Shown: in pieces, positions 1-64,000 of the stretch
Layout of the letters: every line of letters begins with the position of its first letter
Position numbering within the stretch: the stretch's first letter is position 1
From: Luteolibacter flavescens
GTDB lineage: Bacteria; Verrucomicrobiota; Verrucomicrobiia; Verrucomicrobiales; Akkermansiaceae
Assembly (NCBI RefSeq): GCF_025950085.1
Contig: NZ_JAPDDS010000012.1
Location: 1-64,000, forward strand
Direction of reading: 5' to 3'
DNA: 64,000 bases
Program-made: the position numbers and the translations under genes
The notes under the pieces: model-generated
Told to the model about the DNA's origin: nothing
The model's input: the letters and a program-made list of their open reading frames with translations, nothing else
The model's database searches: none

Positions 1-44
1 CAACGCGCTATGGCACCATGGCTGGTGGTGCTTGCCTGTCCCGG

Positions 45-173
45 GCGGAATGAATTCCGCGTTCCCAGTGGTTTTCCTCGCTTATCGTTGGGGCGATGTG
101 GGCGATGTGGCGTTGCCGGTGAAGCGGGCAATCGGGGGGCGCTTCGGGCCGGTCTGATGACCGGCGCTCCCAG
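45..173. repeat. Two REP-like hairpins with a shared tail
   Basis: Two short hairpins lie in the same orientation about 105 bp apart. The first is GCGGAAT-ga-ATTCCGC (45-60) followed by GTTCCCAG. The second is GCCGGTC-tgat-GACCGGC (148-165) followed by GCTCCCAG. The stems differ in sequence but each remains fully self-complementary, while the eight-base tail is nearly identical. This is the pattern of a repetitive extragenic palindrome family in which structure rather than sequence is kept. A run of ten G (173-182), one C and seven G follows. I see no convincing gene in 1-271. Confidence 0.5.
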
Positions 174-271
174 GGGGGGGGGCGGGGGGGCTCCGGGTGA
201 GGAGGGCTTAGTTTGGTGGGGAGCTTCCTGCGGCCTTGAGATCGTGGGGAGGGTGGGAGCAAGATTTGGTC

Positions 272-826
272 ATGAACCGTTGTCCTTGGCTGCCGGTAGA
301 CAGGCCGTTGTATGTTGAATACCACGATACCGAGTGGGGTGTTTCGTCGCGTGATGAGCGGTATCTTTTCGAGATGATCTGCCTTGAGGGTGCACAGGCT
401 GGTTTGTCGTGGTGGACGGTGTTGCAGAAGCGCGAGCGCTATCGGGAGGTTTTCCGGAACTTCGTGCCGGAGGAAGTGGCGAAGATGAAGGACGCCGAGC
501 TGGAGAAGCTGGTGCTCGATCCCGGAATCATCCGTCACCGCGGGAAGATCCTTGCGGTGCGGGAGAATGCAAAAGCGTGGCTGACCTTGCGCGAGCGGGA
601 GGGAGATCCGGTGGAATGGATATGGGGCTTCATCGGCGGAAAGCCGAGGGTGAGCCAATTCGAGGTGATGTCCGACTTCCCTACGAAGACACCGGAGTCC
701 GACGCGCTGAGCAAGGCCCTGCGGAAAGCGGGATTCAATTTCGTGGGGTCCACTACCATGTATGCCTTCATGCAGGCAGTCGGGATGGTGGATGATCACA
801 CGGTGACCTGCTTTAGAAAAAAGTAG
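272..826 (+). CDS. tag: DNA-3-methyladenine glycosylase I
   Basis: This 184-residue protein is a base-excision repair enzyme that removes 3-methyladenine from alkylated DNA. The N-terminus has the family's RCPW motif and YHDTEWG block, and the C-terminus ends in DDHTVTC. C4, H18, H176 and C180 match the structural zinc site described for the family. The tryptophan-rich GLSWWTVLQKR segment near residue 50 belongs to the base-binding pocket. The ATG at 272 was chosen because it puts the conserved RCPW at residue 3; an in-frame ATG at 236 would add 12 residues without family support. Length agrees with typical Tag (about 190 residues). It stands alone and is followed by a hairpin terminator. Confidence 0.95.
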   Translation: MNRCPWLPVDRPLYVEYHDTEWGVSSRDERYLFEMICLEGAQAGLSWWTVLQKRERYREVFRNFVPEEVAKMKDAELEKLVLDPGIIRHRGKILAVRENAKAWLTLREREGDPVEWIWGFIGGKPRVSQFEVMSDFPTKTPESDALSKALRKAGFNFVGSTTMYAFMQAVGMVDDHTVTCFRKK

Positions 827-897
827 AGTGGTAGGGATCTGTTGGATGGCTTGATCCGCATTTGGTGATCCCGGCGGCCGTCTCCCACATGCAAAGA

Positions 898-925
898 GGC
901 GCAGCCGTCTTGAGACGGCTGCGCC
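898..925. terminator. Bidirectional hairpin terminator between tag and the DUF4139 gene
   Basis: GGCGCAGCCGTCT pairs with AGACGGCTGCGCC around a two-base loop, a perfect 13-bp stem. It sits between two convergent genes. CTTTC follows on the plus strand and TCTTT on the minus strand, so it can serve both. Confidence 0.75.
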
Positions 926-944
926 CTTTCAATGCTTCCTCAAG

Positions 945-2369
945 TCACCAAGTATAGTGGGCGGTGTAGGTGACCTTTTTCTCCTCGTCGGGAGCGAGAG
1001 TCACGATGAACTCGATCTTCTGCGCGTCCTTCTTCACGTGCTCAGCCGAGGCGTCCTCAATTTTCCACTCCAGCCAGCGCCAGAGGTGCTCCCGGACGAT
1101 GATTTCCTTCGGTTCTTTCGAGCGGTTCTTCACGGTGACCTCGATGGTCTCCTTCAATGATTCCGCGCGTTCGTCGTATTGGAAGTTGGTGATCTTCCGC
1201 TCGCCCACGAGGTCGAAGGCATTGCCCGTATAAACGGATACGTCCTCGTTGCGCGGGGTGTGGTCGATGTTGTTCTCGCCGACGAACTCCAGGTTCCCGT
1301 CCTGATCGTCGGAACGGTAGAAGCGCATCCGGCCGGCGGGGAGTGGGACGCCAAGGCCGTTGCCCTCGTCGTTCTTGAATTCCCAGTAGATCGCCACGTC
1401 CTTCGGGAATTCCTGGCCTTGGAGCGGTTGGACTTGGGGGCCGCCGCGTCCGAAGAAGCGCATGGATGCCGCATCGTAGACATACTTCTTCTTTGCCTTC
1501 ACCTCGGGCGCACGGAGGAACTCGACCTGCTTGGTCTCCTTGTCACGGATCGTGAGCGGGCGCTGGAGGGTGTAGAGGTGGAAGTCATCGAAGGCCTTCT
1601 CCTGCACGGCGGGAGCGGAGTCGGCCATCTCCCGCATGCGCGAGCTGAAGCGCAGGTGCTCGGCAGGGGCATTCTGCTGGATGATATTCACGTCGCCGGC
1701 GACCAGCTTGACCTTGGCGTTCTCGAAGCCGGTGCCGCTCCGATTGTTGACGGTCACCCAACCGGTGAGAGTCACGGTGTCGCCTTTCTCGGGGGCCACG
1801 AGATTATAGTCGGCCTCCCATTGGAAGCCGTTGCTGAGATAGGAGAGCTGGGCGTCGAATTTCGCTTCCGCCTGGCTGTGGATCTGCCAGCCGAGGGTAG
1901 GGCGCAGGATCGATCCGTCGCCCAGGGTGGGGAAGAGCGGCTCTCCGGGAAGCTCGAAGCGCAGCTTACCATCAATCTCGATGATCGGCTCCTGCGGTTG
2001 TCCGCCCGGGACATAGCCGGAGCGGATGATCTTTCCGGGCTTCACCTCCACCTTTCCGTCGAGATAGGTGGTGCGGAAGTCAATCGTCTGCCCCTCGAAG
2101 TGTTGGAGCAGCAGCCACTTGCTGACCGGGTCATTGCGATAGCTTTGCTCAAGGATGGAGAAGGCCGCCTTGCCGGTGGGATCGCGCAGGACCACGGAGT
2201 CCGGCAGCACCTGCGCGGTGGCGCGGTCGAAGCTCAGCGGATTCTCGCCGGCCTTCAGATCGAGAGGCAAGGACTCGCGCACGACGGCGAGGTTCTGATT
2301 GTAGATGGTCAGCGCGGTCTCGGCCTGGACGGCGGTGATAAGAGCAGTGGTGAGAAGAATGGTTTTCAT
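945..2369 (-). CDS. Secreted DUF4139-family protein
   Basis: This 474-residue protein begins with a signal peptide (MKTILLTTALITAVQA) and continues as a beta-rich protein. The phrase TVNNRSGTGFENAKVKLVAGDVN near the middle is characteristic of DUF4139 proteins, which have no defined enzymatic role. The C-terminal part (NRSKEPKEIIVREHLWRWLEW, then LAPDEEKKVTYTAHYTW) is also typical. The ATG at 2369 was preferred over a longer frame because it gives the signal peptide directly. The upstream gene ends two bases earlier, so the two are cotranscribed and probably translationally coupled. Expected location is periplasm or outer surface. The function is unknown; a role in envelope structure is only a guess. 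Confidence 0.8.
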   Translation of the reverse strand: MKTILLTTALITAVQAETALTIYNQNLAVVRESLPLDLKAGENPLSFDRATAQVLPDSVVLRDPTGKAAFSILEQSYRNDPVSKWLLLQHFEGQTIDFRTTYLDGKVEVKPGKIIRSGYVPGGQPQEPIIEIDGKLRFELPGEPLFPTLGDGSILRPTLGWQIHSQAEAKFDAQLSYLSNGFQWEADYNLVAPEKGDTVTLTGWVTVNNRSGTGFENAKVKLVAGDVNIIQQNAPAEHLRFSSRMREMADSAPAVQEKAFDDFHLYTLQRPLTIRDKETKQVEFLRAPEVKAKKKYVYDAASMRFFGRGGPQVQPLQGQEFPKDVAIYWEFKNDEGNGLGVPLPAGRMRFYRSDDQDGNLEFVGENNIDHTPRNEDVSVYTGNAFDLVGERKITNFQYDERAESLKETIEVTVKNRSKEPKEIIVREHLWRWLEWKIEDASAEHVKKDAQKIEFIVTLAPDEEKKVTYTAHYTW

Positions 2370-2371
2370 GG

Positions 2372-2800
2372 TTACTTGCGGGGTTCGACGGCGTCGTAAC
2401 GGACGATTTTGAAGTAGCTGCCCTTGCGAACGGATTCGTCCTTGGCGAGGGAGAAGGTCATCTCGCCCTTCTGGAAGGGCCACGCGACTTTCTTCACCAT
2501 GATGCCCGACTCGGGCGTGGGATTCTGGTCGCGGCAGATGAAGGTGAGCTCCTTGTGGGGATACTCCGGCACCGGCTTCGTGATCTCGTAGGTGATCAGG
2601 TGTTCGGTGCGAATCCAGTTTCCCTGCTGGACCGTGCTGATCACGGTGTCGCTCTTGAAAGTGGCGGTGACTTTCAGCTCCGGTGCCGTGTCCGGCTGGG
2701 GAAAGATGATCCGGTCCTCGGGGAGGCCTGCGGTGGTTTTCACCGGCTCGGCGGCAAATGCTAGGCAGGACAAAAGTGGCAATAGTGCGATGGATTTCAT
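2372..2800 (-). CDS. Small secreted protein in operon with the DUF4139 protein
   Basis: A 142-residue protein with signal peptide MKSIALLPLLSCLAFA and no family that I recognise. The mature part is hydrophilic, with one beta-rich module (LKVTATFKSDTVISTVQQGNW, then EHLITYEITKPVPEYPHKELTF) and a single cysteine in FICRDQNP. It is the first gene of a two-gene operon with the DUF4139 gene, separated by two bases. The ATG at 2800 was chosen for the signal peptide. It diverges from the CoA-transferase gene, leaving an 84-bp shared promoter region. Confidence 0.7.
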   Translation of the reverse strand: MKSIALLPLLSCLAFAAEPVKTTAGLPEDRIIFPQPDTAPELKVTATFKSDTVISTVQQGNWIRTEHLITYEITKPVPEYPHKELTFICRDQNPTPESGIMVKKVAWPFQKGEMTFSLAKDESVRKGSYFKIVRYDAVEPRK

Positions 2801-2884
2801 GGCGGGTTCATCAAGCATGACACCGCTCGGGGAAAATCCTTGGGAAAATTTCGCCACCGGAGTGGGGCGTGTTAGCTTCGTCCC

Positions 2885-4753
2885 GTGAAGCTACTGGACG
2901 AGCACGATTGGCCGCGCCTGCTGCGACCGGGCAGCCGGGTTTTTATCGGTGGCAGCGCCGCGGTACCTCATGCCCTGGTCGCATCGATGCTCCGGCATGC
3001 CGATCGCTTTATGGACCTGGAGATCGTGCACATCCACGGGCTGGGGCCCACGCCGTGGATCGAGCCGCAATACGAGCAGGTCATCCGGACAAATTCGTTT
3101 TTCCTCACGCCTGCGCTGCACGATGCGGTGGAGCGCGGGCAGGCGGACTACACGCCGTGTGCGATGTCCGAGGTTCCTGCGCTTTTTCAAAGCGGGCGCA
3201 TGCCTCTCGATGTCGCGCTGGTTCAAGTGACTCCGCCGGATGGCGATGGACTTTGTTCGCTTGGAGTCAGCGTCGATGTCACGCGGGCTGCGGTGAAGAG
3301 CGCGCGCCTCGTCATCGCGCAGGTGAATCCGAAGATGCCGCGCACGGGAGGCGAATCGCTGATCCCGGTGAAGGAGATCGACTACTTCTACAAGCATACC
3401 ACTGCATTGCCCGAGGCTGAGATCGCGGAGTTGGACGAGCGGCAAGAGCGGATCGGGCGCTATGCCGCGCAGTTGATCGACGATGGTGCGACGCTTCAAG
3501 TCGGGCTCGGCAATACGCCGGAAGCCGTTATCCGCGCGCTGAGGAAGCATCGGCATCTCGGTATTCACACGGGCATGTTCAATGACGCGCTGATGGACCT
3601 GGTGCGTTGCGGCGCGGTGAATAATTCCCGCAAGAGCTACAAGCCGGGGAAGATCATCGCGAGTCACGTGCTCGGCAGCCGGAAGCTCTACCGCTTTGCC
3701 GACGGTCACGCGGACCTCGAGCTTCACCCCAGCGACTGGGTGAATGATCCGCAGCGGATCGCGAGGAATGACAAGATGGTGTCGGTGAACGGCGCTCGCG
3801 AGATTGACCTAACAGGTCAGGTGGTGCGCGATTCCAGCGGCCATCGTTTCTATGGCGGGGTGGGAGCGTTGCAGGATTTCATCCGTGGAGCGGGGAGAAG
3901 CAAGGGAGGCCGGCCGATCATCGCGCTCACCTCGTTGACCGATGACGGGAAGGACTCGCGGATCGTCGCGGGACTGCAACCGGGCAGCGGTGTCTGCACG
4001 GGGCGCGGTGATGTCCACCACGTGGTGACCGAGTACGGCATCGCTAGTATTTACGGCCGAAGCATCCGCGAGCGTGTCGCCAGGTTGGTCGAGATCGCGC
4101 ACCCGGATCACCGGGAGGCGCTGCTGGAAGGGGCGCGGACGCGAGAATGGCTGCCGAAGTTTTTCACGATGCCTGGCGGCGCGCGGGACGAGGTGGAGAG
4201 TGGTTGGGTGACTTTCTCGTGCGGACGCTTCCGGCTGAGGCCGCTGCATCCCAGTGACATGAAGGCGCTTCAGTCGTTCTTCTACTCGCATGACGAGGAG
4301 ACGGTGCGGCTCCGCTATGGCTACCGGCGTGACCGCATGACGGGTGAGTCCGCGTACAAGCTGGCGGCGGTGGATCAGGGGAAGGATCACGCCTTCGGGC
4401 TCTTTGCGGAGACCAGCGGTCGTGAGGAACTCCGCGCTATCGGTCGCTACTATCTCGATCCTTCCGGGACGGCGGCCGAGGTGGCCTTCGTCGTCCATGA
4501 GAATACCCGGCGGTCGGGGATGGCGGGCTTCCTGTTAGGCGAGTTGGCGCAGGTGGCGAAGAAGCGTGGCATCGTGGAATTTTGGGCGAGCGTCATGGCG
4601 GAGAATCATGGCATGTCAGCGCTCTTCGCCCGGGCCGGCGGTGTATCGAGAGGCCTGGGTGAAGAACGGGAATTCCGACTGCCGATAGGACGCATCTTGC
4701 GCTGGCGGAAGGGCTACCTGACTCACAAGAACATCCGCCGAGATCCGAGATGA
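2885..4753 (+). CDS. Acetyl-CoA hydrolase/transferase fused to a GNAT acetyltransferase
   Basis: This 622-residue protein joins two enzymes. Residues 1 to about 430 form an acetyl-CoA hydrolase/4-hydroxybutyrate CoA-transferase domain: GSRVFIGGSAAVP at the start, YGGVGALQDFIRGA around residue 325 and VVTEYGIASIYGRS around residue 383. Residues from about 435 onward (FRLRPLHPSDMKAL) form a GNAT N-acetyltransferase domain with VAFVVHENTRRSGMAGFLLGEL as its acetyl-CoA binding segment. The start is GTG at 2885. The last four bases overlap the next gene (ATGA), which encodes a histone-deacetylase-fold protein. One locus may therefore handle an acyl-CoA pool, attach an acyl group and remove it. The domain assignment is strong; the substrates are unknown. 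Confidence 0.88.
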   Translation: MKLLDEHDWPRLLRPGSRVFIGGSAAVPHALVASMLRHADRFMDLEIVHIHGLGPTPWIEPQYEQVIRTNSFFLTPALHDAVERGQADYTPCAMSEVPALFQSGRMPLDVALVQVTPPDGDGLCSLGVSVDVTRAAVKSARLVIAQVNPKMPRTGGESLIPVKEIDYFYKHTTALPEAEIAELDERQERIGRYAAQLIDDGATLQVGLGNTPEAVIRALRKHRHLGIHTGMFNDALMDLVRCGAVNNSRKSYKPGKIIASHVLGSRKLYRFADGHADLELHPSDWVNDPQRIARNDKMVSVNGAREIDLTGQVVRDSSGHRFYGGVGALQDFIRGAGRSKGGRPIIALTSLTDDGKDSRIVAGLQPGSGVCTGRGDVHHVVTEYGIASIYGRSIRERVARLVEIAHPDHREALLEGARTREWLPKFFTMPGGARDEVESGWVTFSCGRFRLRPLHPSDMKALQSFFYSHDEETVRLRYGYRRDRMTGESAYKLAAVDQGKDHAFGLFAETSGREELRAIGRYYLDPSGTAAEVAFVVHENTRRSGMAGFLLGELAQVAKKRGIVEFWASVMAENHGMSALFARAGGVSRGLGEEREFRLPIGRILRWRKGYLTHKNIRRDPR

Positions 4754-5685
4754 AACCCATCGGAGTTCACTACGATTCCCGCTACGAGCGTCACGACACG
4801 GGGCCCGGCCATCCCGAGTCCGCCGCTCGCTACCGCGTGCTGCGCGAGGCGCTTGAGAAGCTTCCCATGGAGATCGTGCGCTTGCCCGGTAGAAAGGCGA
4901 CGGTCGCGGAGATCCTGCTCGCGCACGAGGCCTACTATCATGACGTGGTCTATCGGGACGTGGTCTCTTGCGCGGACATCCTCCGCACCGGTGATACGGC
5001 TCTTTCCGAGGAGAGCTACGATGTGGCGCTGGAAGCGAGTGGCGCGGTGATCGAGGCAGTGGACGCGGTGATGCGGGGCGATATCTCCCGGGCTTTTTGT
5101 GCCGTGCGTCCTCCCGGACATCATGCGACTGCCGAGCGCGGCATGGGCTTCTGCATCTTCAATCATGTGGCCATTGCCGCGAAGCATCTTCAGCAGGCGC
5201 ATGGCTTGAAGCGGATCGCGATTGTCGATTGGGACGTCCATCATGGAAATGGCACGGAGGCGATCTTTGAAGCGGACCCCGGTGTTTTCTACGTGTCGTT
5301 CCACGAGGAGGGAAACTATCCCTACACGGGGCTCGCCACGGATCGGGGTCGTGGAGCGGGGGAGGGATACACGTTGAATCTTCCGCTGCCGCATCGGTCG
5401 GAAGGCGGCATCGCGCTCGCTGCCTGGGACGAGCATGCGGCTGCCGCGCTCAATGATTTCCGGCCGGAATTCATTCTCGTCTCCGCGGGTTTCGATGCGC
5501 GGAGAGATGACCCACTCGGAGGCCTACGCTGGGAAGATGAGACCTTTGCGGAACTCACGCGGCGAGTGGTCGAAATCGCAAACAAGCACGCGCAAGGACG
5601 AGGCGTCTCGTCACTGGAAGGTGGCTACTATCCGCCGGGCCTCGCCTCGGCAGCGGTGGCCCATGTAAAAGCCTTGGGATTGTAG
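4750..5685 (+). CDS. Histone deacetylase family protein (AcuC/class II-like)
   Basis: A 311-residue zinc-dependent deacetylase of the arginase/deacetylase fold. Visible signatures are RPPGHHA (tandem active-site histidines), FCIFNHVAIA, DWDVHHGNGTE at 160-170 (zinc ligands D162 and H164) and SAGFDARRDDPLGG near residue 250 (third zinc ligand). Bacterial members remove acyl groups from lysines, polyamines or small amides. The start codon overlaps the stop of the CoA-transferase/GNAT gene by four bases, so the proteins are translationally coupled. This suggests a linked acetylation/deacetylation couple, possibly protein lysine acetylation as in AcuA/AcuC. The coupling is seen; the shared substrate is inference. 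Confidence 0.92.
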   Translation: MKPIGVHYDSRYERHDTGPGHPESAARYRVLREALEKLPMEIVRLPGRKATVAEILLAHEAYYHDVVYRDVVSCADILRTGDTALSEESYDVALEASGAVIEAVDAVMRGDISRAFCAVRPPGHHATAERGMGFCIFNHVAIAAKHLQQAHGLKRIAIVDWDVHHGNGTEAIFEADPGVFYVSFHEEGNYPYTGLATDRGRGAGEGYTLNLPLPHRSEGGIALAAWDEHAAAALNDFRPEFILVSAGFDARRDDPLGGLRWEDETFAELTRRVVEIANKHAQGRGVSSLEGGYYPPGLASAAVAHVKALGL

Positions 5686-5701
5686 GGAGGGGAGAAAAGG
5701 C

Positions 5702-5742
5702 TTGAAGGTTTGCCAATTGGCGGTAATTTGTTGCCATATGGC
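5702..5742 (+). promoter_or_regulatory. Promoter and twin operator of the toxin-antitoxin operon
   Basis: Two ten-base palindromes, GCCAATTGGC (5712-5721) and GCCATATGGC (5733-5742), share the frame TTGCCA-NN-TGGCGG. Their centres are 21 bp apart, two helical turns, so both face the same side of the DNA. A TTGAAG (5702-5707), 16-bp spacer, TAATTT (5724-5729) promoter candidate overlaps the first palindrome. The second covers the antitoxin's ATG. The layout fits autorepression by the antitoxin's helix-turn-helix domain. Confidence 0.6.
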
Positions 5743-6235
5743 GGAGGGCGAATACTCATCCACACTTCGGGAAGACCCCGGAACCTATAAGGTTGGTGGT
5801 TCAGGTGGTCTTGAGCGCACCGTCGCCGTACTGCGGGACTTCGGCATGAGAGCCGGAGCAAGATCCGGTGGTCCATTGGCCCAGGTCCGAGACGCGCTGC
5901 ATCGGGGGGTGCCCCGCTCGGCCTTTGACGGGCTCCGCGAAGATCTCGGAGTTTCCTCCGATGAACTGGCTGACATTCTCGGGATTCCGCCGCGGACGCT
6001 TTCGCGACGGACCGACCGCTTCAAGCCGGACGAGTCAGAGCGCCTGTTGCGGCTCGGCTCGGTGCTGCGAAAGGCGGCGGACGTCCTGGAAGATCCGGAG
6101 GCAGTCCGGCGCTGGATGCTCCAGCCCAAGCGGGCTCTGGGTGGGCTCACCCCGCTGCGGTGCTGTGATACCGAGATCGGAGCCCGCGAAGTCGAGGCCC
6201 TGCTGATCCGCATCGAGCACGGCGTTTTCTCATGA
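5738..6235 (+). CDS. Xre/MbcA/ParS-type antitoxin (DUF2384)
   Basis: A 165-residue antitoxin of the RES/Xre type II system. The middle holds a helix-turn-helix-like region (ELADILGIPPRTLSRRT) that should bind the operators upstream. The C-terminus (ALGGLTPLRCCDTEIGAREVEALLIRIEHGVFS) is the DUF2384 toxin-binding domain. The ATG at 5738 was chosen; a TTG at 5702 is also in frame but would make the operator pair coding. The last four bases overlap the toxin start (ATGA), as expected for stoichiometric coupling. The first 45 residues are poorly conserved in type, so the true start could lie further downstream. Confidence 0.87.
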   Translation: MAEGEYSSTLREDPGTYKVGGSGGLERTVAVLRDFGMRAGARSGGPLAQVRDALHRGVPRSAFDGLREDLGVSSDELADILGIPPRTLSRRTDRFKPDESERLLRLGSVLRKAADVLEDPEAVRRWMLQPKRALGGLTPLRCCDTEIGAREVEALLIRIEHGVFS

Positions 6236-6699
6236 TCCGCGCTTATCGTCTCTGCAAGACCCGGCACGTCGCGACCGCCTTCACGGGGGACGGTGCCCGG
6301 ATCGCGGGAGGGCGTTGGAATTCACCGGGCATCCCGGTGGTTTATGCCTCCTCCACGTTGTCACTGGCGACCTTGGAAGTGCTGGTTCATCTGGATGACC
6401 CAGACGCCTTTGCCCGCTTGTTCTCGTGGTTCTCGGTGGAGATCCCGGACAGCCTGATCGAGGTCTTCGACGAATCGCAGCTTCCTCCCGGCTGGTGTGC
6501 AGACGAGACGACGAATTCGACGCGCGCGATCGGTGACGATTGGGCGCGGTCCCAGCGCTCCGCGGTGCTCGCCGTGCCGTCCATCGTGACATCCGGCGAA
6601 AGGAATTACCTGATCAATCCCGGACACCCGAGGACACCATCCATCCGCATCGCGAGTCCGCAGGCATTCCGCCCGGACCCGCGACTGATGAAGGGCTGA
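6232..6699 (+). CDS. RES-domain toxin
   Basis: A 155-residue RES-domain protein. RES toxins degrade NAD+ by phosphorolysis and so stop growth. The domain's name-giving residues are visible: R in GGRWNSPG near residue 28, E in LATLEVLVHL near residue 48 and S in AVPSIV near residue 119. The protein runs full length to KG at the end with no frameshift, so the toxin appears intact. It is coupled to the antitoxin by a four-base overlap. The pair is an intact, probably self-regulated, chromosomal toxin-antitoxin module. Confidence 0.92.
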   Translation: MIRAYRLCKTRHVATAFTGDGARIAGGRWNSPGIPVVYASSTLSLATLEVLVHLDDPDAFARLFSWFSVEIPDSLIEVFDESQLPPGWCADETTNSTRAIGDDWARSQRSAVLAVPSIVTSGERNYLINPGHPRTPSIRIASPQAFRPDPRLMKG

Positions 6700-7389
6700 T
6701 CAGAATTGCCAGCCGAGACCGAGGGTGAAGCCCAGTGCATCGATGCCGGGATTCGGGTCGGTCTGTCCGCCATTCGAGTGGTGGATGAAATAGGCTCCGC
6801 CCAGCACCGAAAGGTTCGGCGCGATCTCCTGACGGACTCCGAGCTGGGAAAACCAGTTCAGCGTGAAGTCCTGGCCCTGTCCTTCGGGATCATTGGTGGA
6901 ATTCGTCCAGCCGAAGCCGCCGCCGATGGAGAAGAAGAGCGAGGTCTTTTCGTTTGGAAACCAATACTCGATGGATGGCGCTCCATTGACCCCGAAGTAG
7001 TAGTCCTCCGGCCCCTCGACGATGGACTCCATCAGCAGAGAAAAGCGGCTGCGGACCACGAGGCGTGCGCCATCTTCATCCTCCCACCAGGTCAGCACGG
7101 TGGGGCTGCGCAGGGTGAACTGCGTCGGCGCGATCTCGTAGTCGATGGCGGTATTGCTGCCGATGTTCCAGAGATAGCCGGACTCCAGGGTTAGCTCCCA
7201 TGCCTCTGCAGGGTGATCCGCGCGGGGGTAGGAATTGATCGGAGCGATCTGATCCTTGGCATCCCTTTTGTTCAGGATCTCGTCGATGTTCGCGCCGCCG
7301 TCCGTCTTGGCAGCGGGCTTTGTGGTGGCGGGCTTTTCCGCGGCGAAAGCCGGGACGGCCAGCAGGGCGAGGAGGGCAAGGGTCTTCAT
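6700..7389 (-). CDS. PagL-like acyloxyacyl hydrolase, outer-membrane barrel
   Basis: A 229-residue outer-membrane protein with signal peptide MKTLALLALLAVPAFA. A hydrophilic linker (about residues 18-60) is followed by alternating beta strands that end in LGFTLGLGWQF, a terminal phenylalanine as in beta-barrel proteins. GGAYFIHHSNGG near residue 205 matches the catalytic His-Ser region of PagL-type lipid A 3-O-deacylases. If it works as in PagL, it removes an ester-linked acyl chain from lipid A, altering the outer leaflet. The barrel is certain in style; the activity is inferred from that motif. It converges with the RES toxin gene, the two stops being adjacent. Confidence 0.72.
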   Translation of the reverse strand: MKTLALLALLAVPAFAAEKPATTKPAAKTDGGANIDEILNKRDAKDQIAPINSYPRADHPAEAWELTLESGYLWNIGSNTAIDYEIAPTQFTLRSPTVLTWWEDEDGARLVVRSRFSLLMESIVEGPEDYYFGVNGAPSIEYWFPNEKTSLFFSIGGGFGWTNSTNDPEGQGQDFTLNWFSQLGVRQEIAPNLSVLGGAYFIHHSNGGQTDPNPGIDALGFTLGLGWQF

Positions 7390-7420
7390 CGGGGTTTTGT
7401 GATCGGTGAGAGGGAAGCAA

Positions 7421-7936
7421 TCAGATGTAGTCCTCCTCGTCGCCGGGGACGGGAGGGATGAGGTCTTCGCGTTGAAGCAGGCGCTTCAGGTCGAGATCGT
7501 CCAGAAGGTCCTCGGGAGTTCGGACGACGGTCAGCGCATAGGGAGCGAGTCGATCGAGCTCGGCCACGGTGCAGTGGACCATCGAGGATACGATGTCGGC
7601 ATCGTAGCGCTCCTTGTCGAAGAGATTGGTGATGCGGAAGACGAGGCGCTCGCGGTCGAGGTCATACTCGAAGCCGCCGAGGTTCAGTGTCTTGTTGGCA
7701 CGGGCCAGCAGCTCCAGCACATAGGGACGGTGCCCGTCGTCGAGCGGCAGCGGCATTTCCCCGATCACCGCCAGCGCGTTCATCGGAGTGTAGGCCTGCA
7801 CGGTCATCTCGATCCGGGTATGGTGACCGGTGAAAACGGAGCGGAGGACGTCGCGGCCCTCGACCAATTCACAGTGCCAGCCATTGGCTCCGAATGCTTC
7901 TTCGACGGTGAGGATCTGGCGGGATGGCGGGCGCAT
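7421..7936 (-). CDS. YbjN domain-containing protein
   Basis: A 171-residue soluble protein with the YbjN/type III secretion chaperone-like fold. Recognisable parts are RIEMTVQAYTPMNALAVIGEMP, then ARANKTLNLGGFEYDLDRERLVFRI, the usual YbjN centre, and an acidic C-terminus (PPVPGDEEDYI). YbjN proteins are linked to stress and envelope phenotypes but have no defined biochemical activity. Its start directly abuts the stop of the membrane-protein gene upstream, so the two form an operon. Confidence 0.72.
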   Translation of the reverse strand: MRPPSRQILTVEEAFGANGWHCELVEGRDVLRSVFTGHHTRIEMTVQAYTPMNALAVIGEMPLPLDDGHRPYVLELLARANKTLNLGGFEYDLDRERLVFRITNLFDKERYDADIVSSMVHCTVAELDRLAPYALTVVRTPEDLLDDLDLKRLLQREDLIPPVPGDEEDYI

Positions 7937-8428
7937 TTATCGGGATGGTGAGTGGGAGACGGATGGCTCCGGATTCGCGGGAAGACGGCCTTGGATCGCC
8001 TTGGCGAGCAAGGCACGGCGGTCCTTCGTGATCGGTGAGAGCGACAGGTGGATGCCCGAGGTCTTTTCCGCGGAGAAGTGCAGCGTCAAGCGCGAGTCAT
8101 CAATGTCTGCCGCCGTGATCTGCGCCCACGGGATGACTTGCATGTTGGTCGCTGGCCGGAAAAAGGGAAAGATCTCCACGCCGATCGGGCTGAGGAGGAG
8201 GTAGGCGTGCTTCCCACAATGCCAGGCGAGCCGGCCGAGAAGGATGGAGATGCCGAGCGGGATGAAGCCCCAGGCCGGGTGAGGAAGCTCCGGCGTATCC
8301 GCCCGGTAGGGGGTGAGCAGGAAAAACACGAGCCCGGCCATCAGGCACACCGCGGCGGAGATCCAGAATGCCACGGCCTGCCCGGCGCGGGTGAAACGCA
8401 ATTCCTTCTGGGGTTCGGCGACGGCCAT
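7937..8428 (-). CDS. Membrane protein with two transmembrane helices and a PH-like tail
   Basis: A 163-residue protein. A short cytoplasmic N-terminus leads into helices at about residues 18-40 (AVAFWISAAVCLMAGLVFFLL) and 52-64. A soluble beta-rich domain follows (YLLLSPIGVEIFPFFRP, then MQVIPWAQITAADIDDSRLTLHF), which has the feel of a bacterial PH domain reporting membrane-proximal state. I do not recognise a specific family. It is immediately followed by the YbjN-family gene without spacing, which argues for a shared function. Confidence 0.65.
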   Translation of the reverse strand: MAVAEPQKELRFTRAGQAVAFWISAAVCLMAGLVFFLLTPYRADTPELPHPAWGFIPLGISILLGRLAWHCGKHAYLLLSPIGVEIFPFFRPATNMQVIPWAQITAADIDDSRLTLHFSAEKTSGIHLSLSPITKDRRALLAKAIQGRLPANPEPSVSHSPSR

Positions 8429-8503
8429 GCGGGGAGAGGGTGGAGCGTGGGAAGGAGCGTGCCAAGAAAGGAGATAGGGCGGGGGAGACGGGGGACTTTC
8501 CGC

Positions 8504-8857
8504 TCAAAGCCCGAGCTTGGCGCGCTGTGACTTTGGTAGCCCGGCCACGACGAGGTCGTAGGAGTGATCGATCAATTCGCCGACCAGCGATGGCGGCAGC
8601 GAGCCATCGAGCAGCACGGTGTTCCAGTGGCGCTTGTTCATGTGATAGCCGGGAAGGACGGCGGAGTATTCGTCGCGCAGGAGCACGGCACGCTCGGGAT
8701 TGCACTTGAGGTTAATGCGGGACGGGAAGTCCTCGGGCATGGTGAGGGCAAACATCTTGCCCGCCACCTTGTAAACGAGCACCTCGGGGCCGAAGGGCGT
8801 GGTCTCCTCCGCGCCGGGCTTTGAGAGGAAGTGGGCGATGACTTCGGGCAGGTCCAT
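8504..8857 (-). CDS. MmcQ/YjbR family protein
   Basis: A 117-residue protein of the MmcQ/YjbR family, with a double-wing DNA-binding-like fold. The signature MNKRHWNTVLLDGSLP is present near residue 75, preceded by KMFALTMPEDFPSRINLKCNPE. The ATG at 8857 begins the standard MDLPEVIAHFLSKPGAEETTPFG N-terminus; the open frame continues upstream without family support. The family's role is not settled. The gene is single. Confidence 0.88.
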   Translation of the reverse strand: MDLPEVIAHFLSKPGAEETTPFGPEVLVYKVAGKMFALTMPEDFPSRINLKCNPERAVLLRDEYSAVLPGYHMNKRHWNTVLLDGSLPPSLVGELIDHSYDLVVAGLPKSQRAKLGL

Positions 8858-8934
8858 GATGGCGGCGTGGTTTCCCGGAATGAAGCCTTTCCAAGAATAC
8901 AGTGCTACTCCGAAGACGTGCCGGGAGCGAGGCC

Positions 8935-9309
8935 TCACACCATGGCGATCCGCTCGATGCTTCCCGCATAGCGATCCAGTGGGCTGGTGAGTCGCGGGAT
9001 CGCATTGAAAACAAGGAACACGACCAGGCGATCATCGCAGCGGAGCAGGCCGATCTCGACCCGGGCTTTGGTGAGTTCCGCGCAGAGATGGGCGAACTTG
9101 CTGAAAATGCCGTCCACCTCGGACTCGTCCACGCCAATGACCGTGCCGTCCTTCCGCACCCCGAGCAGCAGCAGGCCTCCATTCGACCAATGAAGCTCCG
9201 GGAATGCCTTCGCGATGCGGAGAGCGCCCGGGGTGGACTCCTCGAAAACGACCGCCTTTTCATAGGCTGCGATCAGCGCGGCCAGAGTGGAAACGTCGTG
9301 GACGGTCAT
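8935..9309 (-). CDS. Schlafen AlbA_2-like domain protein
   Basis: A 124-residue protein that is essentially one AlbA_2 (Schlafen-type, putative nucleic-acid-binding) domain. Visible are VVFEESTPGALRIAKAFPEL, then SNGGLLLLGVRKDGTVIGVDESEVDGI, the GG-hhhhGV-x-DG-x-hxG signature. Most family members carry further C-terminal domains; this one ends right after the domain at IERIAMV, so it is a minimal form. Neighbours give no clue to its job. Confidence 0.72.
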   Translation of the reverse strand: MTVHDVSTLAALIAAYEKAVVFEESTPGALRIAKAFPELHWSNGGLLLLGVRKDGTVIGVDESEVDGIFSKFAHLCAELTKARVEIGLLRCDDRLVVFLVFNAIPRLTSPLDRYAGSIERIAMV

Positions 9310-9713
9310 GACTTTCCCATGACTCTATCCAGACCGGGAGATGAAGTCGATGGGCAAGTTTTTTCTGTCCGGCACGCGACCGGATCGGGGCCGTGAATGG
9401 TAGATGTGACAAGGGGCAATCCGATTGTCGGGACGTCTTATCTCCGGGTTTGTTGTTCGGACTTCATCTTATCTTGTTCATACCCCAGAAGATTACGTAA
9501 TTCACGCAGCTTTGTGAGGTCGGAGAGGTTGGCGAGTAGTCTGAAAAATCTGCGTAGTTTGCGAAAATGCGAAACGCCAAGGGTCTCATTTAGAGGCAGT
9601 TTCGTGGATCGGTGGCTTCCACGCGATTACGTAATGGGAAACTAATTAAGGAATGCAGATAGTGATGGCGTCAAAGGCAACGACTTTCCCAAACACCCAA
9701 CCAGCCACCTCCC
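9310..9713. other. AT-richer intergenic region with a repeated palindrome
   Basis: A gap of about 400 bp, clearly lower in GC than its surroundings. It holds two copies of GATTACGTAAT (9491-9501 and 9625-9635), each containing the perfect palindrome ATTACGTAAT, 134 bp apart. The second copy is 78 bp before the next gene's start. A short open frame at 9397-9645 has no recognisable protein character. The region could be a regulatory region for the gene at 9714. Confidence 0.5.
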
Positions 9714-10433
9714 ATGAATGCTCAAGACAAGATCCAGCAGCTTGCGATGGCAGCTCTCCGCTCCGCTCCGGCTCCGACTGGAGTCCCAAAGCCAGCCACC
9801 TTCATGGCCGCTCCGGAGAAGCTCCGCCAAGCCATCCCGGCAACAGCGAGCGAGCAGGAGGTGAAGTCCGAGCCGGCAACTCCGGCCGCTGCTCCCGCAC
9901 CGGTGCCAGCAGTGGCAGCCGCTCCCGAGACCCCGGCATTCAAGGACGAGGGATGTCCCGAACTCCGCGCGATGATCGAGGAGCGCGATGCGGTGAAGGA
10001 TAAGAAGAACAAGCGGACGAGCCTTGCCGTCACCCTAGCCCTGCTGGCGATGCTGGGTTCCGCCGGTGGTTGGTTCGCGGTGAATCCGGAAGCGCAGGCC
10101 AAGGTCGCCAGGATCGTCCCCCTGTTCAAGGAGTCGATGCGCGACGTGAAGTCGCTCGCGAACACCAAGGAGAATTTCGACAAGCAGCTCGAGAAGATCG
10201 CCGTCCACGGCAACCACATCGAAGACGCCACCCGTGCGATGGGTGTCGATCCCGACTCCGTGCCGGAAGGTGCGGGAGAGGAGATCGACGGCGCGATGAA
10301 GGAGATGATGGGCGGGCAGAAGACCACCTCCGAGCGTAATCTGGAGATGCAGCAGAAGCTCGGCATCGTCGGACAACTCTTCGGCGACAAGAAGGACAAG
10401 GCCGGGAAGGAAGCTGACACCGCTGAGAAGTAA
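9714..10433 (+). CDS. Single-pass membrane protein with Ala/Pro-rich cytoplasmic region
   Basis: A 239-residue protein that I do not recognise. Residues 1-75 are rich in Ala and Pro (SEPATPAAAPAPVPAVAAAP). A charged stretch (KDKKNKRTS) precedes one transmembrane helix at about 104-125 (LAVTLALLAMLGSAGGWFAV). A helical, charged C-terminal domain follows, with DVKSLANTKENFDKQLEKIAV. The positive-inside pattern puts the N-terminus in the cytoplasm and the C-terminus in the periplasm. It lies 52 bp upstream of an ABC ATPase gene and may share its transcript. Confidence 0.7.
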   Translation: MNAQDKIQQLAMAALRSAPAPTGVPKPATFMAAPEKLRQAIPATASEQEVKSEPATPAAAPAPVPAVAAAPETPAFKDEGCPELRAMIEERDAVKDKKNKRTSLAVTLALLAMLGSAGGWFAVNPEAQAKVARIVPLFKESMRDVKSLANTKENFDKQLEKIAVHGNHIEDATRAMGVDPDSVPEGAGEEIDGAMKEMMGGQKTTSERNLEMQQKLGIVGQLFGDKKDKAGKEADTAEK

Positions 10434-10485
10434 TCCGCGGCGAAAAAGCTGGCCAGCGCTCCGGCGACGCGGCGGCATCAGTCCT

Positions 10486-11280
10486 GTGGAGCACGAGCCC
10501 TTTCTTGAGATCCGGGATGCAACCGTCTGGCGCGGGGAAACCTGCGCCTTGCGCGATTTTTCCCTCACGCTCCGCCACGGTGAAAGCGTCGCGATCCTCG
10601 GGCCGAATGGCGCGGGGAAGAGCACGCTGCTCAAGCTGCTGACCGGCGAGGTGAGACCGGAAGCGGACCCGCGGACGGTCTGTCGGCTCTTTGGCGAGGA
10701 ACTGTGGTCGCTGGAGGAGCTCCGCCACCGCATCGGCGTGGTGATGCCGGAGGACGTGGCCCGTTTTGATCGGGAGGAGATAGGGGCAGACGTGGTGCTC
10801 TCGTCGCTCCGAGGTGCCTTCGGGCGCACGCGCGACATGCGGTTTTCCGCAAAGGACCGCGCTGCGGCAGACGCGGCGATGGAGCGGCTAGGCGTGGCGC
10901 ATCTGGCGAGGCGGGAGTTCGGAACGCTTTCTTCCGGCGAGCGACGCCGCTTTCTCATCGCGCGCGCCCTCGTTCACGATCCCGCAGTGCTGGTGCTCGA
11001 CGAGCCCTCGACCGCGCTCGATTTCACCGCCGCCATGGGGCTGACCACGGTGATGCGGGAACTGCTCGCCCACGGCCATACCCTGGTGCTGGTGACTCAT
11101 CATCCGGGAGAAATTCCTCCGGAGATCGGGCGGGTCATCCTCTTGGAGAAGGGTGCAGTGCGGGTCGATGCCCCGAAGCGGAAAGCCCTGAAGGGAGAGC
11201 TTCTCAGCGGGCTCTTCGGGCTCCCATTGAGAGTTACGTGGAGCCGGGGATGGTGCGAGGTCCGGCCGGGGGAGTTGTGA
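10486..11280 (+). CDS. ABC transporter ATP-binding protein
   Basis: A 264-residue ABC ATPase. Walker A is GPNGAGKST near residue 46, the signature LSSGERRRF near residue 147, Walker B VLVLDEPS near residue 168 and the switch histidine VTHHPGEIP near residue 205. The start is GTG at 10486. The sequence resembles the ModF/iron-complex type of stand-alone ATPases more than the LolD/MacB type encoded at 19808. No permease gene is adjacent, so the membrane partner is either elsewhere or absent, as in ATPases acting on soluble targets. Confidence 0.87.
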   Translation: MEHEPFLEIRDATVWRGETCALRDFSLTLRHGESVAILGPNGAGKSTLLKLLTGEVRPEADPRTVCRLFGEELWSLEELRHRIGVVMPEDVARFDREEIGADVVLSSLRGAFGRTRDMRFSAKDRAAADAAMERLGVAHLARREFGTLSSGERRRFLIARALVHDPAVLVLDEPSTALDFTAAMGLTTVMRELLAHGHTLVLVTHHPGEIPPEIGRVILLEKGAVRVDAPKRKALKGELLSGLFGLPLRVTWSRGWCEVRPGEL

Positions 11281-11323
11281 AATTCCGCTTGCTGTTGGAA
11301 ACGATCGGGGTTTTCTGGTCAGC

Positions 11324-11680
11324 GTGCGCAGCGTGTTTGCATGGCTACTGATGTTCGGCGTGATCGCCGGACTGTGTGGCCGCGTGCTCGCGCTGGATCA
11401 CGTGCATTCGAAGGTCCACACCTCCCAGTGCTCCGGTCACGATCACGATGGTCATGACCATGATCACGAGTCCACGGACGACCATTCGCATGAAGGTTGC
11501 CCGCCCGGACCGCACGAGCATCACACCCACGCGTGCTGCCATCCGGCACCGCTCGCGGGGATGGATCTGCAGCAGCATCGCATGCCGCCTCCGGGTGCCG
11601 TATGGCTCTGTGTTTCCTGGGTCACGGCCTTGCCGCCGGATGAGCCCGTGTTTGCCTTGGACAAGCCCCCTTTGATCTGA
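11324..11680 (+). CDS. Histidine-rich secreted protein, first gene of the metal-efflux region
   Basis: A 118-residue protein with a signal-like N-terminus (VFAWLLMFGVIAGLCGRVLA). It then has a His/Asp-rich block (HDHDGHDHDHESTDDHSHEG) and further His and Cys residues (HEHHTHACCHP). Such clusters bind zinc, nickel, cobalt or copper. The start is GTG at 11324, chosen because it precedes the signal peptide. It sits just before the TolC-RND genes, as small metal-binding or regulatory proteins often do in czc/cnr/cus clusters. I cannot name the metal. Confidence 0.7.
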   Translation: MRSVFAWLLMFGVIAGLCGRVLALDHVHSKVHTSQCSGHDHDGHDHDHESTDDHSHEGCPPGPHEHHTHACCHPAPLAGMDLQQHRMPPPGAVWLCVSWVTALPPDEPVFALDKPPLI

Positions 11681-11822
11681 GCGTCCGTTGTTAGACGCTC
11701 CATCGTGCCCGCGTGGCGCGATGTCCTCCGCCCTCTGACCCTCTTTGTCCGGCGGTCCTCCTGTCAGGAATATCATCAGGTCCATGCCCTGCCGTCGGCG
11801 GGCGACCACAGCTTTTCCATTC

Positions 11823-13049
11823 ATGCATTCACTCTTTTCACGTGCCCTCGTGGCACTCGTCATCACGGTATCCGCAGTCCGGGCGGAGCCGGGGGTGGTG
11901 GTCTCGCTCGCCAGTGTCGGCGACCGCGTCCGCGCCCAGAATCCCGACCTTGCCGCCGCCCGCCTCCGCATCCGCGAGGCGCTCGGCCGCATGAACCAGT
12001 CCGGCCGCCTCTCCAATCCCGAGATCGAGACCCAGGTCAGCCATGACCCCCGCTACCGGGAGCGGAGCCTCGAGATCGGCTTCGTCCAGCGCTTCCCGCT
12101 CACTAATCGCCTGCGGCTCGAGAAAAGCGTCACCCTCGCCGAATACAAGGCCTCCGAGGCCGAGGTCCGCGAGGTGGAGCGCCAGATCATCGCCGAGGCC
12201 CGCGAGGGCGTCGTGAGCGTGCTGGCCATCCGCCAGCGTCGTGAGCTGCTCGACCAGCAGTCGGCGCTTGCGAAGGAGCTTTCGGACTTCCTTTCCGGCA
12301 TCGCCGAGAAGGGCGAAGGCTCGAAGCTCGATGCCGGGCAGGCCAAGCTCGAAGCTGCGGGCATCGCGCTGGAAATGCGCCAGCTCGATGCCACGGAAGC
12401 CGCCGCCATCGGCACCCTGAAGCCGCTGCTCGGCATGCTGCCCGCCCAGAAGCTGCTGGTAAGTGGCAGCCTGCCCGCGCCAGCCATCCCCGTGGCAGAC
12501 GTCAACCACGCCCGCAGGCCAGACTATCAGGCCGCGATCCTGCAGGCGGATGCTGCCGCAAAGGGCGTGGAGCTGGAGCAGGCGAAGCGCTACGACGACG
12601 TGGAAGCCGGCATCTTCGCCGGTGCCGAGCGCACCGAGGACGCGCCGGACGGCTACGACAAGGAAGCCATGGTCGGCTTGCGCTTCACCTTCCCTCTGCC
12701 CCTCTGGAACAAGAACGAGGGCGCGATCGAGGAAGCCCAAGCCCTGAAGGAACGCCGCGACAAGGAGGCGAACGCCTTGGCCCGGTCGATCCATCTGGAA
12801 GCGGAAGCGGCGCGCTCCGAGATGCAGCAGTGGACCAAGCTGCTCGATGAACTCGGCGGCACGCTGATCCCGCTGGCCGAGGAGCAGGCAAAGGCGGCGG
12901 AGGATGCCTTCCGCCAAGGGCAGGGTGAACTCCAGACCGTCTTCCGCACCCGCGAGAAGCGGCTGCAGCTCGCCGCCGCCCGCCTCGACGCCTTGCAACA
13001 ATTCCACCTCGCCCGCGTGCGCCACGAAGCGGCGGCGGGCAAACCTTGA
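11823..13049 (+). CDS. TolC-family outer membrane efflux protein
   Basis: A 408-residue outer-membrane channel component of a tripartite efflux pump. A signal peptide (SRALVALVITVSAVRA) is followed by two long helical repeats, about residues 40-220 and 235-405, that carry the alternating Ala/Glu/Lys pattern of the TolC tunnel (VREVERQIIAEAREGVVSVL, RRDKEANALARSIHLEAEAA). The ATG at 11823 was chosen for the signal peptide. The pump's adaptor gene starts 17 bp downstream. It is the CzcC/CusC equivalent of the cluster. Confidence 0.9.
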   Translation: MHSLFSRALVALVITVSAVRAEPGVVVSLASVGDRVRAQNPDLAAARLRIREALGRMNQSGRLSNPEIETQVSHDPRYRERSLEIGFVQRFPLTNRLRLEKSVTLAEYKASEAEVREVERQIIAEAREGVVSVLAIRQRRELLDQQSALAKELSDFLSGIAEKGEGSKLDAGQAKLEAAGIALEMRQLDATEAAAIGTLKPLLGMLPAQKLLVSGSLPAPAIPVADVNHARRPDYQAAILQADAAAKGVELEQAKRYDDVEAGIFAGAERTEDAPDGYDKEAMVGLRFTFPLPLWNKNEGAIEEAQALKERRDKEANALARSIHLEAEAARSEMQQWTKLLDELGGTLIPLAEEQAKAAEDAFRQGQGELQTVFRTREKRLQLAAARLDALQQFHLARVRHEAAAGKP

Positions 13050-13066
13050 ACCATTTTTGTCAGACC

Positions 13067-14200
13067 ATGAAATTTTCTGTTATCCTTTGCATGGGAGCGC
13101 TGCTGCTCCCGCATGCCGCCTTCTCCGCCACCGAGGGCGGGACGGTACTCCTCACCGAACAGGGTGTGAACAACCTTGGAATCGAGATTGTTACGGTCGA
13201 GGAGGCCGAGTTCCAGGACACCGCCTTCGCACTCGGGCGCATCGAGACCATACCCGGCCGCACCGGCGCGGTGAGCAGCCGCATCTCCGGCAAGCTCGTG
13301 GAGCTGCGTGTCTCGCCCGGAGATTCGGTGACTGCCGACCAGATCGTCGCCGAGGTGGAAAGCCGTCAGGCGGGCGACCCGCCGCCGGTCATCCCGCTGC
13401 GCGCGCCGCTGAAGGGGCTGGTGATGCATTCCGATGCCCGCCTCGGCGATCCCGTGGAGCCGGACAAGGCGCTGTTAGAAATCACTGACCTCTCCGAGGT
13501 CCACGCCGTCGCACGTGTGCCGGAATATCAGGCGGGCATGCTGAAGCCTGGCTCCAAGGCGAGGATCCAGGTGGCCGCGCTCGGCGAGAAGGAATTCGAG
13601 GGCGAGCTGATCCGCTTCGGCACCTCGGCCGATCCGGAGAGCGGCACCATCGACGCGTATTTCCTGCTGCCAAATCCGGACGGCGTGCTCCGCCCCGGCA
13701 TGCGCGCCGAATTCTCCATCGTGAAGTCGATGCGCGAGGGCGTGCTCTCCGTGCCGAAGGAATCGCTGCAGGGGAATCCAGCGAACCGCCACGTCTATGT
13801 GAAGCACCCGAAGATCCCGAATGCCTTTGACCGCGTGAGCGTGCAGACCGGCGAGACGAGCGCGAATCGCGTGGAGATCGTGGACGGCCTCTACCCCGGC
13901 GACGAGGTGGTCACCCGCGGATCGTATTCGCTCGGCTTCGCAGGGCAGGGGGGAGGTGTCTCGCTGAAGGAAGCGATGGATGCCGCCCACGGCCACGAGC
14001 ACAATGAGGACGGCTCCGAGATGACCCCGGAGCAGGCCGCTGCTAAGAAGGCGGCAAAATCCGGTGAAGCCGGCCACGAGCATGGAAGCGCCGCTCCCGC
14101 GTGGCGTGAGAAGTTCTTCATGGCTACCACCGCGTTGCTCTTCGTGCTGCTCGTGCTGAGCTCGGTATCGAAGCGAAAGGGAACCCCGGAACTCACCTGA
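13067..14200 (+). CDS. RND periplasmic adaptor with histidine-rich tail and C-terminal helix
   Basis: A 377-residue membrane-fusion protein of the CusB/CzcB type. A signal peptide (MKFSVILCMGALLLPHAAFSA) leads into the split lipoyl/barrel-sandwich region (RISGKLVELRVSPGDSVTAD, near 80-100), a beta-barrel domain and a membrane-proximal domain (VEIVDGLYPGDEVVTRGSYS). Unusual parts follow: a His-rich segment (AAHGHEHNEDGSE, AGHEHGS) and a terminal hydrophobic helix (FFMATTALLFVLLVLSSV). The start at 13067 was preferred over a TTG 21 bases upstream. It lies five bases before the RND pump gene. Confidence 0.9.
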   Translation: MKFSVILCMGALLLPHAAFSATEGGTVLLTEQGVNNLGIEIVTVEEAEFQDTAFALGRIETIPGRTGAVSSRISGKLVELRVSPGDSVTADQIVAEVESRQAGDPPPVIPLRAPLKGLVMHSDARLGDPVEPDKALLEITDLSEVHAVARVPEYQAGMLKPGSKARIQVAALGEKEFEGELIRFGTSADPESGTIDAYFLLPNPDGVLRPGMRAEFSIVKSMREGVLSVPKESLQGNPANRHVYVKHPKIPNAFDRVSVQTGETSANRVEIVDGLYPGDEVVTRGSYSLGFAGQGGGVSLKEAMDAAHGHEHNEDGSEMTPEQAAAKKAAKSGEAGHEHGSAAPAWREKFFMATTALLFVLLVLSSVSKRKGTPELT

Positions 14201-14204
14201 ACCC

Positions 14205-17200
14205 ATGCTGAACATCCTCATCCGATGGTCGCTGCGGAACCGGGCGATCATCCTCTGCATCTCATTCCTGATCCTCGCGCTCGGTTTCAAGACCGCCCGT
14301 GAGTTGCCCGTGGAGGTCCTGCCGGATCTCACGAAGCCAACCGTTACCATCCTGACAGAAGCTCCCGGACTCGCTCCGGAAGAAGTGGAGGCGCTGGTCA
14401 CGCAGCCGATCGAAAACTCGCTGATGGGCGTGGCGGGGCTGACCCGCATGCGCTCGACATCGGACATCGCGCTGTCGCTCGTCTACGCGGAGTTCGAGTG
14501 GGGCACGGACATCTATCGTGCGCGGCAGTTCGTGCAGGAGCGGCTTCAGGTCGCCCGCGAGTCCTTGCCGGAAGATACCCAGCCGTACCTGACCCCGGTC
14601 GCCTCGCTGATGGGCGAGATCCTGCTCATCGGCGTGCGTAGCACCGATGGAAATACCGTGCCGATGGATGTGCGCACGATCGCCGACTGGACGATCCGCA
14701 TGCGGCTCCAGTCCATCTCCGGCGTCGCCGAGGTGCTCAGCATGGGTGGCGGCGTGAAGCAGGCCCAGGTGCAGCCGGATCCATGGCGCATGCAGGCGAA
14801 TGGCGTCTCCATCGAGGAGCTGGAGCAAGCCGTGCGCGAGGCTGCGACGAACTCGACCGGTGGCTTCATCGACAAGGGAGCGCAGGAAATCATGGTGCGG
14901 AATCTCGCGATGACCGTGGAGCTCGAGGACATCGCCCGGACGGTGGTGAAGGTCACCAACGGTCGACCCATCGCGATTTCCGACGTGGCAAAGGTCGCGT
15001 GGGACACCGAGCCGAAGCGCGGCGACGCCAGCGTGAACGGCGTGCCCGGCGTGATCATGAGTGTCACGAAGGCTCCCGGCTTCGACACCATCGACCTCAC
15101 CGAAAAGATCGAGGCCGCGATCAACGAACTCCAGCCATCCTTGCCGAAGGGCGTCGAGGCAACGGTGATCTTCCGCCAGCGGGACTTCATCGACGGCGCG
15201 ATTGGCAACCTGTCGAAGGCCATCGTCGAGGGTGCGGTGATGGTGACCGTGGTGCTGCTGCTCTTCCTGCTCAGCCTGCGCACCACCTTCATCACGCTGA
15301 TGGCAATGCCGCTGAGCTTTGCGATCACGCTGCTGACCTTCAAATGGTTCGGCCTCAGCGTGAACAGCATGACCCTCGGCGGTCTCGCCGTGGCCATCGG
15401 CATGGTGGTCGATGATGCCATTGTGGACGTGGAAAACGTCTTCCGGCGGTTGAAGGAAAACGCCTCATTGCCGAATCCATTGCCGAAGCTGGAAGTGATC
15501 GCACAGGCCTCCGGGGAAGTGCGGAATTCCATCCTCTACGCAACGGTCCTCATCGTGCTGGTCTTCCTTCCGCTGCTCGGACTGTCCGGTGTGGAAGGCC
15601 GCCTCTTCGGCCCCATCGCCATCGCCACCATCGTCAGCATGATCGCGTCCTTCGTGGTCTCGCTCACCGCCATCCCGGTGCTGTGCTCGTTGCTGCTGAA
15701 GGTGAAGGTCAAGGCTGGCGATCATGGTCATCAGGACGGCTATATCGTCCGCGGATTGAAGAACTTGCTCCGCGTGACCTTGCTGCGCATCAGCCTGAAG
15801 CAGCCCGTCATCGTGCTGGCCGTCGTCTCCATCCTGCTGGTGATGGCGCTGATGCTATTTCCCCAGATGAGCCGGGACTTCCTGCCGAAGTTCCATGAGG
15901 AAACCGTTGTCGTCACCACGGGTGCGGCACCGGGGACCTCGCTGGCGGAGATGTCGAATCTCGCCGAGGCCGTGGAAAAGCAGATCCGCGAGGTGCCCGA
16001 GGTGAATCACATCGGGCGGCGCATCGGTCGTGCGGAGCGGAGCGATCACGTCGTGCCGGTCTCCAATGTGGAGTTCGACATCGACTTCAGGAAGGAGGAA
16101 GGCGGGCGCAGCAACCAGGAGATCCTCGATGACATCCGCGCGCGCATCCAGACGGTGCCCGGGACATTCAGCATCCTCTCCGGTCCACTTTCGCACCGCA
16201 TCCAGCACTTGCTGAGCGGGGTGACGGCACCCGTGGCCGTGAAGGTATTCGGCCCGGATCTCGATACGATCACCGCGGTGGGAGCGAAGGTGCAGGCCAT
16301 CGCGAAAACCATCCCCGGACTGGAGAATGCGAAGCTCGATCAGCAGGCACCGATCCCCCAGCTCCGCATCGAGTTGGATCGCGAGCGCGCGCTGGCCCAC
16401 GGCGTGTCGCCCGGCGAGCTGAACTCGGAGCTGGCCACTTTGCTCGGCGGCAGTGCTGTCTCCCAACTCCGGGAGAACCAGCGGACGGTCGATCTCGCGA
16501 TCCGCTTGCCGGAAGAATGGCGTAGCGATCCGGATAAGATCCGCGAGCTGCCCATTCATACGAAGACCGGCCGGAACATCCCGCTCAAGCTGGTGGCGGA
16601 CGTGCGTGAGGCGTCGGGCCCCAGCTCCGTGCATCGCGAGAATACCCAGCGCCGCTACGTGATCGCCATCACTCCGACGCAGCGCAATGCCGGTGAACTG
16701 GTGCGCCAACTGAAGGAGAAGGTCGATGCCGAGGTGAAAACCCCGGAAGGCGTCTTCATCAGCTACGAAGGGGAGTTCCAGGCGGAGCAGGCCGCGGCAC
16801 AGAGGATCGCGGTCCTTTTCTCCGGAGTGCTGGCGGTCATCGTGCTACTACTGTGGTCGTACTTTCGCAGCCTCATGCTCGCGGTGCAGGTGCTGCTGAA
16901 TCTGCCGCTGGCACTCATGGGCAGCCTCGCGCTGACCTGGCATCTGGTGGGAAATATCAGCATCGCCACGCTCGTCGGCTTCATCGCCGTAGGCGGGGTG
17001 GCCGCGCGGAACGGGATCATGATGATCTCCCACTACCTGCACCTCATGAAGCACGAGGGGGAGGGCTTCACCTACTCGATGATCGAGCGGGGGACGCTGG
17101 AGCGACTGGTGCCCGTCACGATGACGGCGCTTTCCGCGGGCATCGCGCTCATCCCCTTCGTCCTGTCGAGAGGAGAGCCGGGGAAGGAAATCCTCAGCCC

Positions 17201-17336
17201 GGTGGCGATCTGCATCGTCGGCGGCCTCGTCACCTCGACCTTGCTAGACTTCGCCGTGACGCCCGCGGTCTTCCGTCTCTTCGGCCGCAAGGCCGCCCAG
17301 CGGGCCCTGGAACAAAATGCGCCTGCAACACACTGA
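14205..17336 (+). CDS. CusA/CzcA-family heavy-metal RND pump
   Basis: A 1043-residue inner-membrane proton antiporter that drives metal export through the adaptor and TolC protein encoded before it. The N-terminal start (IRNRAIILCISFLILALGF-like) and the helix-4 motif MVVDDAIVDVENVF near residue 400, with its Asp and Glu proton relay residues, identify the heavy-metal (HME) RND branch. The C-terminal VGGVAARNGIMMISHYLHLMKHEG is also a typical HME signature. Length is normal. The metal is not readable without the binding-site alignment; the surrounding His-rich proteins suggest a divalent cation. Confidence 0.93.
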   Translation: MLNILIRWSLRNRAIILCISFLILALGFKTARELPVEVLPDLTKPTVTILTEAPGLAPEEVEALVTQPIENSLMGVAGLTRMRSTSDIALSLVYAEFEWGTDIYRARQFVQERLQVARESLPEDTQPYLTPVASLMGEILLIGVRSTDGNTVPMDVRTIADWTIRMRLQSISGVAEVLSMGGGVKQAQVQPDPWRMQANGVSIEELEQAVREAATNSTGGFIDKGAQEIMVRNLAMTVELEDIARTVVKVTNGRPIAISDVAKVAWDTEPKRGDASVNGVPGVIMSVTKAPGFDTIDLTEKIEAAINELQPSLPKGVEATVIFRQRDFIDGAIGNLSKAIVEGAVMVTVVLLLFLLSLRTTFITLMAMPLSFAITLLTFKWFGLSVNSMTLGGLAVAIGMVVDDAIVDVENVFRRLKENASLPNPLPKLEVIAQASGEVRNSILYATVLIVLVFLPLLGLSGVEGRLFGPIAIATIVSMIASFVVSLTAIPVLCSLLLKVKVKAGDHGHQDGYIVRGLKNLLRVTLLRISLKQPVIVLAVVSILLVMALMLFPQMSRDFLPKFHEETVVVTTGAAPGTSLAEMSNLAEAVEKQIREVPEVNHIGRRIGRAERSDHVVPVSNVEFDIDFRKEEGGRSNQEILDDIRARIQTVPGTFSILSGPLSHRIQHLLSGVTAPVAVKVFGPDLDTITAVGAKVQAIAKTIPGLENAKLDQQAPIPQLRIELDRERALAHGVSPGELNSELATLLGGSAVSQLRENQRTVDLAIRLPEEWRSDPDKIRELPIHTKTGRNIPLKLVADVREASGPSSVHRENTQRRYVIAITPTQRNAGELVRQLKEKVDAEVKTPEGVFISYEGEFQAEQAAAQRIAVLFSGVLAVIVLLLWSYFRSLMLAVQVLLNLPLALMGSLALTWHLVGNISIATLVGFIAVGGVAARNGIMMISHYLHLMKHEGEGFTYSMIERGTLERLVPVTMTALSAGIALIPFVLSRGEPGKEILSPVAICIVGGLVTSTLLDFAVTPAVFRLFGRKAAQRALEQNAPATH

Positions 17337-17392
17337 ATGAATCACCCCTGACATCCGTCATTCAAACCGAACCATAGAAACCGACCGATACC

Positions 17393-17887
17393 ATGAAACT
17401 GAACCTGATGATCCTGCTCGCCCTGCTCGGATCCCCGCTGGCATTCGCCGACGAAAAGCACGACCACGGCAAGGAGACCAAGGAAGAACACGCCGGCCAC
17501 GATCATGATCATGACCACGGCGATCATGATGACCACGACCACGATCACGGCGACGAGAAGAAGGGCCCGAATGGCGGCCATCTGGTCGAGTCGAAGTCCG
17601 GCATCATCCTTGAAGTCGTCGTGGACAAGGAGCGCAAGGCCCGCGTCACCTTCCTCGACAAGGACAAGAAAGCCGCGAAGCTGGAGGCTCAGACGATCAC
17701 CGGCACCGCAGGTGAGCGCTCCGCCCCGGTGAAGCTCGCCTTCGCCAAGGGCAAGGATGACGATGCGAACGTCCTGATCTCGGACAAGGCACTGCCGGAA
17801 GGTGCCCACGTGGCGATGATCCTCGTCATCAAGACTGCGGCTGATGCGAAGGCGGTGACGGAGCGCTTCGAGCTGCACCTTCACTGA
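17393..17887 (+). CDS. Histidine/aspartate-rich periplasmic protein
   Basis: A 164-residue protein with signal peptide MKLNLMILLALLGSPLAFA. Residues 20-58 form a dense His-Asp tract (HAGHDHDHDHGDHDDHDHDH), a strong metal-binding cluster. The rest (residues 60-164) is a beta-rich domain with GPNGGHLVESKSGIILEVVVD and ends in FELHLH. It follows the RND pump gene by 56 bp in the same direction. A role as a periplasmic metal buffer or chaperone that feeds the pump is an inference from context. Confidence 0.8.
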   Translation: MKLNLMILLALLGSPLAFADEKHDHGKETKEEHAGHDHDHDHGDHDDHDHDHGDEKKGPNGGHLVESKSGIILEVVVDKERKARVTFLDKDKKAAKLEAQTITGTAGERSAPVKLAFAKGKDDDANVLISDKALPEGAHVAMILVIKTAADAKAVTERFELHLH

Positions 17888-17958
17888 TGAAATCCGGGGC
17901 GTGGGTCGGGAATAGCTCCCTTGACCCGCGCCTCTCATTTGTGAGAAGTTGATTTCGG

Positions 17959-18348
17959 ATGCGACGGGCAATTGCAGCACTGTTGTTGATCTGCCTCGGG
18001 ATTATGATCCCGGTGGCGGCGACACCCGTGCGCCTTTGTCTGCTGGAGCATCGACTGCTCATGCCGGGCGCATCCGGGTGTGAGTCGGAGAAGTCCAAGT
18101 GCTGCCCGGATTGCGGGGAGCATCAAGAGGAGTCCTGCTGTGTGGATCTGGAGGATCTGCCGGACGCCACGGCTCCTTCATTGCCTGAGGGGCTGCCAGC
18201 CATCGCGGCGATCGACTTGCCGCCGGTGATCTTTGTTCTGCCGCCGGTGGTGCTGGTGGAAGCCTCGGTTTACGAAGCGGCGGTTCCCATCCGTGGGCCG
18301 GATTCGCCCGCGGCGTGGCGAGCCTTGTTGGAAGTCTGGAGACTGTAG
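17959..18348 (+). CDS. Cysteine-rich secreted protein
   Basis: A 129-residue protein with signal-like N-terminus (AIAALLLICLGIMIPVAA). It then has a Cys-rich block with CESEKSKCCPDCGEHQEESCCVD in two parts: C-x6-CC-x2-C and a later CC. The pattern suggests a metal-binding or disulphide-locked loop. The C-terminal half is Pro/Val-rich (LPPVIFVLPPVVLVE). No family is recognised. It lies between the RND cluster and the ABC exporter, and resembles small proteins often linked to copper and zinc efflux. Confidence 0.6.
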   Translation: MRRAIAALLLICLGIMIPVAATPVRLCLLEHRLLMPGASGCESEKSKCCPDCGEHQEESCCVDLEDLPDATAPSLPEGLPAIAAIDLPPVIFVLPPVVLVEASVYEAAVPIRGPDSPAAWRALLEVWRL

Positions 18349-18370
18349 GCGGCATCCTTGGATAGCCGCC
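18348..18370 (+). terminator. Hairpin after the Cys-rich protein gene
   Basis: GGCGGC-ATCC-tt-GGAT-a-GCCGCC forms a ten-pair stem with one bulge and is followed by TTCGG. It separates the RND cluster from the ABC exporter genes. The T-tract is weak. Confidence 0.5.
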
Positions 18371-18440
18371 TTCGGTCGTGCGTTTGCGCGGCCGGATTGC
18401 ATGCCCGTGACCGGGTAGCCCTGTCTTCAGACTTTTCCAC

Positions 18441-19811
18441 ATGAATCCTACTCTCGATACGCTCTCCCGTGCGCCCGCGGAGACATCCAGACCCGTCCGG
18501 CGGATACCGGCGTGGCTGGTTCCGCTGGGTCTCCTCGCAAGCTTCGCCTTGCTCTTCCTCGCCCTCTTCCGTGACCGGCTCTTGCCCGCGACTCCGGTCG
18601 AGACCGCGCTTGTCCTCGCCACTGCCGGCGGTGAGGAAAGCTCTTCCACTCCATCCTCCGAGCCTGGCGGCATGCTCTTCCAAGCGAGCGGATGGATCGA
18701 GCCCGACCCCTTGCCGATCAGGGCGACCGCCTTGATCGATGGTGTGGTGGATGTCGTCCACGTGCTGGAGGGCCAGTCCGTGAAGAAAGGTGAACCCCTG
18801 GCCACTCTGGTGGATGCCGACGCCCGTCTCGCGCTGGCGGCATCCGAAAGCAGGCATCGCATGTTCGTCTCCGGCCGGGCCTCCCATCTCGTAGCCATCG
18901 ATGCCGCGAGGAAGAAGCTCGAGAACCTGGAAGCCATGAGGGCGGCTGCCGTTTCCATGGAGGAGGAGGCCGACGACCGCCACGCACGCATCAAGGACCT
19001 GAAGAATGCCGTCTCCGCCGCGGAGATCGTGGCGACGCGGCTCGCGCTTGATCGTGCAAAGTCCGGATACCTCGCTGCCGAGGCGACGGCCGCGGAGGCC
19101 TCATCCGAGGTGAAGCGCCTCGAACTCGAGACGCAGACGAAGGACGACGAGATCGCCGCGGCAATGGTGGAGGTGGATCAGGCAAAGCTTGCCCTTTCCC
19201 GCACGCGCATCGTCTCGCCCGTCGATGGCCGCGTGCTCCGGCTGAATGCGGCGCCGGGCCAGAAGAAGATGCTGCTGATGGATGACCCGGACAGCTCCAC
19301 CATTGCCATCCTCTACCAGCCGGATCGCTTGCAGGTGCGGGTCGATGTCCCGCTTGCGGATGCCGCGCGGCTCAGTGTCGGTCAGGCGGCGAAGGTTCGC
19401 TGCAGTCTTCTCCCGGAGAAGGTCTTCGCCGGCGAAGTCACCCGCATCACCGGCGAGGCGGACGTCCAGCGGAACACGCTCCAGGCAAAGGTCCGCATCA
19501 TCGATCCCATCGACCAGCTCCGTCCGGAGATGCTGTGCCGTGTGGAATTTCTCGGCTCTGCCTCCACCATCCCCGGCCAGTCGGTAGGAGGGATACTGGC
19601 CATCTGGGTGCCCGAGTCCGCCGTGGTCGATGGCACCGCCTGGGTCTGTGACCCCGAGTCGAAGCGCGTGGAAAAGCGCGCGATCCAAACCTCAGCCGAG
19701 ACCCGCGAAGGACGCCTCCGCATCATCGACGGCCTGCGTCTTGGCGAGCATGTCGTCCTTTCCCCGAAGAACCTGCGCGAAGGCCAGCGCGTCAACCCGA
19801 CTCAACCATGA
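18441..19811 (+). CDS. HlyD/DevB-like membrane fusion protein of an ABC exporter
   Basis: A 456-residue adaptor anchored by one N-terminal transmembrane helix at about 24-44 (AWLVPLGLLASFALLFLALF). A lipoyl half (DVVHVLEGQSVKKGEPLATL, residues 100-120), a long alpha-hairpin coiled coil (about 125-250) and a second lipoyl half (RIVSPVDGRVLRLNAAPGQ, residues 255-273) follow. The last four bases overlap the ATPase gene (ATGA). Together with the ATPase and two FtsX-type permeases it makes a DevBCA/MacAB-type exporter. The substrate is unknown. Confidence 0.88.
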   Translation: MNPTLDTLSRAPAETSRPVRRIPAWLVPLGLLASFALLFLALFRDRLLPATPVETALVLATAGGEESSSTPSSEPGGMLFQASGWIEPDPLPIRATALIDGVVDVVHVLEGQSVKKGEPLATLVDADARLALAASESRHRMFVSGRASHLVAIDAARKKLENLEAMRAAAVSMEEEADDRHARIKDLKNAVSAAEIVATRLALDRAKSGYLAAEATAAEASSEVKRLELETQTKDDEIAAAMVEVDQAKLALSRTRIVSPVDGRVLRLNAAPGQKKMLLMDDPDSSTIAILYQPDRLQVRVDVPLADAARLSVGQAAKVRCSLLPEKVFAGEVTRITGEADVQRNTLQAKVRIIDPIDQLRPEMLCRVEFLGSASTIPGQSVGGILAIWVPESAVVDGTAWVCDPESKRVEKRAIQTSAETREGRLRIIDGLRLGEHVVLSPKNLREGQRVNPTQP

Positions 19812-20491
19812 ACGAACAACCGATGATCCAATGCCGCGGCGTTTCCAAGAGCTACCGCAAGGGGAGCACGGTGGTGACGCCGCTGGAGAAACTCGACCTC
19901 GACGTGCCCCGTGGCGAATTCCTCGCACTGATGGGGCCCTCGGGCTCAGGCAAGACCACGCTTCTGAACCTCCTTTCTGGCATCGATTCCCCGACCGAGG
20001 GATCGCTTGTCATCGCGGGCAAGGAGCTGGCGAAGCTCAATCGCCGCGAGCTGACGAAGTGGCGCGCCAATCACGTGGGATACATCTTCCAGCTCTACCA
20101 CCTCGTGCCGGTTCTCACGGCCTTTGAGAATGTCGAGCTGCCGCTGCTGCTCGCCCCGATGTCGAAGAAGGAACGCCACGGACGTGTGGAGGCCGCCCTC
20201 ACGCTGGTGGGCCTTGCCGACCGCATGCACCATGCGCCGACCGAGCTGTCCGGCGGCCAGGAGCAACGCGTCGCGATTGCCCGCGCTCTCGTTGCGGATC
20301 CCGCCTTGCTGGTGGCTGACGAACCGACGGGCGATCTGGATCGAGAATCCGCCACCCGCATTCTCGATCTGCTCCAGCAGCTCTCTCGCGAGCATGGGAA
20401 GACGATCGTGATGGTCACACATGATCCCCGTGCCGCCGAGGCTGCGGACCGGACCCTGCATTTGGAGAAAGGCCAACTGATCCTGTCATGA
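19808..20491 (+). CDS. LolD/MacB-type ABC ATPase
   Basis: A 227-residue ATPase of the macrolide/lipoprotein export subfamily. Walker A is GPSGSGKTT near residue 39, the signature [14 protein letters not shown] near residue 145 and Walker [14 protein letters not shown], followed by the H-loop VTHDPRAAE. It overlaps the adaptor gene by four bases and precedes the permease genes. It would power a mechanotransmission-type exporter rather than an ordinary importer. The permease that follows is separated by an inserted 108-bp REPIN. Confidence 0.92.
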
Positions 20492-20515
20492 ATGCTTGTC
20501 CGATATGCAAGTCAT

Positions 20516-20623
20516 GTAGCGGAACGACTTCGTCGTTCCGGCTGGGTGTGGGCCGCATTATCTTTGCGGGTGGCGATGTCCGGCGGAGCGCGATCAGCCG
20601 GAAGGGCACAGCCCTTCCGCTAC
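20516..20623. repeat. GTAG-type REPIN between ATPase and permease genes
   Basis: Two 29-base REP units face each other. Both start with GTAGCGGAA and end with TTCCGGCTG when read outward to inward. Between these, the left unit has CGACTTCGTCG and the right (reverse strand) GGGCTGTGCCC: different sequences, each self-complementary. Head-to-head REPs with a GTAG tetranucleotide are the kind mobilised by RAYT transposases in other bacteria. No RAYT gene is in this window. The insert interrupts an otherwise tightly packed exporter operon. Confidence 0.8.
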
Positions 20624-20639
20624 GAAAGGAGAGTAGGCC

Positions 20640-21788
20640 ATGAATGCTCTCCTCAATCTACTACGGCTCTCGTGGACGCAGCTCTCGCGGCATCGGGTGC
20701 GCTCGTTGCTGACCGTGCTCGGGGTCGCGTCGGGCATGTTTCTCTACACCGCGGTGGAGACCTTGCAGCGTTCCCTGGCCAAGGCCACCGAGCAGAGCGC
20801 GGCGGACACGACGCTCGTCGTGTACCGGCAGAATCGCTTCTGCCCCTCCGCCAGCCGCCTGCCGGAACACTACGCCGATGAGATCCTCCGCATCGATGGC
20901 GTGCGTGATGTCATCCCGGTGCAGATCGTGGTGAACAACTGCGGGGCTTCGCTCGATGTGATCACCTTCCGCGGCGTGCCGGATGATCAGCTCGCGAAAT
21001 TTGCGCCGGAGATCCAGGTGATCGCCGGCAGCATGGAGGAATGGCAAAAGCGTGGTGATGGCGCGCTGGTCGGCGAGGTCTTCGCCCAGCGGCGCGGCTT
21101 GAAGCCGGGCGATCGCTTCGACGGCGCAGGCGTGACCGTCACCGTCGCGGGTATCCTCCGGTCACCATTCCCGCAGGACAACAACGTCGCCTATGTGAAG
21201 CTGCCCTTTCTCCAGCGCGCGTCAAAGGCGGGCCTCGGCGTGGTCACGCAGTTCAATGTGCGTGTGAATTCGGGGGATGATCTGAAGCCGGTCGCGAGAG
21301 CCATCGACGAGCGCTTTCACTCGGATGCCCAGCCGACCGACACGCGGCCGGAGAAAGCCTTCTTTGCTGAGACCGCCGCCGAGTTGATCGAGCTGATCGG
21401 CTTCACGCGATGGCTCGGCATCGGTGCTGTATTGGCCGTGACCGCCCTCGTTGCGAATGCACTGCTGCTCGTGGTCCGCGGACGCGTGAAGGAGAATGCG
21501 GTGCTGCGCACGCTCGGCTATCCAGGCCGCGCCATCGGCTGCCTGGTCATCGGTGAGGGTGGCATGCTAGGGCTGGCAGGTGGCATTGCAGGCGTCGGCT
21601 TGTCCGCCGCCTTCCTCCGCTGGCAGAGCTTCACCATGGGGAATGAGGGGCAGACCCTCGCGATCCAGCCGGATGCCTCGGTCATCGTCACCGGCATCCT
21701 CGCGGCGCTGCTGTTAGGCATCCTCGCCTCGTTGTGGCCCGCCTGGCAGGCCGTGATGCAACCCATCGTCAAGAACCTCCGCGGATAA
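20640..21788 (+). CDS. FtsX/MacB-type ABC permease (first)
   Basis: A 382-residue permease with one N-terminal membrane helix (about 19-38), a large periplasmic MacB-PCD domain and three C-terminal helices (about 255-275, 300-325, 345-365). The GRVKENAVLRTLGYPGRAIGCLVIGEG segment near the second helix is the usual coupling region contacting the ATPase. It follows the REPIN by 16 bp. A second permease gene follows at once; the two are related but different, so the exporter may be a heterodimer. Confidence 0.88.
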   Translation: MNALLNLLRLSWTQLSRHRVRSLLTVLGVASGMFLYTAVETLQRSLAKATEQSAADTTLVVYRQNRFCPSASRLPEHYADEILRIDGVRDVIPVQIVVNNCGASLDVITFRGVPDDQLAKFAPEIQVIAGSMEEWQKRGDGALVGEVFAQRRGLKPGDRFDGAGVTVTVAGILRSPFPQDNNVAYVKLPFLQRASKAGLGVVTQFNVRVNSGDDLKPVARAIDERFHSDAQPTDTRPEKAFFAETAAELIELIGFTRWLGIGAVLAVTALVANALLLVVRGRVKENAVLRTLGYPGRAIGCLVIGEGGMLGLAGGIAGVGLSAAFLRWQSFTMGNEGQTLAIQPDASVIVTGILAALLLGILASLWPAWQAVMQPIVKNLRG

Positions 21789-21790
21789 TC

Positions 21791-22942
21791 ATGCTCCCAT
21801 TCTCATACGCGGTGAGGAATCTCACCCGCTCGAAAAGCAGGCTGCTCCAGACCATCGGCGGCAGTGCCCTTGTGGTGCTGCTGGTGATGGCCGCAGTGGC
21901 GATCAACCAAGGGATGAAGCGAGTGCTCTCCGCATCCGGTTCGCCGAACAATGTCGTCCTCGTCGGGGCGGGATCCGAGGAAAGCATCCAGCGCAGCGAG
22001 GTGGCGGAGAGTGCCGCCGGGATTGCGGAGGCGGCCGTCCCCGGCATCGGTGAAGAGCTCGGGGTGCGAGCCGTCTCCAGCGAGATCCACTACATGAATT
22101 ATGTCGATCTCGGTGGCGGCCAGCGGGCGCAGGCAATGTTCCGCGGAGTCACTCCACAGGCGCTTCGCGTCCATCCGGAGGTCCGCGTCATCGCGGGGAG
22201 CTTTCCTTCCGCAGGGCAGATCATGATCGGTCGGCTGGCCTGGCGAAAGCTCGGTGTGCCGGAGGCTGCCCTGCAGCCGGGAAAGCACGTCACACTCGAT
22301 GGCCAGGACCTCGTGATCTCCGGGATCTTCGCCGCTCCCGGCACGGTGCTGGAGTCGGAGCTATGGGCCACCCTCGGGGACATCCGCGTGCTGTCGAAGC
22401 GCGAGACGGTATCCTGTGTCGTCCTCCGCCTCGATGATCCCGCGGGATTCGCCGATGCCGATCTCTTCGCAAAACAGCGGCTCGATCTCGAACTCAGCGC
22501 GATCCGCGAGAGCGACTACTATGCACGCCTTAGTTCGTTCTTCAAGCCGCTGCGGGCGATGACCTGGATCACCGCAGGCCTGATCGCTGCGGGAGCCTTG
22601 TTCGGCGGGGTGAATACGCTTTACGCGGCATTTGCCTCGCGGGTGCGAGAGATGGCCACGCTGCAGGCAATCGGCTATGGCCGCGGCGCGCTGCTCGCCA
22701 GTCTGGTCCAGGAAAGCACGCTGGCTTGTCTCACCGGCACCTTGCTCGCGTCGCTCGCCGCGGTGCTGCTGCTGGATGGACGCACCGTGCCATTCTCCAT
22801 CGGTGCCTTCACGCTCGAGATCGGGCCGGGCGTTGCGATCACCGGCGTGGTGACCGGGCTGCTCCTCGGCCTGCTGGGTGCCTTGCCCCCGGCAATCCGC
22901 TGCCTGAAACCATCTCTTCCCTTCGCCCTCCGGTCCTCCTGA
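21791..22942 (+). CDS. FtsX/MacB-type ABC permease (second)
   Basis: A 383-residue permease with the same four-helix plan as its neighbour: N-terminal helix, periplasmic domain of about 220 residues and three C-terminal helices, with SRVREMATLQAIGYGRGALLASL as the coupling segment. It starts two bases after the preceding stop. The ATG at 21791 was chosen because the MLPFSYAVRNLTRSKSR start is typical for FtsX family members (cytoplasmic helix before the first membrane span). Confidence 0.88.
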   Translation: MLPFSYAVRNLTRSKSRLLQTIGGSALVVLLVMAAVAINQGMKRVLSASGSPNNVVLVGAGSEESIQRSEVAESAAGIAEAAVPGIGEELGVRAVSSEIHYMNYVDLGGGQRAQAMFRGVTPQALRVHPEVRVIAGSFPSAGQIMIGRLAWRKLGVPEAALQPGKHVTLDGQDLVISGIFAAPGTVLESELWATLGDIRVLSKRETVSCVVLRLDDPAGFADADLFAKQRLDLELSAIRESDYYARLSSFFKPLRAMTWITAGLIAAGALFGGVNTLYAAFASRVREMATLQAIGYGRGALLASLVQESTLACLTGTLLASLAAVLLLDGRTVPFSIGAFTLEIGPGVAITGVVTGLLLGLLGALPPAIRCLKPSLPFALRSS

Positions 22943-22972
22943 ATCTCTAAACCACTACCAACAAACTCCATC

Positions 22973-23503
22973 ATGAAAACAAAACTGATCCTTGCCGCCG
23001 CCGTCAGCCTGCTCGCCTCCTGTCAGGAGAAGTCCGCACCCGCTGCGGAGCAAAAGACTCCAGCGGCACCGAGCGCGGAATTGTCGAAGGTCTTCGCCAC
23101 TGTCCCCACGGGTGAGGCGAAGGCCATCCATCTCGTCCGCACCACCGTGCAGCCCGGTGATGAGATCACCCTGACCGGGCGCATCATGGGCAAGTCGAAA
23201 CCTTTCGTCGAAGGCCGCGCCGCTTTCGTGCTGGGCGATGCGGAAGTGCTCACACCATGCAGTGAGAAGCCGGGCGACAACTGCGAGACGCCGTGGGACA
23301 CCTGCTGCAACTCCGCCGAGGAAAAGAAGGCCGGCATCGCCACCATCCAAATCACCGGAGCCGATGGCAAGGTGCTGGCGGAAGGCGTCGAAGGAGTCGG
23401 CGGACTGGCCAATCTCGCCACCGTGACGGTCTCGGGCGAGGTCGCCCCGGGATCATCCGCGGATGCCCTGATCGTGAATGCGACCGCGCTGCAGGTGAAG
23501 TGA
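22973..23503 (+). CDS. Cys-rich lipoprotein at the end of the exporter operon
   Basis: A 176-residue probable lipoprotein: signal peptide ending in LLASC, a good lipobox with C17 as the lipidated residue. An Ala/Pro/Lys linker follows, then a beta-rich domain. It carries TPCSEKPGDNCETPWDTCCNS, four Cys in C-x7-C-x6-CC spacing, a plausible metal-binding loop. It lies 30 bp after the second permease. I suspect a periplasmic substrate-binding or metal-sensing role in the neighbouring exporter, but no family is recognised. Confidence 0.7.
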   Translation: MKTKLILAAAVSLLASCQEKSAPAAEQKTPAAPSAELSKVFATVPTGEAKAIHLVRTTVQPGDEITLTGRIMGKSKPFVEGRAAFVLGDAEVLTPCSEKPGDNCETPWDTCCNSAEEKKAGIATIQITGADGKVLAEGVEGVGGLANLATVTVSGEVAPGSSADALIVNATALQVK

Positions 23504-23614
23504 GGTGATGCGAAGTATGGGCGTGCGTGTGACGCTATCGCCACCGATCTTTCCGGGTATCCCGGGGTGCCTCCTTTGACATGGCTGGCTCCCCGGGCAG
23601 CCCGGGCTTTGGCG

Positions 23615-24922
23615 ATGACTTCACCTCCTCCCGTTCCCACGTTTCGAGAAGCGTTGCGCTTCTGGATCAAGCTCGGCTGGATCAGCTTTGGCGGTCCGGC
23701 GGGGCAGTTCGCGATCATGCACCGGGAACTGGTGGAGAAGCGCCGCTGGCTGAGCGAAGAACACTTCCTGCACGCGCTGAATTTCTGCATGCTGCTGCCC
23801 GGGCCGGAAGCCCAGCAGCTCGCGACCTATCTCGGTTGGCGCCTGCACGGTGCCCGGGGTGGCATCGCGGCAGGTGCCTTGTTCGTGATTCCCTCGGTCC
23901 TCATCCTGTTTTTCCTGAGCTGGCTCTACATGGCCGGGGGTGAGGTGACGTGGATCCAGGGGATCTTCTACGGACTGATGCCGGCGGTCATCGCGATCGT
24001 CGCATCGGCGGTGAAGCGCATCGGCTCGAAGGCGCTGAAGACACCGGCGCTGTGGGTGCTGGCACTTCTCGCCTTCGTTGCGATCTTCTTTTTCAAGGTG
24101 AACTTCGTCGTGATCCTGACTGTCACAGCATTGGTCGGATGGATCGGCGCAAGATTCTGCCCGTCGCAATTCCCGGCGGGGAAGGGGTATGGGAAAGCGG
24201 ATGCGGGAAGAGCATCCTTTGTGCAGCTCCCGCCATCGCCTCGCGCGACCTTGCGGCGGAGCCTTACCGTGACTGGCATTTGTCTCGCGCTGTGGTGGCT
24301 GCCGGTCGTTGCTTGCGGGCTGCTGTCAGGCTGGCATGGCGTCCATTTCCAACAGGGGCTCTTCTTCAGCAAGACGGCGATGGTCACGATCGGCGGGGCG
24401 TATGCGGTGCTGCCGTATGTGAACCAGATGGCAGTGGAGCATTACCACTGGCTGGATGCCGGGCAGATGATGGCGGGCCTAGGTCTAGCGGAGACGACGC
24501 CCGGGCCGCTGATCATGGTGCTGCAATTCGTGGGCTTTGTGGCCGCGTGGCAGAATCCCGGCGACATGTCGCCTTTGCTAGCAGCGACGTTGGGAGCGGG
24601 AATCACCACGTGGGTGACGTTCTTGCCGTGCTTCCTGTTCGTCTTCCTCGGCGCGCCTCATGTGGAGAGGCTGCATGAGCGACCACGGCTCGCATCGGTG
24701 CTCACGGCGATCACCGCTGCCGTCGTGGGAGTCATCCTCAATCTCGCGATCTGGTTTGCCATGCACGCGCTCTTTCCCGAGGGCAGGGGCTTCGATGCGA
24801 TCGTCGCCGTGATGGCCATCGCCGCGTGGATCGCGATGGAGAGATTCAAGGTGGGCATCCTCCCCGTGCTTGCGACGTGCGCGGCGCTGGGGGTATTGGT
24901 CTCGATGCTCGGTGGCGTGTAG
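23615..24922 (+). CDS. chrA: Chromate transporter, ChrA family
   Basis: A 435-residue membrane protein with two CHR domains. The first is at residues 10-190 with GWISFGGPAGQFAIMHRELVEKRRWLSEEHF, the second from about 225 with FFSKTAMVTIGGAYAVLPYV. Each has about five or six membrane helices. ChrA exports chromate, and this two-domain long form is typical. The ATG at 23615 was chosen to start at MTSPPPVPTFREALRFW. It is the last gene of the island and ends before a shared terminator. Confidence 0.92.
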   Translation: MTSPPPVPTFREALRFWIKLGWISFGGPAGQFAIMHRELVEKRRWLSEEHFLHALNFCMLLPGPEAQQLATYLGWRLHGARGGIAAGALFVIPSVLILFFLSWLYMAGGEVTWIQGIFYGLMPAVIAIVASAVKRIGSKALKTPALWVLALLAFVAIFFFKVNFVVILTVTALVGWIGARFCPSQFPAGKGYGKADAGRASFVQLPPSPRATLRRSLTVTGICLALWWLPVVACGLLSGWHGVHFQQGLFFSKTAMVTIGGAYAVLPYVNQMAVEHYHWLDAGQMMAGLGLAETTPGPLIMVLQFVGFVAAWQNPGDMSPLLAATLGAGITTWVTFLPCFLFVFLGAPHVERLHERPRLASVLTAITAAVVGVILNLAIWFAMHALFPEGRGFDAIVAVMAIAAWIAMERFKVGILPVLATCAALGVLVSMLGGV

Positions 24923-24947
24923 GGAAGCGCTCTAACTCCGCTCCACG

Positions 24948-24978
24948 AAAAAGGCCGGGCATTGCTGCCCGGCCTTTT
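24948..24978. terminator. Bidirectional terminator between chrA and ssb
   Basis: AAAAAGGCCGGGC pairs with GCCCGGCCTTTT around the loop attgct. A T-tract is present on both strands, so it ends chrA on the plus strand and the rplY-ssb operon on the minus strand. Confidence 0.9.
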
Positions 24979-24982
24979 CGGT

Positions 24983-25483
24983 TCAGAAGGGAATGTCGTC
25001 TTCCTCGTCGTGGTAGTCGCCGGAGCTTGCCGGCGAGGCACCTTGCGGTGCGGAAGATTGGCGCGGCTGCTGGGAATACCCGCCGCCACCGCCACCGTCT
25101 CCATTGCCGGGACGCGAGCCGCCACCACCACCGCCGCCTGCACCTTGCTTGCCGTCAGGCAGGAATTGCAGGACTTCGGCGACGACCTTGAGCTTGCTGC
25201 GCTTCTGGCCGGACTGCTTGTCCTCCCAGGTGTCCATCTGCAAGCGGCCTTCGACGAAAACGCCGCGGCCCTTGGTCAGGTACTTCTGCGCATTCTCCGC
25301 ATTCGTACCCCAGACGGTGATGTCCACGAAGGTGGTTTCATCGGACCAGTTGCCATTGCCATCCGCGACACGCCGGTTCACGGCAAGACCAAGGTCGCCG
25401 ACAGCGGTTCCCTTGGGAGTGTAGCGGACTTCGGGATCACGGGTGAGATTCCCGATCAACATCACTTTGTTGAGATTGGCCAT
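24983..25483 (-). CDS. ssb: Single-stranded DNA-binding protein
   Basis: A 166-residue SSB. The N-terminal OB fold is at residues 1-110 (MANLNKVMLIGNLTRDPEVRYTPKG). A glycine-rich linker follows (GGGGGGGSRPGNG), and the acidic tip DEEDDIPF recruits replication and repair partners. The start is placed by the standard N-terminus. It is the last gene of rplY-pth-rpsF-ssb; rpsF lies 79 bp upstream. The classic rpsF-ssb pairing is kept, but rpsR is not found next to it. Confidence 0.97.
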   Translation of the reverse strand: MANLNKVMLIGNLTRDPEVRYTPKGTAVGDLGLAVNRRVADGNGNWSDETTFVDITVWGTNAENAQKYLTKGRGVFVEGRLQMDTWEDKQSGQKRSKLKVVAEVLQFLPDGKQGAGGGGGGGSRPGNGDGGGGGGYSQQPRQSSAPQGASPASSGDYHDEEDDIPF

Positions 25484-25562
25484 GGCAGGGTAGGGGCAGG
25501 CTAGTTATGGCAAGGAAAGGGAAGAAAGATGAGGTGTTCCAGTGAACATCTCAAGCGAAATC

Positions 25563-25850
25563 TCAGGCAACGCGCTGGAAGTGCTGCAGGTGAACGTTTC
25601 CGTTCAGCTTCAGCTTCTCCTGGATGCGGGTGATGGTCTCAGGCTCGGCCTTGAAGGAGTAGCTCACGTAGTGGCCGCTTTCCAGATGGCGGGAGGCGTA
25701 GGCGAACTTGCGGCGGCCGAGCTGGCGGACGTCGGCGACGTTCGCGCCTTCGGATTCGATTTCCTTGCTGACGGTGGCGACGAGGTCATCGATGGTGCCT
25801 TCGATCGACTTGGTGTTCAGGATGACGAGTCCTTCGTACTTGCGGCTCAT
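25563..25850 (-). CDS. rpsF: 30S ribosomal protein S6
   Basis: A 95-residue ribosomal protein S6. The start MSRKYEGLVILNTK and the middle RRKFAYASRHLESGHYVSYSF match S6, which binds 16S rRNA together with S18 in the small subunit. It lies 15 bp after pth and upstream of ssb. No extended acidic C-terminus is present, so this is the short form. No rpsR follows, unlike in most bacteria. Confidence 0.95.
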   Translation of the reverse strand: MSRKYEGLVILNTKSIEGTIDDLVATVSKEIESEGANVADVRQLGRRKFAYASRHLESGHYVSYSFKAEPETITRIQEKLKLNGNVHLQHFQRVA

Positions 25851-25865
25851 GTGGGGTCGTTTTGG

Positions 25866-26453
25866 TTAGGTGGTTCCGTTGTTGCTATTGTAAAATCCGG
25901 CTGCGGCCGTGAGGCCTTGGGAGAGCGCAAGCTGCACAGCGGCAACGGCTCTTGCAAGTGTGTTTTCAAGCGCTTCCCGCTCATCCTCGCGGAAGGTTCC
26001 CAGCACGTGGCCGGTCATGTTTCCAGGCTCCGAGGCACCGATCCCGACCTTCAGCCGGGGGAAGGCGTCGCCTCCCAGATGCTCGATCATGGACTTGATT
26101 CCATTGTGCCCTCCGGCGCTGCCTCTCTCGCGGAAACGCAGCTTGCCGAGCGGCAGCGAGACATCGTCATAGACCACCAGCACCTGCTCCGGCGTCCACT
26201 TGTGAAAGGTGGTGATCTGGCGGACCGGCCGCCCGCTCAGGTTCATGAAGGACTGCGGCTTCACCAGCAGCACTCCGGACCCGGGGAGCTTCGCGACGTG
26301 GGATTGCCACTTCGGCTTCGACTCAAAGGGCACGCCGGCGAGCAGCGCAAGTCGCTCCAGCACCATGAAGCCCACATTGTGGCGGGTGTTCTCATACTGC
26401 CGGCCGGGATTGCCGAGGCCGACGACGAGGGGAATGGATGCTCCGGTTTCCAA
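25866..26453 (-). CDS. pth: Peptidyl-tRNA hydrolase
   Basis: A 195-residue enzyme that cleaves peptidyl-tRNA released from stalled ribosomes. Visible motifs are GLGNPGRQYENTRHNVGFM (residues 14-32, with the catalytic His in TRHNVG), then SFMNLSGRPV, and DVSLPLGKLRFRERGSAGGHNGIKSM. Length is normal. It is transcribed after rplY, with a hairpin between the two genes. A trailing FYNSNNGTT is lineage-specific. Confidence 0.96.
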   Translation of the reverse strand: METGASIPLVVGLGNPGRQYENTRHNVGFMVLERLALLAGVPFESKPKWQSHVAKLPGSGVLLVKPQSFMNLSGRPVRQITTFHKWTPEQVLVVYDDVSLPLGKLRFRERGSAGGHNGIKSMIEHLGGDAFPRLKVGIGASEPGNMTGHVLGTFREDEREALENTLARAVAAVQLALSQGLTAAAGFYNSNNGTT

Positions 26454-26519
26454 TGCGGGAATCTGAAATCTGAAACGTGAAATCCGGGATCTCAGATAAG
26501 AATCCCGGTCTTCAAAACA

Positions 26520-26551
26520 AAAGCCCGGGCCGCTGGTGCGGACCGGGCTTT
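26520..26551 (-). terminator. Hairpin after rplY, probably partial terminator
   Basis: On the minus strand AAAGCCCGG pairs with CCGGGCTTT and is followed by TTTTGTTTTG. It stands between rplY and pth, so pth may depend partly on read-through. A second hairpin, CCGGGAT/ATCCCGG (26484-26508), lies in the same gap. Confidence 0.75.
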
Positions 26552-26568
26552 CGGAAAAGAAATACCGA

Positions 26569-27156
26569 TCAAGCGGAGGCGGCGGCCTCGGAGACGGCGG
26601 CGGCGCTCTTCGCCACGTGGGCGATCACGACGTCGTCGGCGTGGGTCGCGGTGACACCGGCTGGAAGCTTCACGTCGCCGATGTGCAGCGAGTCGCCTTC
26701 GTTCAGGTGGGTCACGTCGAACTCGAGGACTTCCGGCAGCACGGAGGCCACGCAGCGGACTTCGAGGGTGTGGCCGAGCTGCTCGAGCAGGCCACCGGCC
26801 TTCACGCCTGCGGCTTCACCGGTGAGGTGCACCGGGATGTGGGCGGTGATTTCGCTGTTCTCGTCCACCGAGAGGAAGTCGATGTGCAGCGCCTTGCCCG
26901 AGAGCGGGTCGTGCTGGACGGTCTGGAGGAAGGCGAGCTGGTTCGCACCGCCGAGGTCCAGATTGATGAGAATGTTTTCCGAGGTGGCGTGGGCCAGCAG
27001 TTCGCCGAATGCCTTGGCATCCACCTTCAGGTTCTTGTTTTCGGTGCCGCGTCCGTAGATGACGGAAGGGATCCAGCCCTCGCGACGCAGTTGTTTGAGG
27101 ACACCGGAACCGGAGCGCTGGCGCGGTTCGGCTTTGAGAACGTGCTTCTTGGCCAT
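26569..27156 (-). CDS. rplY: 50S ribosomal protein L25, long (Ctc) form
   Basis: A 195-residue L25/general stress protein Ctc. The N-terminal L25 5S-rRNA-binding domain (residues 1-90) starts MAKKHVLKAEPRQRSGSGVLKQLRREG and includes IPSVIYGRG. The C-terminal TL5 domain (about 95-185) has HTLEVRCVASVLPEVLEFDVTHL. The ATG at 27156 was chosen for the conserved N-terminus. It is the first gene of the rplY-pth-rpsF-ssb operon, with a canonical promoter 60 bp upstream. Confidence 0.95.
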   Translation of the reverse strand: MAKKHVLKAEPRQRSGSGVLKQLRREGWIPSVIYGRGTENKNLKVDAKAFGELLAHATSENILINLDLGGANQLAFLQTVQHDPLSGKALHIDFLSVDENSEITAHIPVHLTGEAAGVKAGGLLEQLGHTLEVRCVASVLPEVLEFDVTHLNEGDSLHIGDVKLPAGVTATHADDVVIAHVAKSAAAVSEAAASA

Positions 27157-27217
27157 GACGAAATGGGCGTGAGGATTCAGGACCCTTGCCGCGAGATTTC
27201 CGCGGCCGGGGGCGGGG

Positions 27218-27246
27218 TCTGTAGCGGTCTCCCAGGGGTTTGTCAA
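27218..27246 (-). promoter_or_regulatory. Promoter of the rplY operon
   Basis: On the minus strand TTGACA (27246-27241), a 17-bp spacer and TACAGA (27223-27218) make a near-consensus housekeeping promoter. It drives leftward transcription into rplY, starting around 27211. It sits back to back with the retron promoter. Confidence 0.8.
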
Positions 27247-27294
27247 AATTTTGTTCAATGCGGTTTTCGGATCGTGTCCGGGATGCGGCGGGCT

Positions 27295-27324
27295 TTGACG
27301 TGATCGCATCCGTCGGCGTAGCGT
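27295..27324 (+). promoter_or_regulatory. Candidate promoter of the retron RNA
   Basis: TTGACG (27295-27300), an 18-bp spacer and TAGCGT (27319-27324). The -10 box is poor (TAGCGT against TATAAT). Its expected start, about 27331, coincides with the first base of the a1 arm of the retron RNA, which is why I keep it. Confidence 0.45.
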
Positions 27325-27330
27325 GATGAC

Positions 27331-27509
27331 GGATCGCAGGGAGGCCCGCGCGCCAAGCTGGCCATGTGTGGAAACGCACCCGGCCTCCCCGGGGATACCC
27401 CGGGGGATCGACTCATCAAGGCATCACGAGGCCCGGGCCTAGTCACGCTCCCGCGTGAAACCGCCCGCGCCAGACCGGACGCGTTGGTGCGCGGTGCCTC
27501 CTTGCATCC
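27331..27509 (+). ncRNA. Candidate retron msr-msd RNA
   Basis: The two ends pair: 27331-27354 (a1) with 27486-27509 (a2), in blocks GGAT/ATCC, GCAGGGAGG/CCTCCTTGC and CCGCGCGCC/GGTGCGCGG. That is 22 pairs, two of them G-U, with one bulge and one small internal loop. AAGC (27355-27358) follows a1 directly; its G is the expected branch point. Inside are a GGCC-GTGTG-gaaa-CGCAC-GGCC hairpin (27360-27385), an 8-bp stem CCCCGGGG/CCCCGGGG with an ATA loop (27387-27405), AGGCCCGGGCCT (27429-27440), TCACGC-tccc-GCGTGA (27443-27458) and CGCGCC/GGaCGCG (27466-27483). The msr/msd border is not readable. The reverse transcriptase starts 12 bp downstream. Confidence 0.75.
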
Positions 27510-27521
27510 ACCCGCCCGCCA

Positions 27522-28814
27522 ATGTCCTCCCGAGCCCACAGCATCCGCCTGCTGGCCGCCGCACTGGCGGCCGGGCCGATGGATGATGTGGAGGCACTGG
27601 TGGATCGCGCGAGGCCGCTGGTGGGGGACTTGGGAAAGGCCCGCTGGCTCAGGCCGCTGGCGGAAAAGCTGGCCCGCGAATTCGGAGCCCAGCCGCGCCC
27701 GACCGTGCGCCAAGTGATGGATCGCATCCTCGACCATCGTTCCTTCATCGAAGCATGGACGCGCGGGCAGGGTAGGATCACCGCCGCCCACGTGATGCCG
27801 GTGATGGCTCCGGCGGAGGGTGCCCCGAGGTCGTGGGATCTGCCGGGGATTTCCACGATAGGGGAGCTGTCCGATGTGTTGGGAATCCACGCCGATGACC
27901 TCGGCTGGCTGACCGCCTACGGCACAGCGGAGCACTACCGTCACCGCTGGCACCAGAAGCCCGACGGTCGCTTCCGGCTGATCGAGATGCCGAAGACCCT
28001 GCTGAAACACGTCCAGCGGAGGGTGCTGCGGCGGATCCTCGATGCGATCCCGCCGCACGAGGCGGCGATGGGGTTTCGCAAGGGAAGCTCGGTGCGTGAT
28101 TTCGTGGCACCGCACGCGGGCAGGCACGTGCTGGTCCGCATCGATCTGGAAGACTTCTTTCCCTCGATTTCCTCAGCCCGGGTGCTGCGGGTATTGCTGA
28201 CGGCGGGCTACCCCGAGGCCGTGGCGCATGCCCTGACCCGGCTGGTGACGCATGCCGCCCCTCACGGCGTCGTATCGGAGAAGCCGCTCGCGTGGGCGGC
28301 GAGGCGACGGCTGGCAACGCCTCATCTGCCGCAGGGGGCTCCGACTTCTCCCGCACTGGCAAACCTGTGTGCCTTCCGCCTCGATTGTCGCCTGGGCGGT
28401 CTCGCGAAGGCCGCGGGTGCTAATTACACGCGATACGCGGACGATCTCCTTTTCTCCGGCGGCGAGGATTTCGCGCGGCAGACGGGGCGCTTCGTTGTCG
28501 CGGCTGCGGCTGTCATCCTTGAAGAAGGATTCACGCCGAATCATCGCAAGACCCGCGTGATGCGTCGGGGGCAGCAGCAGCACGCTGCCGGGGTCATCCT
28601 CAACGAGCGGCCGAATATCGACCGCCGCGAATACGACCGGCTGAAGGCGATCTTGACGAATTGCGTCCGCCACGGGGCCGAGTTGCAGAACTGCGAGGGG
28701 CATGCGGACTTCGCGGCGTATCTGTCAGGAAAAATCTCGTGGGTCGCCTTCATCCATCCGGAGAAGGGGCGGAAGCTGCGTGCGATCTACGAGGGGATCG
28801 AGTGGGGCTTTTGA
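27522..28814 (+). CDS. Retron-type reverse transcriptase
   Basis: A 430-residue reverse transcriptase. Core motifs are MGFRKGSSVRDF, IDLEDFFPS (D208), LPQGAPTSPALANL (about 269-282) and YTRYADDLLFSG with YADD at 305-308. These are typical retron RT motifs, with both catalytic aspartates of YADD intact. An N-terminal extension of about 130 residues precedes the RT core, recalling myxobacterial (Mx162-like) enzymes. The region X and Y motifs read FVAPH and AAGVILN rather than the common NAxxH and VTG. The candidate msr-msd ends 12 bp before this ATG. No effector gene is adjacent: the next gene is phoR on the other strand. No Shine-Dalgarno is obvious. Confidence 0.93.
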   Translation: MSSRAHSIRLLAAALAAGPMDDVEALVDRARPLVGDLGKARWLRPLAEKLAREFGAQPRPTVRQVMDRILDHRSFIEAWTRGQGRITAAHVMPVMAPAEGAPRSWDLPGISTIGELSDVLGIHADDLGWLTAYGTAEHYRHRWHQKPDGRFRLIEMPKTLLKHVQRRVLRRILDAIPPHEAAMGFRKGSSVRDFVAPHAGRHVLVRIDLEDFFPSISSARVLRVLLTAGYPEAVAHALTRLVTHAAPHGVVSEKPLAWAARRRLATPHLPQGAPTSPALANLCAFRLDCRLGGLAKAAGANYTRYADDLLFSGGEDFARQTGRFVVAAAAVILEEGFTPNHRKTRVMRRGQQQHAAGVILNERPNIDRREYDRLKAILTNCVRHGAELQNCEGHADFAAYLSGKISWVAFIHPEKGRKLRAIYEGIEWGF

Positions 28815-28828
28815 TGCGCCGTCCACAC

Positions 28829-28849
28829 GTGTCGACGGAACGTCGACAC
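28829..28849. terminator. Perfect hairpin after the retron RT gene
   Basis: GTGTCGACG-gaa-CGTCGACAC is a perfect 9-bp stem with a three-base loop, between the convergent RT and phoR genes. CCCCTT follows on the plus strand. It may terminate both genes or be an inserted palindrome; no U-rich tail is visible. Confidence 0.5.
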
Positions 28850-28868
28850 CCCTTATCAAGAAGGCCGG

Positions 28869-30152
28869 TCAATCCGTCATCTTCTGCAATTCCGGCAGCG
28901 CATTTGCCTCGGCCTCGGCGAGAAGGCGTGCCTCGGCCTCGCGCGGGACTTCCATGGTGAAGCGCGTCTCCTGGCCCGGGGTCGAGCTGACGTCGATGCC
29001 GCCGCCGTGCGCTTCCACCGCGCGCTTCACAATTGAAAGCCCGAGTCCGGTGCCCTTGATCTCTTCCTGCGAGTGGTGCTTTTCCACCCGGTAGAAGCGT
29101 CGGAAAATGTGCGGCAGGTCTGCACTCGGGATGCCCACGCCATCGTCGGCCACCCAGATGCGGGTCACTTCTTCATTCCGGCTGCAGCCGATGGTCACGG
29201 TGAGGCCGGGACGTGGATTCTGCTTCAACGCGTTTTCGACAAGGTTGAAGAGCACCTGCGTCCAGTAAAAGCGATCGCCGGCGAAGGTGAAATCGAGATC
29301 CGGCATGTCGATCTTGATCGTCGCCTGCTGGTTGTGGATCACGGATTCCAAACGCTCCAGCACGTCGCTCACGCAGGAGCGGATGCGGAAAGGCTTCACC
29401 TTCAGCGCTGCTGCTTCGCCGGACTCGAGACGGGAGATGACAAGCATGTCCTCCACGATGCGGGAGATGCGCTCGGTGTGCTTGCGCATCACCTTCAGGA
29501 AGCGGCGCGTGAGCTCCTTGTCGTCGAGCAGGTCGTCGTCGATGAGGTTTTCCAGGTAGCCATTGATGATGGCCAGCGGCGTCCGGAGCTCGTGGGAAGC
29601 ATTGGCCACGAAGTCCTTGCGGATCTGTTCTGTTTGATACTCGCTGGTCACGTCACGAATTACGACTCGGGTGGTGGGATCGTCCGCCGGGCTGTCGGAA
29701 AGCCGGGCGGCGTCGATGACCCAGGCGTTCATCCCGCGGCGCTCCTGGTCGCCCAGCGGGGAAGATTGTTGAGGGAGCACGGCGCGCGTCACCGTGGGCT
29801 CGCCGGTGTCCAGGCAGCGCATCAGCGCGGCGGCGAGACGTTGGTCGAGGAAGGCTTCCTGCACCGTCCGCCCGGTCAGGTCCCGGCCGCGGAAGAGGGT
29901 GCGCGCCGCCTTGTTCGCAAAGAGGACGCGTGAATTCGCATCTACCAGCATGAAGGCGTCGCCCAGCGCGTCGAGGAGCTGGTCGCGCTCCCGCTTCGCC
30001 TGTCGCAGGTCCAGATCCAGCTTCAGCTTCCACGCGGAGACCTCCTCGTTGAATTTCTTTCGCGCCCGTCGCAGGCGCAGCGCCGTGACGCCGAGTGCGG
30101 CAATGGCTGCCAGCGCGGCTACGGATGAAAAGGTGGCAAATGGCTCGGGCAT
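28869..30152 (-). CDS. phoR: PhoR-like sensor histidine kinase
   Basis: A 427-residue kinase. One N-terminal membrane helix is at about 8-30. A PAS domain follows (residues 60-175; DALGDAFMLVDANSRVLFAN). HisKA has the phosphorylated His in FVANASHELRTPLAIINGYL, and the ATPase domain carries NLVENALKQNPRP, DDGVGIPSADLPHIF and GTGLGLSIVKRAVEAHGG. It ends the phoB-phoR operon with the response regulator two bases upstream. By family it senses phosphate status, usually through Pst proteins, which are not encoded here; another signal is possible. Confidence 0.9.
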   Translation of the reverse strand: MPEPFATFSSVAALAAIAALGVTALRLRRARKKFNEEVSAWKLKLDLDLRQAKRERDQLLDALGDAFMLVDANSRVLFANKAARTLFRGRDLTGRTVQEAFLDQRLAAALMRCLDTGEPTVTRAVLPQQSSPLGDQERRGMNAWVIDAARLSDSPADDPTTRVVIRDVTSEYQTEQIRKDFVANASHELRTPLAIINGYLENLIDDDLLDDKELTRRFLKVMRKHTERISRIVEDMLVISRLESGEAAALKVKPFRIRSCVSDVLERLESVIHNQQATIKIDMPDLDFTFAGDRFYWTQVLFNLVENALKQNPRPGLTVTIGCSRNEEVTRIWVADDGVGIPSADLPHIFRRFYRVEKHHSQEEIKGTGLGLSIVKRAVEAHGGGIDVSSTPGQETRFTMEVPREAEARLLAEAEANALPELQKMTD

Positions 30153-30154
30153 CC

Positions 30155-30832
30155 TCAGAGTGAGGACACGCAGTAGCCAATGCCACGCACGGTTTCAACC
30201 ATCGCTGCATGATCGCCGAGTTTCTGACGGAGCCGCTTCATGTGGGTGTCGAGGGTCCGGCTGTGGACCTCGTCGCTGTATCCCCAGACGGTGCGGAGGA
30301 GGTCATTGCGGTCCTGTGCCTTGCCCGCACGCTCGGTGAGGAAGAGCAGCAGCTTGAACTCGGTGGAGGTCAGTTCGACCGGCTCACCTTCGAGGTAGAA
30401 CTTGAGAGAATTCTTGTCGAAGCGGAAGGGCCCGTAGCTCACTTCCACGGAGCCCGGCGGGCCATCGCTGCGCTTCAGCACGGCTTGCACGCGGAGCATC
30501 AGCTCCTTCGGGGAAAACGGCTTGGTCAGGTAGTCGTCGGCACCGGCCTCGAGCCCCTGGATGCGATCCTCGGTCTGGGCGCGGGCGGTCAGCATGATGA
30601 CCGGGATATCCCGGCTGCGGGAGTCGCGGCGGAGTTCCTTGAAAACCCCATAGCCGTCCTTGCCGGGCAGCATCAGGTCCAGGATCACCAGATCGGGCCG
30701 CTCGCGGATGGCCACCTCGGTGCCGGTGATGCCATCGTGTGCTTTCAGGACGGAAAAGCCCGCGCGCTCCAAGTTGAAGCCCACCAGGTCTGCGATGTCG
30801 CGTTCATCCTCGACGATCAGGATTTTCTGCAT
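30155..30832 (-). CDS. phoB: PhoB-like OmpR-family response regulator
   Basis: A 225-residue response regulator: receiver domain at residues 1-120 (DERDIADLVGFNLERAGF, phospho-acceptor Asp in LVILDLMLPGKDG, switch Lys in DDYLTKPFSPKEL) and a winged-helix DNA-binding domain (LTSTEFKLLLFLTERAGKAQDRNDLL, then RTLDTHMKRLRQKLG). It is cotranscribed with the kinase gene, two bases apart. I searched upstream for direct repeats of a Pho box and found only a weak match, so self-regulation is not established. Confidence 0.9.
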   Translation of the reverse strand: MQKILIVEDERDIADLVGFNLERAGFSVLKAHDGITGTEVAIRERPDLVILDLMLPGKDGYGVFKELRRDSRSRDIPVIMLTARAQTEDRIQGLEAGADDYLTKPFSPKELMLRVQAVLKRSDGPPGSVEVSYGPFRFDKNSLKFYLEGEPVELTSTEFKLLLFLTERAGKAQDRNDLLRTVWGYSDEVHSRTLDTHMKRLRQKLGDHAAMVETVRGIGYCVSSL

Positions 30833-30850
30833 GCGCGCTGAGCTTTAGGG

Positions 30851-30878
30851 GCGCCCCGTGACGGCGGGAACGGGGCGC
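30851..30878 (-). other. Perfect hairpin in the phoB leader
   Basis: GCGCCCCGT pairs with ACGGGGCGC around a ten-base loop. It lies between the predicted phoB promoter and the phoB start, so it would be part of the phoB 5' leader. No T-tract follows on either strand. It might be a leader structure or a terminator remnant of the upstream gene. Confidence 0.45.
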
Positions 30879-30903
30879 TTGTGACGAAATCGACAGATAG
30901 CAG

Positions 30904-30932
30904 ATTAGCAAATCTTAAGCACTCTTTTTCAA
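30904..30932 (-). promoter_or_regulatory. Promoter of phoB-phoR
   Basis: On the minus strand TTGAAA (30932-30927), a 17-bp spacer and GCTAAT (30909-30904). It lies 72 bp upstream of the phoB start, in an AT-rich gap. Confidence 0.65.
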
Positions 30933-30937
30933 GGGCA

Positions 30938-31444
30938 TCAGTCGCTTTGGAAGCGGAATTCATCGTGCGCGATGCTGAGATTGGCGCATTCTTGGAAGAC
31001 GCGCGCTGCGAAATCGTTGCTGGCTCTGGGTGGCAAATGGAACGCCAGTTGCGGGTAACCCTCCAACTCCACCGCTGGCGAATCTGCAGACAAGCAGGCC
31101 ATGGGATCACGCATCGCGCCCAAAAGATCGTCCGACAAGGGATTCCGCAGCGCCCGGCGTGGTGAACTCCAAACCAAAAGACGGACGCCATCGCTTGCAT
31201 CTGTGAGGCATGCTGAGACCTTGGCTGAGTCCAGAATTGGATGAATGATCCACACATTCTGGCGGCCTGTTTTCGCAAGTCCCAGTGCCCGGGCATGATC
31301 TGTCATCGCCCGGGATGAGACCTCGTCTCCGGTCGCCGACTGGTGGGTACAGCTCTCGAAGCCAAGTGACAGGAGAGCAAAGACTCCCCATGTCAAAGCC
31401 CGGCGTGCGATTCGGATCACCGGTCTGCCATTTTCCTGTGCCAT
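30938..31444 (-). CDS. Putative lipoprotein of unknown function
   Basis: A 168-residue protein with an N-terminal hydrophobic stretch (RALTWGVFALLSLGFESC) ending in a Cys, a possible though imperfect lipobox. The rest is not recognised; VWIIHPILDSAKVSACLTDAS and LLVWSSPRRALRNPLSDDLLG read like a real protein. Its start overlaps the end of the upstream Lrp-like gene by 28 bp. The codon pattern is plausible but the gene could start later. Cell-surface location is only a guess. Confidence 0.55.
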   Translation of the reverse strand: MAQENGRPVIRIARRALTWGVFALLSLGFESCTHQSATGDEVSSRAMTDHARALGLAKTGRQNVWIIHPILDSAKVSACLTDASDGVRLLVWSSPRRALRNPLSDDLLGAMRDPMACLSADSPAVELEGYPQLAFHLPPRASNDFAARVFQECANLSIAHDEFRFQSD

Positions 31445-32526
31445 TCTTTGTAGACCACCGGGGAAATTTCGGACGGTTTGATCTCCGAGCGGCCACCCCA
31501 GAAGACATTCGTGTAGGAAACCGGGATGCCGATGCTTTCCAGGTGGCGGTCGATGGCCGCCTTGTGCTCCAGCACGCGCGGCTTCTCGGTGCCGTGGACC
31601 ACGCCCATGATATTCACGTCGCCGAATTGCGGGCCGCCCTCGCGCCAGTAGCAGTGGGTCATGCAGTAGTGGCGGCCGACCTCGCCGCCGGCCTCGATCT
31701 CGCGGCCCTTTGGCACGGCCCAGTGGAAGAGTCCATTGAAGCGGGTGACACGCTCGCCGGTCGAGGAAGGCTTCACGTGCTCGAGGAAGGTGGAAAAGCG
31801 GCCGATGACCTTCTTGTCATTCAGCGTTGTGGCCACCTCGCAGAAGCGGTCCACGGAGACGCCTGCCTTTGCCGCGCGGCCATCCCACGGGCTGGCGATG
31901 ACTTCCTCGGGGAGAAGTTCCTCCTTCAGGGCGAGCAGCACATCCCACTCTTCCTGAGTGAGATCGACTGGCACGGTGGTCATCATCACCGCCGTTTCCT
32001 CCGCCTTTTCGCCGGGCTCCAGGGAGCGGCGGCGGACGTGCCCCACGCCGAGGGCGAAGACACCATTGGCCGGCATCAGGAGATATTCCGTCGCGCCGGT
32101 CAGGCGGAGCAGGGCGGTGGCGTGCTCGTCGAGCGACTCGCCGACCGGCACTTTCAGGGTGGTCCACAGGCGATAGCCGGAGCCGGAGACCTCGGTATCC
32201 GTCGAGCGGATGACCACATGGCCGGAGAAAGGGTCCTCCTTTGCCATGAAGTCGAAGGCGGCATTCAGCTTTTCTTCCGGCACCTTCCAGGCGACCAGCG
32301 CGCCGTGGGCGAGCTTCGTGGAAAGCAGCGTCTGGCGCACCCGGCGGACCACGCCCGCCTCCAGCATCGCGCGGATGCGCTCCAGCACGGTGCCGAGGTC
32401 CACGCCGCTTTTCTCCGCGATCACATGGAAGGGATGCCGGTGGAATCCGGACACGAGGTCTTCCGAAACGGCGAGGATCTGCGCGTTGATCGGATCGTTG
32501 TGCTCGACGGGGATGGTGTGCTGCAT
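31417..32526 (-). CDS. Tandem Lrp/AsnC-like protein, NirDL/AhbAB (siroheme decarboxylase)-like
   Basis: A 369-residue protein built of two similar halves. Each has an AsnC-like winged helix: residues 12-75 with HRHPFHVIAEKSGVDLGTVLERIRAML, and about 180-245. Each helix-turn-helix is followed by a ferredoxin-like domain (FNGLFHWAVP, MTHCYWREGGPQFGDVNIMGVVHG). Such two-module proteins match the NirDL and AhbA/AhbB siroheme decarboxylases better than DNA-binding Lrp. The ATG at 32526 gives a clean HTH start. No other haem d1 or alternative-haem gene is nearby, so the enzymatic reading remains tentative. Confidence 0.68.
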   Translation of the reverse strand: MQHTIPVEHNDPINAQILAVSEDLVSGFHRHPFHVIAEKSGVDLGTVLERIRAMLEAGVVRRVRQTLLSTKLAHGALVAWKVPEEKLNAAFDFMAKEDPFSGHVVIRSTDTEVSGSGYRLWTTLKVPVGESLDEHATALLRLTGATEYLLMPANGVFALGVGHVRRRSLEPGEKAEETAVMMTTVPVDLTQEEWDVLLALKEELLPEEVIASPWDGRAAKAGVSVDRFCEVATTLNDKKVIGRFSTFLEHVKPSSTGERVTRFNGLFHWAVPKGREIEAGGEVGRHYCMTHCYWREGGPQFGDVNIMGVVHGTEKPRVLEHKAAIDRHLESIGIPVSYTNVFWGGRSEIKPSEISPVVYKEWHRKMADR

Positions 32527-32681
32527 GGGCGAAAGGCTAGGGCTCCGGATACGCTCCCGCCACGCGGAATTTGCGCGAAATGACGCACGCCCGGTCGCTT
32601 TGGCGCTGGAGCCGCGGAAAAATCGATGGTCCGGAGGCATCGCTATTTTACAATTCCGGCGTATCATCGGAAAACCGAGTT

Positions 32682-33383
32682 ATGCCCGCATTCCAAACGA
32701 CGCGTTGGTCCATGGTGGCCCGAGCAGGTGGAGAGGACGAGGAATCGCGGGAGGCTGCGCTCGACCTGCTGTGCCGGGCCTATTGGAAGCCGGCGCACCA
32801 GTTCGTGGTGAATTCCGGGCGGGATGAGGAAAGCGCGCGCGATCTGGTGCAGGAATTCTTTTCCCGCGGGCTGCAGCGCAATTGGCTGGCCTCGGCGGAC
32901 CCGGAGCGCGGGCGCTTCCGCTCCTACCTGCTCGTGGTGCTGAAGCGCTTCCTGGCGGACGAGCGTATCTGGAGCGGCAGGCAAAGGCGTGGCGGCGGCG
33001 CGGCACATGTGTCGATCGAACTGGTGGATTCCGACCGCCTCAAGGAGCCGGGCAGCTCCCCCGAAGCGGCCTACGACCGGCAATGGGCGCTGACTGTTTT
33101 GGAAAGAGCGGCGGATCAATTGCGCGCGGAATGCGACGCGGCGGGGAAAGCCCGGCACTTCGAGTTGCTGGCCCCTTTTCTCGATGGGGATGGCCGGGAC
33201 ATCGGCCATGCGGCGGCTGCCGATGCGCTGGGAATGAGCACCGGGGCGGTGGCCATGGCGATCGGGCGGCTGCGCTCGCGGATGCGGGATCTGGTCAGGC
33301 GGGAAGTGGCGGCGACCTTGGCCGATGAGGCCGACGTCGAGGCGGAACTCGCGGAGCTCATCGCCGCGCTGCGGCCGCACTAG
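32682..33383 (+). CDS. ECF-like RNA polymerase sigma factor
   Basis: A 233-residue sigma factor. The start MPAFQTTRWSMV is typical of planctomycete/verrucomicrobial sigma factors paired with Ser/Thr kinases. Region 2 spans about residues 25-90 (SARDLVQEFFSRGLQRNWLASADPERGRFRSYLL), and the region 4 helix-turn-helix lies near residue 175-210 (HAAAADALGMSTGAVAMAIGRLRSRMRDLV). The kinase gene starts one base after its stop, so the two are coupled. It should direct a dedicated regulon, perhaps including the three large secreted-protein genes that follow; no motif was tested. Confidence 0.88.
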   Translation: MPAFQTTRWSMVARAGGEDEESREAALDLLCRAYWKPAHQFVVNSGRDEESARDLVQEFFSRGLQRNWLASADPERGRFRSYLLVVLKRFLADERIWSGRQRRGGGAAHVSIELVDSDRLKEPGSSPEAAYDRQWALTVLERAADQLRAECDAAGKARHFELLAPFLDGDGRDIGHAAAADALGMSTGAVAMAIGRLRSRMRDLVRREVAATLADEADVEAELAELIAALRPH

Positions 33384-33384
33384 C

Positions 33385-36300
33385 ATGGCGGCGGGGACTT
33401 GCTCGCGCTGCTCGGCGCTGCTGGAGCCGGGGATTCTCGGCGGCCGGTGTCCGGCTTGCCTGATGGAGATGGTGGCGGCGGATGAGGATTTCCAGACGGA
33501 GCGCTTCGGCGAATACGTGCTGGAGGAAGAGATCGGTCGGGGCGGGATGGGCGTGGTCTTCCGGGCATGGCATGCACAACTCGGGCGTCATGTTGCGCTG
33601 AAGATCCTGGTCGGTGGCGTCTTCGCCCGGCCGGATTTCCTGCGGCGCTTCCGGATGGAGTCCCTCGCGGCGGCGCAGCTCCATCACCCGGGGATCGTTA
33701 CCGTCCATGAGGCGGGCGAGGCCGAGGGCCAGGCATTCTATACCATGGAACTGGTCGAGGGCGGAACGCTCGGCGATCTGGTCTCGGCGGGGGATCCGCT
33801 GCCCGTCACGCAGGCCGCGGAGTTGCTGGAAAAGATCTCCCGGGCCGTGGCCTATGCCCATGAGTGCGGCGTGCTGCATCGGGATCTGAAGCCTTCCAAC
33901 GTGCTGCTGGCGCGGGACGGCCAGCCAAAGATCGCGGACTTCGGGCTGGCCAGACTGCTGGAGGAATCGGGCGACCCGGCCTTCACCCTGACCACCGAGT
34001 TGCTGGGCTCGCCCCCATACATGTCCCCGGAAATAGCGGGCGGCGGCGGAGCGAGCCGGGCTTCGGATATCTTCGCGCTCGGCGCGATGCTCTATGAACT
34101 CCTGACCGCCCGTCCGCCCTACATGGGGCAGAATTCCCAAGCGGTGTTGGAGCGCGCGCGCGCCGGGGACATCGTGAGCCCGCGCGCCTTGCAGGCAGGG
34201 CTTCCCCGGGACGTGGAGACGATCTGCCTGAAGTGTCTGGAGCGCGAGCCGGGCAAGCGCTACGCCTCCGCGGCGGATCTGGCGGATGACCTGCGGCGCT
34301 TCCTCGACGGGCGCGAGGTGCTGGCCCGGCCGGTCGGCCCGGCGGGTCGTCTGGCGCGATGGGCCCGGCGGAACCGCACCTTGGCAGGGCTGGGTGCGGC
34401 ACTGGCGATCTCGCTTTTGATCGGGACTGTCGCCGTGATCGTGCAGGCCGGCGTGAACCTACGGCAGGCGGGGGAGCTCTCCCGCGAGCAGGCGAAGTCC
34501 GCCGTGATCCGCGAGACGCTGGCGGCAAATCTCTACGCCGCCGACCTGCGGGCAGCAGCGCAGGAGATCGCCGCGGGCAATCCGGGAGGAGCGAGGCGAT
34601 GGCTGGAAGCCCACGAGGCGGACCCGGAGCGGGGCGTCGAGTGGAGCTGGATGATGGCGGAGTCCCGTCCGCGGAATGTGACCACCTTGGCCTCTTTCCG
34701 GGGGCAGGTCCGCGCGGTGGCCTACGCGCCCGGCGGGGATAGCCTGGCGGTGGGGATCTTGGGCGGGCCGCTTGCGGTGGTGGATCGCGATGGCGGCGTC
34801 GAGGAATTCGCGGGGATCGCCCATCCCGCGACGCCCTACTTGCTGGAAGACGGGGCTGGATTTTGTGCGGACGGATTTTTCCAGACCACGAGCGGCGGCC
34901 AGGTGGCCCGGAAGTTCCCGGCGCGGCGGATTTCCTTCAGCCGCGACAGCACGCGCTGCGTGACGCTGGATGCTGATCCGATGTTCTTCTATCGCGAAGG
35001 CGGGCGGGCGCGTCTGGTCGATCCCGCCACGGGAGCTTCCCTGTGGGAGCTGCCGGGAGAAAACTTCGCCGCTGCGGAACTCGGCCCGGATGGCTCGCAG
35101 ATCGCCACCACGGATGTGGAGGGAAAGGTGGTGCTCTGGGACGTCGAGACCCGCGCACGCCGGGCTGATTGGGATCTGCCCGGGGTGACCTGCCTGCACT
35201 TCGCCCCGGATGGCCGGCAAGTGGCAGCGGGTGGCCGGGATCTCGCATGGCTGCTACCCACGGCAGGTGGCGCGCCACGGGTGCTTTATCATGCGCCCGG
35301 GCACCAGGTGACAGCGGTGGCATTTTCTCCCGATGGAGCAAGGCTGGCGACCGCTTGCACGGACCGTGCCCTGCGGGTCTGGGGGGCGGGGAATGCGATC
35401 GTGCAGGCCGTGCTGAGGGGCCATCACAGCGAGGTATGGACGGTGGCCTGGCACCCGGATGGCGCTGTTTTGGCAAGCGGCTGCAAGGATGGCGAGGTCC
35501 GCGAATGGCAGGTGGCGGATACCGGCGGCCCGGTCGTGATCCCTCGTGGAAGCTTTGCGCGCCCGCATTTCGATGCGTCCGGGAAATCCGTAATCACCGG
35601 CGATGGCCACCTGCCGGACACGGTGGTCACCCGCTGGCAGGCGTCCGATGGCACCCTGCTCCAGACCTTTCCGACCGGGACGCTGCTGATCGGCAGCCGG
35701 GGGGAGGAAGTTGTCCTGTGGAATACGGTCACCCGTCGCATCGAGTGGTGGCCATTCGCCGCGGATGAGCCCCGTCACACCTTCGAGCCACCCGCGGCAC
35801 GCACGCGTTTTTCCTACCAGATGGCGCTTTCCCCGGACGGCGGGACGATCGCCGTGCTGGATGACGATGGCACCTTGATATTGCAACCGGTGGACGGAGG
35901 CGAGGCCCGCCGCGTGACGCTCTATCCGCAGCGGCAGGACGGCTGGAAATTCCGCGCGCTGTCGTGGGATCCCACGGGCACTCAAGTCGCCGCCGCTGCC
36001 GAGGCGCATCCCTTTGGCCTCCGCATCGCCGACCTCGCGGCGAACGAGGTGCGCGAGCTGGCGAACGAGAAGAACTACATCACCGGACTCGCTTTCTCCC
36101 CGGATGGCCGCTGGCTGGCCGGTGGCAGTGTGGACGGGGAAATCGCCGTGTGGGACCGGAAATCGGGTGCCCTCCAACGCCGCTGGACCGGGCACGACCG
36201 GAATACCGGAGATCTCGTCTTTGCCCCGGACAGCCGCACGTTGCTCAGTTTGGGCGGGCTGGAGGGGGTGAAATTCTGGCACGTCAGGACCTGGCGTGAA

Positions 36301-36426
36301 CTTGCGCTGTTGCCGGTGCCGGATGCCTTTCATCATCTCGCGATTTCCCCGGATGGGTCGTCGGTGGCGGTGACCTGCGGGGGCGGCGGGGAAGATGTCT
36401 ATCTACGCGTGTTTTCGCTGCGCTGA
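33385..36426 (+). CDS. Membrane Ser/Thr protein kinase with WD40 repeats
   Basis: A 1013-residue Hanks-type kinase. It begins with a zinc-ribbon-like CSRC-CPAC (Cys 6, 9, 22, 25). The kinase domain spans about residues 43-310: glycine loop IGRGGMGVVFRAWH, catalytic HRDLKPSN at 165-172 and DFG at 185-187, with SPPYMSPE as the activation segment end. A transmembrane helix lies near 335-357. The external part (about 430-1013) carries many WD40-like repeats (AVAYAPGGDSLAVG, VTAVAFSPDGARLATACTDRALRVWG). It lies one base after the sigma factor gene. It could phosphorylate or sequester the sigma factor in response to extracellular binding. Confidence 0.93.
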   Translation: MAAGTCSRCSALLEPGILGGRCPACLMEMVAADEDFQTERFGEYVLEEEIGRGGMGVVFRAWHAQLGRHVALKILVGGVFARPDFLRRFRMESLAAAQLHHPGIVTVHEAGEAEGQAFYTMELVEGGTLGDLVSAGDPLPVTQAAELLEKISRAVAYAHECGVLHRDLKPSNVLLARDGQPKIADFGLARLLEESGDPAFTLTTELLGSPPYMSPEIAGGGGASRASDIFALGAMLYELLTARPPYMGQNSQAVLERARAGDIVSPRALQAGLPRDVETICLKCLEREPGKRYASAADLADDLRRFLDGREVLARPVGPAGRLARWARRNRTLAGLGAALAISLLIGTVAVIVQAGVNLRQAGELSREQAKSAVIRETLAANLYAADLRAAAQEIAAGNPGGARRWLEAHEADPERGVEWSWMMAESRPRNVTTLASFRGQVRAVAYAPGGDSLAVGILGGPLAVVDRDGGVEEFAGIAHPATPYLLEDGAGFCADGFFQTTSGGQVARKFPARRISFSRDSTRCVTLDADPMFFYREGGRARLVDPATGASLWELPGENFAAAELGPDGSQIATTDVEGKVVLWDVETRARRADWDLPGVTCLHFAPDGRQVAAGGRDLAWLLPTAGGAPRVLYHAPGHQVTAVAFSPDGARLATACTDRALRVWGAGNAIVQAVLRGHHSEVWTVAWHPDGAVLASGCKDGEVREWQVADTGGPVVIPRGSFARPHFDASGKSVITGDGHLPDTVVTRWQASDGTLLQTFPTGTLLIGSRGEEVVLWNTVTRRIEWWPFAADEPRHTFEPPAARTRFSYQMALSPDGGTIAVLDDDGTLILQPVDGGEARRVTLYPQRQDGWKFRALSWDPTGTQVAAAAEAHPFGLRIADLAANEVRELANEKNYITGLAFSPDGRWLAGGSVDGEIAVWDRKSGALQRRWTGHDRNTGDLVFAPDSRTLLSLGGLEGVKFWHVRTWRELALLPVPDAFHHLAISPDGSSVAVTCGGGGEDVYLRVFSLR

Positions 36427-36518
36427 CAGCAGGTGGCAGCCGGCTGGGAAAAAACTTCGTCACCAGGCGTTGTACTTCTGCCCGGATGGGGGAAGGGAAG
36501 GGTGGAGGTTTCGTCGCC

Positions 36519-39500
36519 ATGCACCTTTCACCCGTCCGATCCGTAATTTCCTGCCTTTCCGTCCTGCTCGCCTGCTTCGCCGTCCTCCTCCCGGCGGTGC
36601 GGGCGGGGACGGTTTACACGGAGTCCATCACCGCGGTGGGCACGGCCAGCACCGTGGTGATCGCCTCGGACACTGCGAGGGATGGCGTTCTGGTGAATGG
36701 CGAGTTCCGCTTCACCGGCGGGCAGGCCACTTCCGTGGACTACTACCGGGTGGGAATCATAATGGTGGACGAGGCCAATGCGCCGGTTCCACTGGTCGGG
36801 GGCGTGGTGGCGTCCGGCATGTCGGTCGTCTTCACGCCGCGATTCCGCGTCAGCGGTGCGACCGCGACGATACCCATGAATGGTTTCAAGGTGCAGCCGA
36901 CCGCGCGGCTTTCGCAGGACAAGCGCTATCGTGTAGGCCTGCTCCTGCAGGAAGAGACATCGGGGGGCTTTCCTCCGACCACCAGTTACGTCACCCGCGC
37001 TACGCTGGTCCAGACGAGGGCGAATCAGTACTGGCACTTCACCAGCACGACTTCGGCGGACGCGTCGCTGAATATACTGGCTTCGTACACGTCGGTCGGG
37101 TCGCTCGGGGTCGAGTCGGGAGTGGCCATCCGCAGCGTGCCGGGGAAAGAGGGCTTCCGCTTCCGCGTGAATGCAGACCTGCGACGCTACGATGCCTTCG
37201 CCGAGACCTTGCCCGCCGAGCCACCGTATTTCCCGGAAGCGCTCACCATTCGCTACACCGCGACGCTCACGAATACGACCACCGGCCAGGCCGTCGCGCT
37301 GGTGAACGGCGGGGTGACCGAGACGAGCGACACGATGGATGCCTTCACCATCACCGGCGGTGTACGGGTGCCGGTCGCGAAGTCGCTGGACCGCGACATC
37401 ATGATCCAGCCGGTGAATCCCAACGCGATCTTCCCGACCCACACCTTCAGCCTCGGTGTGAAGCTGGAGACCGTCCAGCAGGGGGGAACCACGGTGAATC
37501 TCGGCACGCGCACTCTGGCCGGGTTGAAGCTGATGTCGCTCAATGGCAACATGAGGTTCGGGCACGTGCAGGCGACCTTCACTGCCGTGTCCAACAACCC
37601 TGCGGCCGGCACCGTGACCGATATCGGGGTGGAGCGGTTCGTGGTCCAGGTGACCTTTCCCGCTGGGTCTGGATCGCTGCCAAGTTATCAAGGCCGCGCC
37701 TGGAGCGGAGGCCCGCTGAATGTGATCTATTGGTCGAATGGCGAGCTCACGCTGTCCGGCAGCCAAACCGTGGAAATCGCAAGTGCTACGTCTGGCACCA
37801 CGGGTGGGGTCTCGTGGTCCCGCGGTCCGGTGGTGCTCAGCACGTCGGGTCTTCACGCGCAGGGCAGCGAGATGACACTGCCTGCGGGATTCGGCGTGGC
37901 GTTCGATCCCATAAGCCGCCGCCACAAGGGGAAGATCGCGATCGAGATCGGGCTGGATCAGGATCTCAATCCGTCCGGCGAGGCAGGCTTTGTCCTGCCG
38001 GGATCGGCGAGTCGCTTCTACTTCTCCCATGAGAAGCTGCCCGCCACGGTCGGCTACCGGCACGTCTATTGGCGTGTCGAGGAAGGCGAGATCTACGGGA
38101 AGACGGAGGATTCCACCACCTTCGTCCGCAGGGAGGAGCAGCAGGCATTGCAGACCACCGGGAGCAATTTCCAACTCGAGGATGGAACCAAGGGCGAGCG
38201 GATGGCGAACGATGGCTACCTCGCTTTCGCGAAGGGTGTCGCAGGTTCGGTGTCGGAATTCGTGATCAAGGTTTCGCCTGAAGGGCGGGCGCTTCTCAAC
38301 TGCAAGGTGGACGCGACGCACGATGGATTCGATGCGCACTTCCCCCGCGGCGTGACGGTGTCCCCAGGCCGCACGACGATGTCCTTCGTGAACTCGCTGA
38401 TCAGCGGTCAGGTGGAACAAAACCCCGCGGATGGAGCGGAACTCACCTACTCGACCATTGCGGACGACAGTCCCGCGTGCGTGCAGAACAGCGGGCCGAA
38501 CACACAGAGGACGATCTCTTTCCTCACCAAGAGCGGCATATGGAGCATCACCCCGGACGGCGGACTCCGTTCTCCGGGGACCGTGACCACCACCGACATC
38601 GCATGGGGTCTGAATGGCACGGGTGGCTTCACTCACCGCGTGCTGTCCCTGCAGTCCGGCGTGATGCACACGGCGGGCTGGACGCTTGCCACATCGGTCT
38701 ATGGGGTCACGCCGCAGAGCGGGGCGGGCTATCTCCCGGCGGCGATGTTGTTGAGCGGCCATGGCTCGCCGGCGGATGGTTCCATCGTGGAGCGTCCTTG
38801 GAAGAAGGGCTATGACCCGGCCTTGGCTCAGACGTCCGCCGAACTTGCCGCCACGGGTCGGGCGGATTATCCGGGCTTCAATTTCCGGGTGGGCGCGGAT
38901 GGCAGCCTGAGGGGCCGCAGCATCGTGGCGAATTCGCCGGTCGGCCCGTACGGGCTGAAGCCATACGCAAAGTACTATATTCGTCGTAGCGGTGTGTCCG
39001 GCGTCCATGATTCCGTGACGGCGGATGTGCAGCCGCTGCCGCCCTTCTATGGATACGAGATGACGCTGAACCGCTTCGGCTGGGCGTATCTCGACAATGC
39101 GACGGTGGCTCCCGGCATGGTGAGGGGGAACGTCAGGCTGCAGGGGCCATCGAACATCGAGATTCCTTTCAAGGACCTCACGCTGACCTCCACCGGTGAA
39201 TTCTCCGGGGCGGAGCTGGCGGACCCCGGCGAGAGGACGCTCGACTACTGGAACCTGAAGATCCGCACGGAGGGCATGTCCTTCGCGACCTCGCAGGCCT
39301 GCGTGCCGGGCAGTGCCTTCCTGGTGCTGGATGTCACCGCGCTGATGCCCGCGGTGACCGACGAGCCATTGCAGGGCCGTCTCGGCTTCAATACGAATGG
39401 CACGCTGGTGACGCTCGCGCAGGCCGGCGAGAGCGGCGTGGATTCCCGCTTCACGCTGCCATCCGGCATCCGGCTGAAAGGTGAGGCAGGCGGTTACTAC

Positions 39501-41963
39501 GGGCTGACTCCCGTGACGAAGGCGGCTCTGAGCGCATGGACGCCCAGCACGGTGCCGGTGGGCTTTACGAGCTTTGCCGGGGCGCTGGCTGTGCCCTTCT
39601 TCGATGACATCCCGGTGCACATCCATGCGACCGCATCGGCGGATGGCAGCGAGACCTCGCTGTATCACGTGACCGGAGGCTGGACCGGCAGCGCGGGCGA
39701 GAGCTTCTTCAACAACGCAAATTTCGATCCCACCTTCCGCGGGTATCCGCAGGGGATCAGCTTGGAGCAATATCGCGAAAACTCGGACAAGCGATACCAG
39801 CCGGTGGCCCGCCGGAATTGGCGGGGCATCCAGATGGACTACCCGCTGGAGTGGTCGGCCGGACTGAGGACCTTCACCAGCGCGGGGGATGATGTGGACA
39901 AGCTGCTGGTGATCGAAGTCGAGCACCAGGTCCAGAAGCTCACCTCGGAAGGATGCGCGATCACCTTCGGCGCGGGATTCGAGACGCCGCAACTGAGCGT
40001 GTCCGCGCTGATGGCGGAGCAGCTCACCGGCGGCCTGATGGACGCACTGCCGGGTGCGGATGATCTTCTGACAGGCGTGAACGGTCTGGAGGACATGCTG
40101 TCATCGCGCTTCGAGCGGATGATCGGCTCCGCGCTCGACACGGCATTGGCTCCGGTCGCGGACCAGATCCATGCCGCACTCGCCGATCACTACAGCGGCC
40201 CGCAGAACTTTTCCGGCCTCAATGCAAATGTCTTCGCCGCTACCGAGGGCCAGATGATCACCCGCCTGTCCGGCATCGCGGCACCGAATGGCGCGGTGCA
40301 GTTGCAAGTGGTCGCCGCTCTGGACGATGCGATCGGTGCCTGCGACATCGCGTTGGACATCGTCGGCACGCCGGGCAGCCGCGGTAGCATCATCAATGTG
40401 GCGCGGGAACTCGGGCGGATCGGCGGGGAAGGGGAGGTGGTCATTTCTCCCGAGGTGATGGCTCAGGCGGAGAGCACGCTGGCGCAGGTGCAGACGATGC
40501 TGGAAGAGGTGAGACAGCGGCTTGAGGATACGAGGAGTCAGTCGGCGTTGCTGACGAATATCTCCACCGCATTCGCGAACGCATCGAACACGGCATCGGC
40601 GAATGCGATCAACCGCATCGTCAGCTTCTACAAGGCGGAGCGCGATGTCACCGGCCGCTACATGGCCGAGTTTTCGCCCGCCCAGCATCGCGCGAAGATC
40701 CTCTCGCTGCTGAAGGAGAGTATCACCGGCGGGGTGATGGCGCAGGCGGTGCAGCCGCTGGTGCGCGGGCTCTTCACTGAGTTGAGGGATCAATTTCGCG
40801 GGGCGATCGATCTGGTCTTCGGTGAGATCAACCGCGTGCTGAACCGGGCGGTGAAGGGCCTCATCGCGGCGGGCGCGGAGGAGTTCCGGGATCTGGCGGA
40901 AAAGACCGGCGTCCCGGAGTCCGCAGCCGCGGGCGTGGGTGACTTCATGGCCGCGGCTCGCATCGATGGCTACGCGCGCATCCATGGCGAGGAGATCCAG
41001 CAGATACGTCTCAATGGCCGGCTGAAGCTGAAGGTGGCGGTGACACTTGCCGTGGATGGATACTTCGAGCTGAACAATTACGAGTCCGGCATCCCCAATA
41101 CCTCGTGCCGCAATCCCGGTGCCGTCGCGATGGATGTGGCCGTGGGTGCCCACGCGCAGGCGGACTTCGGTCCGACGGCGAAAGTGGAGGTGTCGCTGGA
41201 CGGGAAGTTCTCCTTCGATGGCCAGAACCGTCTCTCGGGTCTGGATGGCAGCTTCGACCTGAGGGCAAACATGCCGGTGAAAGAAGCGAGCTTCGAGCGC
41301 TTCGTCGCGAAGTTCGGCTTCGGCGGCGGCACGGGATACATCAGCGGCTTGGTCAGCGGCCGCGTGTATGCGGTGGCGGCACAGGGCGCGTGCTTCTTCG
41401 GCACCACGAGGAACAAGGCGAACATCTCGCTGATCGACGAGGATACGCGGGCGTTGCTGGGCTATCCCGCACCGGCTTTGCCCGGCCTGCCTGACACCGG
41501 CTGCATGACCACGCCGCTCACCGGCTTCTATACCGGCCTCGAGGCAGGGATCTCGGTGAATAGCATCTTTGGGATTCCCGACTCCTGCATGCTGAGCCTG
41601 ATGGGGCACATGGGGTCGGCGTCGTTCTGCTTTTTCCAGAATCGGGAAGACGGCATCTATGTGATGCCGGGCATACGCTACATGCTCGGTCTCAGCGGCA
41701 GGGTCCTCTGTATCATCGGTCTGGAAGGCAGGGGGGCGGTTGCCGCGATGGCCAAGATCCCGGTGCCGAGCCTGGCCACCGCACTGAATAATCCCGCGTC
41801 ATTCCTGGGGCATCTCGATGAGGCGGAGGCCTTTGGGACCGGGCGCGTCACCCTGCGGGGCGAACTCGGCGTTTCGCCCTTCTCCATCTCGAAGTCGGCG
41901 ACGCTCCGGCTGAACATGCACATCAGCAAAGACGACGGCGTGGACGTCGATGTGATCTACTAA
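36519..41963 (+). CDS. Giant secreted protein of unknown function (1814 residues)
   Basis: A signal peptide (ISCLSVLLACFAVLLPAVRA) precedes a long beta-rich region (about residues 30-1150) with repeated Ser/Thr/Gly-rich modules and cysteine-poor sequence. A helical coiled-coil-like segment at about 1160-1460 follows (AQAESTLAQVQTMLEEVRQRLEDTRSQ). The last 350 residues are again beta-rich, with several Cys and repeated IGLEGRG/YISGLVSGRVY-type strands. I recognise no family. The ATG at 36519 follows a GGTGGAGG ribosome-binding site; another ATG at 36486 is in frame. It is the first of three secreted-protein genes placed head to tail behind the kinase gene. Confidence 0.85.
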   Translation: MHLSPVRSVISCLSVLLACFAVLLPAVRAGTVYTESITAVGTASTVVIASDTARDGVLVNGEFRFTGGQATSVDYYRVGIIMVDEANAPVPLVGGVVASGMSVVFTPRFRVSGATATIPMNGFKVQPTARLSQDKRYRVGLLLQEETSGGFPPTTSYVTRATLVQTRANQYWHFTSTTSADASLNILASYTSVGSLGVESGVAIRSVPGKEGFRFRVNADLRRYDAFAETLPAEPPYFPEALTIRYTATLTNTTTGQAVALVNGGVTETSDTMDAFTITGGVRVPVAKSLDRDIMIQPVNPNAIFPTHTFSLGVKLETVQQGGTTVNLGTRTLAGLKLMSLNGNMRFGHVQATFTAVSNNPAAGTVTDIGVERFVVQVTFPAGSGSLPSYQGRAWSGGPLNVIYWSNGELTLSGSQTVEIASATSGTTGGVSWSRGPVVLSTSGLHAQGSEMTLPAGFGVAFDPISRRHKGKIAIEIGLDQDLNPSGEAGFVLPGSASRFYFSHEKLPATVGYRHVYWRVEEGEIYGKTEDSTTFVRREEQQALQTTGSNFQLEDGTKGERMANDGYLAFAKGVAGSVSEFVIKVSPEGRALLNCKVDATHDGFDAHFPRGVTVSPGRTTMSFVNSLISGQVEQNPADGAELTYSTIADDSPACVQNSGPNTQRTISFLTKSGIWSITPDGGLRSPGTVTTTDIAWGLNGTGGFTHRVLSLQSGVMHTAGWTLATSVYGVTPQSGAGYLPAAMLLSGHGSPADGSIVERPWKKGYDPALAQTSAELAATGRADYPGFNFRVGADGSLRGRSIVANSPVGPYGLKPYAKYYIRRSGVSGVHDSVTADVQPLPPFYGYEMTLNRFGWAYLDNATVAPGMVRGNVRLQGPSNIEIPFKDLTLTSTGEFSGAELADPGERTLDYWNLKIRTEGMSFATSQACVPGSAFLVLDVTALMPAVTDEPLQGRLGFNTNGTLVTLAQAGESGVDSRFTLPSGIRLKGEAGGYYGLTPVTKAALSAWTPSTVPVGFTSFAGALAVPFFDDIPVHIHATASADGSETSLYHVTGGWTGSAGESFFNNANFDPTFRGYPQGISLEQYRENSDKRYQPVARRNWRGIQMDYPLEWSAGLRTFTSAGDDVDKLLVIEVEHQVQKLTSEGCAITFGAGFETPQLSVSALMAEQLTGGLMDALPGADDLLTGVNGLEDMLSSRFERMIGSALDTALAPVADQIHAALADHYSGPQNFSGLNANVFAATEGQMITRLSGIAAPNGAVQLQVVAALDDAIGACDIALDIVGTPGSRGSIINVARELGRIGGEGEVVISPEVMAQAESTLAQVQTMLEEVRQRLEDTRSQSALLTNISTAFANASNTASANAINRIVSFYKAERDVTGRYMAEFSPAQHRAKILSLLKESITGGVMAQAVQPLVRGLFTELRDQFRGAIDLVFGEINRVLNRAVKGLIAAGAEEFRDLAEKTGVPESAAAGVGDFMAAARIDGYARIHGEEIQQIRLNGRLKLKVAVTLAVDGYFELNNYESGIPNTSCRNPGAVAMDVAVGAHAQADFGPTAKVEVSLDGKFSFDGQNRLSGLDGSFDLRANMPVKEASFERFVAKFGFGGGTGYISGLVSGRVYAVAAQGACFFGTTRNKANISLIDEDTRALLGYPAPALPGLPDTGCMTTPLTGFYTGLEAGISVNSIFGIPDSCMLSLMGHMGSASFCFFQNREDGIYVMPGIRYMLGLSGRVLCIIGLEGRGAVAAMAKIPVPSLATALNNPASFLGHLDEAEAFGTGRVTLRGELGVSPFSISKSATLRLNMHISKDDGVDVDVIY

Positions 41964-41975
41964 CAGACACCTTTC

Positions 41976-44900
41976 ATGAAAGCCTTCCGCCTTTTCATTC
42001 TGCTCTGCCTGAGCATCGCGGCGCATGCAAACGAAGTGCCCGGTGGTGTCTTCGCTCTCGGAGCAACGAAGAACGACCCGGCCGGCCAGCCGCTCGGCTA
42101 CGTGCTGCTTTCCAGCCAGGACACCGCCACGTTGGCGGGCCGCCGCTTCGGCGTGCACGTGAAGCCCGCCGCCGCGAATGCCGCGGGTGAGTTCTCCTTC
42201 CAGGGAATGATCCAGCCGGTCACCGAGCCCGCCGCGGCATCCGCGATCCTCGGTCGTGCAGAGCGCCTCGGCGAGTCCCGGCAGGAGGTCGAGAAGACCC
42301 TGCGCTTCTTGTATCGGAAGGCGAAGCACCCGGGCTATCTTTCCCTTCTCACCAATCCCCGGCAGCCTGGCAGCCCGCCGTGGCCCGATGATCCCCCCCA
42401 ACAAGGAGAACCGCCGGTCGCGGAGCAAGCAGTGATGGTGGTGGCGCGTGCTGCTCAAGATCCAGCCCTGGCGCTGGATCTCGATCTGGCTTCTCAAGCG
42501 TCACCGGCCATCGCGATGCTCCGCGGCCGTGCCTGGGCCGGTGCCTTGCCCGCCGCCGGGCAGATGGTCACGGTGGAGATCCGGCTGCGCGAGGGCGAGC
42601 TGGACGGGCCGGTGGTGGGCCGAGTCGAGCTGCGTGCGGGTGTCCCGCTAGCGATGCCAGCGCCGGGGGCTCCGGTGCAGGTGCCGCTACGTTCCGCGGA
42701 TGCCCACCTCGGGATCGGCATGCGCTGGGCGAGCCCGGTGGATCTTCGCCGGCTCTCGATGCTCAGCTCCGGATTCCGCCTTTACCGCGTGGATCAGAAG
42801 CTGGTGGCCGACATGGGGCTGAATCCCGCGAACCTCACGCTCGCCGACCTGGAGTCGCTGGTCATCGGCATGCCGGCCGCGGCCATCCGTACGAGCCAGG
42901 TGCCAATCATCATTCCGAAGCTTTTCACCGAGACCAACGTCTCCGACTTCAATGCCGACGGGACCACCGTCTTCTACCTCGACCGGAACCAGCGCTGCTG
43001 CGGTGAGGCGACTCCGCGTGCGTTTCAGCCCTGCGAGGGATTCTACTACTACACGGTCGCCTGTGACCTGTTAGGCCAGCCGGGGGCGCTTTCCTCGCCG
43101 GGCCGCGGTGTCGCCTGCCGCACCTTTGTCCCCATGAATCCATCGGGCGTGGACGTGGAGGTGGACTACACCAGCACCCCGGCGAAGGTCATCGTGAAAT
43201 GGCAGCCGCAGACCGACGGCATGACCCCGCCTACCAAGTACGAGATTCTTCGGGGAGTGGGGAAGAATGACCCGCGCATCAGTCGCGTGCTGATGGTGAA
43301 TGACGGCGAGCACCTGGAGCGCGGCGATCCGAACCTGCTGGTGAAGTGCGGCGAACTTGCTGCGAACGCGACCACGCTAAGGTGGGTCGATCAAGCCCCG
43401 GTGATCGGTGCGGGCGAGACCTGCTGGTATGCCGTGCGCGCGGTGCAGGAGGTCGGCTGCGCGGAGTGCCCGGATCTGGTGTCGCCGCCCTCGGCTCCGG
43501 CCTTCGTCACCATTCGTCGGATGCATGCTCCGGCACCGCCGGTCCTCTGCCATCAGGGCACGAATTTCCCGTTCACCGTCGTGGCCTTCGACAAGCAGTC
43601 GACGATCATGAGCCGCTATCCGGCGGTGGAGCACCGGGTCAACATCGCCTGCGGGCGCGAGACGGAAGACGTGACCCACATGAAGCTCGCGGTCCTGGTC
43701 GGCGGCGGAGCCACCGTCGTCTGGGAGCGCACCGTCTATTTTCCTCCGGGCAAGAGCCTGGAAGACGTGGAGGTATCGGTGGTTTTCACCGGAGCCTCGG
43801 ACAAGCCTTCCGTCCGCTGCACGGCCTACGGCGCGGATAGCTCAGTGAGCAATACTGTGACGCAGACCTTCGAGCTGCCGACCGTCGCGGCCAATGTCAG
43901 GGAAAAGACCAGCATGCCGTGGCTGAGATTCGTGGCGGGGAATTACTCGATTTCTTCGCCGCCTCCGCCGGGCAGCATCCTGCGCACCGTGGTGGTGAGC
44001 ACGACCACATCCAACGGGACCGCGATTCCGGCAAAAGGCCGCGGCTTCAGCGTGGTGCCGTTTTCCTTCGGTGCGATTCCCGCACCCGGTCCCGGCGAGG
44101 ACACCGATGCCGCCGTCTTGATCGAAGTCCAAGGCTCGAATGGTTCATGGCAGCCTGCCGGTGGTGTGCGCCTGCGGAACAATCTGGCGATGATCGCACG
44201 GGAGTTCGATGGGCCGGTGCGTGCGACGCTTCTGAAAGTGCGGCCGCCTGCCGGTTGCGATGGCAGCGTCCATCGTGGCGATACCGCCGATGGCACCCGC
44301 CCGCCGCTGACCATGGGCCTGTGCCTGACGCCGGGCACGAAGGAGTATCGCATCTATCGCTCGATCAATGGCGGTGAGCTTTCCCTGATCGAACAGGGCG
44401 ATGCGGTGGCCGGTGCTGTGAATGGCCTGGCAGGATTCTCCGATCCGAATCTGCCCGCGGGATCGGCCCGCGTGGAATACTACGCGCAATTCGTGAATGG
44501 CGACGGAAGCGCGAGCCCGATGACGGCGCTCGCTTGTCCGGTGATCGTGATCACCGCCCCGCCCGTGCCGGTGCTGAACCGGCTGAGGCCGGTCTTTGCC
44601 GAGAATGGCAGCGGGAATGAGATGGAGGTCCAGTGGCATTGCTCGGCTACCGGAGTGGAGCGGTTCCAGATCTTCGTCGAGTCCGGGTCGGGGAATCTCA
44701 TCCAGTATCTCCAGCCGGTGCCCACCGTGCTGAGCGGCACCCCGGGCGGTCCGGCAGGAGGGCCGGGCGCGGTCACGATCTCCGGAAACTTCATCCACAC
44801 GCTCGTCCCCGGAAACGTGGGATCGCAGCAGATGCTCAATACGCGGAGCTACTACACCAAGCGGGTGGGCGAGAATGCCGAGGGCTCCACCGAGATGCTC

Positions 44901-45743
44901 GGCATCGGGCCGAACTACAAGATGCGCATCCCGGTGAATGGCGCGGGACAATACAAGGTGTGGGTGAAATCCATCGGCCTGCGCGGGGGCGTCAGCGCTC
45001 CGTCGAACGCGCTCGACTTCCGCTGGAGGAATCCCGTGCCGGAAACGAACGTGAATGAAGCACCGATCCCATGGCCCGCCCGCGAATTGCCACCGGCGAT
45101 CAATGGCAATGCATTCACCAATCCGGTCCGCGTGGTGAGGATTCCGCGCTCGACCCTGAGCATGACGGTGAATGGCGTCGCCGGAACGTGGCGCACGTAT
45201 TGGCCGGCGAATGCCGCGGCGGATGGCGTGAGCGAGAATTACCTGCGCGGAGTCATGATCGGATTTGGCAGACCTTTCAACTCGAAGGACTACATTGCGG
45301 GTGGCACTGCGGCTGCCCCGCGGTTCTCGATCACCTCGCATGACCTGCAGGCTGGCCGGAGAAACGCGAACGCCTACCTGACTCCCGTGCGCGACCGGCC
45401 GTGGGACCTCACGCTTCCCGCGGTGCTCTACAGGCGGCAGATTCCGAGCTCCACATTCCCCCAACCGGCGGGGGATGTCATCCAGGTGTCGCCCCTCATC
45501 GAGAGCATCGCATCGTATCGCGTGGGGGAATCGGAGAGCCGCATCGCCGATCCTTACGTGGCCGTGCTCGGCGTTCCCCTCGCGGGAGGTTCAGACCAAT
45601 TGGCGCTCGCCTTCTGCCTGCTGGACACCCAGCCGGTGATCGAGGGTGCCAGCTATCAATACTTCCTCGTCCGCTTCGATGGCGAGGGCGAGATGCGCGA
45701 CGTGGTGGACGCGGGAACCACGACGATCGAAACCCAACCCTGA
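41976..45743 (+). CDS. Large secreted protein with fibronectin-III-like modules (1255 residues)
   Basis: A signal peptide (LFILLCLSIAAHA) leads a multi-domain beta protein. An N-terminal domain of about 330 residues is followed by at least two fibronectin-type-III-like modules: PAKVIVKWQPQTDGMTPPTKYEILRG near residue 400, and KEYRIYRSINGGELSLIEQGDAV near residue 790. Cys pairs (CCGE, CAECPD) suggest disulphides. The C-terminal 250 residues are a further beta domain. The gene starts 12 bp after the previous stop and ends 12 bp before the next start, so the three are one transcript. The products likely act together at the surface. Confidence 0.84.
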   Translation: MKAFRLFILLCLSIAAHANEVPGGVFALGATKNDPAGQPLGYVLLSSQDTATLAGRRFGVHVKPAAANAAGEFSFQGMIQPVTEPAAASAILGRAERLGESRQEVEKTLRFLYRKAKHPGYLSLLTNPRQPGSPPWPDDPPQQGEPPVAEQAVMVVARAAQDPALALDLDLASQASPAIAMLRGRAWAGALPAAGQMVTVEIRLREGELDGPVVGRVELRAGVPLAMPAPGAPVQVPLRSADAHLGIGMRWASPVDLRRLSMLSSGFRLYRVDQKLVADMGLNPANLTLADLESLVIGMPAAAIRTSQVPIIIPKLFTETNVSDFNADGTTVFYLDRNQRCCGEATPRAFQPCEGFYYYTVACDLLGQPGALSSPGRGVACRTFVPMNPSGVDVEVDYTSTPAKVIVKWQPQTDGMTPPTKYEILRGVGKNDPRISRVLMVNDGEHLERGDPNLLVKCGELAANATTLRWVDQAPVIGAGETCWYAVRAVQEVGCAECPDLVSPPSAPAFVTIRRMHAPAPPVLCHQGTNFPFTVVAFDKQSTIMSRYPAVEHRVNIACGRETEDVTHMKLAVLVGGGATVVWERTVYFPPGKSLEDVEVSVVFTGASDKPSVRCTAYGADSSVSNTVTQTFELPTVAANVREKTSMPWLRFVAGNYSISSPPPPGSILRTVVVSTTTSNGTAIPAKGRGFSVVPFSFGAIPAPGPGEDTDAAVLIEVQGSNGSWQPAGGVRLRNNLAMIAREFDGPVRATLLKVRPPAGCDGSVHRGDTADGTRPPLTMGLCLTPGTKEYRIYRSINGGELSLIEQGDAVAGAVNGLAGFSDPNLPAGSARVEYYAQFVNGDGSASPMTALACPVIVITAPPVPVLNRLRPVFAENGSGNEMEVQWHCSATGVERFQIFVESGSGNLIQYLQPVPTVLSGTPGGPAGGPGAVTISGNFIHTLVPGNVGSQQMLNTRSYYTKRVGENAEGSTEMLGIGPNYKMRIPVNGAGQYKVWVKSIGLRGGVSAPSNALDFRWRNPVPETNVNEAPIPWPARELPPAINGNAFTNPVRVVRIPRSTLSMTVNGVAGTWRTYWPANAAADGVSENYLRGVMIGFGRPFNSKDYIAGGTAAAPRFSITSHDLQAGRRNANAYLTPVRDRPWDLTLPAVLYRRQIPSSTFPQPAGDVIQVSPLIESIASYRVGESESRIADPYVAVLGVPLAGGSDQLALAFCLLDTQPVIEGASYQYFLVRFDGEGEMRDVVDAGTTTIETQP

Positions 45744-45755
45744 ACTGAAGCGACG

Positions 45756-48979
<3,224 letters not shown>

Positions 48980-49012
48980 TCCCGACGGCTCACGCCTGAT
49001 TGATTTACAAAG

Positions 49013-49047
49013 CGCCCGGTCTCGTGAGAGGCCGGGCGTTTTTGTTT
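49013..49047 (+). terminator. Terminator after the GAPDH gene
   Basis: CGCCCGG pairs with CCGGGCG around a 12-base inner region (itself with tctc/gaga), and a T-rich tail (TTTTTTGTTT) follows. A classical Rho-independent site. Confidence 0.88.
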
Positions 49048-49111
49048 GCCGGCGGAGGGAGGATTGAGATCGCCCACGTGCACGGAGAAGCTTTGGGTAG
49101 GGCCAGTGGAC

Positions 49112-49435
49112 ATGAAGAAATACCGGATATCCGATATCCCGACGGAATCATGGATCGCCTTGACGTTCATGTTCTGGAGGCAGAGTTGGGAGTTTCTGAA
49201 CGAATATGAGGCGCTTGATGGGATCGCACCCGACGAGGTTGAGACGACGAAATATGGCATCCGCATCGCTTGCCAGATGAGCTTCTTGCCGGAGATGGAT
49301 ACCTATCCGGCGGTGATTCTTCTGTCCCGGCCGCGGTTCAGCTCGATCCTGGATTTCAATTCCGGGAAGTTGGAGTCCGCGACGATTCGATCTTCGGACT
49401 TCGATCATGGAGTTCTCCAAATCGAGGTCGAGTGA
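49112..49435 (+). CDS. Small hypothetical protein
   Basis: A 107-residue acidic soluble protein starting MKKYRISDIPTESWIALTFMFWRQSWEFLN. I recognise no family; the aromatic-rich N-terminus and IEVE end read like a real protein. No clear ribosome-binding site precedes the ATG at 49112; the frame is open further upstream but only through terminator sequence. The region has lower GC than its neighbours, which may indicate transfer. It ends 79 bp before the next gene. Confidence 0.5.
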   Translation: MKKYRISDIPTESWIALTFMFWRQSWEFLNEYEALDGIAPDEVETTKYGIRIACQMSFLPEMDTYPAVILLSRPRFSSILDFNSGKLESATIRSSDFDHGVLQIEVE

Positions 49436-49514
49436 GCTTCCCTTTGGTTTTCGCGTGAGATGGGCCGGCGACTTTTCCCCGCGACAGCCCGCGGGCCTTG
49501 GTGTTAGCTCGGTC

Positions 49515-50588
49515 ATGCGTTGGCTTCTGTTTCCGCTGCTCGCTTCCGTCGCCATTGCCCAGGAGGGCGATCCTTTCGCTTCCCTCGACAAGAACAAGGA
49601 CGGGAAGCTCACCCTGACGGAGATCCCGGAACCCTTGCGTCCGCAGTTCCCGCTGGTGGATGCGAATGGCGATGGCGTGGTGACGAAGGAGGAATTCCTC
49701 GCCGTCATCTCCGGGCAAGGGAGCGGTGGGACTGTGGCGGAGATGGAGCACCTGAAGGACATCGACTACGCCGGTGCGGACAATCCCCGCCAGAAGCTCG
49801 ACCTGATCCTGCCGAAGGACCGCAAGGCGAAGAAGCGCCCGATGGTCGTCTTCGTCCACGGCGGCGGTTGGCAGGCAGGTCGGAAGGAAGACGGGCTGGA
49901 CATCATCCGCGCCGTCACTGCTACCGGTGACTACGCCGCCGCAACCATCAACTACCGGCTCTCCCAGGAGGCGAAGTGGCCCGCGCAGATCCATGATTGC
50001 AAGGCAGCGATCCGTTTCCTTCGGGCAAAGGCAGACGAATACGGCATCGATGCCGATCACATCGGGGTCGTCGGCATGTCGGCCGGCGGACACCTCGTCT
50101 CGCTGCTCGGCACCGGCAATGACGATCCGGGCCTGGAGGGGACGCTGGGTGCCTTTGCAAAGGTCAGCAGCCGCGTGCAGTGCGTGGTGAATTTCTTCGG
50201 CCCCACCGACTTCCTGACCGGTCTCATCCCCGACGCGGATGCGGATCGCAGCAATGGCCGCAAGATGGTCCAGCAACTCCTCGGCAGGGATGAAAAGGAG
50301 GCCCGCGGGAATGCCAAGGCCGCCTCGCCGGTCTCGTGGGTCACGAAGGACGATGCGCCCTTCTTCACCGCCCACGGCACGAAGGACACACTGGTGCCCT
50401 ATTCGCAGGCGACCACGATCCACGAGGCGCTCGTGAAGGCAGGCGTGGAGAGCCATCTCGTCGCCATGCAGGGTGCCGGTCACGGCTTCGCCAGCCCGGA
50501 GCTGAACAACCGCATCCGCCTCTTTCTGGACATGCACCTCCGCGGCAAGCCCGCCGAGATTTCCTCGGAGCCGATCAAGGTGAGGTGA
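49515..50588 (+). CDS. Secreted esterase (alpha/beta hydrolase) with an EF-hand pair
   Basis: A 357-residue protein. After a signal peptide (WLLFPLLASVAIA), residues 18-60 hold two EF-hand-like loops (DKNKDGKLTLTE and DANGDGVVTKEE). The rest is an alpha/beta hydrolase of the BD-FAE/Est type: oxyanion HGGGWQAG near residue 114, nucleophile GMSAGGHL (Ser) near residue 185 and the catalytic His in GAGHGFAS. It resembles carbohydrate-acetyl esterases. Calcium binding at the N-terminus may stabilise it outside the cell. The ATG at 49515 was chosen for the signal peptide. Confidence 0.85.
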   Translation: MRWLLFPLLASVAIAQEGDPFASLDKNKDGKLTLTEIPEPLRPQFPLVDANGDGVVTKEEFLAVISGQGSGGTVAEMEHLKDIDYAGADNPRQKLDLILPKDRKAKKRPMVVFVHGGGWQAGRKEDGLDIIRAVTATGDYAAATINYRLSQEAKWPAQIHDCKAAIRFLRAKADEYGIDADHIGVVGMSAGGHLVSLLGTGNDDPGLEGTLGAFAKVSSRVQCVVNFFGPTDFLTGLIPDADADRSNGRKMVQQLLGRDEKEARGNAKAASPVSWVTKDDAPFFTAHGTKDTLVPYSQATTIHEALVKAGVESHLVAMQGAGHGFASPELNNRIRLFLDMHLRGKPAEISSEPIKVR

Positions 50589-50648
50589 TCCAATTCCCGT
50601 ACATTTCTCCACTTGTTGCCCCCGGCCGGTTTCGTGCACCCTGTGATC

Positions 50649-51170
50649 GTGAGTGAAGAAGTTCTTTGGAAAGGCAGCCCGTCGCAGGTTCTCAATCTCG
50701 GCAAGTATGTCGTCGGCATCTTGCTGACGGTCGGCTTGGCGATAGCCGGGGCATTCCCCGGTCTGCAGCTCCTGTGGATCGCCCTCGTCCTGCCTCTTGG
50801 CTGGATGCTGTGGGTCTTCATCGAGACGAAGAGCATCCGCCACGAGCTGACCACGGAGCGCATCAAGTTGTCCGCCGGTGTCTTCAACCAGAAGCTCGAC
50901 GACGTGGAACTCTACCGCGTGAAGGACACCTCGATGGAGCGCCCCTTCTGGTATCGAGTCTTCGGCCTTTCCACGCTGATCATCGAGACCTCGGATCGCT
51001 CGCAGCCGCGCATCGAGATCAAGGCGGTGCGGAATGGTGACGGGCTCCGCGAGACGCTGCGCAAGCAGGTCGAGTTCTGGCGCGACCGCAAGCGCGTCCG
51101 CGAAGTGGACTTCGATGAGAAGAGCTTGGTCGAAGGCGCTCCGGGCCAGGACGACGAGACACTGGCTTGA
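50649..51170 (+). CDS. Membrane protein with bacterial PH domain (YdbS/YdbT-like)
   Basis: A 173-residue protein: two membrane helices at about residues 15-55 (YVVGILLTVGLAIAGAF and LLWIALVLPLGWMLWVFI), then a PH domain of the bPH2 type (ETKSIRHELTTERIKLSAGVFNQKLDDVELYRVKDTSMERP). The start is one of two GTG codons (50643 or 50649); 50649 was taken because it gives the usual SEEVLWKGSPSQ. An upstream TTG is also in frame. No Shine-Dalgarno is seen. Its role is unknown. Confidence 0.75.
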   Translation: MSEEVLWKGSPSQVLNLGKYVVGILLTVGLAIAGAFPGLQLLWIALVLPLGWMLWVFIETKSIRHELTTERIKLSAGVFNQKLDDVELYRVKDTSMERPFWYRVFGLSTLIIETSDRSQPRIEIKAVRNGDGLRETLRKQVEFWRDRKRVREVDFDEKSLVEGAPGQDDETLA

Positions 51171-51203
51171 GTTGTCCGGAGGTTTCCATTTTCCTGCCCG
51201 CCC

Positions 51204-52007
51204 ATGACCGAACTTCCCGGACGCACGCCGCAGACACCCATCGCCGTCAATGTCGAGATGTGGTTCGAGGGCTCCTTCGTGGAGCGCATCGAGCAGGCGG
51301 CGGCGCTAGGTTTCCCGGCGATCGAGCTGTGGTCATGGCGTGACAAGGACTTGGCCGCCGGTGCCGAGGCGCTGAGAAAGCACGACATCATCGCCACGCA
51401 GTTCACCGCGTGGGGATTTGGCCAGCAGATCAATGATCCGGCATTCCCGAAGGAAGACTTCGTCGCGGAGATCGCCGCTGCCTGTGAAGCCGCGGAGATC
51501 CTGCCCGGCTGCGAGCGCTTCTGCGTGGTGGGCGGCGACAATGTCCCCGGGCTGACCAAGGAGCAGATGCACGCCTCGATCATCGAGAAGCTGCGTGCCG
51601 CCGTGCCGGTGCTGGAGGCGAAGCGGAAGATGATCATCCTGGAACCGATGAATCCCTACAACCATCCCGGGCACTGTCTCTACGGCAGCGCCGATGGCAT
51701 CGCGATCTGCGAGGCGGTGGGATCGGAATGGGTGAAGCTGAATTGGGACCTTTTCCACATGCAGCGCTACGAGGGCAACCTCATCGACAATCTGGAAAAG
51801 GGGAAGGAGTGGATCGGCTACGTTCAATTCGCCGACTCGCCTGCGCGCAATGAGCCGGGCACCGGCGAGATTTGCTACAGCGAGGTTTTTCGAAAGGTGC
51901 GCGAGCTGGGGCTGCCACTGCCGCTCGGTGCCGAGTGCCTCCCAAAGGGAGGCGATGCCCGTCGCGCCGCGGAGCGACTCTACCGCGTGGATCTGGAGTC
52001 GGCGTGA
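51204..52007 (+). CDS. Hydroxypyruvate isomerase-like TIM-barrel enzyme
   Basis: A 267-residue TIM barrel of the xylose-isomerase-like sugar isomerase/epimerase superfamily. Likely metal-binding residues are in ILEPMNPYNHPGHCLYG (E and H) and KLNWDLFHMQRYEGNL (D, H), with GAECLPKGGD near the C-terminus. The pattern is closest to hydroxypyruvate isomerase (Hyi), which interconverts hydroxypyruvate and tartronate semialdehyde. No glyoxylate pathway gene lies alongside, so the substrate stays uncertain. Confidence 0.78.
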   Translation: MTELPGRTPQTPIAVNVEMWFEGSFVERIEQAAALGFPAIELWSWRDKDLAAGAEALRKHDIIATQFTAWGFGQQINDPAFPKEDFVAEIAAACEAAEILPGCERFCVVGGDNVPGLTKEQMHASIIEKLRAAVPVLEAKRKMIILEPMNPYNHPGHCLYGSADGIAICEAVGSEWVKLNWDLFHMQRYEGNLIDNLEKGKEWIGYVQFADSPARNEPGTGEICYSEVFRKVRELGLPLPLGAECLPKGGDARRAAERLYRVDLESA

Positions 52008-52011
52008 TGCC

Positions 52012-52968
52012 TTACCACGCGATCTCGGCCACCACGGCGCGGTGATCCGAGCCGAGGTCAGGACCGATCCAGCGCTTCCGGCAGTTCGCCATGCCCGGTG
52101 CATCCTTGGCACTGCGATAGAGCACGTGGTCGATCGGCACGGCGAGCAGGTGCCCGCGCATCCACGTGCTGCCCGCGCCCTTGCCTTGTGCGGAGTCGAT
52201 GAGGCCGGCATCCCACAGCGGCTTCATGCCATGGCTCCAGCGCGAGGCATTCAGGTCGCCGGTGACGATCACGGGCAGCGTTTGCTTCGCGACCTCGTCC
52301 GCCATGATCCGCAGGAACTCATCCCGCTCGCCCGACCAAAATTCCGTGGTCGGTGGCACCGGGTGCGCGCCGTAGAGGATGAAGTCGCCCGATGGGCCCG
52401 TGAGGCGCGCCTTGAGCAGGGGTAGCTCCATCTTTCCGCAAGGGATGATCTCGTGGGAAACGATGGGAAGCTTCGAGTAGAAGGCGAAGCCGAAGTTTCC
52501 CTCCACGGGGTGCTTGATCGCGTGAGGATGACTTGTTAGAAGCGGCCGCAATTCCCTGGCCCACACGCGATTCACCTCGGGGAGGAAGATCACGTCCGAA
52601 TCGGTCTCGCGGGTCCAGCGCACCGCGTCGTCATAGCGCTGGTTTGCCGTGAGGACATTGAATGTCGCGATGCGCACCGGATTCCCGACGGGCTTGCCCC
52701 CACTGCCGATAAAGCATGGCGCGAGTTGGAAGACGGGCACCACGAGGAAGATCGCCGCGAAGCCGGCGAGCCGGAACGACTTGAAGGCGAGCAACACGAT
52801 CACCGAGATCCCGATGAACACCGCATAATGGACCTGGAAGTGATTGAAGAGATCCAGCTTCCAATGCATCCCGCCGAAGAGACCGAGGATCGGGAAAATG
52901 CCCGCCAGCGCGGCGATACGCGCGATGAAAGGCAGGGGCTTTGGGAGGAGACGTGAGCGCCACTTCAT
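52012..52968 (-). CDS. Membrane-bound endonuclease/exonuclease/phosphatase family protein
   Basis: A 318-residue protein with three N-terminal membrane helices (about 15-90) and a catalytic EEP domain (about 100-318). Catalytic signatures are RIATFNVLTAN, the metal-binding Glu in VIFLPEVNR, GDLNASRWS near residue 235 and the terminal GSDHRAVVAEIAW. The family contains phosphodiesterases and DNases; membrane-linked forms are often called YafD-like. The ATG at 52968 was chosen. It converges with the TIM-barrel gene, four bases apart. Confidence 0.85.
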   Translation of the reverse strand: MKWRSRLLPKPLPFIARIAALAGIFPILGLFGGMHWKLDLFNHFQVHYAVFIGISVIVLLAFKSFRLAGFAAIFLVVPVFQLAPCFIGSGGKPVGNPVRIATFNVLTANQRYDDAVRWTRETDSDVIFLPEVNRVWARELRPLLTSHPHAIKHPVEGNFGFAFYSKLPIVSHEIIPCGKMELPLLKARLTGPSGDFILYGAHPVPPTTEFWSGERDEFLRIMADEVAKQTLPVIVTGDLNASRWSHGMKPLWDAGLIDSAQGKGAGSTWMRGHLLAVPIDHVLYRSAKDAPGMANCRKRWIGPDLGSDHRAVVAEIAW

Positions 52969-53068
52969 TGCCCGCACAATGTCATGAACGGGCCGCGGCT
53001 CAATGGCCATCTCTGCCCGGATGCACGCGGGGATGTGCTGACACTCATTTCCCTCCGACAGAAGAAAA

Positions 53069-53097
53069 GGCCGCCACCGGATGATCCGGTGGCGGCC
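53069..53097 (-). terminator. Terminator of the beta-strand-repeat protein gene
   Basis: GGCCGCCACCGGAT pairs with ATCCGGTGGCGGCC around a single base, a stem of about 13 bp. On the minus strand it is followed by TTTTCTTC, so it ends the gene at 53133-56378. Confidence 0.85.
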
Positions 53098-53132
53098 CTC
53101 ACATATTCAATAAACTATCTTGCCTCAGTCCA

Positions 53133-56100
53133 TCAGGGGATGGCGGTCTCGACCCGGAGGCGGGCGAAGACCTTGCCTGCGGCTGCTGCCGATGCAGGGA
53201 TCGTCGCCGTCACGGTGTCGAGTCCGGCACTCGGGGTGTTGGTCGCCACCTGGGCTCCGCTGACGGTGGTCCAGCTACCGTCGGCGAGGGTGGTGCTGTA
53301 TTCCACCACCGCGTTGAGGTAAGCCGCTTCCGACTTCCGCACGAAGGTGAAGATCAGATCACCGGCTGCGTTTTTCGTGACCTTCGGCAGGTCTGCGGTG
53401 CTGCTGACAGTTGCATTCGAGTTCAGGAGATACTCAAGGATGTTCGCGATGCCGTCGTTATCGATATCCGCTTCAGGGGACGGATCGCTCAGGCCGGCGG
53501 CCCAGGCTTCGTAGCCCTGTGCTTCCCCCGTGGTGAGCACGACAGCATTCTGTGAATACTGCAGGGTGTAGCCGGCCGGGACACCGTTTGCCGCGAAGGT
53601 TCCGGTGATCGGACCCGTCGAGGACACGATTTGGTATATCGACGCCGTCGGGGTGCCGGTGATGTTGAGCGTCGCACCGGTGATGTTGAGCGAGCCGGTG
53701 ACCGTCAGTTTGTCCGCTGCATCTCCGGAGAGTTCGATGTCGAGGCTGCCGGTGAGAGTGGTGTTTCCCAAGGTCAGTTCGTCAATCGGGGAGAAGGCAT
53801 CTCCGGGAGCGATGGTGCCGGCAACCGTTGCGGCACCCGTGGCCGTTCCGGTGCCTTGTAGCTTGGCTCCGGCCGCGATCTTGATCTCGGACGTGCCGGT
53901 GGCACTGCCGGTCGAATTGCTGAGGGTCAGCGTTCCTGCCACCACGTTGGTGCCGAGGCCTACATCGCCGGTCCATGTTTTCGGGTTGGCTCCGGTGTAG
54001 GTGTTCGCATTGGTCAAGATCAATTCTCCTTCTCCCTGCTTGAGGATACCATAGCCACCCGACACCGGGCGCGTGATCTCAAGGACGGCTCCGGCCTCGG
54101 TGATCAGGGTGATGTTGCCGGGATTCAGTGCGAGTTCACCGGAACCGCCGATCTGCGAGAAGATCTCGCTCGCGAGCGCGCTGAAGGTGGTCACTGCATC
54201 CGCATTTCCCTCCACAGGTTCGAATGTCGCACCACCGGTGATGAGACCGCCTTGGAGAACGACACGACCTTGGTCGTCCACGGTTCCCGATGGGAAGTAG
54301 GTCAGCCACTCGGCGACTTCCATGGTTCCCCCGATCAGACGAACCTGTCCGATGGATGTGGTGGTGTAGGTGTGGTGACCGCCGAGCGAAGAACTGGCTC
54401 CCAGACGGAGGGTTCCTGCCGGGTTCACCGTGATATTCAGGCTCGATGTTGGATAGGGGATGAAGTTGGCGTAGTAGTTTTGGCCAAAGTCCACCGTACC
54501 TTCTTCGATGATGATGTCCTCAAGAGCTCCGGCCGATGACCCCATGTAAGCTTCGAAGCGCAGGGTGCCGCCGCCGGTCTTTGTCAGCGTGCCATTGAAG
54601 TCGCTTCTTCCGATCTTGGTCAGCGATGCGCCGCTATCGATGTCGATGGTGGCGCCGTCGCCAACGATTTCGAGGTGTCTCTGCGAGACGGTTGCCGCCT
54701 TGATGGAAAGGGTGCTTCCTCCGCCAAGCTGGAGCCGGGTGTTCGACTGTGCTGCACCAAGGCTGTGGGCTGTATCAGCAACCACGGTTCCGCCATTGAG
54801 GAAGATGCCACCCGTGAACGCATTGGCAGCGCCAAGCGTGACACTTCCGGCACCGCTTTTAACGAACTGCGTATTGCCGCTGATCGAGGAGCCAGAGAGG
54901 ACATAATTGGTCGTCTCGTTCGCGAATGCCACGTGAGAAGGCGTCACCGGGCCCGTCAGCAAGACGTTGGTATTGCCCGTGATGTCAGCAAACCTGACCG
55001 GATCTCCCTGGCCGAATGCCGTGGTCGATGCGTCGCCGGGTTTCGGATTGAAGTTCGCGGTGGTGGTGTCCCAATTGCCATTGGCGTCGTTCTTCCAAAG
55101 CAGGGTGCGACCGGAGATCGGGAGCACGCCGGTGCCTGTCATGCGGCGAGTCGGGGTCGGATAGGATGGGAATCCGCCGCCGACTGCATCCACCAGCACC
55201 CAGTTGGTGAGGTCCTCGCTGCCTTCGATCACCCATGCAACGGGATCCCGCTCAGGCGCATCACCTGCGGTGACGAACTGGTAGCCGTCGATGGTGATCG
55301 GTTGAGGGAAGTCGAAGACCAGGCCCTGCTTGTTGAAGTCCAGCCACTTGGTGGCGGGGTTGTTGTCGACAAGGGCGGATGGTGGTTCGCCACCGGGGAA
55401 GTTGCCTCCGGGATTGGAGACGAATGGCACGGCGGTTTCCTTGACCCCACCGTTGTAGAACTCGAACTCGGCAAGCTGGATCGAGTTGGCTCCTGCATTG
55501 TTGCGCAGCGAGAGCGGGGTGAAGCGGAAGTACTGGTAGGTTGCAGTACCTCCGGTCACAGCCCGGACCTGGATCGTGTTGCTGGAAGTTCCCGAGGCAT
55601 TCGTTGCAGCCAGCGTGTAGGCGGTGGTTCCTGCCGTCGGGGTGATGGTGTATGGACCGGCATCACCTTGGACCACGCCGCCTGGATTCAGCACGGTGCC
55701 GGCGGGATTGGTGCCGGTGACGGTCCATGCTAGATTCGTGGACTCGCCGACCTTGACGATGCCCGGTGAGGACACCGCGTAGGTTAACGGGTTCGTCTGT
55801 GCTGGAGCCGCGAGTCCGAATGCGGATGAAAAGGCAGGAAGCAGGGGGCCGCCCGAGATGGTCCAGCCGGTTTGGAAAGTGCGGTAGAGGTCCGTGATTG
55901 CCACGTCCGCACGGGCGTCAACGACCACCCAGTTCGCATTGTCGTTACTTCCCTCGAGGGTCCAACTGACAGGCGTGCGGTCGTTGAAATCGTTGGCGGT
56001 CGCGAAATTGTAAGAATCGATCGTTACCGGGGTGAGGAAGTCGAAGAGGAATGGTCCGCGGTCTCCGCTGAAGAGCTTGGTCTGCACGGAGCCGTCGAAC

Positions 56101-56378
56101 ATCTTCTCGATTCCTTCATTTGCATCGGGAGCAAATGATCCGCCGGTAGGCGTCATCGGAACCACTGGTCCGGCACCTGTCGATCCCCTGACGTTCAGGA
56201 TCGTCCCCCGCAGGCCGAAGGTGAACTCGGAAAGCTGGGTGACTGCGTTGTCGGGAGCCAGGTAATTTTTCGTCGGGGTAAACCGGAAATATCGGAAAGT
56301 AACTTCCGTAGCTTGCGTAACCACAGTGCTGGCGGCGGCAAGGGCGAGGAGGGTTCGGATCATGGGCAGACGCGGCAT
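53133..56378 (-). CDS. Adhesin-like protein with autotransporter-associated beta-strand repeats
   Basis: A protein of 1081 residues. After a signal peptide (MIRTLLALAAASTVVTQA), two F5/8-type-C-like modules are visible: residues about 25-175 with DSYNFATANDFNDRTPVSWTLEGSNDNANW, and about 275-410 with TIDGYQFVTAGDAPERDPVAWVIEGSEDLTNW, with an Ig-like domain between. Then come autotransporter-associated beta-strand repeats (KSGAGSVTLGAANAFTGG, KQGEGELILTNANTYTGA). The end is the verrucomicrobial tail, ADIDNDGIANILEYLL plus VVEYSTTLADGSWTTVSGA. No beta-barrel is present, so it is not a self-exporting autotransporter. The start at 56378 follows GGTGGA; ATGs at 56417 and 56363 are alternatives. 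Confidence 0.86.
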   Translation of the reverse strand: MPRLPMIRTLLALAAASTVVTQATEVTFRYFRFTPTKNYLAPDNAVTQLSEFTFGLRGTILNVRGSTGAGPVVPMTPTGGSFAPDANEGIEKMFDGSVQTKLFSGDRGPFLFDFLTPVTIDSYNFATANDFNDRTPVSWTLEGSNDNANWVVVDARADVAITDLYRTFQTGWTISGGPLLPAFSSAFGLAAPAQTNPLTYAVSSPGIVKVGESTNLAWTVTGTNPAGTVLNPGGVVQGDAGPYTITPTAGTTAYTLAATNASGTSSNTIQVRAVTGGTATYQYFRFTPLSLRNNAGANSIQLAEFEFYNGGVKETAVPFVSNPGGNFPGGEPPSALVDNNPATKWLDFNKQGLVFDFPQPITIDGYQFVTAGDAPERDPVAWVIEGSEDLTNWVLVDAVGGGFPSYPTPTRRMTGTGVLPISGRTLLWKNDANGNWDTTTANFNPKPGDASTTAFGQGDPVRFADITGNTNVLLTGPVTPSHVAFANETTNYVLSGSSISGNTQFVKSGAGSVTLGAANAFTGGIFLNGGTVVADTAHSLGAAQSNTRLQLGGGSTLSIKAATVSQRHLEIVGDGATIDIDSGASLTKIGRSDFNGTLTKTGGGTLRFEAYMGSSAGALEDIIIEEGTVDFGQNYYANFIPYPTSSLNITVNPAGTLRLGASSSLGGHHTYTTTSIGQVRLIGGTMEVAEWLTYFPSGTVDDQGRVVLQGGLITGGATFEPVEGNADAVTTFSALASEIFSQIGGSGELALNPGNITLITEAGAVLEITRPVSGGYGILKQGEGELILTNANTYTGANPKTWTGDVGLGTNVVAGTLTLSNSTGSATGTSEIKIAAGAKLQGTGTATGAATVAGTIAPGDAFSPIDELTLGNTTLTGSLDIELSGDAADKLTVTGSLNITGATLNITGTPTASIYQIVSSTGPITGTFAANGVPAGYTLQYSQNAVVLTTGEAQGYEAWAAGLSDPSPEADIDNDGIANILEYLLNSNATVSSTADLPKVTKNAAGDLIFTFVRKSEAAYLNAVVEYSTTLADGSWTTVSGAQVATNTPSAGLDTVTATIPASAAAAGKVFARLRVETAIP

Positions 56379-56501
56379 CGCACGTCCACCGTCACGGGGT
56401 TCGAGTGTTTTTTGCATAGGGATCTTGAGGCTGTGTCAGAGCGAATCGGAACACGTTCGGTCCGGCATGTGACGATCATCCAGGATCGCCGAAACCGCGG
56501 G

Positions 56502-56529
56502 ACCATAGGCCGCGATTTCAAGTCGGCAA
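56502..56529 (-). promoter_or_regulatory. Candidate promoter of the beta-strand-repeat protein gene
   Basis: On the minus strand TTGCCG (56529-56524), a 16-bp spacer and TATGGT (56507-56502). It lies about 120 bp before the start. The -10 box matches four of six, so confidence is moderate. Confidence 0.4.
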
Positions 56530-56584
56530 CTAACAGAAGCCGTCAAACTGCCGGACAAACGCGTTTCGATTCATTCGGTCCGAT

Positions 56585-56601
56585 GACGTACGATATACGT
56601 C
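56585..56601. promoter_or_regulatory. Inverted repeat in the intergenic region
   Basis: GACGTA-cgata-TACGTC is a perfect six-base inverted repeat with a five-base spacer. It lies upstream of the promoter candidate for the adhesin-like gene and downstream of the flavoprotein gene stop. It has the size of an operator for a dimeric regulator. Confidence 0.4.
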
Positions 56602-56657
56602 GTAGGTTTAGTCCGTTTTCGAATACACGGAGAACTACGAGTTCCGTTTTGCGCGCT

Positions 56658-57830
56658 TCAAACAGTAGCGGAAATCGCCGCAATCGTTGCAGTGGCAAAG
56701 CATCCCTGCATCAGGTAGCCGCCCGTGGGTGCCTCCCAATCAATCATTTCACCGGCGAGAAAAATGCCGGGAAATTTTCTCAGCATTAAATTGGAATAAA
56801 GCTCATCCCAACACACTCCGCCGGCAGATGAAATTGATTCATCGATCGGACGCGGTGACTTGAATCTAACAGGAAAATTTTTGGCGCGTGCAGCAAGTTG
56901 CAATGCAGAAGTTGCGGGGCTTAATGCATCGCAGAGGATAGCATGTGCTGCATCGGAAAGCTTCCACAGGCGCTTGCAATCCTTTACGGGATCGATGTTT
57001 GCGGCTGTTAGACGAGCGGCCAATTCTTCGGTTGAGAACGTCGGCTTGAAGTCGATGTGGATCGTCGGCTCGTTCATGGAGCGCAATGCTGCGCCGAGCT
57101 GATAGATGGCTCCGCCTTCAAGGCCATACGATGTGACCATCAGTTCGCCCTTCGCTTCGTAATTACCCGCACGGATCACGAGGTTCTTCAGCGGGTGGCC
57201 TTCCGCGATACGTAGAACCTCGGCGGACCACTCGGTTTCCCATCCGCAGTTCGCCGGAGCGAGCGGTGTCACTTCGACTCCAAGGCCTTCGAGGATCGAT
57301 GTCCACTTTCCATCCGATCCGGTGATGGACCATGATGCCCCCCCGAGCGCGAGGATGACGGCATCGAACGCATAAGTACGATGTTCATCGTAGATGGAGA
57401 AACCGACTTCGTGCGGTGGTCCCGGCTTGAGGCCGGTCCAGCGATGATTCATCGCGAAGGTCACGCCGAGCGCGCGCAGGCGATCCACCCAGCGGCGGAG
57501 CAGGGGAGCCGCCTTCATCTCGCGAGGGTAAACGCGGCCGGTGCGTTGCTCGAATGTCTCGATGCCGAGGCCCGCTGCCCATTCGCGCAGGTCCGAGGGC
57601 GTGAAGGAGGAGATGGCGTGCTGCCAGAAATCCGGTGGCCCCGAGTAGCGCGAGATGAAGCGCTCGAGATCCTCGCCGTGGGTGATATTCAGTCCGCCCC
57701 GCCCCGCGACCAGCAACTTGCGGCCCACGGATGGCTTCGCGTCGAAGACAGTGACGGAGGCTCCTCGTTGCGCTGCGACCTCCGCGGCGCGGAGCCCGGC
57801 CGGCCCACCTCCGATGACCGCGAGTTTCAT
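56658..57830 (-). CDS. FAD-dependent oxidoreductase, BaiN/HI0933-like
   Basis: A 390-residue flavoprotein. The dinucleotide-binding start MKLAVIGGGPAGLRAAEVAAQRGA is followed by VGRKLLVAGRGGLNITHGED, a signature of the HI0933/YhiN/BaiN group, and FAVDAVILALGGAS-like AFDAVILALGGASWSITGSDG. The C-terminus has GIFLAGEMIDWEAPTGGYLMQGCFATA, the second FAD-contact motif. The ATG at 57830 begins the Rossmann fold. The gene's 3' third is noticeably poorer in GC than the rest. The substrate is unknown. Confidence 0.88.
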   Translation of the reverse strand: MKLAVIGGGPAGLRAAEVAAQRGASVTVFDAKPSVGRKLLVAGRGGLNITHGEDLERFISRYSGPPDFWQHAISSFTPSDLREWAAGLGIETFEQRTGRVYPREMKAAPLLRRWVDRLRALGVTFAMNHRWTGLKPGPPHEVGFSIYDEHRTYAFDAVILALGGASWSITGSDGKWTSILEGLGVEVTPLAPANCGWETEWSAEVLRIAEGHPLKNLVIRAGNYEAKGELMVTSYGLEGGAIYQLGAALRSMNEPTIHIDFKPTFSTEELAARLTAANIDPVKDCKRLWKLSDAAHAILCDALSPATSALQLAARAKNFPVRFKSPRPIDESISSAGGVCWDELYSNLMLRKFPGIFLAGEMIDWEAPTGGYLMQGCFATATIAAISATV

Positions 57831-57877
57831 GCTGTCACGGGGCTGGTCATCGCCCGTTTGCTGTTTCATGATCCGGC

Positions 57878-58072
57878 ATGCGTTTGCAGCAGGACCAGTT
57901 GTGGAAGAGGGGCGAGGAGTTCATCCGGATCACGCGGCTGGAGCGTTTCGAAGTGGCCTACAAGACGATGGCCGACCTGTCCACGAAGGAAGGCGAGCAC
58001 CACGTGCTGCCGAAGAAGGAATTCTGCCGCCTGGTCCGCGGTGCGAAGCTGGTGGAGGCGGAAGACGACTGA
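57878..58072 (+). CDS. Small conserved-looking protein (64 residues)
   Basis: A 64-residue basic and acidic protein beginning MRLQQDQLWKRGEEFIRITRLERFEVAYKT. I see no known domain, but the sequence reads as real coding DNA and has a good hairpin after it. It diverges from the flavoprotein gene, with 47 bp between starts, so the two may share a promoter region. Its function is unknown. Confidence 0.65.
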   Translation: MRLQQDQLWKRGEEFIRITRLERFEVAYKTMADLSTKEGEHHVLPKKEFCRLVRGAKLVEAEDD

Positions 58073-58094
58073 CGGCAGCGACCTGCTGCCGTCA
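58070..58094 (+). terminator. Hairpin after the 64-residue protein gene
   Basis: TGACGGCAGC pairs with GCTGCCGTCA around gacct, a perfect 10-bp stem that includes the stop codon. TTGATG follows. It separates this gene from pyrG on the other strand. Confidence 0.6.
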
Positions 58095-58132
58095 TTGATG
58101 AATCCCCCTGCGGCAGCGCGCCGCGGCCGCTG

Positions 58133-59749
58133 TCACTGGGCGAGCGCGCGATCCAGCGCCGCCTTCACGAAGCCCGCGAAGAGCGGATGCGGCTTGTTCG
58201 GCTTGGACTGGAATTCCGGGTGGAACTGCGCACCGAGGAAGAACGGATGGTTTGGGATCTCGACGATCTCGACGAGGCCTTCTTTCTCGGAGACCGACGA
58301 GATGACGAGTCCGCATTCCTGCAGCTTGTCCTGGAAGTCGGAGTTGAACTCGTAGCGGTGGCGATGACGCTCGTGAATGCGGTCCGCGCCGCTGTAGAGG
58401 TCCGCCGCCTTCGTTCCTGCGAAGACGATGCTCTCGCATGAACCGAGGCGCATGGTGGCCCCCATGTCTTCCACGCCCTTCTGCTCTTCCTGCAGGCAGA
58501 TGACGGGGAAGGGGGTGTTCTTGTCGAACTCGGTCGAGTTCGCACCACGAAGCTTGCAGACATTCCGCGCGAACTCGATCGTAGCGATCTGCATGCCGAG
58601 GCAGATGCCGAAGTAGGGGATGTTGCTCTCTCGGGCATACTGGGCCGCGAGAATCTTGCCCTCGATGCCGCGGTCGCCGAAGCCGCCGGGGACGAGGATG
58701 CCATCGACATCGCCGATGACCGCCTTCGCGCCGTGGTCCTCGATAGCCTCGGCTTCCACGCGGACGATGTTCACCTTCGTATCGTGATGCGCACCGGCGT
58801 GGATGAGGGATTCGTAGATCGACTTGTAGGCGTCCTGCAGCTCGATGTATTTGCCCGCGACCGCGATGGTCACCTTGTTCTTCGGGTGGATGACGCGGCG
58901 GACGAAGTGCTCCCAGTCGTCAAGCGCGGGAGAAGGCGTATGGCCGAGGCCGATGCGATCCACTACGAGGCGGTCGATCTTGTCGCGGCGCAGGTCCAGC
59001 GGGCATTCGTAGATCGTGTGGGCCACGTCGCGGAAGGCGACCACGTTCTTCTTCTCGACGTTGCAGAACATCGCGATCTTCTTGCGGTTGTCCTCGTCGA
59101 GGTCCGCTTCGGTGCGGCAGATGATGATGTCCGGCTGGATGCCGAGTTCGCGGAGCTTCGCGACGGATTGCTGGGTCGGCTTCGTCTTCACCTCGCCCGC
59201 CGCCTTGATGAAAGGCAGCAGCGTCACGTGGATGAAGCAGACGTTCTCCTTGCCCACCTCGAGGGCGAACTGGCGCAGCGCCTCCACGAAGAGCAGGCCC
59301 TCCATGTCGCCGACCGTGCCGCCGATCTCCGTGATCAGCACGTCCACGTCGGGGTTGTTGTCCGTCACCGCGTGCAGGCGGCATTTGATCTCGTCGGTCA
59401 CGTGCGGGATGAACTGCACGGTCTTGCCGAGGTATTCGCCCTTGCGCTCCTTCTTGATCACCGCGTCGAAGACTTGGCCCGAGGTCAGGTTGTTCATCCG
59501 CGACATCACGCCGGAGGTGAAGCGCTCGTAGTGGCCGAGGTCCAGGTCCGTCTCCGCGCCGTCATCCAGCACGTACACCTCGCCGTGCTGGTAGGGCGAC
59601 ATGGTGCCCGGGTCCACGTTGAGATACGGGTCGAATTTCTGCATCAGCGTCTTGAGGCCGCGGTGCTCCAGCAGCGCGCCGATGGAGGCGGCGGCGAGAC
59701 CTTTGCCGAGGGACGAGACGACACCGCCGGTGACGAAGATGTATTTCAT
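58133..59749 (-). CDS. pyrG: CTP synthase
   Basis: A 538-residue enzyme that makes CTP from UTP, ATP and glutamine. The synthase domain (residues 1-270) starts [28 protein letters not shown] with the P-loop. The glutaminase domain (about 290-538) has the PGGFGDRG oxyanion loop, the nucleophile YFGICLGMQ (Cys) and the C-terminal [14 protein letters not shown] (His and Glu). Length is normal. The start overlaps the end of kdsB by four bases, so CTP supply and CMP-Kdo formation are translationally coupled, a known arrangement. Confidence 0.97.
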
Positions 59750-60507
59750 GGGTGGGACAGTTGGCTGGTAAGGATGGACTCGACGTGCGCGGCTTGTTCG
59801 GGAGTGTCAACACCGGGTGAGGTGTCATTTGTGGGCAGGACCCGGATCGACGCCCCGTTTTCCAGGGCGCGGAGTTGTTCGAGCGATTCGGCCTGCTCCA
59901 GCGGAGAGGGAGGCCAGGTGACGAATCTCTCAAGGAAAGTGCGGCGGTATGCGTAGATGCCCTTGTGCCGGTAGACGGGTAGGCCCGCGACCGGATTCCG
60001 GAAATAGGGCAGGGGAGAGCGGGAGAAATAGAGCGCGCGGCCGTCCAGCGCGGTGACCACTTTCACCACGTTCGGGTCCTGCACTGCCGGGTCGGCGGGA
60101 TCCAGCGGGTTCGCGGCTGTCGCCATGTCCAGCGTCGCGTCTTCGGCCATGGCGGCGGCGAGCTCGTCCACCAGCACCGGGTCGATCAGCGGCTCGTCGC
60201 CCTGGATATTCACGATGATGTCCGCCTGCGGCATCGAGCGGACGGCCTCGGCGAGGCGGTCGGTGCCGGTCGGGTGCTCGGGCGAGGTCATGATCACCTT
60301 CGCGCCGAAGCCCTCCGCGGCGGCTTGGATGCGCTCGTCATCCGTGGCGATGTAGAGGTCGTCGAGTCGCGTGCATTTCCGGCACTGCTCCCAGACGTGC
60401 TGGACGAGGGGCTTTCCGGCGATGAGGTGGAGGGGCTTTCCGGGGAAGCGGGAGGACCCCCAACGCGCTGGAAGAATCCCGATGATGTGTGGTGCGGCGG
60501 CGCCCAT
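59746..60507 (-). CDS. kdsB: 3-deoxy-manno-octulosonate cytidylyltransferase
   Basis: A 253-residue enzyme that activates Kdo with CTP to CMP-Kdo for lipopolysaccharide core synthesis. The start [20 protein letters not shown] is the nucleotide-binding motif. [13 protein letters not shown] and [18 protein letters not shown] are typical family motifs. The ATG at 60507 was chosen; an upstream ATG at 60546 would add 13 residues without support. The gene product uses CTP made by the following pyrG product. It shows that the cell makes Kdo-containing LPS. Confidence 0.94.
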
Positions 60508-60573
60508 GAAATTGCTCGGCGCGGAGACTAGGGGGGGAGCCGCCACACGGGCAAGAGCGCGTGTGGAAATTCC

Positions 60574-60816
60574 TCAGTGCCCGGTCCAGGTCCCGCCGCT
60601 TTCGAGGTAAACGAGCGCTTTATCGAAGGAGCAATTCGTCAGGAAATGCTCCAGCCGCGCGGGAATCCCGCCGCGGTGGGTCTGATGCCACGCGAGGATT
60701 TCCTCGGAGACCGTCTTCAGCGCGTCGAGGTGCGCCGCGGAGTCCCGGTCGCGGAAGGCGTGGTCGGCGATGGTTTCCTTCCGGTGGCGGAGGAGGGCGG
60801 CGAGGTCGTCGTGCAT
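60574..60816 (-). CDS. Small hypothetical protein between symporter and kdsB genes
   Basis: An 80-residue mainly helical protein with MHDDLAALLRHRKETIADHAFRDRDSAAHLD and an end of SFDKALVYLESGGTWTGH. No family is recognised. It begins three bases after the SSS symporter gene and ends 66 bp before kdsB, so it is cotranscribed with one or both. It may be a small partner of the symporter. Confidence 0.65.
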   Translation of the reverse strand: MHDDLAALLRHRKETIADHAFRDRDSAAHLDALKTVSEEILAWHQTHRGGIPARLEHFLTNCSFDKALVYLESGGTWTGH

Positions 60817-60819
60817 GGC

Positions 60820-62619
60820 TCAGGCAAGTGTTCTGGCAACGTAGGCGTCTCCCTTGCGGCGGAAGCACAGGCCGACCGCGACGGTCACCAGCGTGCCGAG
60901 CATGATGCGCCAGGTGAAGGCGAAGACCGGCATCCACGACGGCAGATACCACGGCTCATGGCTGGTGCGGCTGGACCAGAGCGCGCGGACCTCGGCTTCC
61001 GGGAGCTTGGACTTTTCCGCGACCTGCGCGACAAGTTCGGGCGTCGCTTCGGCAAAGGACTCGGGAGCGAAGGTGGAGTATGACGGCGCGGCTTTCAGCG
61101 AAACGAGCGCCTTGCGGACCTTCGCCTCTTTGTCGTGGAAGATGTCGTGCACGTCGTTGTGCGCGCTGGAGAAGAAGCAGACGACCAGCAGGCCGGCGAC
61201 CATGGCGATGACGTTGCCGCGGCAGTTTCCGCGGGTCTTCGTCAGCATGCCGATCAGGAAGACCCCGAGGAGGGAACCGTAGGTGTAACCGAAGCTGCCG
61301 AGGACGATGGGGATGATGCGCAGGTCGGGATTCTTCAGCTTGATGAAGGCCGTGCCGATGCCGATGAGGGCGAGGAGCACGGCGAAGCCGACGGTGGCCC
61401 AGCGGGCTGCCTTGAACTGCTCGTTCGAACTGGCCTGCGGGCGGAAATACCCGACATACCAGTCCTTCGTGAAAGTGGTCGCGAGGGCATTCAGCGCGGT
61501 GCTGAGCGATCCCATCGCGGTGGCGAAGAGACCGGCCGCGAGCAGGCCGCGCAGGCCAGGTGCGAGATCGTGGACCATGAACCAAGCGAAAATGCCGGGA
61601 TCGTGATCCGGAGCGCGATGGGCATTCTCGGTGTAGAAACGATGGAGCAAGATCCCGATTGCCAGGAAGCCGACTACCACTGGCAGGTCGATGAGGCCCG
61701 AGACGATCACCGAGCGCTGGCCCTTCTTGTGATCCTTCGAGGTGAGCATCCGCTGCACCATGTCCTGATCGGTGCCGTGCGTGGCCAGCGTGGTGAAGAC
61801 GGAGCCGAGGAAGGCTGCCCAGATGGTATATTCCTGGCTGAGGATGGAGCGGACGTTTTCGCCGAAGGACTTCTGATCATCGATCCCAGTCGTGATGTAG
61901 GAATTGATGTCGCCAGCGGAGGGGGTGATGGAGCTGGTGAAACCTTCCCAGCCACCGGTTTTTCCTAGCAACCAGAAGAAGACGTAGGCGGCGGAGCCAA
62001 ACATCAGGCTCACCTGGATAAGGTCCGTCCATACCACCGCCTTGATGCCGCCGAGCGTGGTGTAGAGGGCGGTGAGGAAGGTGATCACCACCACCGCGCC
62101 GACGTAGATGAAGAGCTCCTGCTGGAAGCGTGCCGCTCCCTCAAGCTGGCGGAACTCCGGATGCATCACTTCCCACGCCAGCACGAGAAGGATGGCGGCG
62201 ACGAAGATCCGCGAGCCGCTCGCCAGCGAGCGCGTGAGGAGGAAGACGAATGACGACAGCCTGCGGGTGACTCGCCCGAAGCGGATCTCGAGGAACTCGT
62301 AGATGCTGACGACCTTCAGGTCGTAGAAGGGCTTGATGAAAATCCCCGCAACGAGCAAGCGCGCGAGGATGGTACCGATGACGAGCTGCGCGTAGAGGAA
62401 GTTCAGCTTCGCGTAGCCTTCGCTCGGTGTGCCGAGGAAGGTGCCGGCGGAAATCTCGGACGCGAGGATCGACGCGAGCACCGCCCACCATGGCATCGAG
62501 CGATTGCCCAGCGCGTAGGTCTCCATCGTCTTCTGACCTCGCGCGGCATACAGCCCGATCCCGATGATCACCACGAAGTAAATGACGATGATGGCAAGGT
62601 CGAGGCCGGCTCCGGACAT
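60820..62619 (-). CDS. Sodium:solute symporter (SSS family)
   Basis: A 599-residue membrane protein with about 13 helices. The first helix LAIIVIYFVVIIGIGLYAARG and the YALGNRSMPWWAVLASILASEISAGTFLGTPSEGY stretch are typical of SSS family symporters, as are RVTRRLSSFVFLLTRSLASGSRIF and LGGIKAVVWTDLIQVSLMF. An extramembrane loop near 500-560 is inserted before the last helix. The family carries sugars, amino acids or sialic acids with Na+; the substrate cannot be assigned. It starts the operon SSS-small protein-kdsB-pyrG on the minus strand. Confidence 0.93.
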   Translation of the reverse strand: MSGAGLDLAIIVIYFVVIIGIGLYAARGQKTMETYALGNRSMPWWAVLASILASEISAGTFLGTPSEGYAKLNFLYAQLVIGTILARLLVAGIFIKPFYDLKVVSIYEFLEIRFGRVTRRLSSFVFLLTRSLASGSRIFVAAILLVLAWEVMHPEFRQLEGAARFQQELFIYVGAVVVITFLTALYTTLGGIKAVVWTDLIQVSLMFGSAAYVFFWLLGKTGGWEGFTSSITPSAGDINSYITTGIDDQKSFGENVRSILSQEYTIWAAFLGSVFTTLATHGTDQDMVQRMLTSKDHKKGQRSVIVSGLIDLPVVVGFLAIGILLHRFYTENAHRAPDHDPGIFAWFMVHDLAPGLRGLLAAGLFATAMGSLSTALNALATTFTKDWYVGYFRPQASSNEQFKAARWATVGFAVLLALIGIGTAFIKLKNPDLRIIPIVLGSFGYTYGSLLGVFLIGMLTKTRGNCRGNVIAMVAGLLVVCFFSSAHNDVHDIFHDKEAKVRKALVSLKAAPSYSTFAPESFAEATPELVAQVAEKSKLPEAEVRALWSSRTSHEPWYLPSWMPVFAFTWRIMLGTLVTVAVGLCFRRKGDAYVARTLA

Positions 62620-63040
62620 GAGGCGGAGTCTTTCCCGTCACGTGCCCGGCGACAAGCGAAAGGCGGGTTTGCGCTGCTTTCCTTTCGCATGTAAGGACTT
62701 CCGTGAACGGGGCGTATCGGAATGGAATTTTATGCCCCGCGGGATGCGTGGAAATCCGTTGATTCCAAGCGGGGAAGCGCTTGTTGGATGGTGGTTTCGA
62801 CCTCGGATAGTTCGGGGTGATTAACTAAAATTCCGGTCAAGGTTTTAAAAAATTTTGGGCGTGGAACCCTTGTGGAAAGGGGAGGAAAAGTGGCGGCTGT
62901 TAGATGAGGTAAAATTTGAATCCCCCTCCGTCCCCGGGACGCTGTATCCCTCCTTCCCGCCGCGCTCCGAGAGGCTCCCACAAACCCTCCGGAGGTCAGT
63001 CAGGCGCAAAAACCTTTTTTTGAAAAAGCACGTGACAAAC
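62620..63040. other. Intergenic region upstream of dnaA, possible origin
   Basis: A 421-bp gap that is more AT-rich than its surroundings. It contains three words resembling half or full DnaA boxes read on the minus strand: CGTGGAAAT (62747-62755), CGTGGAACC (62860-62868) and TGTGGAAAG (62871-62879), whose complement CTTTCCACA differs from TTATCCACA at two positions. An AT-rich stretch (62822-62858) lies beside them. No gene is convincing here. The site beside dnaA fits an oriC, but the boxes are imperfect. Confidence 0.4.
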
Positions 63041-64000
63041 ATGGAGTCTGAGGAGTTCGAGGAGGATGCAATGAAGGCGGTCGCTGACGTGGCCGCCCAA
63101 TGGGAAGCAACCTGCGAAGTTCTCGGCGGCCTGGTGAGCAAGGATGCTTACCAGCGCTGGTTCCGGGCTTCGAGGTTGGTGGCGGTGGATGATTCGAAGG
63201 CGGTGATCGCCGTTCCGAATGACATCCACCAGGTGTGGATCGAGACGAACTACATGCCGGAACTCGCTACCGCCGTGGCGGAGACGATGGAAGGTGTGCG
63301 CGGGGTGAGACTCGTGGTGGAGGACAAGCTCCAGGAGATTCTGAAGGCCGAGGCTCCGGCAGCCGATCAGGCAGCACCGGCCCGCACGGCACCGGCTGTC
63401 CAGGCAGGCGGAGAGGTCAGCTTTGAGAAGCGGCTCAAGACGAGCGGTCTCCAGCCTCAGTTCACGCTGGAGAACTTCGTGGTCGGCGCGAACAGCCAGT
63501 TCGCCCACGCGGCTTGCGAGGCTGTCGGCAAGCGCAAGGGACCGGGCTACAACCCGCTCTTCATCCACGGCGGCTCCGGTCTCGGGAAGACTCACCTGAT
63601 GCAGGCCATCGGCCAGGAGTGGCTGCGCGGCGTGCCTGCCTCGCGCGTGGTCTATCTCACCTGCGAAAAGTTCACGAACGAGTTCATCGACGCCGTCCGC
63701 AAGGGCGACCTTGAGCGCTTCCGCAAGCGCTACCGCTCCGCCGAGCTGATGCTGATCGATGACGTGCAGTTCATCGGCGGCAAGGAGCGTTCGCAGGAGG
63801 AATTCTTCCACACCTTCAACTCGCTGCTCGACGGGCGCTGCCAGGTGATCCTGACGAGCGACCGCCCGGCAAGCGAGATCAAGAACCTGGAGCCGCGCCT
63901 CGTCTCCCGCTTCGAGTGCGGCCTGACGGTGGAGATCCAGCCGCCGGTCTTCGAGACCCGCCTGGCGATCCTCCAGAAAAAGCGCGACGAGTGGAAGGTG
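63041..64000 (+). CDS. dnaA: Chromosomal replication initiator DnaA (5' part)
   Basis: The first 320 codons of DnaA, cut by the window end. Domain I is near residues 12-90 (EATCEVLGGLVSKDAYQRWFRASRLV), a short Ala/Pro linker (domain II) follows, and the AAA+ domain III starts at about 130 (LKTSGLQPQFTLENFVVGANSQFAHA). Walker A is IHGGSGLGKTHL near residue 180, and Walker B LMLIDDVQFIGGKERSQEEFFHTF lies near residue 240. The start at 63041 was chosen; an ATG at 63071 is an alternative. Domain IV is outside the window. Confidence 0.95.
   Translation, partial: MESEEFEEDAMKAVADVAAQWEATCEVLGGLVSKDAYQRWFRASRLVAVDDSKAVIAVPNDIHQVWIETNYMPELATAVAETMEGVRGVRLVVEDKLQEILKAEAPAADQAAPARTAPAVQAGGEVSFEKRLKTSGLQPQFTLENFVVGANSQFAHAACEAVGKRKGPGYNPLFIHGGSGLGKTHLMQAIGQEWLRGVPASRVVYLTCEKFTNEFIDAVRKGDLERFRKRYRSAELMLIDDVQFIGGKERSQEEFFHTFNSLLDGRCQVILTSDRPASEIKNLEPRLVSRFECGLTVEIQPPVFETRLAILQKKRDEWKV

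Follow-up and report, generated by a model that had tools for sequence, protein, structure and literature searches.

Several described retrons share features with the locus analysed in this study. In the sections of PMC6868368 on which we draw, the reverse transcriptases (RTs) of Retron-Mxa2 (Mx65) and of the myxococcal retrons Mx162, Sa163 and Ne144 are described as having an extended N-terminus of unknown function, and the NAXXH motif is reported in 14 of 16 characterised retron RTs, with Ec48 and Mx65 deviating at its Asn. In the part of a review used here (PMC8867640), some retrons are said to lack a clear link to proximal effectors, and lone retron RTs, together with one retron without an obvious effector, are described in excerpts of another paper (PMC12548924), so a retron that lacks an effector is not a novel idea. 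PADLOC, which according to an extract of PMC9252829 includes msr-msd covariance models, lists in its table RT_other (PDLC02949) and RT_outgroup (PDLC03740, with the description 'retron') as a group of profiles that carries neither a type name nor an effector. These two are the best-scoring profiles for the RT described here, and we found no earlier description of an msr-msd RNA for this group in the open-licence literature. This study adds a conserved RNA for this RT_other-type group, evidence that the RNA covaries across phyla, and a systematic search for a partner gene, and it is the solitary architecture kept across phyla that is the interesting part.

The window analysed here is a 64,000-nucleotide stretch of Luteolibacter flavescens DNA (positions 1-64000 of contig C12), taken from a genome of 5.9 Mb in 71 contigs. 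An earlier note, made from the letters of this DNA, had read a retron into it just ahead of an RT gene. That reading is supported both by RNA covariation and by the placement of the RT, and, judged from its sequence, the locus appears to be a genuine retron consisting of an RT and an msr-msd, which confirms the observation.

The msr-msd RNA and its conservation

The msr-msd non-coding RNA as modelled occupies 27329-27511 on the plus strand and is supported by its fold energy, by the covariance model R1 and by double-sided pair changes. This segment folds at -111 kcal/mol, compared with -79.9 +/- 4.9 in 200 shuffles (z -6.36, no shuffle as good). Its a1 arm (27331-27356, plus strand, ending in CCAA) pairs with the a2 arm (27484-27509, plus strand, starting with UUGG), and both arms covary; the centroid fold has 25 pairs between them, two of which are G-U, and a single base bulges out at 27335 and another at 27495. 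The pairing of 22 positions with two G-U that the earlier note had given is essentially right, since the bulged 24-base blocks hold 23 of the 25 pairs, although the same blocks read without gaps give 16 Watson-Crick and 2 G-U pairs. Likewise, AAGC does follow a1 as that note had drawn it (27355-27358), but the AA pairs with the UU of a2 and lies inside the stem, so that the last paired base of the arm is at 27356 and G27357 is the first one left unpaired. We infer from known retrons, whose branch contexts are given in the consulted text of PMC6868368, that this G of AAGC (27357, plus strand) may be the branch guanosine. It is G in 76 of 87 rows of our structure-fitted alignment, within AAGC in 55 of 87. 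Were it paired, the pair at its column would be standard in 56 of the 85 rows scored and non-standard in 29, and that at the column after it standard in 32 of 86 rows and non-standard in 54, a pattern that is what a branch guanosine at a stem end would look like.

Five hairpins had been proposed between the arms, and relatives support three. The first msr stem-loop (27360-27385, plus strand) corresponds to covarying helix 4, with 90.4% of cells paired. The second (27387-27405, plus strand; helix 6, 96.9% of cells paired), with a near-invariant core of GGGG, loop and CCCC, is the most constant element of the RNA, two of its G-C pairs being present in all 87 rows, and is a candidate recognition element for the RT. 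Anatomy suggests that the msd template spans 27408-27483 on the plus strand, with the 3' end of the cDNA uncertain. The earlier estimate, roughly the complement of 27407-27485, needs adjusting at its start, which should be opposite 27483, and both limits are predictions. Template bases adjacent to the priming site are conserved (G in 85 of 87 and 86 of 87 rows at two columns), and the msd hairpin (27430-27471, plus strand) consists of two stacked helices, 7 and 8, with 84.7% and 93.5% of cells paired and double-sided changes at all 14 pairs. Ahead of the RNA lies a candidate promoter (27295-27324, plus strand) made up of TTGACG at 27295-27300, an 18-nt spacer and a weak TAGCGT at 27319-27324. 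The -35 element of the promoter proposed earlier finds support in relatives, as eight of the nine closest sequences have TTGAC (27295-27299 in the window) 34-37 nt ahead of where the RNA begins, the exception being L006, but the -10 element is weak. The candidate promoter would place the start of transcription near the first base of a1, at about 27329-27331. Rfam 15 at its gathering scores gave no match in the window, and the msr-msd RNA family can therefore probably be added there.

Two alignments carry the covariation. A3, a MAFFT alignment of the nine closest sequences that is not fitted to structure, is the source of model R1; RNAalifold finds in it 57 pairs in the same arrangement as the window fold, 11 of them with compensatory changes. 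A5, which has 87 rows, is structure-fitted and leans towards its own structure; in it 55 of the 57 pairs show changes on both sides, and 90.5% of 4444 cells form standard pairs, compared with 67.1 +/- 0.4% when shuffled and with only 41-46% when slid by 1-3 columns. Compensatory changes are also present in A3, with its fewer and closer sequences. The a1/a2 ends thus covary in related genomes in A3 and A5, a check that the earlier note had named for its own reading.

The RNA accompanies the RT in most relatives. Model R1 was applied first to the window together with 86 loci and then to 90 sources, with matches counted at E up to 3e-4. The 90 sources gave 87 matches, each over the full span of the model except that at L094 (positions 10-172). 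The RNA was found at 71 of 76 distinct named loci and at all 14 host-family loci (L002-L015); counted independently of the model, the figures are 69 of 74 and 8 of 8, respectively, because the sequences from which R1 was made (L047 and L048 among the named loci, L002-L007 in the host family) match by construction. Five named loci had no R1 match: L115 and L119 offer only 152 bases and 1 base, respectively, before the RT match, the RNA of L099 was recovered by a second model, R2, and L065 and L084 have upstream sequence that gave no RNA match with the models used. From the end of the RNA to the first matched RT residue the median distance is 42 nt. It exceeds 60 nt in 24 loci, and in 20 of the 24 an open reading frame that has a start codon comes within 31 nt of the RNA, so that the N-terminus is probably there in diverged form.

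When R1 was run over 141 genomes of the host family, 15 were matched, once each, and every one of these RNAs lies just upstream of an RT of the RT family described here (best RT match E 1.1e-67 or lower). A search with the RT over 145 host-family genomes gave the very same 15 with a best match at E 1.1e-67 or lower; the next matches, in G088, G074 and G066 (1e-46 to 1e-49), appear by eye to be longer and type XIII-like. In a phylum-wide sample of 288 genomes the RNA was found in 4, and RT_other matched at E up to 1e-40 in 11, a count that includes the second RT of the host and weaker, distant matches. Within the genus the distribution is patchy, the RT being present in 6 of 18 genomes at E 1e-60 or lower and not found in the other 12 of 18. 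Named loci with an RT of this family come from Verrucomicrobiota, Planctomycetota, Acidobacteriota, Myxococcota, Burkholderiales and other Pseudomonadota, with further single records from one Desulfobulbaceae and one Actinomycetes bin; the 80-locus sample is biased to close relatives, since 80 were kept of 534 confirmed stretches. Some individual loci deserve mention. In G073 (L046, G073:C1:2720379-2721538) the RT is broken by a stop, and the upstream msr-msd RNA can still be recognised with laxer filters. A stop also lies within the matched RT of L105. On a Tsukamurella plasmid (L164), whose RT at 1210 falls in the RT family by tree, model R2 gave no RNA match. Within about 200 bases upstream of that RT a GGTAACC-type hairpin with possible inverted arms flanking it can be seen by eye, which is perhaps a diverged actinobacterial form of the RNA.

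The reverse transcriptase and its N-terminal domain

The RT is a protein of 430 aa encoded at 27522-28814 on the plus strand, beginning 10 nt downstream of the fold, and its identification is based on PADLOC, Pfam RVT_1, the AF2 model and Foldseek. Its closest named relatives, at 66-78% identity, are found in Luteolibacter soli, Luteolibacter arcticus and Haloferula. Among the PADLOC profiles RT_other scores 457 bits and RT_outgroup 435, so that the protein belongs to this group, and the next best, RT_XIII, scores 297. Both motifs named in the earlier note are present in the sequence and in the family alignment, LPQGAPTSP at 28326-28352 and the catalytic YADD at 28434-28445, each on the plus strand. 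The canonical retron motifs NAXXH and VTG are both absent in the alignment with the Ec86 RT and with the RT family: region X (28101-28115, plus strand) has FVAPH in place of NAXXH, and region Y (28584-28592, plus strand), of which we take VTG to be the motif name in retron RTs, has AAG where the Ec86 RT has VTG and where the consensus of the RT family is LAG.

Despite these departures, we conclude that the RT belongs to the retron RT clade. A group II intron enzyme or a DGR or DRT enzyme associated with an unrelated RNA, an alternative for which the altered NAXXH and VTG could be cited, is hardly credible in view of the tree, the profiles, the order of the Foldseek matches and the anatomy of the msr-msd. 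In a tree of 38 rows, which include three long-branched ones from the other retrons and six of deviating composition, the retron RTs split from five group II intron RTs with support of 100/100, and the 22 rows of the RT family form one group, also at 100/100. The group II intron RT was rejected on this split and on the NCBIfam model TIGR04416, which scores 43 bits against a cut-off of 300. The AF2 model has a mean pLDDT of 93.3, and with it Foldseek places retron RTs at all of ranks 1-18, the Ec86 RT being the best, with the first DGR chain at rank 27; as the tree has no DGR row, any distinction from DGR enzymes comes from profiles and fold ranking only. Of the two placements that the earlier note had named as refuting its reading, the tree speaks against the group II one. 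Type XIII is the neighbour of the RT family in the tree, with weak support (85/66). It was rejected as the type of this retron on its RT_XIII score of 297 against 457 bits, its separate clade and the lack of a shared ncRNA match. Over seven pairs, dN/dS of the RT part is 0.08-0.19.

Ahead of the RT part lies a helical domain comprising residues 1-105 (27522-27836, plus strand), with five helices in residues 4-80; the extension is thus about 105 residues long, instead of the 130 or so estimated before. The RT_other profile of PADLOC covers most of it (residues 5-428 on 69-470 of 481). Modelled alone by AF2, the domain has a pLDDT of 85.6, and with it Foldseek returned nothing better than E 3.0. 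Pfam has no match in the N-terminal part and no effector profile matching the RT, RVT_1 being the only family above its cut-off in the whole protein, and at residues 43-72 NCBIfam gives a match to a three-helix dimerization domain that stays below its cut-off (15.6 bits versus 25). In seven pairs the dN/dS of this part is 0.21-0.43, indicating purifying selection that is weaker than in the RT part. Near-invariant residues are A12 and W42 in alignment A6 (36 sequences) and A12, R29, G35 and W42 in A7 (29 sequences), and in L012 and L014 the domain is shortened and the RNA retained. The suggestion that this extension might act as the effector is unlikely to hold if an enzyme is meant, as there are almost no invariant residues, and a binding or docking role is favoured over an enzymatic one.

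Neighbouring genes and the search for a partner

The earlier observation that no effector gene adjoins the RT holds. It is flanked by housekeeping genes, with ssb, rpsF, pth and rplY upstream and genes for a PhoR-like kinase and a PhoB-like regulator downstream, all on the minus strand and opposite to the RT, and the synteny ssb-rpsF-pth-rplY / RT / phoR-phoB is common to three species. Nine of ten flanking proteins gave no PADLOC profile match at E 1e-10, the one exception being a kinase at 33325-36426 that matches kinase profiles in PADLOC. This 1033-aa protein, whose C-terminal half looks repeat-like by eye, is preceded within 32571-36426 of the window by an ORF at 32571-33383 without a Pfam match. 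Upstream of rplY, a TGTCAAAAnnTTGTT-like stretch at 27239-27256 is present in 16 of the 16 rplY loci printed and probably belongs to the rplY promoter region.

Across relatives, ORFs from 92 loci were compared all against all, with flanks of about 3 kb in most and up to about 10 kb in 15. Because genes were called from ORFs by a simple rule, individual calls may be in error, and the test is one of recurrence. The comparison sorted similar ORFs into 290 groups; leaving out RT-like ORFs, nine of these groups span at least four loci. The largest two of the nine (8 and 7 loci) string together dissimilar members, one joining antisense frames over the RNA to rplY and the other joining unrelated ORFs at scattered distances. 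The other recurrent groups, which comprise ABC-type ATPases, sulfatases, a few enzymes and a regulator, occur at scattered distances or are explained by shared synteny, as between the window, L031 and L032 and among L069, L073 and L085. Shared synteny apart, no gene keeps a constant position next to the RT in unrelated genomes among these 92 loci. Gene orientation was scored for 61 of the 76 named loci: the closest gene upstream shares the strand of the RT in 32 of 60 cases, and the closest one downstream does so in 29 of 60. Profiles were also run on 115 neighbour proteins (120 were chosen and 5 dropped because of their length); at E 1e-10 each PADLOC profile matches one of them at most, and the commonest Pfam family among them is H-NS, with three matches. 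Many neighbours across the phyla are metabolic genes, and defence genes appear only as isolated matches. In a Planctomycetaceae bin, a second short RT-like ORF (L087:6485-6754) lies about 2 kb downstream of the family RT.

Possible mechanism and comparison with known retrons

Taken together, these data make it very probable that the locus is a two-component retron of the unclassified RT_other/RT_outgroup group of PADLOC, without an effector encoded in cis. Transcription would start at about 27329-27331 and the a1/a2 stem would then form; the RT would bind the msr stem-loops, probably the near-invariant stem-loop 2, prime on the 2'-OH of G27357 and copy the template leftwards from 27483 to about 27408. 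The expected product is a branched msDNA of about 75 nt, folded into one long hairpin and still bound by the RT. By analogy with retron anatomy, the start of transcription, the priming, the limits of the cDNA and the existence of the msDNA are all predictions. Beyond this, we speculate, with rather less than even confidence, that the RT-msDNA particle uses the N-terminal domain as a docking surface to hold or sense a target encoded elsewhere, such as a host protein or an incoming phage, rather than a neighbouring toxin. Still more tentative is the reading in which the loci from Verrucomicrobiota, Planctomycetota, Acidobacteriota, Myxococcota and Pseudomonadota make up a solitary retron family, where the RT, helical N-terminal domain included, and a deeply conserved msDNA of about 75 nt are the whole system, with no dedicated effector and with a chromosomal or phage target.

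Other explanations have to be weighed against the docking particle. According to the portion of PMC12548924 used here, retrons typically consist of RT, ncRNA and effector, and ours could be a tripartite anti-phage retron with an unlinked effector, the particle restraining a toxic or nuclease protein and freeing it on infection. Presence in 6 of 18 genomes of the genus and 15 of 145 of the host family suggests gain and loss. However, a dedicated partner is normally linked, and the 92 loci have none at a fixed place; in addition, neighbour strand is near even and neighbours are not defence genes apart from isolated matches, and we regard this explanation as somewhat unlikely. The same patchiness tells against a non-defence role, in which a chromosomal protein would have the msDNA as its decoy or regulatory DNA and the element would be passed on together with housekeeping genes, as it was not found in 12 of the 18 genus genomes. 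Nor is a fixed protein-binding site evident in the msd stem, the sequence of which changes by compensation. Such a role accords with the same chromosomal place in three species, with the many metabolic neighbours across phyla and with the proposal, in the section of the review at hand (PMC8867640), that retrons without proximal effectors may have other functions, and overall it seems to us unlikely.

An effector within the RT protein itself, namely the N-terminal helical domain acting for example on membranes or proteins and masked by the msDNA, is more doubtful still. The domain is confidently predicted, under purifying selection and part of the RT protein, and fused-effector retrons exist (PADLOC types XI, XII and I-C are listed as single genes), but its few near-invariant residues form no catalytic pattern, the shortened forms in L012 and L014 retain the RNA, and there is no Pfam match and only the below-cut-off NCBIfam one. 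That the locus is a selfish or decaying element without function is very improbable: the stops in the RTs of one host-family genome (G073) and of L105 would fit it, but strong covariation over several phyla and low dN/dS argue otherwise. The docking particle is the reading that we carry forward, tentatively. The locus offers a compact test case of about 1.5 kb, with one RNA, one gene and a predicted branch base and cDNA start. If it protects from phage without a partner gene, a mechanism other than the known effector-release model is needed, and if no such protection is seen, retrons have a role other than defence, which is now testable. Should the solitary reading be true, the view of a retron as a toxin plus an antitoxin-like RNP is not a general rule.

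Among known retrons, Ec86 (Eco1), which we take to be type II-A, has the same msr-msd plan as the present locus, and its RT has the same fold (7v9x, TM 0.81 by target length, 28% identity). It differs in lacking an N-terminal domain and in having the canonical NATPH and VTG, and it has been solved in complex with an effector, as the title of the structure states. The RTs of type XIII retrons, like ours, have an N-terminal extension, but they belong to a separate profile and clade, and in a profile comparison with four type XIII sequences the N-termini of the two families were unrelated (probability 0.2%). R1 and R2 gave no significant RNA match at nine type XIII-like loci (L149-L153, L131 and L016-L018, with L150 and L152 assigned by tree and L016-L018 by eye only), a set that includes five myxobacterial loci of that clade, and the covariance model thus separates the RNA of the RT family from the type XIII-like loci examined. 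L131, L149, L151 and L153 all score best with RT_XIII; L151 (485 aa), which is presumably the Mx162 orthologue, reaches 513 bits. The host carries a second retron RT, L131 (G000:C18:45121-45951, L045), of 515 aa from its ATG, which scores 576 bits with RT_XIII and has an N-terminus that is longer than, and different from, that of the RT described here.

Myxococcus xanthus has an RT of the RT_other group, P0125, of 442 aa and 554 bits, and L156 scores 549 bits with RT_other; by coordinates given for M. xanthus DSM 16526 in the available text of PMC8934634, the Mx65 RT is 427 aa, against the 442 aa of P0125. As far as the descriptions in the cited part of PMC6868368 allow the likeness to be drawn, our RT resembles those of Mx65, Mx162, Sa163 and Ne144 in its N-terminal extension. 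The conserved, putative branch guanosine stands at the end of a1 in an AGC-type context, as in retrons, and its AAGC is close to the GAGC of Mx65 and the CAGC of Mx162 and Sa163 given there. Mx162 makes a DNA of 162 nt, about twice the length expected here, and Mx65, as described in the same source, shares with our RT the deviation at the Asn of NAXXH.
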